DNA of 29,887 bases from a virus. The first letter of the stretch is position 1. Every line of letters begins with the position of its first letter. The stretch spans positions 1 to 29,887 of the IMG/VR virus record IMGVR_UViG_3300028592_000059; one strand, written 5' to 3'. Below, one piece after another: positions 1 to 29,887 of the stretch. The notes beneath the pieces are model-generated. The model did no database searches, was not told the DNA's origin, and was given only the letters and a program-made list of their open reading frames with translations. The position numbers were made by a program, and so were the translations under genes.

Positions 1-140
1 ATGATGGCCAGCACGCGCATGAGGAATGATTTCCCACCACCCGCAGCGCCGCCGTAAAGAATCTCAGTTGCAGGCGACTCGAATGCATCGAATTGCCTGT
101 CATGGAGCTGAATGTCCAGCGGAACTTGTACGGCTGACAT
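1..140 (-). CDS. terL: Terminase large subunit, N-terminal part (runs off the left edge)
   Basis: This is the start of the packaging motor ATPase/nuclease; only 46 codons are in the window. The ATG at 140-138 lies inside the end of the small-subunit gene (41-bp overlap), so translation is probably coupled. Residues 11-21 (QLHDRQFDAFE) are typical of the segment before the ATPase core of large terminases. Residues 30-38 (GGAAGGGKS) are a Walker A loop with Lys37 and Ser38 as the nucleotide-binding residues. The Walker B, coupling and nuclease motifs lie outside the window. The call rests on the Walker A loop, its early position in the protein and the terS neighbour. Confidence 0.9.
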   Translation of the reverse strand, partial: MSAVQVPLDIQLHDRQFDAFESPATEILYGGAAGGGKSFLMRVLAI

Positions 141-588
141 TTACGACCGCCACCGGGATTGGGCCGCCATTTGGCCCGGTATGCTCCATGCGTTCGCGCC
201 ACTCGTCGGGCCGACGGTTGGAAAGCCATTTGATCGCGGCGCCCGTGTCCGGCGGGACATGCTCTCGGAACGGCACCACCACCGGCCGGCCGTTGTTCTG
301 CATGATCTTGACGGCGTCGTACGAGTACCCGACAGCGCGGTTGTAGAGCGAGCGCTCGACACGCGCGTCAGCTGCATCCTTGCCCAGTTGGGACGCCTGA
401 CGAAATTCAGGGTGCTCGTGGTGCCAGCGATAAAGCGTGCGCACATCGATGCCGAGAGCATCCGCGACCTCGATGTCAGTGGCACCCTCGCCATATCGAG
501 AGGCCGCCTCCTGACAAAACTGATCCTTGTAGGCCGTCGGTCGCCCCGGCTTTCTCGGTTGCTTGCGATTGGACTTGCGCGTCGGCAT
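100..588 (-). CDS. terS: Terminase small subunit
   Basis: The 162-residue protein begins with a very basic tail (about residues 1-18). A helix-turn-helix follows at about 34-62 (ATDIEVADALGIDVRTLYRWH), which should bind the packaging site. The segment with ERSLYNRAVGYSYDAVKI and the C-terminal AIKWLSNRRPDEWRER is characteristic of phage small terminases. It recognises viral DNA and hands it to the large subunit, whose gene overlaps its 3' end. The length is usual for the family. The start is an ATG 18 bp downstream of the preceding small HTH gene, in the same direction. Confidence 0.92.
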   Translation of the reverse strand: MPTRKSNRKQPRKPGRPTAYKDQFCQEAASRYGEGATDIEVADALGIDVRTLYRWHHEHPEFRQASQLGKDAADARVERSLYNRAVGYSYDAVKIMQNNGRPVVVPFREHVPPDTGAAIKWLSNRRPDEWRERMEHTGPNGGPIPVAVVNVSRTSSAGHSAP

Positions 589-605
589 GCCGCGCTATGT
601 AGCAT

Positions 606-818
606 TCAAGCGGCTGCATCAGAACCGCATTTTTGCCCGAACTTCCGTTCGGCTTGCTCTATGCGCTCTCGCCGCTTCCTGCTGAGGATGTCACGCAGCG
701 TTTTGGGCGCGACGTTGAACATGAGGGCGAGGTTCTTATCCCGCAGCGTGTATCGCAGGTCATCGAGGCGAAGCAGTTCCGCCTCATCCTCCGGGCTGAG
801 CGCTCGCTTACCGCGCAT
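606..818 (-). CDS. Small helix-turn-helix protein
   Basis: This is a 70-residue charged protein. Residues 24-52 (LRDKNLALMFNVAPKTLRDILSRKRRE) read as a helix-turn-helix followed by a basic helix. The ATG is preceded by a strong ribosome site, GGAGGA. Its start overlaps the end of the upstream zinc-finger gene by 11 bp, and terS follows 17 bp downstream. It may be a DNA-binding regulator of the packaging operon or a packaging accessory protein. No specific family is recognised, so the role is inferred only from the fold and position. Confidence 0.7.
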   Translation of the reverse strand: MRGKRALSPEDEAELLRLDDLRYTLRDKNLALMFNVAPKTLRDILSRKRRERIEQAERKFGQKCGSDAAA

Positions 819-1026
819 TGCGCTTCCTCCGCTTTGCCTTCGACATCGCGGCGTCTTGTGCCCACGCTCGGCGTAGCGTCATCTTCTGGGGCGCCGAGAT
901 GCGGTAGAGCGTGCCGCAGTGAATGCAGCCCTCGCCCTTGTGCAGCGTCTCAACCTTGCAGGTCGAGCATTGCAGGCGTGACAGCCCGATATTTGCGGCT
1001 GTGGCCATTCGCGTGCGCTGAGTCAA
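808..1026 (-). CDS. Small zinc-ribbon protein
   Basis: This is a 72-residue protein with two cysteine pairs, C20-x2-C23 and C34-x2-C37, spaced as in a single zinc ribbon, and a basic tail (KAKRRKRNAR) likely to touch nucleic acid. The chosen start is a TTG at 1026 because GGAG lies about 10 bases upstream and the TTG overlaps the stop of the preceding gene (TTGA). The ATG at 1008 is an alternative start without a visible ribosome site. Function is unknown. It belongs to the same leftward operon as the terminase genes. Confidence 0.65.
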   Translation of the reverse strand: MTQRTRMATAANIGLSRLQCSTCKVETLHKGEGCIHCGTLYRISAPQKMTLRRAWAQDAAMSKAKRRKRNAR

Positions 1027-1220
1027 AGATCATCTCCAATATTGCTGGCGTGCGTCTCGCATCGCCACTTCACAAACTCTTTGTCGCTACTCGCCACGAT
1101 CAGCCTTCCCGTCGCAACTTCAAACGCGCGCCAGAAATTTCCATCCACGTATCCGCCGCGTACTCGATAATTACCGCAATCACTGCGCGATTCGCCCACG
1201 GATTCCGCTATCCATTTCAA
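1023..1220 (-). CDS. Hypothetical protein (65 aa)
   Basis: No family is recognised. The sequence has a soluble composition with alternating beta-type segments (NYRVRGGYVDGNFWRAFEVATGRLIVAS) and is codon-rich like its neighbours. The start is a TTG at 1220 preceded by GATGAGG. The stop overlaps the next start by 4 bp, which supports a real coupled gene. It is the first gene downstream of the structured 230-bp gap at 1221-1451. Confidence 0.55.
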   Translation of the reverse strand: MKWIAESVGESRSDCGNYRVRGGYVDGNFWRAFEVATGRLIVASSDKEFVKWRCETHASNIGDDL

Positions 1221-1451
1221 ACCTCATCTACCTAAGAAGAAGAGTTCTCTTCATGTTGGTTTGGTGGGCAGAACTCAGCCTCCTGAATTCTGCCTTTACA
1301 TGTCGGATGGAGCCGCATGACTCGCCAGCCGTTCGACGCAAGGGCGCTAGCTTCGCCACCCTTATTCCCCTGTTTCAGCGTCTACCCACGGTAGGGGTAT
1401 CAAGCTGCGTCGCCGTGGTTAAATCATGGCCCCCGACGCAGCGGTAACGGA
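1221..1451 (-). other. Structured intergenic region upstream of the terminase operon
   Basis: No convincing gene fills this gap, but it holds a row of inverted repeats. These are GAAGAG/CTCTTC (1239-1252), a 10-bp stem 1267-1276/1285-1294 with an 8-base loop, GGCG/CGCC (1343-1357), CTACC/GGTAG (1382-1394), and CTGCGTCG/CGACGCAG (1405-1412/1434-1441). The 1267-1294 stem is perfect only on the minus strand if one G-U pair is allowed. This suggests the functional RNA is the leftward transcript, and the loop then displays AGGAGG. A 43-codon GTG-started reading frame exists at 1359-1228 on the minus strand but has no other support. No T-run terminator is visible. Confidence 0.5.
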
Positions 1452-2288
1452 CTAGGCTCGCAACACCTCCGTCACCGCAAAGACGCCACACTTCCGATGC
1501 ATGTCGTTGAAGTCGGTGCCGACATCTGGCGGCATGCGCCACTCCAGTCCCGTTGCACGCGCCGCCTCTTCGCCTCGCTTCGATTCATCGTTGTCTGCGC
1601 ACACGAGCGCGCCAGGGAAGTACTGCGCGACCGCTTCGAGATTGCCTGCGCTGAAACAAACGATGATCGTGTACGGCCCAGGAAGCCGCTGGAGCGCCGC
1701 GTGGAGGCTCAGGCCAGTCGCGTACCCTTCGCACAGCACGACTCGCCTAGCGAGCGCAGGCGTGACGCCAATGCGATACACGCCGCATCTGGTGCGTCCG
1801 CCCGGCAGGAATTTCTTCACGCCATTCGCGTCGATCGTCTGCACGCTGATCACGCGTGCGTAGTCAGTCGCATCGCGCACCGGGACAAGCAGCTTGCCGT
1901 CGTGAACCAAGCCGAGAAGACTCGGGAAGCCCTTGCGCACGAGATACGGATGCGTGCTCATTGTGGCTTCGCGAATCATCTTTGCGGCCTTGTCAGCGGC
2001 CCTGGACTGTTGCTGCCGCTGCTGGCGTGCGTACTCGCGAGACTGCGCCCTCGCCTGCTCGAGCATCTTGGCGGCCGTCGCCGCATCGACTTGTGTTTCG
2101 TCGTGCCAAGTCGCGCTGGTATCGCTAGAGAAGTCCCCGAACACTGCCAGCGTCGGCGATATGAGCTTGCACCAGCCGGAGCGGTTCGAACTGCCCTTGC
2201 CGACACCAGGGAACCGCATCCATTTGTTAGGAACGATCCGGGCTGGCGGCGTCATGCCAGCGGCAATGATGGCTTCGGTGAGCGTCAT
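1452..2288 (-). CDS. TOPRIM-domain primase
   Basis: This is a 278-residue primase-type protein that would make primers for phage replication. The C-terminal half is a TOPRIM fold. The glutamate motif is VVLCEGYATG (E187). The DxD motif is ADND (D232, D234), and a later acidic TDFND segment lies near residue 259-262. The N-terminal half has WMRFPGVGKG and a long charged helix (about 65-110) that may link a nucleic-acid-binding part to the catalytic domain. It overlaps the helicase gene by 4 bp, and the pair forms a replication module. A CHC2 zinc finger is not visible, so this resembles the plasmid/phage TOPRIM_3-type primases rather than full DnaG. Confidence 0.85.
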   Translation of the reverse strand: MTLTEAIIAAGMTPPARIVPNKWMRFPGVGKGSSNRSGWCKLISPTLAVFGDFSSDTSATWHDETQVDAATAAKMLEQARAQSREYARQQRQQQSRAADKAAKMIREATMSTHPYLVRKGFPSLLGLVHDGKLLVPVRDATDYARVISVQTIDANGVKKFLPGGRTRCGVYRIGVTPALARRVVLCEGYATGLSLHAALQRLPGPYTIIVCFSAGNLEAVAQYFPGALVCADNDESKRGEEAARATGLEWRMPPDVGTDFNDMHRKCGVFAVTEVLRA

Positions 2289-3811
2289 GCTGCCTTGCGC
2301 CCCTTGATGTAGGCAATGCGCATGCTCTTGAGTTTGCCGATCAGGGCAGGACTCACCGGCACATCCGGCGCCGTATCAAACTGGAATGACCGCGGCGGCT
2401 TCTTGCCAACGATCTCTTGATACTTGTGCCAGCACCACCCGGCCTTCTTCTCAGAATTGAGATTTATCCGCGCGTAGGTGCAAAGCTGCGCCCACATGTC
2501 GGCCTCATTCGCAGCAGCCTTCTTCTTGCCGATCATGATTTCCTGCATCTGGCCAGGCGTGGCATCGATGAGGGTTTGCGTCGGCTTCTCAAATCCGCAT
2601 GCGAGGCAGCGCTTGCGGAACGGCTTGCGCTTGCACTGCGGGCACCCGGCCGGCTCCCAGTCCTCGGGTTCCTGCCTCGGCTTGCCGTCCATTTTCTCTG
2701 CCGACGACAGTTCGCCGAAACCGTTGTAGTAAACGTCGACGAAGTCATCGTGAAAGCGCAGTGCATTGCCGGAGTGATCCAGCAGGATGCAATCGTACTT
2801 CCCCGTCTCAGGAGATGACCGCAGACCACGGCCCCACATCTGAATGACTTCGGACAGGGATTTGCGCAGCGGGCGCGCATCGATGATGCAGCCCACGTCT
2901 TTCACGTCGAAGCCTTTGGCCAGCGCGGATACAGACACCAGGATGCGAATGATGGAATCAGGCTTGCTGAACTCGCGCACCAACTCCAGGCGCTCGTCGT
3001 CGGGCGTCTCGGATGTGTAGCAGGCTGCATTTATTCCGATCTCGTTGAACCGGCGCACCAACTCTTCGCAGTAGGCGATGTCGGCACCGAATGCGATCGT
3101 CTTGCGCCCCTCGCCATGCTTGACCCACTCGGCCACCACGTCGCCGACGATGGTCAGCTCGCGTTCGGCAGCGGCCTTAGCCGTCCATTCGCCGCCCGAT
3201 GTCTTGGCGCCAGCCATGTCGGGCGTAACGCAAGTCAGGATACGCAGCGGAACCAAGATTTCTTCGCGCGTCAGCTCATCCATCGTCGCCGCGTTGACGA
3301 CATTGGAATACAACTTCCCAAGGCCCGCCGTGCATGGCGTGGCCGTGAGCCCGAGCACCGGCACCGTCTTACGCTCCAGCAGTTCCACCGCGGCAGCGTA
3401 AACGGTGTGTGCCTCGTCGAGCACCACGAGATCCGACTCGGGCCAGTAGCCGCGGGCCTGGATGGTCTGGATGCTCGCGATCTGCAGCGGCATTGAGTTG
3501 TCCCGGCGCGGGTGATTGGCCTGAACAATCGCGTGGCACGTCAGCCCGAGACCGTCGGCGACCGCGCTGGTCTGATTGATGAGCGCCGTTCGGTCACAGA
3601 CAAACGTCGCGCGCTTGCCCTTCTTCAGCGCCTCGTAGATGAGCATCATCGCCGTGATCGTTTTGCCAGAGCCGGTGGGCATCACAAGGATCTGCTGGTG
3701 ATGGCCGTTGCGGTAACCCTGACGCAGCAACTCAATCGCGCGCGTTTGGCAGACGCGCGGCTCCTTCATCTTGACACCAGAGAAATCCGGCTCGAACAGC
3801 TGACCGTTCAT
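2285..3811 (-). CDS. Superfamily II DEAD/DEAH-box helicase
   Basis: This is a 508-residue ATP-dependent helicase. Visible motifs are I MPTGSGKT (P45-T51), II LDEAH (D132-H135), III TATP (156-159) and VI QMWGRGLRS (Q324-S332). After the two RecA-like lobes, a zinc finger C390-x2-C393...C402-x2-C405 precedes a C-terminal domain of unknown role. The arrangement matches phage replicative or repair helicases of the UvsW/RecG-like DEAD superfamily. It lies between a TOPRIM primase and a DUF3102 protein with 4-bp overlaps on both sides. It probably unwinds DNA for phage replication; the direction and substrate cannot be read from the sequence. Confidence 0.9.
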   Translation of the reverse strand: MNGQLFEPDFSGVKMKEPRVCQTRAIELLRQGYRNGHHQQILVMPTGSGKTITAMMLIYEALKKGKRATFVCDRTALINQTSAVADGLGLTCHAIVQANHPRRDNSMPLQIASIQTIQARGYWPESDLVVLDEAHTVYAAAVELLERKTVPVLGLTATPCTAGLGKLYSNVVNAATMDELTREEILVPLRILTCVTPDMAGAKTSGGEWTAKAAAERELTIVGDVVAEWVKHGEGRKTIAFGADIAYCEELVRRFNEIGINAACYTSETPDDERLELVREFSKPDSIIRILVSVSALAKGFDVKDVGCIIDARPLRKSLSEVIQMWGRGLRSSPETGKYDCILLDHSGNALRFHDDFVDVYYNGFGELSSAEKMDGKPRQEPEDWEPAGCPQCKRKPFRKRCLACGFEKPTQTLIDATPGQMQEIMIGKKKAAANEADMWAQLCTYARINLNSEKKAGWCWHKYQEIVGKKPPRSFQFDTAPDVPVSPALIGKLKSMRIAYIKGRKAA

Positions 3812-4575
3812 GCCGCCTTGCCCTCCACGGCAGAGAGACGATCACGCAGAGCCTTGTTCTCTTTCTCAAGCTTGGCGACCTTGCGCTGCTCGGCCTGCAG
3901 CATCTTCGTTACGGCGTCCTTGCCGCGCATGTAGCCGTCGCGTGTCGCTTCTAGCGTGCCGATCAGTGCTGCCTGCTGTTTCAGCTGCGCCCTCGCCTCG
4001 GCCAACTTGTCGTCGGACTGCATCACGGCGTCGACACGGCGCGAGTAGTCCGCTTCTGCTGCAGCGAGCGCGGCGTCCTCATCTATATCGTCCGGCCGCT
4101 CCGGCTCGTCCGAGTCTTCCTCGACAAGTTCTGCCGGCCGCACCCCGGGACGGATCTCCGCACCCGGGGGTTGGCTTGCCCTTGCGGGCGACGTAGCGGG
4201 GGCAGCGGGCCGGTCGGCGCCGGTTTCCTCTGTACCTTTCGGTTTCACAACAGAGACCGCCCCCTTTGGGGTATCTGATTTCGGCTTCGGCGTGGCTTCG
4301 GCGGCCGGCGCGAGCAACTGACGCAGGGATGAAAACGGCAACGCGTTGCCGTTTTGCTCGGCGGCCTTCATGTACAGCCGGGCGCTGCGCGCCGAGAAAT
4401 CGCAATTCTTCTCAACCCAGGCAGTGAACTCGCCGTGATCCAGTTCTTCCTTCTTCGCCGCGAGCATCTGGCCGCACTTCACCGCCCATTCAACGGCGCA
4501 CTCCGCGCTTTCCCTGGCGCAACGATGCGCCTCGTTGATGTTCTTTGCTGTTGGTGCGGGCAGGTTTGATTTCAT
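3808..4575 (-). CDS. DUF3102-type protein with C-terminal coiled coil
   Basis: The protein has 255 residues. The N-terminal part (about 10-75) matches the DUF3102 pattern: helices ending in a HGEFTAWVEKNCDFSARSARLYMKAAE segment, as found in plasmid and phage replication or partition-associated proteins. Residues 85-165 are low-complexity and rich in Pro, Ala and acidic residues. Residues 165-255 form a heptad-rich helix ending in KVAKLEKENKALRDRLSAVEGK, a likely dimerising coiled coil. It begins with an ATG that overlaps the stop of the small upstream gene and ends over the helicase start. A DNA-binding accessory role in replication is plausible but unproven. Confidence 0.75.
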   Translation of the reverse strand: MKSNLPAPTAKNINEAHRCARESAECAVEWAVKCGQMLAAKKEELDHGEFTAWVEKNCDFSARSARLYMKAAEQNGNALPFSSLRQLLAPAAEATPKPKSDTPKGAVSVVKPKGTEETGADRPAAPATSPARASQPPGAEIRPGVRPAELVEEDSDEPERPDDIDEDAALAAAEADYSRRVDAVMQSDDKLAEARAQLKQQAALIGTLEATRDGYMRGKDAVTKMLQAEQRKVAKLEKENKALRDRLSAVEGKAA

Positions 4576-4745
4576 CGTGCTGTTTCCAGAAATTGATCCA
4601 GCGTCATCCCGCCGCTGACTCTCATCGCGTCGAGCGCTTCGTCTTCTCGATCCTTCACGCGATTGGCTTCGTCCCAGACGGCGCCGATGTGATGCCAGTC
4701 GCCGATCCGATCGGGAGGTGACATCGGGAGTCGCTCACAACTCAT
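4572..4745 (-). CDS. Small hypothetical protein (57 aa), first gene of the replication operon
   Basis: This short frame encodes 57 residues: acidic, soluble and helical, with the segment DWHHIGAVWDEANRVKDRED. The ATG follows a good GGGAG ribosome site, and the stop overlaps the DUF3102 start by 4 bp, exactly as at the other junctions of this operon. No family is recognised. It begins 26 bp past a strong leftward terminator, so its expression may depend on read-through. Confidence 0.65.
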   Translation of the reverse strand: MSCERLPMSPPDRIGDWHHIGAVWDEANRVKDREDEALDAMRVSGGMTLDQFLETAR

Positions 4746-4770
4746 GAGTGCTCCCTATCCCAAATGAGAT

Positions 4771-4803
4771 AAGAAAAAACCGGCGCCACCGAAGCAGCGC
4801 CGG
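4771..4803 (-). terminator. Rho-independent terminator, leftward
   Basis: Read on the minus strand this is a GC-rich stem (CCGGCGC/GCGCCGG, 4780-4786 with 4797-4803). Wobble pairs extend it to about 10 bp closed by a UUCG tetraloop, and a run of six T follows. It would stop transcripts coming from the regulator genes at 5.1-5.9 kb just before the replication operon. Confidence 0.9.
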
Positions 4804-5136
4804 CAAATCCGCGCTTGAAGGCAGTGGGGAGACTGCGCGCGGAGGTCGAGGAAATCGGGCCATGCACATCTCTGCTCGACGTGCATTCACAAATGATAGG
4901 CAGGGGTAGGGCTATCCCTGATTTCGTGGACAGGTCAACTGCGCGGGGGCGGGAAATCGCGCTGCAAGTGAGGTTATTGCCGATTCCGCCCGACGGAAAA
5001 CCGCTACGCGTTTGGGGTTGTCGCGGAGCAGCGACGGTAGTACATATTTCAAAACGGTTACGGATCACGGATGGGCGGGCGGATCGACCCGCGCTTCCAG
5101 ACAAATGGGGATTGTTTGCGATGCCTCTGATCTCGC
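4804..5136. other. Non-coding gap between regulator and replication operon
   Basis: Open frames exist on both strands, but one runs through the terminator and neither has recognisable content or a ribosome site. Small inverted repeats are visible: ATGCAC/GTGCAT (4862-4867/4881-4886), a near-palindrome AGGGGTAGGGCTATCCCT (about 4901-4918), and GTCGC/GCGAC (5020-5024/5031-5035). They could be operators or leader-RNA structure. I see no clear promoter. Confidence 0.4.
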
Positions 5137-5586
5137 TCATTTGCGGCCGGCCTTCATCTGCTCGTACTCAATGATGTGCCGGTTCTTCAAACGCTCTGCT
5201 TCGAGCTGCTCGCGTAGATCAGCGATCTCGCGGTCCTTGTCGTCCATCGTCTTGCGCATGGCTGCGAGGTCATAGCCATGCTGATGGTTCAGAAAAAGCA
5301 GGTAAGCGTCGTTCTGGACCACCGTGTTGAAACGTTTGATGTCGCGGCCGTCCAGATCGAACTCGCCGGTGGAGATGCGAGACCAGGCGGTCTTATCGAT
5401 ACCCATCTCGCCGTAAATCTGCTTCGGGGCGAGCCGTGCGAGTTCGCAGCCGTACAGCAGCGCTTCGTGCGTGCTGTCGAGCGTGTAGATGCGGTCGAAG
5501 CTCACCGGCCTCGACACAACCTTTGGCGGCTCAGGCAGCAGCGCCAGTTGTGCAACGTCTTTCAACTTTGTTGCTGATCGTTGCAT
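5137..5586 (-). CDS. Phage regulatory protein with HTH-like core and coiled-coil tail
   Basis: This is a 149-residue protein. Residues 38-105 (TLDSTHEALLYGCELARLA...IYGEMGIDKTAWSRISTGEF...FLNHQHGYDL) follow a pattern common in small phage proteins encoded beside immunity genes: a lambda-repressor-like helix-turn-helix in which MGIDKTAWSRI is the recognition part. Residues 108-145 form a charged coiled coil likely to dimerise. It follows the Cro-like gene leftward and precedes the 4771-4803 terminator, so it is likely transcribed from pL. A CII-like or secondary repressor role is possible. It has no strong ribosome site. Confidence 0.7.
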   Translation of the reverse strand: MQRSATKLKDVAQLALLPEPPKVVSRPVSFDRIYTLDSTHEALLYGCELARLAPKQIYGEMGIDKTAWSRISTGEFDLDGRDIKRFNTVVQNDAYLLFLNHQHGYDLAAMRKTMDDKDREIADLREQLEAERLKNRHIIEYEQMKAGRK

Positions 5587-5643
5587 ATCGATTATCTGGG
5601 CAAATTTTTTTATGGGGGCGACGATGACAGTGACGAAGGGGAA

Positions 5644-5865
5644 TCAACCCGCCTTGCGCCTTGTGGCCAGCTTGGGCGAAGTCTTGGAGCAAACAGATTC
5701 ATGCAACGACACCAGTTTCAGTGCCGCCCCGCCTTTGGGCTCGGTCGTGCGTCCCTGCTCGATGTCGCTTACCGCCGAGGGCGATAGACCGATGCGTTCG
5801 CCAACTTCAGCCAGCGTCAGCCCAGTGGCCCGAAGGTCCGATACTCGCGATGCCCATGTAGTCAT
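5644..5865 (-). CDS. Cro-like small XRE-family repressor
   Basis: The 73-residue protein has a compact HTH at residues 6-45: VSDLRATGLTLAEVGERIGLSP, then SAVSDIEQGR, the recognition-helix signature of the XRE/Cro-CI family. It has no oligomerisation or protease domain, like Cro. The ATG at 5865 is chosen because the HTH starts right after it, upstream sequence in the same frame is unconvincing, and the pL start point falls on this ATG. No Shine-Dalgarno is present, consistent with a leaderless mRNA. It diverges from the repressor gene across a 76-bp operator region. Its position at the head of the leftward operon suggests the lytic-side regulator; that assignment is inference. Confidence 0.78.
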   Translation of the reverse strand: MTTWASRVSDLRATGLTLAEVGERIGLSPSAVSDIEQGRTTEPKGGAALKLVSLHESVCSKTSPKLATRRKAG

Positions 5866-5872
5866 GGGTCCG

Positions 5873-5900
5873 AGTGTACTACGGCCCGCCGTAGAGTCAA
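5873..5900 (-). promoter_or_regulatory. Promoter pL (leftward)
   Basis: On the minus strand, TTGACT (5900-5895) and TACACT (5878-5873) are separated by 16 bp. The whole spacer is the palindromic operator at 5879-5894. A start point about 7 bases beyond the -10 falls at 5865-5866, on the first base of the Cro-like ATG. Confidence 0.75.
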
Positions 5901-5931
5901 CACGACGGCTCCCCGTTACGGAAGTCCGTGA
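5879..5931. promoter_or_regulatory. Left operator cluster (three palindromic sites)
   Basis: Three 16-bp sites share the pattern YTACGG-N4-CCGTAR. Site 1 is 5879-5894 (CTACGG/CCGTAG, perfect). Site 2 is 5903-5918 (CGACGG/CCGTTA, weaker). Site 3 is 5916-5931 (TTACGG/CCGTGA). Centres of sites 1 and 2 are 24 bp apart and sites 2 and 3 overlap by 3 bp. Site 1 fills the pL spacer. Site 3 lies just upstream of the repressor ATG and should autoregulate it. Confidence 0.75.
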
Positions 5932-5941
5932 CAATGTGCGC

Positions 5942-6349
5942 ATGCCTAGACCGCCAGGATTGCCGAAGTTCGACACCCTTGGCCCCCGCGTCCGATGGTG
6001 GCGGGAGCACCGTAAATTCAAGCGCTCGGAATTCGCCAAGCTCGTCGGGATGAGCTATTCAGGATTGGCCGACCTGGAGAACGACCGTTCCCAGGAAAGC
6101 AAGAAGCTGCACCTCATAGCGGCCAAGCTGAAGCTCAATGCCTATTATCTGGAGACGGACAAGGGCGAGCCGGAGGCCGAGTATTCCCAGGAGCCGCCGA
6201 CCCCGATGGCTGACTGGCCGTTCCAGGCCGTTTCAATCGATAAGCTGAACAAACTCAACATGATCGAGCGTAGCTACGCCGAGACCAAACTGCTCGAAGC
6301 CCTGGCCGACATCGACGCCGAGCGCCGGAAGACGAAGAAGGCCGGCTGA
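5942..6349 (+). CDS. CI-like phage repressor lacking a peptidase domain
   Basis: This is a 135-residue protein. Residues 13-70 form an XRE helix-turn-helix (RVRWWREHRKFKRSEFAKLVG, then MSYSGLADLENDRS as recognition helix), followed by LIAAKLKLNAYYLETDKGEP, the usual end of a CI N-terminal domain. The C-terminal 45 residues (DWPFQAVSIDKLNKLNMIERS...) are helical and probably dimerise. No LexA/S24 Ser-Lys protease region is present, so RecA-stimulated self-cleavage is not expected. The ATG at 5942 lies 10 bp past operator site 3, with GACAAT (5930-5935) as a possible weak -10. No ribosome site is seen, so this message may also be leaderless. A longer frame upstream on this strand overlaps operators and is not credible coding sequence. 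Confidence 0.8.
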   Translation: MPRPPGLPKFDTLGPRVRWWREHRKFKRSEFAKLVGMSYSGLADLENDRSQESKKLHLIAAKLKLNAYYLETDKGEPEAEYSQEPPTPMADWPFQAVSIDKLNKLNMIERSYAETKLLEALADIDAERRKTKKAG

Positions 6350-6376
6350 CCCTCCCAATAAGGGCGAACCACAAAG

Positions 6377-6399
6377 ACCCGGCTCAGGCCGGGTTTTTT
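6377..6399 (+). terminator. Rho-independent terminator after the repressor gene
   Basis: A perfect 7-bp stem ACCCGGC/GCCGGGT with a TCAG loop is followed by six T (6394-6399). It ends 19 bp before the right operators and isolates repressor transcription from the rightward early operon. Confidence 0.93.
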
Positions 6400-6417
6400 G
6401 TGCCCCATCGAAAAATC

Positions 6418-6459
6418 CTACGGCTCCCCGTTGACATTTATTACGGCCGGCCGTAGTCT
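6418..6459 (+). promoter_or_regulatory. Promoter pR with two operators
   Basis: A consensus -35 TTGACA (6431-6436) and TAGTCT (6454-6459) are separated by 17 bp. The palindrome TTACGG-CCGG-CCGTAG at 6441-6456 occupies the spacer. A weaker site CTACGG-CTCC-CCGTTG at 6418-6433 overlaps the -35; the site centres are 23 bp apart. A 13-bp stretch ACGGCTCCCCGTT recurs at 5905-5917 and 6420-6432, next to the left and right sites. This should drive the long rightward operon beginning at 6521. Confidence 0.8.
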
Positions 6460-6520
6460 ACTCCCACGCCCACACCACGGGCACCGGGAGCAGCAAGTGA
6501 TCCACCCCGACGCACGGCAA

Positions 6521-6889
6521 ATGAAAGGACTGATCGTAATCGCCGCCCTAGCTCTCACTGGCTGCGCCGCCACGCCTGACCAGGGCGCCCCGCTCCGCTC
6601 CGAGTGCATCGACACCGGTGAGGTCGCGTCCTTCACGGTGATGATCCGTGACCCGCGTCGCATCCAGGAAATGTTTGCTCACACGCCGCGCGACGCGACC
6701 ACACGCCCGGATTTCGTGAGCGCCTTCACCGGCACCAACGCCCGCGGCCAGATGACCTTGGTCCTGCCGCCGCTGCGTGGTCAGCGCGATCACGAGCGCC
6801 TGACGGTGTGGGGCCACGAGCTGGCACACATCGTCTGCGGATCCTTTCACGACCATCAGGACGGCGTCGAACAGTGGAGAGGCAAATGA
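6521..6889 (+). CDS. Predicted lipoprotein with HExxH metallopeptidase motif
   Basis: This is a 122-residue protein. Residues 1-15 form a short signal peptide ending in the lipobox LTGC (lipidated Cys15), so the mature protein should be anchored in an envelope membrane. Residues 99-110 read HELAHIVCGSFH: an HExxH zinc site (H99, E100, H103) with a possible third ligand at H110. The spacing is one residue longer than in metzincins. The ATG at 6521 is chosen because it starts directly at the signal peptide; the upstream in-frame extension runs through the promoter and terminator. It is the first gene after pR. Candidate roles are an exclusion or envelope-modifying lipoprotein. ImmA-like proteases share HExxH but are cytoplasmic. 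Substrate unknown. Confidence 0.75.
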   Translation: MKGLIVIAALALTGCAATPDQGAPLRSECIDTGEVASFTVMIRDPRRIQEMFAHTPRDATTRPDFVSAFTGTNARGQMTLVLPPLRGQRDHERLTVWGHELAHIVCGSFHDHQDGVEQWRGK

Positions 6890-6945
6890 TCCCCTCAGAC
6901 ACCCGCATCCAGGCTCTTCGTCACGACTGACTGCGTGCTGGTGTC

Positions 6946-7116
6946 ATGAAGTACGTATTCCAAGGCGATGCGCTGGACTCGCTCGGAGTGATGTTCGCGG
7001 CAGAACTGGCATTCGCGGGCGGACTGCTCGAAGAGATGCCGGTCGATGCCGAGGATGCTGTCGACGCATTTGAAGCGATCGGCGTGGAGATCGAGCGCGT
7101 TGTCGGTGCCAACTGA
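6946..7116 (+). CDS. Small acidic hypothetical protein (56 aa)
   Basis: This short frame begins MKYVFQGDALDSLGVMF and is strongly acidic (EEMPVDAEDAVDAFEAIGVEIER). Codon use fits the neighbours and the frame ends 9 bp before the next gene. No family is recognised. Acidic phage microproteins often mimic DNA or bind host proteins, but nothing here proves that. A 13-codon frame at 6887-6928, overlapping the lipoprotein stop, may couple translation across the gap. Confidence 0.5.
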   Translation: MKYVFQGDALDSLGVMFAAELAFAGGLLEEMPVDAEDAVDAFEAIGVEIERVVGAN

Positions 7117-7125
7117 ACAGGAGAC

Positions 7126-7485
7126 ATGAACTCTATGAGCGACAAGTTTGCACAACCCGCCAACATCGATGGCCTCGACGTGGCGTTCCCGACTTCGGTC
7201 GATCACCTGATGCCTGCATACCGCGATCTGGATGAGAAGTATCGTCGGCACTACGGCACCTGGGGCAATCGGTTGTTTTCCGATTGGTTCTACTGCGGTC
7301 TGAAATCCACAGACGGACTCGTGCCGCGCGAAGGGGTCGACAAGCAAAAGGCACTTCGTCACATCACGACGGTGATGCGCTCGTGGGATCCGAAGCACGA
7401 ACACAAGGAAGCCGGCTGCGCCTTCCTGTTCGACAAGTGGTTCGACGGCGAAAAGAGCACGTGGGAACGGGCGGAAGCCGCCTGA
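7126..7485 (+). CDS. Hypothetical phage protein (119 aa)
   Basis: The soluble protein is rich in aromatic residues (RDLDEKYRRHYGTWGNRLFSDWFYCGL) and ends in KWFDGEKSTWERAEAA. AGGAG lies directly upstream. The ATG at 7135 has better spacing to it (11 bases) than the ATG at 7126 (2 bases), so either may be used. No family is recognised. The opposite strand carries a long open frame here, but it lacks a ribosome site and spans three plus-strand genes. Confidence 0.65.
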   Translation: MNSMSDKFAQPANIDGLDVAFPTSVDHLMPAYRDLDEKYRRHYGTWGNRLFSDWFYCGLKSTDGLVPREGVDKQKALRHITTVMRSWDPKHEHKEAGCAFLFDKWFDGEKSTWERAEAA

Positions 7486-7513
7486 TGCATCACTGCCGAT
7501 AGGACAACGACTC

Positions 7514-7852
7514 ATGAGCAACAAAATTCGCAACGCAGTCCTGCTCGCGGCCGACCACGTCGAGCAGTTCCCGAGTGAGTTCAATTTCTTCTCGTTCGAA
7601 ATTCCGCTGAAGAAACACTGCGGGACGCCCGGCTGTGCGCTCGGCTGGATTGCGCACTTCCTGGGATACCAGGGCGAGGACTGGACCAATCTCGTCGGTG
7701 TTAGTGACTCCGAGTTCTACGAGCGCATGGATGCACTCGAAGGCCACGATTCGGAAACGGCTGGCCGATGGGGTGACTGGTCGAGGTCGGCTGATAAGTG
7801 TGCCGCAGCCCTTCGGCGCTACGCGGACAAGCACTTGCCCGAGACCAAGTGA
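7514..7852 (+). CDS. Hypothetical phage protein with CGTPGCALGW motif
   Basis: This is a 112-residue protein containing HCGTPGCALGWIAHFLG (about residues 35-51), a cysteine-containing motif I associate with small uncharacterised phage early proteins, followed by an acidic region and a helical C-terminus. An AGGA ribosome site lies 9 bases upstream of the ATG. Function is unknown. It is part of the first block of the rightward operon. Confidence 0.65.
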   Translation: MSNKIRNAVLLAADHVEQFPSEFNFFSFEIPLKKHCGTPGCALGWIAHFLGYQGEDWTNLVGVSDSEFYERMDALEGHDSETAGRWGDWSRSADKCAAALRRYADKHLPETK

Positions 7853-7863
7853 CGGATAGCCAG

Positions 7864-8055
7864 ATGTCAAAGAAACGAGCCAGGAAAGATCTGCTGACGC
7901 TTGCCGAATGGTGCGAAGGCATGTCGCGACACAACCTCGTGCTGGCGAGCGAAGACGACCGGAATAAGCAGCAAGTCCGAAGCTTGCTGTTCAAGGCGAA
8001 GCGATTTGCACAGTGCGCCACCGCCCTGCGAAACGCGATGCCCGCGCAACTGTGA
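7864..8055 (+). CDS. Small basic hypothetical protein (63 aa)
   Basis: The 63-residue helical protein has a basic start (MSKKRARKDLLTLAEWCEGM) and a later KAKRFAQCATALRNAM helix. It is compatible with a nucleic-acid-binding or adaptor protein, but no family is recognised. It starts 11 bp after the previous gene with a weak GGAT ribosome site and reads in the operon direction. Confidence 0.55.
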   Translation: MSKKRARKDLLTLAEWCEGMSRHNLVLASEDDRNKQQVRSLLFKAKRFAQCATALRNAMPAQL

Positions 8056-8081
8056 ATTCATCAATGACTCTGGAGAAGAAC

Positions 8082-8453
8082 ATGACCAAGATCGAAAAAT
8101 ATCAGCAAGCCAAAACAACAGCATCGAACGTTGCACGCAACGTGGCGCAGATTCTTGGTCGTGACACCACGCAGAACGACAAGCACCAATTCACCGTGAC
8201 ATTCACTGGGCTTGGCCAAGGCGACTGGAGCCCGATGCAATTTCAGATTCGCGCATCGCATGGCTACTACGGCAGTTCAAGCGGCTACTCGAACAGCAGC
8301 GACTACCTTGGCCAGTACTTGGCGCAAGCGATTCAGCGCCATGCCGTCGCTCTGCTGGAGTTCGCATCCAAGCTGGCGGACGACGATGCAGAGAAAGCCC
8401 GCAAGGATGCCGAGGATGAAGCCAAAGCCGTCCTGCAAGTCACAGCGGCCTAA
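8082..8453 (+). CDS. Hypothetical phage protein (123 aa)
   Basis: The start at 8082 (MTKIEKYQQAK) is preferred because GGAG lies 6 bases upstream; an in-frame ATG at 8064 would include that ribosome site in the coding region. Helices flank a Gly/Ser/Tyr-rich centre (GYYGSSSGYSNSSDYLGQYL), and the C-terminus is an Ala/Lys/Asp helix. No family is recognised. It is the last protein gene before the tRNA. Confidence 0.6.
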   Translation: MTKIEKYQQAKTTASNVARNVAQILGRDTTQNDKHQFTVTFTGLGQGDWSPMQFQIRASHGYYGSSSGYSNSSDYLGQYLAQAIQRHAVALLEFASKLADDDAEKARKDAEDEAKAVLQVTAA

Positions 8454-8488
8454 CGACTATCTCTTGGAGAGCCAGAGAGTGAATACAC

Positions 8489-8563
8489 GCGACCGTAGCC
8501 TAGTGGAGAGGCAGCCGAATTCTACTCGGCACAACGTGGGTTCGAATCCTACCGGTCGCGCCA
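8489..8563 (+). tRNA. tRNA-Arg (anticodon TCT), CCA encoded
   Basis: A complete 75-base cloverleaf is readable. The acceptor stem is GCGACCG/CGGTCGC (8489-8495 with 8553-8559), discriminator G, then encoded CCA. The D arm is GCCT/AGGC. The anticodon stem GCCGA/TCGGC is perfect with loop ATTCTAC, anticodon TCT at 8521-8523. The T arm is GTGGG-TTCGAAT-CCTAC with one G-T pair. It decodes AGA, expected to be rare in a GC-rich host, so it may help phage translation. It lies inside the early operon. Confidence 0.95.
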
Positions 8564-8705
8564 ATAGATACACCGTGAGAGCGAAGCAGGAACGCCCGAT
8601 CCGTGGCGTTAAACAAGTAACGAGACACGCGCAGGGTGACCGTGCGTCGGCGGCTGCAGCCGCAAGGCCGGAAAGTATCCGTCCGAGTCACAGCTTTTAA
8701 CAGGT
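8564..8705 (+). other. Non-coding stretch with RNA-structure potential downstream of the tRNA
   Basis: Three inverted repeats are visible: CGTTA/TAACG (8607-8622), the 14-bp perfect palindrome GCGGCTGCAGCCGC (8650-8663), and an outer pair GTGAC/GTCAC (8636-8640 with 8687-8691) that encloses the palindrome. A 41-codon frame from GTG 8575 to 8700 has no ribosome site. No second tRNA can be folded because a T-arm consensus is missing. It could be a processed leader or a small structured RNA. Confidence 0.4.
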
Positions 8706-8906
8706 ATGGAGAAATCAGTGCGCATCGTGACCACCTACGTCTGTCCGCCGATCCCTGTCCGCAACATGGACTGGAGCGCGATCGACGCCGACACGTATGA
8801 CGCCGACTGCGATCAGGACGGCTATTTCAGCCTGGGCCCGGTCGGTCACGGTGCGACGGAACAGGAAGCGATTGACGACTTGCTTGAGCAATTGAGTGAG
8901 GACTGA
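8706..8906 (+). CDS. Small conserved-type phage protein (62-66 aa)
   Basis: The acidic protein includes PPIPVRNMDWSAIDADTY and ends PVGHGATEQEAIDDLLEQLSED. The GATEQEAIDDLL segment is a pattern frequent in small phage early proteins. The GTG at 8718 may be the true start because GGAG (8708-8712) sits 5-6 bases before it, whereas the ATG at 8706 has only a weak site. Function is unknown. Confidence 0.7.
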   Translation: MEKSVRIVTTYVCPPIPVRNMDWSAIDADTYDADCDQDGYFSLGPVGHGATEQEAIDDLLEQLSED

Positions 8907-8908
8907 TC

Positions 8909-9094
8909 ATGTTGAACCAAGACGCCGACCTCGCTGAATTCCTGATCGCTCAGAGCCGCCAGGAACTGAAGCAGCACCCGCGCAGCCCGATCATCACGTC
9001 TCCGGCTGTGGCGAAGGACATTGACTGGAGCGGCATCTGGAAAATGTCGCCCGAGCAGATCGATGAAGCTTGCCGTAACTGGAGAGCAGCATGA
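8909..9094 (+). CDS. Hypothetical protein (61 aa)
   Basis: The helical protein carries DIDWSGIWKMSPEQIDEACRNWRAA, a short Trp-containing motif resembling the DWSAI motif of the preceding gene. GAGG is present upstream, and the stop overlaps the next ATG by 4 bp. No family is recognised. Confidence 0.65.
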   Translation: MLNQDADLAEFLIAQSRQELKQHPRSPIITSPAVAKDIDWSGIWKMSPEQIDEACRNWRAA

Positions 9095-9426
9095 GCGCAG
9101 TACCCACATGGAAGCGAACGCTTCGCCAGGAGATCGTCGACGCTGCCCGGTATCACCCCGAGCACGAGGCACACCTCGAGACGACCGAGATCCCTCAATT
9201 TGTCGAGGAGACCGGGTACCTCGACGTTCTGGACTCGCTCACCGAAGCGCTACAGCGCATCGACGACAAGCCGCGCGAGCGCATCTGCGTCCTATGGACC
9301 AAGTACCTCAATGACGGCGACTTGGGCATGGAGAAGGCGACAGACCTGCTGGCCGCAATACGCAGCGTGCAACTCGACCACCTGCTGGCCAAGGCTCAGG
9401 AGCTGGTCGACGAGGAGCTGCAGTGA
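9091..9426 (+). CDS. Hypothetical helical protein (111 aa)
   Basis: The fully helical soluble protein has an acidic C-terminal half (QLDHLLAKAQELVDEELQ). It starts on an ATGA overlap and ends on a GTGA overlap with its neighbours, indicating tightly coupled translation. No family is recognised; its place just before the recombination genes suggests an early accessory role only. Confidence 0.65.
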   Translation: MSAVPTWKRTLRQEIVDAARYHPEHEAHLETTEIPQFVEETGYLDVLDSLTEALQRIDDKPRERICVLWTKYLNDGDLGMEKATDLLAAIRSVQLDHLLAKAQELVDEELQ

Positions 9427-9620
9427 GATTCGGTCACTACGCCGACTGGGGCCACTACGAAGAGTCGTGCTCGCTGGTCGAGAAGGTTTGGCGGGCGAGA
9501 GTCGCGCTCAGCCCGAAAGCAAAGCGGGCCGAGAAATCGCTGGTGAAGTTCCACGCGCAGACCAACGTCGTGAACCTTGCCAAGCGGAGGATCGACCGTG
9601 AGCGACGACGATCCGCTTGA
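9423..9620 (+). CDS. Small basic hypothetical protein (65 aa)
   Basis: It starts with GTG overlapping the preceding stop (GTGA). The first third is acidic and aromatic (FGHYADWGHYEES). The rest is strongly basic and helical (SPKAKRAEKSLVKFHAQ, AKRRIDRERRRSA), suggesting contact with nucleic acid. Its last 23 bases overlap the next start. No family is recognised. Confidence 0.6.
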   Translation: MRFGHYADWGHYEESCSLVEKVWRARVALSPKAKRAEKSLVKFHAQTNVVNLAKRRIDRERRRSA

Positions 9621-9786
9621 GCGCCTTATCCAGAAGATGGAGCGCGACGTAATCGAAGGTCGAAAGATTCGGAAGGAATTAGCAGATGAACGCAGTAGTA
9701 ACGAGAGAGTCGGCACCCGAGCCAGTGAGCAGCGCCAACGCGCTGATCCAGGTGATCGAGCGGGCCGCATCCAACCCGGCCATTGA
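9598..9786 (+). CDS. Small charged protein overlapping the erf start (62 aa)
   Basis: The GTG at 9598 is preceded by GGAGG with suitable spacing. The first 33 residues (SDDDPLERLIQKMERDVIEGRKIRKELADE) form a convincing charged helix. The remaining residues lie within the first 101 bp of the annealing-protein gene in another frame and look like by-product sequence. The gene may serve mainly to couple translation into erf. Confidence 0.5.
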   Translation: MSDDDPLERLIQKMERDVIEGRKIRKELADERSSNERVGTRASEQRQRADPGDRAGRIQPGH

Positions 9787-10441
9787 TGTCGAGAAAATGG
9801 AGCGGCTGCTCGCGATGCAGGAACGCATCATGACTCAGAACGCCAAGACCGCGTTCAATGAGGCGATGCGCCTCGCGCAGACCGAGATGCCCAAGATCAA
9901 GCGCAACAAGGAGAACAAGGAAACTCATTCCAAGTACGCCGACCTTGAGGCCGTCACGGACGCGGCTGTGCCGATCTATACCCGTCACGGCTTCTCTCTT
10001 TCGTATGGCACGGCGGACTGCCCCATTCCTGGCCACTACCGGGTGACCGCGCTATGCGCCCACGTTGGCGGCTATGAGCGTACCTATCATGCCGACGTTC
10101 CAATCGACAACACCGGGCCAAAGGGCACGCAGAACAAGACGATGACGCATGGCTTCGGCTCGACTATGAGCTACGGCCGGCGCTACCTGATCTGCCTCAT
10201 CTTCAACATCACCCTGACCAACGAGGACACCGATGGCAATCGGCCCGGCCAGGCGCCCGCCGCGCCTAATGGCTACGAGAACTGGAAGGCCGACATGGGC
10301 GCAGTAGCGGATGAAGGCATGGAGCGACTGAAAGGCGCATGGGACAAGTCGCCGCAGAACCTTCGCACCTACACCACTAGGCACCAGAAACAGTGGTGGG
10401 GTGAGACCAAGGCTAAGGCCGAGAAGGCGGACCGGTCATGA
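9686..10441 (+). CDS. erf: ERF-family single-strand annealing protein
   Basis: This is a 251-residue recombinase. Residues 70-160 contain the ERF-family hallmarks: KENKETHSKYADLEAV, then YTRHGFSLSY, a basic/aromatic strand, and THGFGSTMSYGRRYLICLIFNI. ERF proteins anneal complementary single strands, circularise phage DNA and promote recombination. An AAGGA ribosome site precedes the ATG. The next gene is a YqaJ-type exonuclease overlapping by 4 bp, giving a two-component Red-like system that could make concatemers for packaging. Confidence 0.88.
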   Translation: MNAVVTRESAPEPVSSANALIQVIERAASNPAIDVEKMERLLAMQERIMTQNAKTAFNEAMRLAQTEMPKIKRNKENKETHSKYADLEAVTDAAVPIYTRHGFSLSYGTADCPIPGHYRVTALCAHVGGYERTYHADVPIDNTGPKGTQNKTMTHGFGSTMSYGRRYLICLIFNITLTNEDTDGNRPGQAPAAPNGYENWKADMGAVADEGMERLKGAWDKSPQNLRTYTTRHQKQWWGETKAKAEKADRS

Positions 10442-11076
10442 CCTTCCAAATCATCAACTGCGAGCAGAACACGCCAGAGTGGTATGCCGCCCGCCTCGGC
10501 CGACTGACCGGTTCAGTGTCCAGCGACATGCTGGCGAAGCCGAAAAGCGGTAGCGGCGAGTCCGCGGGCCGGAAGAACCTGCGCGCCAAGCTGGTGCTCG
10601 AGATCGTCACCGGCAAGCCGCAGGAGGATGGCTACACCTCGCGCGACATGCAGCGCGGGAAGGATCTGGAGCCTGATGCCTTCGGCGAATTCGAATCGCT
10701 CACCGGCGCCATCCTGCAGCGTTCCGGCTTCCTCACCAGGGGTGATGACTTCGGCTGCTCCCTTGATGCACATCTAGGCGACTTCGACGAACTGGTGAGC
10801 ATCAAGTGCCCGAACGACGCCCACCATATGGAATATCTCTTCGGGAAGAAGATCCCAAAGGTGTACATGGACCAATGCCGCCACGAGCTGTGGATCACTG
10901 GCGCCAAGCGTCACCACTTCATGAGCTACAACCCGAACTTTCCCGAAAAGCTCCGGGTGTTCTACGTGACGATGGAGCGCGCCGAATTCGACATCACATC
11001 CTACGAGGCCGAGGCGATCAAATTCATGACCGAGGTCCGAGCAGAGGCCGACAAGCTGCTGAGGCTCGCGGCATGA
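10438..11076 (+). CDS. YqaJ/lambda-type 5'-3' exonuclease
   Basis: This is a 212-residue member of the PD-(D/E)xK exonuclease group. Visible landmarks are TPEWYAARLGRLTGS near the start (residues 12-26), RGKDLEPDAFGEFE with E78, CSLDAHLGD with D110, the core SIKCP with K123, and YMDQCRHELWITGA with Q146. Family members usually have Glu two residues before the lysine (E-x-K). Here that place is Ser121, so a catalytic acid is missing or shifted. It would resect dsDNA ends to load the ERF annealing protein encoded just upstream. Confidence 0.85.
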   Translation: MTFQIINCEQNTPEWYAARLGRLTGSVSSDMLAKPKSGSGESAGRKNLRAKLVLEIVTGKPQEDGYTSRDMQRGKDLEPDAFGEFESLTGAILQRSGFLTRGDDFGCSLDAHLGDFDELVSIKCPNDAHHMEYLFGKKIPKVYMDQCRHELWITGAKRHHFMSYNPNFPEKLRVFYVTMERAEFDITSYEAEAIKFMTEVRAEADKLLRLAA

Positions 11077-11267
11077 AAGTCGCCCACAACCGCAAGTGGC
11101 CGATCTACACGATGCCGGTCGGAGACAGCTTTACCGTGGAGCGGCCATCTAAATCCTTGCGCCGCCATCTGTACAGCCGTGCCGCCTTGCACGGCATCGT
11201 GATCAGTACTCGCCGGTTCAACGGACAGGATCCGTTCTCCGGCTTTGTCGTGACGAGGCGCGCATGA
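11073..11267 (+). CDS. Small basic protein (64 aa)
   Basis: The compact basic protein reads IYTMPVGDSFTVERPSKSLRRHLYSRAALHG...STRRF...GFVVTRRA. It resembles small phage proteins with an N-terminal strand followed by a helix of Arg-rich DNA- or RNA-contact residues. It starts on an ATGA overlap with the exonuclease stop and ends on an ATGA overlap with the next gene. A nucleic-acid-binding helper of the recombination module is a reasonable guess. Confidence 0.65.
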   Translation: MKVAHNRKWPIYTMPVGDSFTVERPSKSLRRHLYSRAALHGIVISTRRFNGQDPFSGFVVTRRA

Positions 11268-11743
11268 AAGGCTACATCCGCAAGACGTTGACCGGCTGGG
11301 TTCCTCATGACGAGCAGGCCCAGGTGATCCACAGGCGGCAGAAGCTCAACCAAGTATCTCGGGCTGACATCGCCATCCCTCGCAATTACAAGACTCACTG
11401 CCTGTTCATGGTGTTGCTGAACGAGGTGACGTTCCCGAATCAGGAGCGTTACGCCGATGCTCAGCAGTTCCGGCGCGCCGTGGCGCTGGCAGCGGGTCAC
11501 TGCGAGGAAATGATGACGCTGGATGGTGAGATCCTGCGCGTTCCTCTGCCCTACGACTATGACCACTGCCCGGACGAAGGCGAGTTCATCAAGAAGTTTG
11601 GCGCGGCAATGACGATCTGTGCAGCGATCCTACGCCATACCGCGCCCGAGCTTGAGGAAGAAGTCGCGCGGCACGCCAACGAGCAGTACGGCATTGAGTG
11701 CCCGCGCATCTTCCGTGAGTCTGCAATGGAGCGCGCCGCTTGA
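11264..11743 (+). CDS. DUF1367-like phage protein
   Basis: This is a 159-residue protein. The segment AIPRNYKTHCLFMVLLNEV, followed by an FRRAVALAAGH region and LPYDYDHCPDEGEFIKKFGAAMTICAAIL, matches the layout of the DUF1367 family found in lambdoid recombination and nin-like regions. The biochemical role of that family is not established. Adjacency to erf, exonuclease and a Ref-like nuclease supports a recombination or replication accessory function. Confidence 0.65.
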   Translation: MKGYIRKTLTGWVPHDEQAQVIHRRQKLNQVSRADIAIPRNYKTHCLFMVLLNEVTFPNQERYADAQQFRRAVALAAGHCEEMMTLDGEILRVPLPYDYDHCPDEGEFIKKFGAAMTICAAILRHTAPELEEEVARHANEQYGIECPRIFRESAMERAA

Positions 11744-12096
11744 AGCATTCCACCGGAAAGCCGACGAAGGCCGAGCAGCTGCGCCTAGATCGCATCCACG
11801 CCCTGCCCTGCCTCGCGTGTGAGATGGAGAAGGTTCGGCAACCGCTCCAGACCGAAGCTCACCACCTTGTCGACAAGGGCACTCGGCTGCTGTCCGGTGG
11901 ACACATGGCAACGATCCCGCTCTGTAAGTGGCATCACCGCGGCGAACGCGTGGAGCACCTGAGCAGCCGCGAAATGCACGTCCATTACGGCCCGTCGCTG
12001 GCACTTCATAAGCGTGAGTTCAAGGCTTGCTACGGGACCGAGCGCGAGTTGCTGGCGCTGACCGACGAGCGATTGAAGCAGGACGAAGCGGCATGA
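11740..12096 (+). CDS. Ref-like RecA-dependent HNH nuclease
   Basis: The protein has 118 residues with a TTG start overlapping the preceding stop (TTGA). Zinc and active-site residues are visible: C24-x2-C27, EAHHLVDKG (H41-H42), H55 in GGHMATIPLC, and C62-KWHHRG with H65-H66. This is the pattern of the P1 Ref family, which nicks or cuts DNA bound by RecA and enhances recombination. The C-terminal GPSLALHKREFKACYGTERELL also fits. P1 Ref has a longer disordered N-terminus; this is the core only. Confidence 0.8.
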   Translation: MKHSTGKPTKAEQLRLDRIHALPCLACEMEKVRQPLQTEAHHLVDKGTRLLSGGHMATIPLCKWHHRGERVEHLSSREMHVHYGPSLALHKREFKACYGTERELLALTDERLKQDEAA

Positions 12097-12099
12097 TTT

Positions 12100-12178
12100 C
12101 GATAGAAACAAACTATCGTCGACAGATGCTCACATCGGGCCGTTCGCTGTTGATTGATGTTTGCTCAGTGGATAAAAC
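12100..12178 (+). promoter_or_regulatory. Putative promoter/operator of the LexA-like gene
   Basis: This is the main break in the coupled gene chain between 11.0 and 16.7 kb. It holds a perfect inverted repeat CGATAG-N7-CTATCG (12100-12118), and TTGATT (12150-12155) with an AT-rich GATAAAAC (12171-12178) as a possible -35/-10. The match to consensus is moderate and no start point can be fixed. Confidence 0.4.
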
Positions 12179-12207
12179 ATCAGCCTCGTTTATTACAAGA
12201 GGCATGT

Positions 12208-12441
12208 ATGAGGCATCTGGGCGACGACGATTACACCGATCTAACAGAGCGGCAGGAGCAAATCCTGGACTACGTGGAGAAGTGCATCGAGGATGGGCTG
12301 CCGCCAACCCGTGCCGAGATCGCCGAGCACTTCGGCATCCAGCCGAATGCCGTGCAGCATCATCTGATCGCACTGGAAAGGAAAGGTCGCATTCAGCTGC
12401 TACCCGGGAAGAATCGCGGTATCAAGCTGGTGCGGCCGTGA
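12208..12441 (+). CDS. Stand-alone LexA-type winged-helix protein
   Basis: This is a 77-residue protein. Almost its whole length aligns by eye with the LexA N-terminal domain: LTERQEQILDYVEKCIEDGLPPTRAEIAEHFG, then IQPNAVQHHLIALERKG and the wing GRIQLLPGKNRGIKLV. LexA normally continues into a Ser-Lys self-cleaving dimerisation domain; here the protein stops after the wing. It could bind SOS-type or phage operators without being cleaved. The ATG at 12208 is chosen for the AGAGG ribosome site; 18 further codons upstream look spurious. The stop overlaps the HNH start (GTGA). Confidence 0.8.
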   Translation: MRHLGDDDYTDLTERQEQILDYVEKCIEDGLPPTRAEIAEHFGIQPNAVQHHLIALERKGRIQLLPGKNRGIKLVRP

Positions 12442-12815
12442 GCAGCTGGTCATGGAAGCCTGACGGCAAGCATGAGACGCGGGAAGCTGCCAAGCGCCAC
12501 ACCAAGAAGCAACGGAAGATGTGGCGCAAGCTGGAGAACAAGTTCTGGAACTCTCAGGAATGGTTGCAGCTGCGATATGCCGTACTGAAGAGATACGGTG
12601 CAACTTGCATGTGCTGTGGAGCCACGCGCAAGGACGGCGTCCAGATCCACGTCGACCACATTAAGCCGCGCTCTCGCTTCCCTGAGCTGGCACTGGAGTT
12701 CAGTAACCTTCAGGTGCTGTGCGACCGCTGCAACCTCGGCAAAGGGAACATCGACTTCACCGACTGGCGCCAGGAACTGACGAGCGAACAGCTCGAGCAC
12801 GTGAGAAATATATGA
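12438..12815 (+). CDS. HNH endonuclease
   Basis: This is a 125-residue nuclease with a GTG start overlapping the LexA-like stop. After a basic N-terminal region (KRHTKKQRKMWRKLE) the HNH core is complete. C57-x2-C60 and C95-x2-C98 form the zinc knuckles, HVDHIKP (H71, D73, H74) carries the catalytic His, and N90 and N99 in SNLQVLCDRCNLGKGN supply the Asn and second motif. Small phage HNH proteins can assist terminase cutting, but this one is encoded far from terS/terL in the early operon, so a recombination, host-DNA or defence role is equally possible. Confidence 0.85.
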   Translation: MSSWSWKPDGKHETREAAKRHTKKQRKMWRKLENKFWNSQEWLQLRYAVLKRYGATCMCCGATRKDGVQIHVDHIKPRSRFPELALEFSNLQVLCDRCNLGKGNIDFTDWRQELTSEQLEHVRNI

Positions 12816-13105
12816 GCGACCAACTGACACCCGAACAGTTTGCAGCTGAGAACGCATTGATCTGCGAGAAGCTGCTGGGGCTCACCAAACATTGCGATGC
12901 CGCTTCCTGCCCAGACTGGCGTACAGCGGACGGCAAGCGCTTCTGGTCAAACCCGACCTTCGACAACTGGTCCGATGCCGGGTTGATTCTGGATGCGCTC
13001 CAGGAACTGGACGCCTGGGATGAATGCTCCAAGCTGAAGTTCCCCTACATCAATCCTGAAGCTATCCGCGATGCTGCTCTTGATTACATCCGGAGCCATC
13101 CATGA
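12812..13105 (+). CDS. Hypothetical protein (97 aa)
   Basis: The soluble protein carries KHCDAASCPDWRTADGKRFWSNP and an alpha-helical C-terminus (YINPEAIRDAALDYIRSHP). Three cysteines are present but not in a clear metal-binding array. The ATG overlaps the HNH stop by 4 bp and its stop overlaps the next ATG. No family is recognised. Confidence 0.65.
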   Translation: MSDQLTPEQFAAENALICEKLLGLTKHCDAASCPDWRTADGKRFWSNPTFDNWSDAGLILDALQELDAWDECSKLKFPYINPEAIRDAALDYIRSHP

Positions 13106-13311
13106 CCGACCAACACTCTCTGACTTCTGATCCGGCGGCATGGCAGCCCATCGCTACCGCGCCTGAAGGTACCGCTGTAGATACTTGCATCGATGCTGGC
13201 ACTCCGAAGCAGCGGAATGAACAGTCACTGGTACGTAAGGGACGGCTCTGGTTCTTTACTGACATGTCAATGTACGTCTACTACACCCCAACGCACTGGA
13301 GGCCGCTGTGA
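13102..13311 (+). CDS. DUF551-like small phage protein
   Basis: The 69-residue protein has the hallmark ends of DUF551-type phage proteins: AWQPIATAPEGTAVDTCI near the N-terminus and PTHWRPL at the C-terminus. Function is unknown in the family, which is widespread in early regions of temperate phages. It overlaps both neighbours by 4 bp. Confidence 0.7.
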   Translation: MTDQHSLTSDPAAWQPIATAPEGTAVDTCIDAGTPKQRNEQSLVRKGRLWFFTDMSMYVYYTPTHWRPL

Positions 13312-13526
13312 GCGACACGCCGAAGACCGACGCGGCGATCTTCTACATCGCCGACAAGTACGGCGGGAACATCCAGCTGGCCGTGCCGGCTGAGTTTGCC
13401 GCGGGCCAGGAGCGCAGGATCACTGAACTGGATGCCGCTATCCAAGAGATAGCTGAGCTGATCTCTGGTCACGACGGCCACGTATTCGACGACATCGCAA
13501 AGGTACTGCTGGGGACTAAGCCATGA
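13308..13526 (+). CDS. Hypothetical protein (72 aa)
   Basis: It begins with GTG in a GTGA overlap. The start MSDTPKTDAAIFYIADKYGG is of the type seen in small phage helical proteins, and a continuous helix follows (AGQERRITELDAAIQEIAELISG). No family is recognised; a coiled-coil dimer is likely. Confidence 0.6.
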   Translation: MSDTPKTDAAIFYIADKYGGNIQLAVPAEFAAGQERRITELDAAIQEIAELISGHDGHVFDDIAKVLLGTKP

Positions 13527-13903
13527 GCGAACCGCTGTCGAATGATTCTAAGCTCGACCAGTGCTGGTCAGTTGATGAGTGCGATTTCGAGTACGAGACG
13601 CTCGGCGATCTGCTCGATTCTAATGACGAGTTGGGAGTTGGCGATGTTGTGTATGTCGGGACGCCTGTCCGCCATGCACCAAGCACGTTCATTGATGATG
13701 CCGACAACATCATCGAGCGCATGGGCGAACGCGCCTACGACGAGCACGGCGAGTTTGCAGATGACTACCCGGATGTGACCGACGAGGCCAAGGCGGAGCT
13801 TACCGCCTTCCTGGTCGCGTGGGCTGACAAGCACTGCGACGTTCGATTCTACGGTGTCGAGGACATCCGCGAATACGCCATCACTGCGGAGGATCTCGCG
13901 TGA
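13523..13903 (+). CDS. Conserved-type acidic phage protein (126 aa)
   Basis: The very acidic protein carries CDFEYETLGDLLDSNDELGVGDVVYVGTPV, then a helix IIERMGERAYDEHGEFADDYPDVTDEAKAEL and FYGVEDIREYAITAEDL. I recognise the overall pattern from uncharacterised phage early proteins but know no function. The charge would suit a DNA mimic or host-protein inhibitor, which is speculation. It overlaps both neighbours by 4 bp. Confidence 0.7.
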   Translation: MSEPLSNDSKLDQCWSVDECDFEYETLGDLLDSNDELGVGDVVYVGTPVRHAPSTFIDDADNIIERMGERAYDEHGEFADDYPDVTDEAKAELTAFLVAWADKHCDVRFYGVEDIREYAITAEDLA

Positions 13904-14100
13904 GCGAAGAGATACGGACCAAAGATCAGAAAGGCAAGCGCGGTGGCTTCGAACCAATTCCGCCGGGCATCAAGCCCTGCCACGACAGCGAGCACTTTCC
14001 GCCGACGCATCTCTGGATTCCGCCGGACCAGCAGTACCGACACATCTGTCCGTCGTGCGGCTATGAGTGCGTCCTGCGTAGTAGTCAGGTGACGCTATGA
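13900..14100 (+). CDS. Cysteine-pair microprotein (66 aa)
   Basis: It starts with GTG in a GTGA overlap. A basic N-terminus (TKDQKGKRGG) leads to IKPCHDSEHFPPTH and HICPSCGYEC. His and Cys residues (C47/H49 region with CPSC) could bind one zinc. No family is recognised. It is the first of a run of zinc-ribbon-like genes. Confidence 0.65.
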   Translation: MSEEIRTKDQKGKRGGFEPIPPGIKPCHDSEHFPPTHLWIPPDQQYRHICPSCGYECVLRSSQVTL

Positions 14101-14294
14101 CCGCAGATCAGCACATCACCCTGCGCTGCCGTGTCTGCAAGCAGACTAGGCGCGTCAAGCGTCTGTCCTTCGACTACCCAGAGGCCGTGGTCATTGAGAC
14201 ATTATGTGACAAGCACCATCCGGGGGATCGAGTCGAGGAATTCTACTTCGATGCCAACGGGAAACATATCCATCGCGACCTGGAGGCGTCATGA
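14097..14294 (+). CDS. Zinc-ribbon microprotein (65 aa)
   Basis: It carries LRCRVCKQTRRVKRLSF and ETLCDKHHPGD: one C-x2-C pair and a C-x2-H(H) pair, forming a plausible single zinc ribbon with a basic face. It overlaps both neighbours by 4 bp. Function is unknown. Confidence 0.65.
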   Translation: MTADQHITLRCRVCKQTRRVKRLSFDYPEAVVIETLCDKHHPGDRVEEFYFDANGKHIHRDLEAS

Positions 14295-14584
14295 CCTCAA
14301 AACCGATGCGCATGGACTACAAGCAAGTGGCCTACTGCGCGAAGCCATTGCATCCGTGCGGCTTCTGTTCAGCCGAGGCGAAGATGTGGCAGTACACGGA
14401 CGACGAAGGCGTTGTGACATTCGTCGTTATGTGCTCGCTCACTGAGGCCGAATCACCAACGGGCGATGACTGCCCGCTGGTCATGCCTCCGAATACGTTC
14501 TATGCGCCGACCCGCCGCGAGGCGGCTTACTACTGGAACGAATGGGCCAAGTTCGGCAGCAGCCGGCGAGGTGCAGCAGCATGA
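14291..14584 (+). CDS. Lar-like zinc-ribbon protein
   Basis: The 97-residue protein has the outline of Lar-type restriction-alleviation proteins: LHPCGFCSAEAKMW at the N-terminus, a middle C in VVMC and GDDCPLVMP, and the C-terminal REAAYYWNEWAKF helix (canonical A-x-x-x-W-N). Lar reduces type I restriction of incoming DNA. The spacing of the middle cysteines is looser than usual, so the assignment is tentative. It sits in the middle of the microprotein cassette with 4-bp overlaps. Confidence 0.5.
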   Translation: MTSKPMRMDYKQVAYCAKPLHPCGFCSAEAKMWQYTDDEGVVTFVVMCSLTEAESPTGDDCPLVMPPNTFYAPTRREAAYYWNEWAKFGSSRRGAAA

Positions 14585-15312
14585 GCGATCTGACATCGAA
14601 GAAGCTGTTCCGCGATCGGTTCGTGGACGTGTGGTACGAGCTGACCGGCTCGCCGGCCATGCACACTCTGCGCTACTCCAATGCACTAGGGTTCATGGAA
14701 GAAGCCGACCAGGAGATCGCGAAGCTACAGGCGGAGAATGACAAGCTAACCGACACCATTCTCAAGCTTGCAGAGCAACGACGCACTCACGAACCGCCGG
14801 CTGCTCCGAAAGAGTACGACGGGAAGGACTATCGCAGCGGCGTGTTTACAAACACCGGCTATATCGGCACAGCCTGCGGCTACATAGTCCGCGATGGCAC
14901 ATGGTGGGTCGCTACCTTCCGCAATGGTAATGAGGCGGACCAGTACGTCGCATTCCGCAACGCTCAACAGGATTCGCTCCCTATCCCTGACTTCCTGCGC
15001 AATCAGGACAACCTGCGGGCCGAGAGAGCCGCGCAACCGCCGGGACCGACTCATTTGAAGGTCGGCGACCGTGTACGGGTGAAGCGATGGAATAGTTACG
15101 GAATCATCAAGACCATCGGCTATGAACTCGAACCGCCATACATGGCCGACGCATTTGAACGAGAAAGAGATATAGAGCCCGCTCCAACGAAGTCCGAGCC
15201 GTGCTGTTGCGAAGGTCGGAAGCTGGTCGGCGTGCGCATGCCTGACGGGTCGATGGAAGACAGGCCGTGCCCGTTCTGCACCTCCGACGAGACATCAGGT
15301 GATCGCACATGA
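14581..15312 (+). CDS. Multi-segment hypothetical protein (243 aa)
   Basis: Residues 1-75 are helical, including a coiled coil (QEIAKLQAENDKLTDTILKLAEQRR). A middle segment has YRSGVFTNTGYIGTACGYIVRDGTWWVATFRNG. A beta-rich KVGDRVRVKRWNSYGIIKTIGYELEPPYM resembles a small SH3-like fold. The C-terminus has CCCEGRKLVG...CPFC, a DnaJ-like cysteine ribbon. The start at 14581 overlaps the previous stop. It may be a fusion of several small phage modules; no family is recognised. Confidence 0.65.
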   Translation: MSDLTSKKLFRDRFVDVWYELTGSPAMHTLRYSNALGFMEEADQEIAKLQAENDKLTDTILKLAEQRRTHEPPAAPKEYDGKDYRSGVFTNTGYIGTACGYIVRDGTWWVATFRNGNEADQYVAFRNAQQDSLPIPDFLRNQDNLRAERAAQPPGPTHLKVGDRVRVKRWNSYGIIKTIGYELEPPYMADAFERERDIEPAPTKSEPCCCEGRKLVGVRMPDGSMEDRPCPFCTSDETSGDRT

Positions 15313-15491
15313 CCGCAGAACAAGCCGCTCAGATCGTTGAGAAGTTCGCGCGACGCTATGTCGCCGAGCGAGAGAACGCGGAATGGCGTGATGCCGCGGC
15401 GGTGGACGCTGTGAAGGCGCAGGGCTGGGCCCTGCTGCTTGCGGCCGCCGACCTTCGCAAGCATCACGACGACGGAACAACGAAAATCTGA
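15309..15491 (+). CDS. Small helical protein (60 aa)
   Basis: The sequence is entirely helical and charged (TAEQAAQIVEKFARRYVAERENAEWRDAAAVDAVKAQGWALLLAAADL). It starts on an ATGA overlap with the previous stop, and a 23-bp gap follows before the next gene. No family is recognised. Confidence 0.6.
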   Translation: MTAEQAAQIVEKFARRYVAERENAEWRDAAAVDAVKAQGWALLLAAADLRKHHDDGTTKI

Positions 15492-15514
15492 GAGCGAGAA
15501 CGAGGGTTAACCAA

Positions 15515-15757
15515 ATGGGCTATTTCCCTAATGGAACGTCGAACGACATCTACCGCGAGCGGTACTGCGATCAATGCTTTCATGATCGCAACGGCGACTG
15601 TCCGATCGTCTTTCTGCATCTGATGCACAACTACGACGAGTGCAACAAACAGCACAGCTTTCTGCACGCGCTTATCCCTCGCGACAAAGACGGCTGTAAC
15701 GAGCAGTGCAAGCTATTTGTGCCGCGAGATGCGGTGGGCAAGGAAACTGCTCCATGA
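15515..15757 (+). CDS. Cysteine-rich conserved-type phage protein (80 aa)
   Basis: It begins MGYFPNGTSNDIYRERYCDQC and continues HDRNGDCPIVFLHLMHNYDEC, then a C-terminal NEQCKLFVPR. Spaced cysteines at about 18, 21, 29, 43, 62 and 66 suggest metal binding. The pattern is familiar from small phage early proteins of unknown function. It overlaps the next gene by 4 bp. Confidence 0.7.
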   Translation: MGYFPNGTSNDIYRERYCDQCFHDRNGDCPIVFLHLMHNYDECNKQHSFLHALIPRDKDGCNEQCKLFVPRDAVGKETAP

Positions 15758-15942
15758 GGTACACGAAGCGGCGCGGGCTATCGGACTGGCGCTGGTGGCA
15801 CTGGCGCTTTGCCCTGCTGCCTACATGGTTCGGCGAAGACACGCGCCTGTGGCTTGAGTTCTATCAGTGTCGAATGGATGGCCTGAGCGGCGAGCGCCGG
15901 GATACCAAAGGCAACGTTGTGGAGTTTTGTTACCACCCATGA
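15754..15942 (+). CDS. Trp-rich microprotein (62 aa)
   Basis: The basic, Trp-rich sequence reads RYTKRRGLSDWRWWHWRFALLPTWFGEDTRLWLEFYQCRMDG. An amphipathic or membrane-touching helix is possible in the Trp-rich part, but no clear transmembrane segment is present. Starts and stops overlap both neighbours by 4 bp. No family is recognised. Confidence 0.6.
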   Translation: MRYTKRRGLSDWRWWHWRFALLPTWFGEDTRLWLEFYQCRMDGLSGERRDTKGNVVEFCYHP

Positions 15943-16121
15943 AAATCCTAGAACGCGGCACCAAGCCAACAGACAAGGTCTACACCGTGCGCTGCCAGCA
16001 CTGCAAGACCAAGTTCGAATTCGCCCAGCACGAGGGCAAGGTGATCTACGACCAGCGCGATGGAGATTTCATCTCTATAGCCTGCCCAGTGTGCAAGAGC
16101 ATCGTGGCGCACAGCGTCTAG
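15939..16121 (+). CDS. Zinc-ribbon microprotein (60 aa)
   Basis: The start at 15939 overlaps the preceding stop (ATGA). RCQHCKTKFEF and ACPVCKS give a two-pair zinc ribbon (C-x2-C near residues 18-21 and 51-54) with a beta-type centre. The layout resembles transcription or translation-associated zinc ribbons, but no specific family can be named. Confidence 0.7.
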   Translation: MKILERGTKPTDKVYTVRCQHCKTKFEFAQHEGKVIYDQRDGDFISIACPVCKSIVAHSV

Positions 16122-16131
16122 CGGGTGAGCT

Positions 16132-16365
16132 GTGCTTAGGAACATCTATTCTTGCGACATTTGCGGCGATGAAAAACCCGTCGCCGACTTGGTCGGACTC
16201 CGCTTCAGGAACATGCGGGAGTTCCAGATCGATGGACCGCGTACCACCGATGGCAAGCACCTGTGCATCGACTGTCTGATTCAGATCAGGTACGGCAGGC
16301 TGCCCGACAGCGTCGACCGCAAGAAGGTTGCCGCCGCAATGCCATCGGAGACTGAATCAGTTTAG
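16132..16365 (+). CDS. Zinc-ribbon protein (77 aa)
   Basis: The GTG start has GGTGAG just upstream. SCDICGDEKPVADLVGLRF and HLCIDCLIQIRYG form a two-pair zinc ribbon (C-x2-C at about 8-11 and 45-48). It is the last of the cysteine-pair genes before the integration module. Function is unknown. Confidence 0.68.
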   Translation: MLRNIYSCDICGDEKPVADLVGLRFRNMREFQIDGPRTTDGKHLCIDCLIQIRYGRLPDSVDRKKVAAAMPSETESV

Positions 16366-16367
16366 CT

Positions 16368-16658
16368 ATGATCGCTGACTTCAAAGCCCTGCAAGCGCTG
16401 GCCGGCTCCAAGAAGCCTGGAGCCGTGAAGGCGTGGCTTGCCCGCAATCGGATCAAATACTTCGTTGACACGAAGGGGCATCCATCCACTACCCTCGCCG
16501 CCCTTGATCGCGCGCTTCATCGCGGCGGCGACTCGATCACTGAACCTAACTTCGACATGCCCACATGGGACAACTCACCTGCGGCCTCACCATCCCCGGC
16601 GTCACCGAAAAGGACGGGCGCTACTACAAGATCATCAAGAACAAGTGGCACGGGTTAA
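16368..16658 (+). CDS. DUF4224-type protein upstream of the integrase
   Basis: The segment VKAWLARNRIKYFVDTKGHPSTTLAALDRAL (about residues 20-50) matches the DUF4224 pattern, a short domain often encoded directly before phage integrases. The last 31 codons overlap the integrase in another frame and are Ser/Pro/Thr-rich, as expected of by-product sequence. The normal domain would end near residue 64. It may help integrase expression or directionality; no excisionase is otherwise recognised in the window. Confidence 0.72.
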   Translation: MIADFKALQALAGSKKPGAVKAWLARNRIKYFVDTKGHPSTTLAALDRALHRGGDSITEPNFDMPTWDNSPAASPSPASPKRTGATTRSSRTSGTG

Positions 16659-17485
16659 GCCGTATCGATGAGGGAGAAAATGCCCTCCTCCGGTCACTCC
16701 ATGCGCTCGATCCGATCCGGCCTGGAACCGTCGGAGAGCTGCTGAAGCTGTACGGCGCGGTCGGCATGGATCACCTCGCCCAGGCGTCGAAAGTCGATTA
16801 CCTCAATATCCTCAAGCGTCTTGACCACCACTTCGGACACATGCCGCTTGGCTCTCTCAAGACGAACCACATCGCGCACTACAAGGAGATGCGCCGGCGC
16901 AGGGGCCGCGGTGGCGTGCGCGCGAACCGCGAGATAGCGGTCCTGTCGGCTGCGTTCGAGCTCGGCTTGCGGGAGATGGTCGTGGAGGTGAATCCGTGCC
17001 GCGGTAGCGCTCGGAACCGCGAGACACCCAAGCGCCGCGTGGTCACCGATGAGGAATTCCTGGACGTGTTCGAGCGCTCCAATGAGCCGTTCCAAGACCT
17101 GATTGCATCGGCCTACCTCTCTGGTGCCCGGCAGACCGATATCATCTCTTGGAAGCGCTCCGAGCACTTGACGCCGAAGGGGATCGACTATGTCGAGAGC
17201 AAGACCGGCAAACCGCACCTGAAGGAATGGTCAAAGGCCCTGCACTTCTTCGTTGAACGGGCCGCGGTTCGATTCCCGGACGCGGACCTTGTCTTCACAA
17301 ATACTCGAGGAGAGCCGTGGACCACGTCGGGGATTGCCAGCCAGCTGGCGCGGCTGAAGTCGCCATGGTGCTTTAAGGATCTGAGGGCGAAGGCGCAGAC
17401 CGATGCCAAGCATTCGGTGCTCGGCCATAATGCGGTGATGGAAGCGATCTACCGCAAGAAGCTGATCACGCAGCCGGTACGGTAA
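16565..17485 (+). CDS. int: Tyrosine recombinase (phage integrase)
   Basis: This is a 306-residue integrase. The N-terminal part includes a short strand region (RYYKIIKNKWHGLSR) that may bind arm sites, and residues 55-135 form a SAM-like core-binding domain. Catalytic landmarks are SGARQTD with R189, ESKTGKPH with K213 or K216, FKDLRAKAQTD with R274, LGHN with H288, and the nucleophile in EAIYRKK, Y296. Position 271, the usual His of HxxR, is Lys. The ATG at 16565 has no ribosome site and lies inside the DUF4224 gene (94-bp overlap), so coupled translation is likely. The gene ends 22 bp before the first att arm repeat. Confidence 0.92.
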   Translation: MGQLTCGLTIPGVTEKDGRYYKIIKNKWHGLSRIDEGENALLRSLHALDPIRPGTVGELLKLYGAVGMDHLAQASKVDYLNILKRLDHHFGHMPLGSLKTNHIAHYKEMRRRRGRGGVRANREIAVLSAAFELGLREMVVEVNPCRGSARNRETPKRRVVTDEEFLDVFERSNEPFQDLIASAYLSGARQTDIISWKRSEHLTPKGIDYVESKTGKPHLKEWSKALHFFVERAAVRFPDADLVFTNTRGEPWTTSGIASQLARLKSPWCFKDLRAKAQTDAKHSVLGHNAVMEAIYRKKLITQPVR

Positions 17486-17507
17486 AAATAGGGGTTTGAG
17501 GCTCATT

Positions 17508-17711
17508 TCTAAGAAAATGGAAGTCGCACTTGATTTTTCTTAGAGGATTCATGGTAGATTCATCGGCAATTAGAGGCAGGGGCGTTGGACTGTTAATCCG
17601 TTGGTCGCTGGTTCGAGTCCGGCCCGGGGAGCCAGCCTTACAGGCTTCTGTCTCTAAGACACCCATTATTTTTCGGCTGAAAACCGCCGGAAAACAACAA
17701 CAGTCTTAGAG
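17508..17711. other. Phage attachment site attP with arm-type repeats
   Basis: Four copies of a TCTAAGA element lie as two inverted pairs around the tRNA-Asn core: 17508-17517 (forward), 17535-17544 (reverse), 17652-17660 (forward), 17703-17711 (reverse). Tyrosine integrases of the lambda type bind such arm repeats as well as the core. The integrase gene ends just to the left, and phage genes continue on the right. That is the arrangement expected of attP, not of an integrated junction. Confidence 0.75.
17587..17634 (+). other. tRNA-Asn 3' fragment (att core)
   Basis: The sequence from GGACTGTTAATCC through the T-arm GGTTCGAGTCC to GGGGAGCCA matches the 3' half of a tRNA-Asn (anticodon GTT, encoded CCA). 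Upstream bases do not form a D arm or matching acceptor strand, so this is not a functional tRNA. On integration it would restore the 3' end of the host gene. Confidence 0.85.
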
Positions 17712-17717
17712 GCGTCC

Positions 17718-18401
17718 ATGGGTCACATAGAAGTCGCCCTGCGTGTCGACTATGGCCAGGTTTCGCCCGCGATCCGCGAGCACCTCCACGAACTCAGAAT
17801 CGTCCACGATCCCGACCACCCCGACCGCCAAATCCCGCCCTTCGACGCCGCCGGCCGCGACATCCTGGACATCGGCTGCGGGATCGGCCAGACACTGACC
17901 GCCCCGGAGTTTGCCGGTGCCCGGTCTCATCATGGTGTCGACGTGAACGCCGAGGCGGTCGACTATGGGATGGAGCGCTTTCCGCATCTCAGCCTGCGAC
18001 ACGCCCTCGCCGAAGCTTTGCCGTATGACGATGAGACCTTCGATCTCGTCTACAGTAGGGTCGCCATCCCGTACACGGATATCCCTCGCGCGCTCGCCGA
18101 AGCGCGACGCGTGCTGCGGCCGGGCGGCCAGCTGTGGATCAGCTTGCATGGATGGCGGATGGAGCTGACGAGCATCAGGGAGGCGCGCACGATCAAGAAA
18201 TGGCTGTTCCGATTCTACGTGTGGGCAAACTCACTGTGGTTCCACATCGCCGGCCGCACATTCAAGCACCCGGTGCACAAGCGCACGACGTGCCTACAGA
18301 CGCGCGGCGGGATCACGAGAGCGCTCAAGCGAGCGGGATTCGACGGCGTCGAGCTCGACGAGCAAGGGCCGCACTTCAGCGCGAGGGCGAGTCGGCCGTA
18401 A
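17718..18401 (+). CDS. Class I SAM-dependent methyltransferase
   Basis: This is a 227-residue enzyme. Motif I is DIGCGIGQT (51-59), the acidic ribose-binding end of strand 2 is GVDVN (D75), motif LPYDDETFDLVYSR lies at 101-114, and LRPGGQLWIS at 133-142: the Methyltransf_11 layout. No DNA-methylase DPPY/NPPY or PC motif is present, so a small-molecule, lipid or protein substrate is more likely than DNA. A hydrophobic stretch around 180-200 could touch membrane. It lies alone between attP and the convergent lysis genes, the usual place for lysogenic cargo. GAGG precedes the ATG. Confidence 0.85.
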   Translation: MGHIEVALRVDYGQVSPAIREHLHELRIVHDPDHPDRQIPPFDAAGRDILDIGCGIGQTLTAPEFAGARSHHGVDVNAEAVDYGMERFPHLSLRHALAEALPYDDETFDLVYSRVAIPYTDIPRALAEARRVLRPGGQLWISLHGWRMELTSIREARTIKKWLFRFYVWANSLWFHIAGRTFKHPVHKRTTCLQTRGGITRALKRAGFDGVELDEQGPHFSARASRP

Positions 18402-18427
18402 ACCGCGGTCTTGGTTTCGGCTTGCGC

Positions 18428-18634
18428 CTACGGACGGACCACGGGTGCACAGTGCGTCTTCCACGCGTCGTCATGATCGAGGATCTGGCGAGCCGTGCCG
18501 ATCGTGAGATTGTCGTCCTTGCTGATGATGATCGGACGCACCCAGTCGCACGCGGCATCAATCACGCTGCCATTCGTTGCGCAGCCGCTCACGCACAGCA
18601 GCGTCAGGCAGGCGAGCATTTTCAGCTTGGACAT
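18428..18634 (-). CDS. Rz1: Outer-membrane spanin subunit (Rz1-like lipoprotein)
   Basis: The 68-residue protein has a signal peptide ending in VSGC, with lipidation at Cys18. The mature part DWVRPIIISKDDNLTIGTARQILDHD is typical of o-spanins that join an inner-membrane Rz to fuse the two membranes at lysis. The start at 18634 has a near-perfect GGGAGG ribosome site. The first 77 bases overlap the Rz gene in another frame, as in known Rz/Rz1 pairs. Confidence 0.88.
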   Translation of the reverse strand: MSKLKMLACLTLLCVSGCATNGSVIDAACDWVRPIIISKDDNLTIGTARQILDHDDAWKTHCAPVVRP

Positions 18635-18818
18635 TGTGCACCTCCCGTATCGTTTCAGCCCTGGCGCGCTCCTGCTCGAGATCACGCGCCACGGTCCGCT
18701 GCTGCTCGACGCGCTTGCCGGCCGAGCGCCCTTTCAGATACACGCCAGCGACGGCCGCCAGCACCGCGACCGCGCCGAGAACCCAGCCGTAGAAACGACT
18801 CCAAAGCGCGGTGATCAT
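18558..18818 (-). CDS. Rz: Inner-membrane spanin subunit (Rz-like)
   Basis: The 86-residue protein has one N-terminal transmembrane segment (about 11-30, WVLGAVAVLAAVAGVYLKG) and a periplasmic coiled coil (VEQQRTVARDLEQERARAETIREVH), ending RLPDAAVRERLRNEWQRD. This is the i-spanin plan. It starts with a 4-bp overlap on the holin-like gene and overlaps Rz1. Confidence 0.88.
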   Translation of the reverse strand: MITALWSRFYGWVLGAVAVLAAVAGVYLKGRSAGKRVEQQRTVARDLEQERARAETIREVHNVQAENARLPDAAVRERLRNEWQRD

Positions 18819-19111
18819 GCCTCTTCCACCTTCGCGCGAGCCTTCATTCGCATGCGTTCTGCTGCAGCGTCAGCAGCCACGCCGAACGTGAACGAGCCGA
18901 CCGGGCCAAGTTCCCCGGTGAAGTACGCGAGGATCAGAAGGCCATATGCCGCGAACACCATGTTGAGCGTCGCCCACTTGTGCTGGATCAGATATGCGCG
19001 TGCATCGACCTTCTGCCCGGCGTCTTCCAGTTGGCTCAGGCGCCAAACGAAGTGCGATACGAGACCGGCCGCGACCAGGGCGATGCACAGAATGACTTGA
19101 GTGATATCCAT
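18815..19111 (-). CDS. Putative holin (98 aa)
   Basis: Two clear hydrophobic segments are visible (about 4-22 and 48-65), with a possible weaker one near 70-81, followed by a charged C-terminal tail (AERMRMKARAKVEEA). This is a common holin architecture. Position between endolysin and spanins supports the call. Membrane topology is inferred from hydrophobicity only. Confidence 0.7.
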   Translation of the reverse strand: MDITQVILCIALVAAGLVSHFVWRLSQLEDAGQKVDARAYLIQHKWATLNMVFAAYGLLILAYFTGELGPVGSFTFGVAADAAAERMRMKARAKVEEA

Positions 19112-19114
19112 CGG

Positions 19115-19621
19115 TCATGCCTCGTTGGTGCTGATTGGACGCGCCGCCGAGAGCATCGGCAGCGCATCTTGATAGCCGGCCAGATCGAGGAGCGGCCAGC
19201 GGTAGCCGAGCACGCGATCGGGCGAAAAGGAGGCGATACAGACCTTGTCGCCTTGGTTGCCGCCGAGCACGAGCAAATAGTCCAGCTCGTTGCGACCGAC
19301 GACCAAGCCAACGTGGCCGCCGCCGCGGCGCTCAAAGACAACGACGCAGCCCAGCGCTGGCTGGTTCAGCGCCGTGCCCCAATCGAGCCATGCACGCGCC
19401 CGGTAGTATTGCTTCGGGATCGGTGCGCCGGCCTCTTTCATCCAGTACGCGAGAGCCACACCACACCATGGCGTCGCGTCGTCTCGCCACCATGCCCCCA
19501 GCTCTATGAGCCAGCGGCGGATCGCCGGAGTCGTTTCCTTGCCTGGCGTTTCCTCGATGCCAAGATCGCGGCGGGCGATTGTCAACCATAGCGGGTCACT
19601 CGGTTGACAATCCGTGTTCAT
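19115..19621 (-). CDS. CHAP/NlpC-type peptidoglycan hydrolase (endolysin)
   Basis: The 168-residue protein fits the TIGR02594-type phage hydrolase family. The nucleophile is Cys53 in TPWCGVALAYWMKEAG, the base His103 in GGGHVGLVVG, and Asn122 lies in LGGNQGD. RAWLDWG and VVVFERR are further landmarks. The N-terminal WLTIARRDLGIEETPG is also characteristic. No signal peptide is seen, so release would rely on the holin-like neighbour. The start at 19621 is set by an ATGA overlap with the upstream gene; a longer upstream frame is unconvincing. Confidence 0.85.
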   Translation of the reverse strand: MNTDCQPSDPLWLTIARRDLGIEETPGKETTPAIRRWLIELGAWWRDDATPWCGVALAYWMKEAGAPIPKQYYRARAWLDWGTALNQPALGCVVVFERRGGGHVGLVVGRNELDYLLVLGGNQGDKVCIASFSPDRVLGYRWPLLDLAGYQDALPMLSAARPISTNEA

Positions 19622-19782
19622 GGCTGCTTCCATCCCGAGGCCCACAGAATGAAAAACACGATACCGACAAGCGCCGACGCAGCTATGGCCGTGACCGTCC
19701 ACTTGCCGAAGGTGGTGAACTTCTCGTCCAGCCACTCTTTGAGCCCTTCCTTCACTGCGGCTTTCATTTCTTCCGCGTTCAT
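19618..19782 (-). CDS. Small membrane protein of the lysis region (54 aa)
   Basis: MNAEEMKAAVKEGLKEWLDEKFTTFG forms an amphipathic N-terminus, followed by one transmembrane segment (about 30-49, VTAIAASALVGIVFFILWAS). GGAG precedes the ATG and 4-bp overlaps occur at both ends. Phages often carry such a one-span protein beside the lysin; it could be a second holin or an antiholin. Confidence 0.72.
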   Translation of the reverse strand: MNAEEMKAAVKEGLKEWLDEKFTTFGKWTVTAIAASALVGIVFFILWASGWKQP

Positions 19783-20258
19783 GCGGATCGCTCCATCGTG
19801 ACGGCAATCGTGTCTTGGACGGTATCGCCGGTTGCTGTATCGGTGATGGTGCAGCGGAACGTCGCCGAGGCAACCTCGAACAGAGCAAATCCGGTGCGTG
19901 AAAATGTTGTGGCTGACGATGACGTTGAATTGGCCGTGATGCGGGTATCGCCACTGATGCGAGCCCACGCATACGTAAAGGGACCGGTCCCGCCGATCGC
20001 GTTGCAAGTTGCGCTGCTGGAAGGGTTGGACGTCGTATTGATGCTGGTGGGGCTGATGTCGGCGCTGTAGTAGATGTACACCAGGCGCTGAACGCCAGAG
20101 TCCTCGACATACACGCGCTGAATCGTCCGAACAGTGCCTGCATCCTCCACGGTTATTCGGGCGATGCGACGGACGGTGCCGGAATCTTCAATGTACGTAT
20201 CCGCTGCCGCCGCGAACGACAGCACGAGGATAAGCAGCGATATGAGTAATTTGCGCAT
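19779..20258 (-). CDS. Secreted-type virion protein with 14-residue repeats
   Basis: The 159-residue protein begins with a signal-peptide-like segment (residues 1-19). Three consecutive 14-residue repeats start at about residues 23, 37 and 51 (pattern [IV]EDxGTVRxIxRx, the last diverged). A beta-rich, Ser/Thr-rich region resembling an immunoglobulin-like fold follows (GTGPFTYAWARISGD...FRCTITDTATGD). Position directly after the fibre gene suggests an exposed tail or decoration protein. A signal peptide on a virion protein is odd and may be a buried hydrophobic anchor. Confidence 0.65.
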   Translation of the reverse strand: MRKLLISLLILVLSFAAAADTYIEDSGTVRRIARITVEDAGTVRTIQRVYVEDSGVQRLVYIYYSADISPTSINTTSNPSSSATCNAIGGTGPFTYAWARISGDTRITANSTSSSATTFSRTGFALFEVASATFRCTITDTATGDTVQDTIAVTMERSA

Positions 20259-21358
20259 CAGTAGCAGTAGGTGATTCGCCCGTCGTCACCGCTTGCTGCA
20301 GGCGGGCATGAAGCATTGGAAACGAGCACCTTTGTCGTACTGGCCTTGACTGTGATGTTTCGGGCATTCGCTTGGATCGCGACGCCGCCAGTCAAATGCT
20401 GCGTGACGCTCGAGGATGAGATTCGCGCGTTTGCAAAGGTGCCGGATGTCGTGTCCGATGCCGCGTGCGTGTGCCCGTCCAGTGAGATGGCCGTGCCGTT
20501 CGCCAACACAGCGCCGCCGCCCGTTGTTACAAGATTGATCGCGGCACCGCTCACCTCGTTGCTGATGTGGATAGTGTTATCCAGCGATGAACCGTTCCCA
20601 ATGTATCCACGCCGTGTCGTGCCATCATTGCTGTACAAACCAATGTAGTTGTCGCCGAGCGAATCTGCGGCGACAAGCTTCAGCTTCATTGAAGATCCAG
20701 AGCCGGAGATCGTCTGCGCCGCTGTGAACGTATTCGACTGCGACTGACGAGCATAATCGTCAATCTGAGCCTGCGGGTTGAGCAAGATCCAGTCGTCCGC
20801 TCCACTGTCCAGCACGAGCACGGCCGGGATGCCGGCGACGAGGTCGCCATTCGCGAGCGCATCGCCGTCGAACTTCTGCACGTCCAGCGCAGTGAGTCCA
20901 TTGACCGCGAGCGTCGTCGCGCCGGTGTTGTTGCCCGCAGGAATCAGCGTTATGGCCATCCCTGCCACGTACGAAGTGATGGCCGGCGTGAGATTGCCCG
21001 TGATCGTATTCGTGCCGGAGACGCTGCCCAGCTTCAGCAGTGATCCGTCTTGTACCTGCCCCGCGGCGGCATACTGATTGCGGGCCGTCGCGTCGGCAAC
21101 GTTCGTATGCTTGAATCCGCCCATCGGGAGATTCGCGGTCGGCACGGTCTGTCCATCTTTCGCGATGGAGCTCGCCATCGCAGTGGCGAGATCGCTGAGG
21201 GTGGTATTCGCCCAGCTCGAGGAAATCGGCGTTCCCGAAACGACGGGATTGCCGGCCGGCAGCGAGTAGGCACCGTTGCCGTCCCGTGGCGCCATCAGCG
21301 AGAGGCCAATGATCGCGAGCAAACCGCCAAGGAATCCGGATGCGATCAGTTTCTTCAT
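20258..21358 (-). CDS. Tail fibre or tail-tip protein
   Basis: The 366-residue protein has an N-terminal hydrophobic segment, then SSSWANTTLSDLATAMASSIAKDGQTVPTANLPMGGFKHTNVADATA, a pattern common at the base of short-tailed phage fibres. Gly/Ser/Thr-rich beta repeats with SLDGHTHAASDTTSGTF near residue 300 follow, which is typical of collar/fibre repeat domains. It probably mediates host binding. The start at 21358 overlaps the preceding stop by 4 bp; a 14-codon upstream extension is in frame but unconvincing. Confidence 0.8.
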   Translation of the reverse strand: MKKLIASGFLGGLLAIIGLSLMAPRDGNGAYSLPAGNPVVSGTPISSSWANTTLSDLATAMASSIAKDGQTVPTANLPMGGFKHTNVADATARNQYAAAGQVQDGSLLKLGSVSGTNTITGNLTPAITSYVAGMAITLIPAGNNTGATTLAVNGLTALDVQKFDGDALANGDLVAGIPAVLVLDSGADDWILLNPQAQIDDYARQSQSNTFTAAQTISGSGSSMKLKLVAADSLGDNYIGLYSNDGTTRRGYIGNGSSLDNTIHISNEVSGAAINLVTTGGGAVLANGTAISLDGHTHAASDTTSGTFANARISSSSVTQHLTGGVAIQANARNITVKASTTKVLVSNASCPPAASGDDGRITYCY

Positions 21359-22899
21359 AGCACTCCACCCCGCTCGACGAGGTACGTGTTCGATAGCCAC
21401 TCAATGCGTTGCTGCGAGGATGCGATGGCGAGTCGCGTCGAGAGCGCGTAGCCGAGGCCCTTCGCTGAATTCCAGCGGCTGACCGTCGTGCTCTCATCTG
21501 CCCACTGCGCCGCGTCCCAGTTCGCGGAATCCCACGCCGCCGTGTTCGGTGCAGCGATGTTGATCTGTGCGCCGAGCGGAACTCGTTTGAAATCGACGCC
21601 GACGCCCACCGCATAAGACGACTGGCCGCCGCTCATACGCATCAGCGTGCGAATCGCGGTGACCTTCTTCAGCGCTCGACGGTCGCGGATGTAGTTCCAG
21701 GCCGTTTGGCCGTCCGCCTGAATCGGCGTGCCCGCGTCGTTATATCCAGTGTCATAGAGGTGCACGGTGCCGTCGGCGGTGCCGAAGTAGGCAAGATCGT
21801 TGTAGAGCGCCCAGCACTGCGCAGCGAGGCCCGTGAAGCGACACCATGCATTGGTTTCGGTGTTCATGACGTGCTGCACGAATCCCGAGCTAGTCGGCAC
21901 ATTCACGATAAGCTGATTGCGCGTTGGGTAGTGCATCAGATCCCACCCGGTGAGCGAGCCGAACTGTCGGGTCGCATCGAGCGCGGCGCCGCGGATCTTT
22001 CCTGACGCCTGCTGCTCGTTGAGACGGCCAGCGCTGAGCACGGTCGCAAGCGGGATATAACCTGCCTTTGTGACCATGATCAGGTCCGCACCGACCTTCT
22101 TTACCGCGCGTTTCGAGATCGGCGCACCGAGTTTGAAGTGACCGCAGATCGCCCAATCGGTGGTCGAGCCTGGATCCGAGCCTTGGTATAGGAACACATC
22201 GCCCGAACTCATGAGGAACACTGCGCGATCGTTCGGACCGTCGCCGGAACTCTCGGAATACGTGCCCATGGCGATCAGGTTGCCGCCCGAGCCTTGCACG
22301 CGACCGAGCGGGAATTTCGTCAGCGCGCCGCCGAGCGCATTGGTCGCCGAGTACCAGAAATCCTGAGTACGGTCGTTCCAGAAATACGAGCGGCCTTTGT
22401 AGATATGGATGCCGTTCAAGGTTGAGGGCGTAAGTCCGGTGCCTGAGATGGTCATCGCAGCAAGCGCACTGCTGTCATACTGCTGCGGATCATCGGCGCC
22501 GTTGACGAGGCCCATGCGCGGGCCGCCAGAGGCATCGTCGAACTGCGCCGTCTGCCACTCGTCCGAGGTAAAGCCACTATCGAGCGAGACGCCCGCGCCG
22601 GCCGCGCTGATGTCCCAGATGTTCCCGTTCGCTCCGGCAAGAAACTTTCGGGCTGAGCCCGCATTGAATTCCGAGAGCATACGGACAGCACCTCCGAGAT
22701 CGGAGGCGTACTCTCCCGAGCCGCCGCGGATCCAGCAGGAGCCAAGACCAGGGAACCAGTTGTCGAGCGAGATCGAGTCGACGATATCCATGGCATCGAT
22801 CGAGTCGCGGGTGTTCCATCCTCCAATGGGCGACGGAACAGCCTCCGGCATCGCTTTCTGCGCCCGGTTGATCGGTGGGCGTCGAGGAACGATGATCAC
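21355..22899 (-). CDS. gp10-like tail hub / DNA-stabilisation protein
   Basis: The 514-residue beta-rich protein has repeated Gly-Asn-Asp turns (GGSGEYASDLGG, LAGANGNIWD, GTADGTVHLYDTG) suggestive of a propeller. Order and size fit a podovirus head-closure or tail hub protein comparable with P22 gp10. The start is GTG at 22899 in a GTGA overlap. The assignment is by architecture and neighbours, not by a diagnostic motif. Confidence 0.6.
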   Translation of the reverse strand: MIIVPRRPPINRAQKAMPEAVPSPIGGWNTRDSIDAMDIVDSISLDNWFPGLGSCWIRGGSGEYASDLGGAVRMLSEFNAGSARKFLAGANGNIWDISAAGAGVSLDSGFTSDEWQTAQFDDASGGPRMGLVNGADDPQQYDSSALAAMTISGTGLTPSTLNGIHIYKGRSYFWNDRTQDFWYSATNALGGALTKFPLGRVQGSGGNLIAMGTYSESSGDGPNDRAVFLMSSGDVFLYQGSDPGSTTDWAICGHFKLGAPISKRAVKKVGADLIMVTKAGYIPLATVLSAGRLNEQQASGKIRGAALDATRQFGSLTGWDLMHYPTRNQLIVNVPTSSGFVQHVMNTETNAWCRFTGLAAQCWALYNDLAYFGTADGTVHLYDTGYNDAGTPIQADGQTAWNYIRDRRALKKVTAIRTLMRMSGGQSSYAVGVGVDFKRVPLGAQINIAAPNTAAWDSANWDAAQWADESTTVSRWNSAKGLGYALSTRLAIASSQQRIEWLSNTYLVERGGVL

Positions 22900-23591
22900 G
22901 ACCCGTAGCCTGTGACGGGCACGGTCGGCAATGGCGGCCAGATGCTGCGATCACCAGCGAGATTCGTCGGCACCGAAGGTGTATCGCGACCCATCGCGAG
23001 ATCGATCTGCCGCTCGGCCTCCTCTTTCTCCTCGGCGTACGCGAGTCCTTTGCGAGCGAGGAAACGCCAGGTGAGGTCCAGCCGCAACAGGAACTCATCG
23101 AAGCGCACTGTGTCCGTATCGGCCTGAAAAGCGGTGAATCGCTCGCCTTCCTCCGACTGCACCCAGCGGTTATCAAGATATTCGATCACCAGATCGAGCG
23201 CGGAGCCCGGCACCGGATCGATGTAGATGAGATTGCCCTTCAAGCGAAAACGGCTGCGCGGCGACTGCGCCATCACGCCAGATTTGCGCGCCTGCCATTC
23301 CTGCGGCGAGAGCGACCCGCGCAGTGTCCAGTAGTTCGTGCGATCCCACGCGGTATCATTGATGAACGAGCGATAGCCGGCCGGCAACGCGTAGGTTTCA
23401 GTGCCGTCGACCGTCGAGAACGTGTATTCGTTCTGCAGGTTCTGCCACGGCTTGCGAGCGATAATTTCGCCCGCCTTATTGGCGAGCGCGAGCAGCTGAA
23501 TCGCGCTCTCGTCAGGGTTGCCGACGATGCTCGCAGGCGAATCGAATCCCGCGTCCTGCGCGACCGCCTGGCACACCGTGAGCAGCGACAT
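22896..23591 (-). CDS. Head-tail adaptor protein (tail tubular A / gp4-like)
   Basis: This is a 231-residue protein. QLLALANKAGEIIARKPWQNLQNEYTFSTVDGTETYALPAGYRSFINDTAWDR, WTLRGSLSPQEW, and RFRLKGNLIYIDPVP with VIEYLDNRWV form the pattern of podovirus head-to-tail adaptors. These attach below the portal and receive the tail hub. It overlaps the hub gene by 4 bp and abuts the upstream gene by 1 bp. Confidence 0.78.
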   Translation of the reverse strand: MSLLTVCQAVAQDAGFDSPASIVGNPDESAIQLLALANKAGEIIARKPWQNLQNEYTFSTVDGTETYALPAGYRSFINDTAWDRTNYWTLRGSLSPQEWQARKSGVMAQSPRSRFRLKGNLIYIDPVPGSALDLVIEYLDNRWVQSEEGERFTAFQADTDTVRFDEFLLRLDLTWRFLARKGLAYAEEKEEAERQIDLAMGRDTPSVPTNLAGDRSIWPPLPTVPVTGYGS

Positions 23592-24250
23592 CAGGCATCC
23601 TCTGACCGCTGCTTCTTGCCCGGCTGCTTCTTGCCCGGCTGCTTCCCGCCGTCGTCCGAGTCCTCAAGCCGCGCAAGCAGGCGCGAGACTTGATCTGCGA
23701 GCTTCGCGTTCTGCTCGATCAATTGCCGATTCTGCTCGACCAGCTGATCGCTGCCCTCTGCGCGCTGCTTGAGCTGGACGCGTTCACGAGCCTTGTGACG
23801 AAATTCGCGAGAGCCCGCCGGCAAATTTTGCAGATTGCCGTCATCGACGCGAGCAAGATCCTCGACGGTGAACACGTTCTTCGCGTGATAGGCCGGCAGC
23901 AGAGACGAGGCGATGCCGATCTCATCCAACGGCGTGCCGCGCGCGGACTGCTCTTTGCCGAGCTGATACTGCTGCCAGGCGAACGGAAAGCGGCGTTTGT
24001 CCTGCTCGGTCGCGCGCCGGTGCACTTCCAATTTGTCGTTACCACGCACGCGAATGCGAACGTAGTCGACATCGCGGTACATGTCGGTGCCCTTCTCCTG
24101 CGACTCGAAAGGCTGGTGCTCCCGCACTCGCTCGAAGTTCGCAATCACGCCTTCGTCGTCGTCCTGTGGGACGTACTGACGCAGAAACTCACGCTCGGAG
24201 CGCGCGCCAGCGTGGAAGGCTTCGGGATCGAATTCGGGTTGGGCGCTCAC
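23591..24250 (-). CDS. Virion-associated protein with C-terminal coiled coil
   Basis: The 219-residue protein has an N-terminal globular region (DYVRIRVRGNDKLEVHRRATEQDKRRFPFAWQQYQLG, GTPLDEI, FTVEDLARVDDGNLQNLP). A coiled coil follows (about 160-195), and the tail KKQPGKKQPGKKQ is encoded by a 15-bp tandem repeat. The start is GTG. Its place between capsid and adaptor genes implies a minor head component; the exact role is unknown. Confidence 0.68.
   Translation of the reverse strand: MSAQPEFDPEAFHAGARSEREFLRQYVPQDDDEGVIANFERVREHQPFESQEKGTDMYRDVDYVRIRVRGNDKLEVHRRATEQDKRRFPFAWQQYQLGKEQSARGTPLDEIGIASSLLPAYHAKNVFTVEDLARVDDGNLQNLPAGSREFRHKARERVQLKQRAEGSDQLVEQNRQLIEQNAKLADQVSRLLARLEDSDDGGKQPGKKQPGKKQRSEDA
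23608..23645. repeat. 15-bp tandem repeat inside a virion gene
   Basis: GCTGCTTCTTGCCCG occurs at 23608-23622 and again at 23623-23637, with a partial third copy to 23645. It encodes the basic GKKQP repeat at the C-terminus of the 23591-24250 protein and could vary in copy number by slippage. Confidence 0.9.
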
Positions 24251-24540
24251 GGCGTCTCCGTGGTTTCTGCAGTGGATGCACCGATGACGGCCGCGGCATC
24301 GCCAAACGGCAACAGCGTCTCGCCTAGCGGAGCTGCAGCTGCGATCAGTACATCAGCGGGCGGTGCGGGCTCGGATGTTTCGACAGGAGCGGGCGCCGGC
24401 TTGAACTTCGCCGGCACCTCACTCTCAGCCACTTCGCGCACGACAGCGGTCGAGCAGTTCTGCGTGTCCTCGTGCCAGAACGAGGTTTCGCAGAACCACT
24501 TGTCACCTTCTCGCCAATATTTCTTGCGCTCGGCCGGCAT
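24247..24540 (-). CDS. Small Ala/Pro-rich virion-region protein (97 aa)
   Basis: A short folded N-terminus (KKYWREGDKWFCETSFWHEDTQNCSTAVVRE, with two cysteines) is followed by a long Ala/Pro/Glu-rich region. GAGGTGAG precedes the ATG, and the stop overlaps the next gene by 4 bp. It may be a minor head or linker protein. No family is recognised. Confidence 0.62.
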   Translation of the reverse strand: MPAERKKYWREGDKWFCETSFWHEDTQNCSTAVVREVAESEVPAKFKPAPAPVETSEPAPPADVLIAAAAPLGETLLPFGDAAAVIGASTAETTETP

Positions 24541-24548
24541 GGCTCACC

Positions 24549-25010
24549 TCAGAACGGGAAGTCGCAAAGGATGATCTTCGCGGACGCGTCGATCGCGTAC
24601 GCGCAGATTGCATCGGTCGTAGCTGCCGTCACGTCGAGCGTGCCATCGGTGGCACCGGTCGGCGTGAGCGGATCGCCATCGGCGCCAGCGGTAAGCGCGG
24701 GCGTGATCGTGGCCGGGCCCTTGATCTGGATCCAACCGTATTCACCATCTGCGAGCACCGCTTGCAGAATGCCTGCACCGACCTCGGACGAATCCGACAG
24801 ATCCGAAGTGACCTTCGTCGTATCGCCCGCAGAGGCGCCGCCGGCTGCGTAGTAGTAGCAAACGTTTCCAGCGACAGCGGCAACCGCGCCAGCGCCAGTC
24901 TCGTACTGCACGTACTTGTAGATGTTCCCTCGGTAGTCCATTCCCTTGACGCCCGGGGCGAACTGCGGGGACGTGTGGACGGCGTCAACTTTCATGCCTG
25001 TGATGAACAT
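24549..25010 (-). CDS. Putative capsid decoration protein (153 aa)
   Basis: The beta-rich, Gly/Ala-rich protein includes GAGILQAVLADGEYGWIQIKGPATITPALTAGADGDPLTPT, a pattern seen in small capsid-stabilising or head-decoration proteins (DUF2190-like). It lies 12 bp after the major capsid gene with a strong AAGGAG site, fitting high-level expression. No lysine-cleavage or catalytic residue is evident. Confidence 0.68.
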   Translation of the reverse strand: MFITGMKVDAVHTSPQFAPGVKGMDYRGNIYKYVQYETGAGAVAAVAGNVCYYYAAGGASAGDTTKVTSDLSDSSEVGAGILQAVLADGEYGWIQIKGPATITPALTAGADGDPLTPTGATDGTLDVTAATTDAICAYAIDASAKIILCDFPF

Positions 25011-25022
25011 GGCGAGTGCTCC

Positions 25023-25994
25023 TTAAGCGTTGTCGTAGAGCACGCCCTGCAGTGAGCAGTTCGTCGCAACGAGCTGGCCCGCCCACAGGATGAGCTGAAT
25101 GAACGCGTCCTGATTGAACGCGCGGTCTTCCGGCAACGGAGTGAAGTTCCGCTTCTTCGCGTAGCAGAGCTGGATGTAATCCGTGTTCAGCGCGTACGTG
25201 TGCTCAGCCGGGATGCCGGTCGAGTCCTCGTACACGAAGTCCTGGCCGGCGTAGTCGAGCGAGCGGAAGCCCGCGCCGGCCTTGCCGTTGGATTCCTTCG
25301 TGATGCGCTGGATCGCCTGCAGCGAATCCCAGTAGTAGCCGTAGTTCACGGCGTCCGAAAGGTAGAGGTCAGGCTTGTCCGTGCCACGCGTGCAGCGAAG
25401 CGTCAGCGCATTCAGGAAGCGCTGGATCGTCGCCGCCGAGAGCGACGCGCCGCCATCCGCCGTCGCGCGGTAGAACTGGTTACGCCAGAACGTGAAGTTC
25501 GAGCGGTTGATGCCGCCAAACGTACCGGTCGCCGGATTATCCGCAACCATCAACTGCAAGCCGCCCACGATCTTGCCCGAGTAGGCCGTACCGTCGGACC
25601 AGCAACCATAGTTGAGCTGGTTCTTCATCGTCTTCTGCGCGTTCTTGATACGCGTCTCGAAGAGATCGATCACCTGCTCCTTGCCGGTGTTCTGGACATC
25701 GATTTCGAGCCCCGACGCGGAGACGATGCCGGCGGCCTGCGCCCAGTTCCATTCGGCGCCGGTCAGCACATCGGCCGGCGAGATGTCGAGCAGGTCATAA
25801 CCCGAGTACCACTGGAAGCGGCCCTCGGCATATTCCAGCTCGCGCACGATGGTGCGACCTGAGACGGCCTTCCACGCGCCCTTTTCCTTCAAACGGAACA
25901 GCAGAGCATTGCCCTTGCTGACGTTGTCGGCGGTTTCACCCGAGCGATTGCGCAGGGTGCTGGTGACGATTTCGGAGAGATTGGGACTCGGCAC
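25023..25994 (-). CDS. Major capsid protein
   Basis: This is a 323-residue protein. It has an N-terminal arm (MPSPNLSEIVTSTLRNRSG) and ELEYAEGRFQWYSGYDLLD. Its long spine helix contains GLEIDVQNTGKEQVIDLFETRIKNAQKTMKN, and the C-terminal part includes DYIQLCYAKKRNFTPLPEDRAFNQDAFIQLILWAGQLVATN. These are features of tailed-phage coat proteins in which the HK97 fold is expected. The GTG start has AAGGAG 11 bases upstream. A scaffold-like gene lies directly upstream and a decoration-like gene directly downstream, the standard order. Confidence 0.85.
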   Translation of the reverse strand: MPSPNLSEIVTSTLRNRSGETADNVSKGNALLFRLKEKGAWKAVSGRTIVRELEYAEGRFQWYSGYDLLDISPADVLTGAEWNWAQAAGIVSASGLEIDVQNTGKEQVIDLFETRIKNAQKTMKNQLNYGCWSDGTAYSGKIVGGLQLMVADNPATGTFGGINRSNFTFWRNQFYRATADGGASLSAATIQRFLNALTLRCTRGTDKPDLYLSDAVNYGYYWDSLQAIQRITKESNGKAGAGFRSLDYAGQDFVYEDSTGIPAEHTYALNTDYIQLCYAKKRNFTPLPEDRAFNQDAFIQLILWAGQLVATNCSLQGVLYDNA

Positions 25995-26022
25995 AGCGGC
26001 GACTCCTTATGGTCGCGCGAGA

Positions 26023-26964
26023 TCAGTTCGGCCAGCTTGAGAAGGCCGACTCCAGATCCTCGCGCAGTGATTTGGGTTGAGTCGTTCCCGTGCTCTCGCC
26101 AGAAGTTCCCACCGCGGCACGACGTGCCGTATCCACGCGCTTTTTCCGCTCGTCTTCCTGCTGCTTTGCCGTCGCTGCCGCCTGCTCGGCCTGGATCTTT
26201 TCCCAGACCTTCTCGTTCATGCGGCACGCCTTGTTATAGGCGACTTCGAGGTCACGCTCGCCAGCTCGGATGAGCTGGATCACATCGCTCGCAACTTCAT
26301 CGAAGTGTGGACGCAGAGGCTTGCCGTCCTGGCCTTTCGCGGATGCGAAGCGTTCGACACTCGACAGGTTCGAGCGGAACGTTTCCTGTTGCCGGGCGCG
26401 CTCTTGTGAGGAGAGGTGCTGCTTCAGCGTCTCGACCTCTTTGCGTACACCGGAAAGCTGTGGATCTTGTGCAGTGGCTTCGGTGAGAGTCTTGAGATCG
26501 ACTCCCATGCGTTCAGCCATCGCGCGCATCGCGCCGAGCGGATCTTTCGAGAGATAGTTGTTCCACTGGACAAGCTGCGACACGAACTGCTGCCGGCTCA
26601 TGCCGGACAGTCCGAGGTCGCGATCCATGTCGCGGAAAATCTCGTCGTAGGATTCTCGGTCGCGCTTGAACTGCGCGAGTTGCTGGCTGACTTTGTCGTA
26701 GCCAGTCTGATATCGCTTCTCGCGATCGAGCCAGTTTTGCTGGTGCTCGCGTGATGCTTTACCGAACAGGCCGCGGTCAGCCTCGGGCCAGTGAGACGGG
26801 GCCTCTAGTGCCGCGAGTTCGCCGCCGGCTCCCTGGGCTGGCGGCTGAGCCGCGCCTTCAGAGAGTGCTGCCGCTGCTGCGCCGGGATCGGCGGCCGACG
26901 GGTCATCGCCCGCGCCATCGAAGCCGGCTGAGAGTTCATCGCGTAGAGACGTGTCGTTTGGCAC
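26023..26964 (-). CDS. Capsid scaffolding protein
   Basis: This is a 313-residue protein. The Ala/Pro/Asp-rich N-terminus (about 15-60) is disordered. A highly charged helical centre follows (KRYQTGYDKVSQQLAQFKRDRESYDEIFRDMDRD...), and the C-terminal helix is rich in Gln, Lys and Glu (KIQAEQAAATAKQQEDERKKR). This is the usual scaffold composition; scaffolds direct coat assembly and leave the head. The GTG start at 26964 lies inside a 9-bp hairpin stem (see 26962-27019). No protease domain is visible. Confidence 0.8.
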   Translation of the reverse strand: MPNDTSLRDELSAGFDGAGDDPSAADPGAAAAALSEGAAQPPAQGAGGELAALEAPSHWPEADRGLFGKASREHQQNWLDREKRYQTGYDKVSQQLAQFKRDRESYDEIFRDMDRDLGLSGMSRQQFVSQLVQWNNYLSKDPLGAMRAMAERMGVDLKTLTEATAQDPQLSGVRKEVETLKQHLSSQERARQQETFRSNLSSVERFASAKGQDGKPLRPHFDEVASDVIQLIRAGERDLEVAYNKACRMNEKVWEKIQAEQAAATAKQQEDERKKRVDTARRAAVGTSGESTGTTQPKSLREDLESAFSSWPN

Positions 26965-27019
26965 GTCCGCTTAATTACACCCAGCGGACGTGAATCAGAA
27001 CGACAATTTTGTCCGTTCT
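26962..27019 (-). promoter_or_regulatory. Two hairpins before the scaffold start codon
   Basis: Between the zinc-ribbon gene stop and the scaffold GTG, two inverted repeats fill the 54-bp gap. AGAACG-ACAA/TTGT-C-CGTTCT (26997-27019) ends at the stop codon. CACGTCCGC/GCGGACGTG (26962-26970 with 26984-26992, 13-base loop) contains the GTG start and any ribosome site in its 3' arm. Neither has a T-run on the minus strand, so translational control or mRNA processing is more likely than termination. Confidence 0.6.
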
Positions 27020-27378
27020 CAGGCAGCGGCGTCTGCCGGCGCATATTTCAGCTGATCCAGCGCCTCGCGAGTTTCGCGCTGTTTCGCCGCCTCACGGTCC
27101 GGATCGACCGGCGGCGGCGCCATCGACGGATCGTTTCCGATTTCCACATAGCCGTGCTGGCGTAGGTAGCTCTGGTGCTCCTGACGGGACCGAATCACCC
27201 TGCCGTATTCCTCCCCGACCGCCCGGTACGGTGTGAAAAGTGGCGCGATGTGATGGCTGGCGCTTATGATGCGTTTCGTAGCCTTCCCGCAGCACCGCGG
27301 GGACCGGTTCCGGTTGGCCACAGTGCGAAATGCTTCCTGCTTTTTGCCGCAATCCGAGCAGAGATATTCGTAGATCAT
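27019..27378 (-). CDS. FmdB-type zinc-ribbon protein in the virion operon
   Basis: The 119-residue protein begins MIYEYLCSDCGKKQEAF, with CCGKATKRIISASHH further on: the FmdB zinc-ribbon pattern (C7-x2-C10 ... C29/C30). The rest is helical and charged (AVGEEYGRVIRSRQEHQSYLRQHGYVEIGNDPSM, AAKQRETREALDQLKYAPADAAA). The ATG at 27378 fits the family N-terminus; a TTG at 27393 overlapping the previous stop is an alternative. FmdB-type ribbons occur in some phage head operons; the role is unknown. Confidence 0.72.
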   Translation of the reverse strand: MIYEYLCSDCGKKQEAFRTVANRNRSPRCCGKATKRIISASHHIAPLFTPYRAVGEEYGRVIRSRQEHQSYLRQHGYVEIGNDPSMAPPPVDPDREAAKQRETREALDQLKYAPADAAA

Positions 27379-27389
27379 GGGTGACGTTC

Positions 27390-29480
27390 TCAATCTGAAG
27401 CTTTTCGAGCTGAAGCGCGAGATTCGACGCGAGCTAATTCGTCACGGAATCGTGCCCAGTCGGCAGCCAGCGCCTGAACCCGAGGAGAATCCAGCGGTTC
27501 ATTCTTCGGCAGACGTTTCGCCTTGTCATCAACTCGCTGCATATCCTTCAGGATCTGAGCCGCCGACCGACGTTTACCCGGATTGGTAACGGCCGGCGAT
27601 TGCGGGGCGTCCACCAGCCCAAACGGACGGCTCACCGGCTCCGCGCTCGGCTGACGCACGTTCTGCATACGATCCTGTCCAGTGGCCTGCAAATATTCCC
27701 GTAGCTTTTCGGCATTCGGCGCCACTCGGCCTTGTGCATCGATGATCATTGGTCGCTGATCCGTGATCGCGGCCGGAGCCGCTCGATACGGTAGCGCTGG
27801 CGGATAGCTCGGAATCGGTGCGCGCTGATCGAGCGCTGGCGCTCGATCACTCGGGATCATTTCCCGTGCCGCACCAGGATGTAGCGCCCCGGCCTGCTCC
27901 ACATCCGGCGTGAGTCCCATCTGCTCACGCGCATATGCCGTGCCTGGTGCGCTGCGCGATCCGGCCACGATGTTTGGTGCCGGCAGCGCGAGCGGCGCGC
28001 GAGGCATCAACTCGCCCTCCATCGCCGCTGGCGCCGAGGCGGGTTTTTCGACCGGCGGAACTTCGGCAGCTTCACGGCCAACTAGAGCCTCGCGTGCCCG
28101 GTCCACATTCTTCATGGTCATACGCGTGGCTGCTCGCTTCCCAAGAAAGCCCGCCGCCGGAACTGCCAAACCGAACGGGCCTCCAGAAAGCAGCCCGAGG
28201 GTACTGCCGGTAAATGCAGCCATGCCGCCTTTCGTCGGGTCCATCTTGCCGAGATTACGCATGGCGTTTTCGAGTCGACCGCCCATTGCAACCTTCTCGA
28301 TAGCGGCGCGCTGCTCAGGCGTAAAGCCGCGCATCCTGCGCGGATTGATCGCGAGGTTTTTGAATTCCTGTCGAAGCGCGTGTTCCTCGCCGGCCTGCGT
28401 GTAGTTCGCCTCCGCTTTGATCTTCGCACGATGAATCATGCGGTCGAGCAGCTGTGATCTTCGGCTGCGTGCATACATCGCTCGCGCAGGCGCATTGGCG
28501 CTCAGCGCATCGAGCGAATCATCCAATTCATCCACGATTTTCCCAGCCATACGAGCATCGGGCGTCGGCTCGCGAGTGACCGGGTTCAGGTCATCCTCTG
28601 CGTCGAGCGCGATCTTACGCAGAGTCTCGGCTTCCTGAAGCGTGAGGGGCTTGCCGTTCGCCTCCTCCAGGCGCTTCATGACGGCGCTCGACTTCGGGTG
28701 CAGCGTCGGATCGATACCTTCCTCCATGACCATGGAGCGCACTTTTCCTAGCGTCGTTGTATACGCCTCGGGCTCCGCGACGATCCCAGCATCCTTGCTC
28801 GACTGATATGCCCGCCGTGCGGCATCCGTCAACTCCTCAGTCGATGGAATCCTTTCTCGCATCTTTTCGCGCAATCCAGCATCAAATCGCTGTCGCTGCG
28901 TTGCTCGCCATAGCGGTGCCTCTGCGGCGAGCGGCAGGAGCGCGACATCTGCACCAGAGTCCGCAATCGGCTGCGTAACCGCGCTAACAAGGCCTAACTG
29001 CGCTTTGCCGCTCTGGCCACGCGGCTGATATGTGAGAGCGTTCTGCACGCGTGCGGCAGTATCTTCCCCCTTGGCATCTGTCAGTCCGGCGCCCCGAGCA
29101 GCTTCGGCGCCGATTCCAGCGACGCTGGCGATAGGCGTGGCAATCGCTCCGGACACGAGTGCGCCGAGCGCTTCCAGCGTGCCCACTGGCGCTGAGCCGT
29201 CCGCGGTATTTGCCTTCCTCGCCGCTGCACTCACTTCGCTGAGATATCCCGAAGGTTGCGACGACGATGTAACGGTGCTGTCCTCGCCGGCGGCGAGCTT
29301 CGACATTGCTTGGTCAGAAAGCAGATCGTCACCGGCGAACGGATCGGGCCCGGTGCGCTGAGCGACGGGAGCCTGCAACTCACGCACGCGTTGAGCGGCA
29401 CGCTGCGCGGCTGCTGTATCGCCTGCTGCGTGCGCGTTACGCAGTACCGTCATCCAGCGCTGGACATCAGCTTCCGCCAT
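27390..29480 (-). CDS. Large internal virion (DNA-ejection) protein
   Basis: The 696-residue Ala-rich protein has an acidic helical N-terminus. A membrane-prone stretch lies near residues 95-125 (TLEALGALVSGAIATPIASVAGIGAEAARGAGL) and another near 405-440 (GGMAAFTGSTLGLLSGGPFGLAVPAAGFLGKRA). Long charged helices lie between, and the C-terminus is Pro-rich and helical. Such proteins are packaged in podovirus heads and ejected to form a trans-envelope channel. Start at 29480 overlaps the previous gene by 14 bp. The function is inferred from architecture and location. Confidence 0.62.
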   Translation of the reverse strand: MAEADVQRWMTVLRNAHAAGDTAAAQRAAQRVRELQAPVAQRTGPDPFAGDDLLSDQAMSKLAAGEDSTVTSSSQPSGYLSEVSAAARKANTADGSAPVGTLEALGALVSGAIATPIASVAGIGAEAARGAGLTDAKGEDTAARVQNALTYQPRGQSGKAQLGLVSAVTQPIADSGADVALLPLAAEAPLWRATQRQRFDAGLREKMRERIPSTEELTDAARRAYQSSKDAGIVAEPEAYTTTLGKVRSMVMEEGIDPTLHPKSSAVMKRLEEANGKPLTLQEAETLRKIALDAEDDLNPVTREPTPDARMAGKIVDELDDSLDALSANAPARAMYARSRRSQLLDRMIHRAKIKAEANYTQAGEEHALRQEFKNLAINPRRMRGFTPEQRAAIEKVAMGGRLENAMRNLGKMDPTKGGMAAFTGSTLGLLSGGPFGLAVPAAGFLGKRAATRMTMKNVDRAREALVGREAAEVPPVEKPASAPAAMEGELMPRAPLALPAPNIVAGSRSAPGTAYAREQMGLTPDVEQAGALHPGAAREMIPSDRAPALDQRAPIPSYPPALPYRAAPAAITDQRPMIIDAQGRVAPNAEKLREYLQATGQDRMQNVRQPSAEPVSRPFGLVDAPQSPAVTNPGKRRSAAQILKDMQRVDDKAKRLPKNEPLDSPRVQALAADWARFRDELARVESRASARKASD

Positions 29481-29887
29481 AAAGCCTCAGCAGTTCATCG
29501 TCGGAGGGTTGGCCGGCCGGAGCAGCAGCTCGCGCCGGTGGTGCGGATGCATCGGGACGCAACGTCGCGCCCGTGCGCAGTCGCTCCTCTGCGAGCGTGA
29601 GTCCTTCCAGCACTTCGTTCCACGCTACTCGTGCGTCTTCCTCGCTTTGATTCTGATCGGTGGCGCGCGTGAATGCCGCCGAAACTTTCATGCCTTCCGC
29701 GTTCGACAGCGCGCCGAGCCCGCGCATGCTCTGAATCGAACTCTGGAACGCCTGCGCATCAACTTGACCGAGCCGCGCCTTCGAGCCTGCCGCGTCGGTG
29801 CCGCCGATGTAGTTGCGCGGGTCAAGCGTTTTCGACGCGCCGTAGATCGTGTCGAAGCCCGGCGAGTTCAGCAGCCCTTCCACGTTT
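29467..29887 (-). CDS. Internal virion/ejection-type protein, C-terminal part (runs off the right edge)
   Basis: The reading frame is open to the right edge; the GTG at 29883 is an internal Val rather than a start. The visible part contains NSPGFDTIYGASKTLDPRNYIGGTDAAG, AFQSSIQSMRGLGALSNAEGMKVSAAF, and the ending SDDELLRLYGGS. The GLGALSNAEG motif and the DDELLRLY ending are familiar from phage proteins of the ejection/internal-virion type. The N-terminal part is outside the window. Confidence 0.65.
   Translation of the reverse strand, partial: NVEGLLNSPGFDTIYGASKTLDPRNYIGGTDAAGSKARLGQVDAQAFQSSIQSMRGLGALSNAEGMKVSAAFTRATDQNQSEEDARVAWNEVLEGLTLAEERLRTGATLRPDASAPPARAAAPAGQPSDDELLRLYGGS

Follow-up and report, generated by a model that had tools for sequence, protein, structure and literature searches.

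A candidate lambda-type immunity region in mirror image, with an operator code of its own and an overlapping operator pair, in a group of uncharacterised phages and prophages

A run of inverted repeats on either side of a small helix-turn-helix gene raises the question of whether the locus is the genetic switch of a temperate phage and, if so, how closely that switch follows the design of phage lambda. The stretch analysed here (the window) is a 29,887-base IMG/VR fragment with open ends; the motif counts given below refer to this window, and further sites in the genome are possible. A preliminary description had listed five sites of the form YTACGG-N4-CCGTAR, at 5879-5894, 5903-5918, 5916-5931, 6418-6433 and 6441-6456, and all five are present at these positions. 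The form itself is matched exactly at 5879-5894 and 6441-6456, but 5916-5931 and 6418-6433 each carry one mismatch and 5903-5918 carries two. When up to one mismatch was allowed, the window yielded four matches (0.05 expected), all confined to one 578-bp interval, and none of 100 shuffles reached that number. A sixth site was rejected, there being no further match within one mismatch in the window. At up to three mismatches the motif was hardly distinctive (34 matches versus 23 expected). Because the motif is near background at this level, 5903-5918 is credible mainly through the relatives described below, which retain a site at that position.

The sites proved to be built into promoters. On the minus strand, the cro promoter at 5873-5900 (-35 TTGACT at 5900-5895, -10 TACACT at 5878-5873) was the sole match of a promoter scan over 5000-8000 (0.7 expected), and its 16-bp spacer is exactly filled by the OR1-type operator at 5879-5894 (CTACGGCCCGCCGTAG), a perfect palindrome conserved in 51 distinct blocks. 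On the plus strand, the OL-side promoter at 6431-6459 (TTGACA at 6431-6436, a 17-bp spacer, TAGTCT at 6454-6459) was read directly from the sequence and falls under the threshold of the scan. Here the OL1-type operator (6441-6456; TTACGGCCGGCCGTAG) lies within the spacer and extends into the -10, whereas the OL2-type operator (6418-6433; CTACGGCTCCCCGTTG) finishes with the TTG that starts the -35. Both promoters had been proposed earlier, together with a strong site in each spacer and a second site 23-24 bp away; all of these features were borne out and are kept in relatives, in which the position of the cro promoter and the arrangement of the OL-side promoter recur. The names pL and pR given to them were functionally swapped, however: 5873-5900 serves cro and the replication genes, as lambda pR does, whereas 6431-6459 serves the ERF, YqaJ exonuclease and integrase genes and is the analogue of lambda pL. 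The repressor gene is preceded on the plus strand by the -10 GACAAT at 5930-5935 (family consensus TNNAAT), with no recognisable -35; this -10, like the TAGTCT of the OL-side promoter, is weak, and it is overlapped by the OR3-type operator (5916-5931; TTACGGAAGTCCGTGA). Centre to centre, the OR2-type operator (5903-5918) lies 24 bp from OR1 and 13 bp from OR3, with which it shares 3 bp, and the two OL sites lie 23 bp apart; a third OL site was considered and rejected. The 13-bp overlap beside the repressor gene, unremarked in the preliminary description, is the most unusual feature of the region. In the window's own subclade (L005 and L006), OR2 is degenerate (2-3 mismatches). The distance of about 530 bp given earlier for the gap between the clusters is a fair round figure, the outer sites being 562 bp apart centre to centre.

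The genes around these sites are those of a phage. To the left, the minus strand encodes a 73-aa Cro-like XRE protein (5644-5865; HTH_3, 32.6 bits against a cut-off of 23), a 149-aa protein in the cII position downstream of cro (5137-5586; no informative family match), a DUF3102 protein, a ResIII-type helicase and a Toprim primase. To the right, the plus strand encodes the 135-aa putative repressor (5942-6349; HTH_3, 27 bits, same cut-off) and, beyond the sites, a lipoprotein-like protein with a HELAH motif as the first gene of the OL-side operon (6497-6889; start GTG 6497 or ATG 6521; weak M48 match, E 0.0088), later an ERF annealing protein and a YqaJ exonuclease and, farther on, an integrase. 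The terminator proposed at 6377-6399 after the repressor gene is real; it spans 6373-6398 on the plus strand (-18 kcal/mol, z -4.8), is conserved in relatives and can also be read in L005 and L006. A tRNA-Arg (TCT) gene lies at 8489-8563 inside the OL-side operon, and a SAM-dependent methyltransferase-like ORF, perhaps cargo, adjoins the integrase gene at 17718-18401. The putative repressor combines a 434/P22-type HTH (13-72) with a long C-terminal helix, and no Pfam S24 peptidase match was found in it. Its AlphaFold model (mean pLDDT 79.6, pTM 0.50) likewise showed a 434-like HTH and the long helix, presumably with a role in dimerisation, and its nearest folds were P22 c2, 434 Cro and SinR. 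Both XRE proteins are small; length, position and class kinship point to 5942-6349, rather than the Cro-like 5644-5865, as the lysogenic repressor. A restriction-modification controller protein was also considered, and was rejected because the phage gene context does not fit. Given that the cro ATG lies only 7 nt past its -10 and the repressor ATG only 6 nt past its own, leaderless mRNAs are predicted for both genes. In L005 (5515-5530) and L006 (5051-5066), the OL operon opens with a gene whose start, 7 nt past the -10, would make it leaderless as well; the window (6454-6475) has lost that gene, its operon starting lower down with a Shine-Dalgarno-like GGGAG before GTG 6497.

Relatives of the locus were found in viral and bacterial contigs. 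Viral contigs with repressors 85%, 85% and 64% identical retain the sites; the most distant of the three (L009) has all five with matching spacing despite diverged flanking DNA, and more distant relatives (L078 and L080) keep the sites as well. A promoter-plus-operator pattern matched 65 stretches in viral contigs, some surely by chance, and a tighter OL pattern matched 10 stretches in bacterial contigs, including Stenotrophomonas maltophilia, Luteimonas, Rhodanobacter, a Lysobacteraceae isolate and a Methylotenera MAG. The 13-bp OR3-OR2 overlap pattern matched 61 viral stretches, versus 8 for a pattern with one extra base between the sites, which serves as a rough background. When all collected loci were scanned for three-site blocks, 61 matches were obtained, corresponding to 51 distinct blocks, mostly from viral contigs with a few from Lysobacteraceae-type chromosomes. 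Because the motif was part of the patterns by which the loci were collected, conservation at the searched positions is by construction and is no evidence; independent of the search are the fixed distance of OR1, the position of the -35, the flanking genes, the start codons and the control scan. In L021 (5414-5489) and L055 (87-162), no repressor gene intervenes between an OL-type promoter and an OR block, which are placed back to back with a gap of about 60 bp. Neither the window region nor its repressor had a match when the phage collection was searched with DNA and protein, and the Cro-like protein drew only three weak HTH matches; a profile search of genome contigs with the repressor found no relative, and homologues of the long repressors described below were all less than 60% identical in the phage collection. 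A full-text literature search for five operator variants and the overlap, with subscription journals mostly outside its coverage, returned a single unrelated match and nothing relevant.

The 51 blocks share a strict geometry. The OR3-OR2 distance of 13 bp was set by the scan; OR2-OR1, for which 22-25 bp was allowed, measured 24 bp in 45 blocks and 23 bp in the other 6, and OL2-OL1 in relatives measured 23-24 bp. The TTG of the -35 abuts the edge of OR2 in 49 of 51 blocks, partly by construction since the scan required a nearby TTG, and the cro start lies 6-8 nt past the scored -10 in 37 of the 42 blocks scored. On the repressor side, the -10 T-N-N-A-A-T straddles the edge of OR3 (A, A and T in 47, 50 and 50 of 51 blocks), and a start codon (ATG or GTG) follows TNNAAT after exactly 6 nt in 45 of 51. 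No repressor -35 of note was found, the best match being 3-4 of 6 positions in 48 of 51 blocks. A common rule of promoter overlap emerges: OR2 and OL2 reach into -35 boxes, spacers accommodate OR1 and OL1, and OR3 extends into the repressor -10. In 46 of 51 blocks, an A occupies the base common to OR3 (position 15) and OR2 (position 2), which suits OR3 and spoils OR2. In L136/L138 (G180:C21:318179-318207), CCGTTG occurs on both strands beside the overlapping OR3/OR2 pair, as if two promoters had this pair in common. With transcription starting at the A of the repressor start codon, the operator centres would fall at -18.5 (OR3), -31.5 (OR2) and -55.5 (OR1). The corresponding lambda operators lie near -19, -42 and -66 relative to the repressor start; OR3 is thus at about the same distance in both, whereas OR2 and OR1 lie nearer to the start here by about one helical turn, with OR2 covering the place of the -35.

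Repressors could be read from many of these blocks and fell into 28 long (at least 200 aa) and 16 short (127-150 aa) proteins. A Peptidase_S24 domain was present in all four long repressors tested and in none of the six short ones, and is lacking in the window repressor. A tree built on the HTH portion separated the two classes at a single branch with weak support (71/93), and gain or loss of S24 may be a single event. Many S24-class phages (L018, L023, L027, L031, L043 and others) also have a longer Cro (about 150-157 aa), which carries an additional conserved stretch at its C terminus (SKRALRxxxG...). The distribution of S24 bears on the earlier suggestion of looping between dimers at the two clusters, which had been drawn from their distance. 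A lambda-like cooperative switch with an OL-OR loop might be envisaged, given that the two clusters flank the repressor gene in all members where both were found, that pairs 23-24 bp apart match those at the lambda early promoters, and that S24-bearing members could form CI-like oligomers. The lambda loop, however, spans about 2.3 kb and requires contacts of the CI C-terminal domain (PMC5880393). The window repressor has no S24-type C-terminal domain, there is no OL3, and OL1-OR1 distances in 31 relatives (503-2119 bp) were without helical phasing at 10.5 bp (R 0.10); a period of 10.3 bp (p ~0.025), one of four tried, was not taken up. Looping thus found no support and seems unlikely. Since the repressor is HTH only, lambda-style RecA cleavage is likewise not supported for the window phage, and LexA boxes of two forms, the Xanthomonas type and CTGT-N8-ACAG, sought in the window as a clue to induction, did not occur above chance.

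Given that a repressor without an S24 domain needs another route of induction, only one of the two XRE proteins might bind the sites while the other acts by protein-protein contact, in the manner of the antirepressor Mor on TP901-1 CI. CI:Mor of TP901-1 and phi13 is a precedent for such control (PMC11149083), and the Phi106 repressor-AimX complex was among the weak fold matches of the window repressor. The recognition helices argue otherwise. Nearly every block is flanked by divergent XRE genes, and their helices share [AS]-x-[ST]-[TS]-[LVI]-x-[DN]-[LI] (the comparison excluded the cro ORFs picked for L016 and L103, whose reading frame is evidently wrong). Near-identical recognition helices in both proteins, across about 50 phages with one operator, make a single binder improbable; the shared consensus is the best sequence argument for two binders, and suggests that repressor and Cro read the same operator. 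That a host regulator uses these sites while the phage proteins work at others, as a conserved palindrome inside promoters could in principle allow, is highly improbable, since the window has no site within one mismatch outside this interval, the sites of relatives track phage XRE gene pairs, and the overlap pattern followed by TTG was found in just 5 of 395 sampled genomes of the Stenotrophomonas family.

Taken together, these data indicate that the locus is very probably the immunity region of a temperate phage, lambda-like in mirror image but with a different operator code, whose sites would be bound by repressor and Cro dimers. Starting from the sites, spacing, promoters, conservation and gene content, all read from the sequence, we infer the binding proteins, repression, exclusive occupation and leaderless translation as follows. 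The 135-aa repressor and, in competition, the 73-aa Cro-like protein would bind as dimers to TACGG-N4-CCGTA sites. At OR1 or OL1, inside the promoter spacer, a dimer would block RNA polymerase, and at OR2 or OL2, 23-24 bp away, one would cover the -35. In a lysogen, the cro/replication operon to the left and the recombination/integration operon to the right would be shut off. Because OR3 overlaps the repressor -10, its occupation, presumably by Cro or excess repressor, would turn the repressor gene off, and because OR2 and OR3 share 3 bp, they would be filled one at a time. Lambda-style activation of the repressor promoter from OR2 is geometrically unlikely, since OR2 is centred some 31 bp before the repressor start, where the -35 is missing, and not near -42.

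The comparison with known systems can now be drawn. The preliminary description was wrong to set the locus apart from lambda on the ground that the repressor gene lies between the clusters; lambda cI, with rexA and rexB, also sits between OR and OL (PMC3708714). Both systems have, moreover, a divergent cro sharing one operator cluster with the repressor gene, a second cluster beyond that gene in an outward promoter, replication genes beyond cro, and recombination and integrase genes on the OL side. The lambda repressor message is leaderless, as is predicted here, but the cro message is predicted to be leaderless here as well. Further differences from lambda are the operator sequence, OR3-OR2 centres 13 bp apart with overlap rather than about 23 bp (the 24- and 13-bp spacings being kept in 51 blocks), two OL sites rather than three, OR2 over the place of the repressor -35, 0.56 kb rather than 2.3 kb between clusters, and an HTH-only repressor lacking the S24 domain that in lambda provides cooperativity and RecA-assisted cleavage. 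Among solved structures, the DNA-binding domain comes closest to the 434 repressor in sequence (1per) and to the P22 c2 repressor in fold (3jxb), but operator and recognition helix differ, and the C-terminal S24 domain is absent here. Short repressors of the TP901-1 and P2 type are likewise HTH proteins without a RecA-cleavable domain; TP901-1, however, pairs CI with Mor and P2 C binds direct repeats (PMC4752584), whereas the present sites are palindromes in a lambda layout. As far as sequence can tell, the switch is of lambda-type layout but departs from lambda in OR spacing, number of OL sites and S24 domain, and, with its own operator code and spacing, it recurs in about 50 uncharacterised phages and prophages.

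More tentatively, and with rather less than even confidence, these loci may represent a widespread class of switch with promoter elements fused to all its operators, OR2 and OR3 as overlapping either/or sites, a repressor promoter that works without a -35 or lambda-style positive autoregulation, leaderless repressor and cro mRNAs, and repressors with or without an SOS-cleavable domain acting under one operator code. Lambda is the textbook switch, and the way its operators are spaced, like its positive autoregulation, is often assumed to hold generally; the phages and prophages found here, about 50 in number, share one operator code in a geometry unlike that of lambda, and no close relative of these proteins was found among 50,697 phage records. 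The natural occurrence of SOS-cleavable and HTH-only versions opens a way to test which elements of lambda's design are necessary, and the shared operator code predicts cross-immunity between otherwise different prophages.
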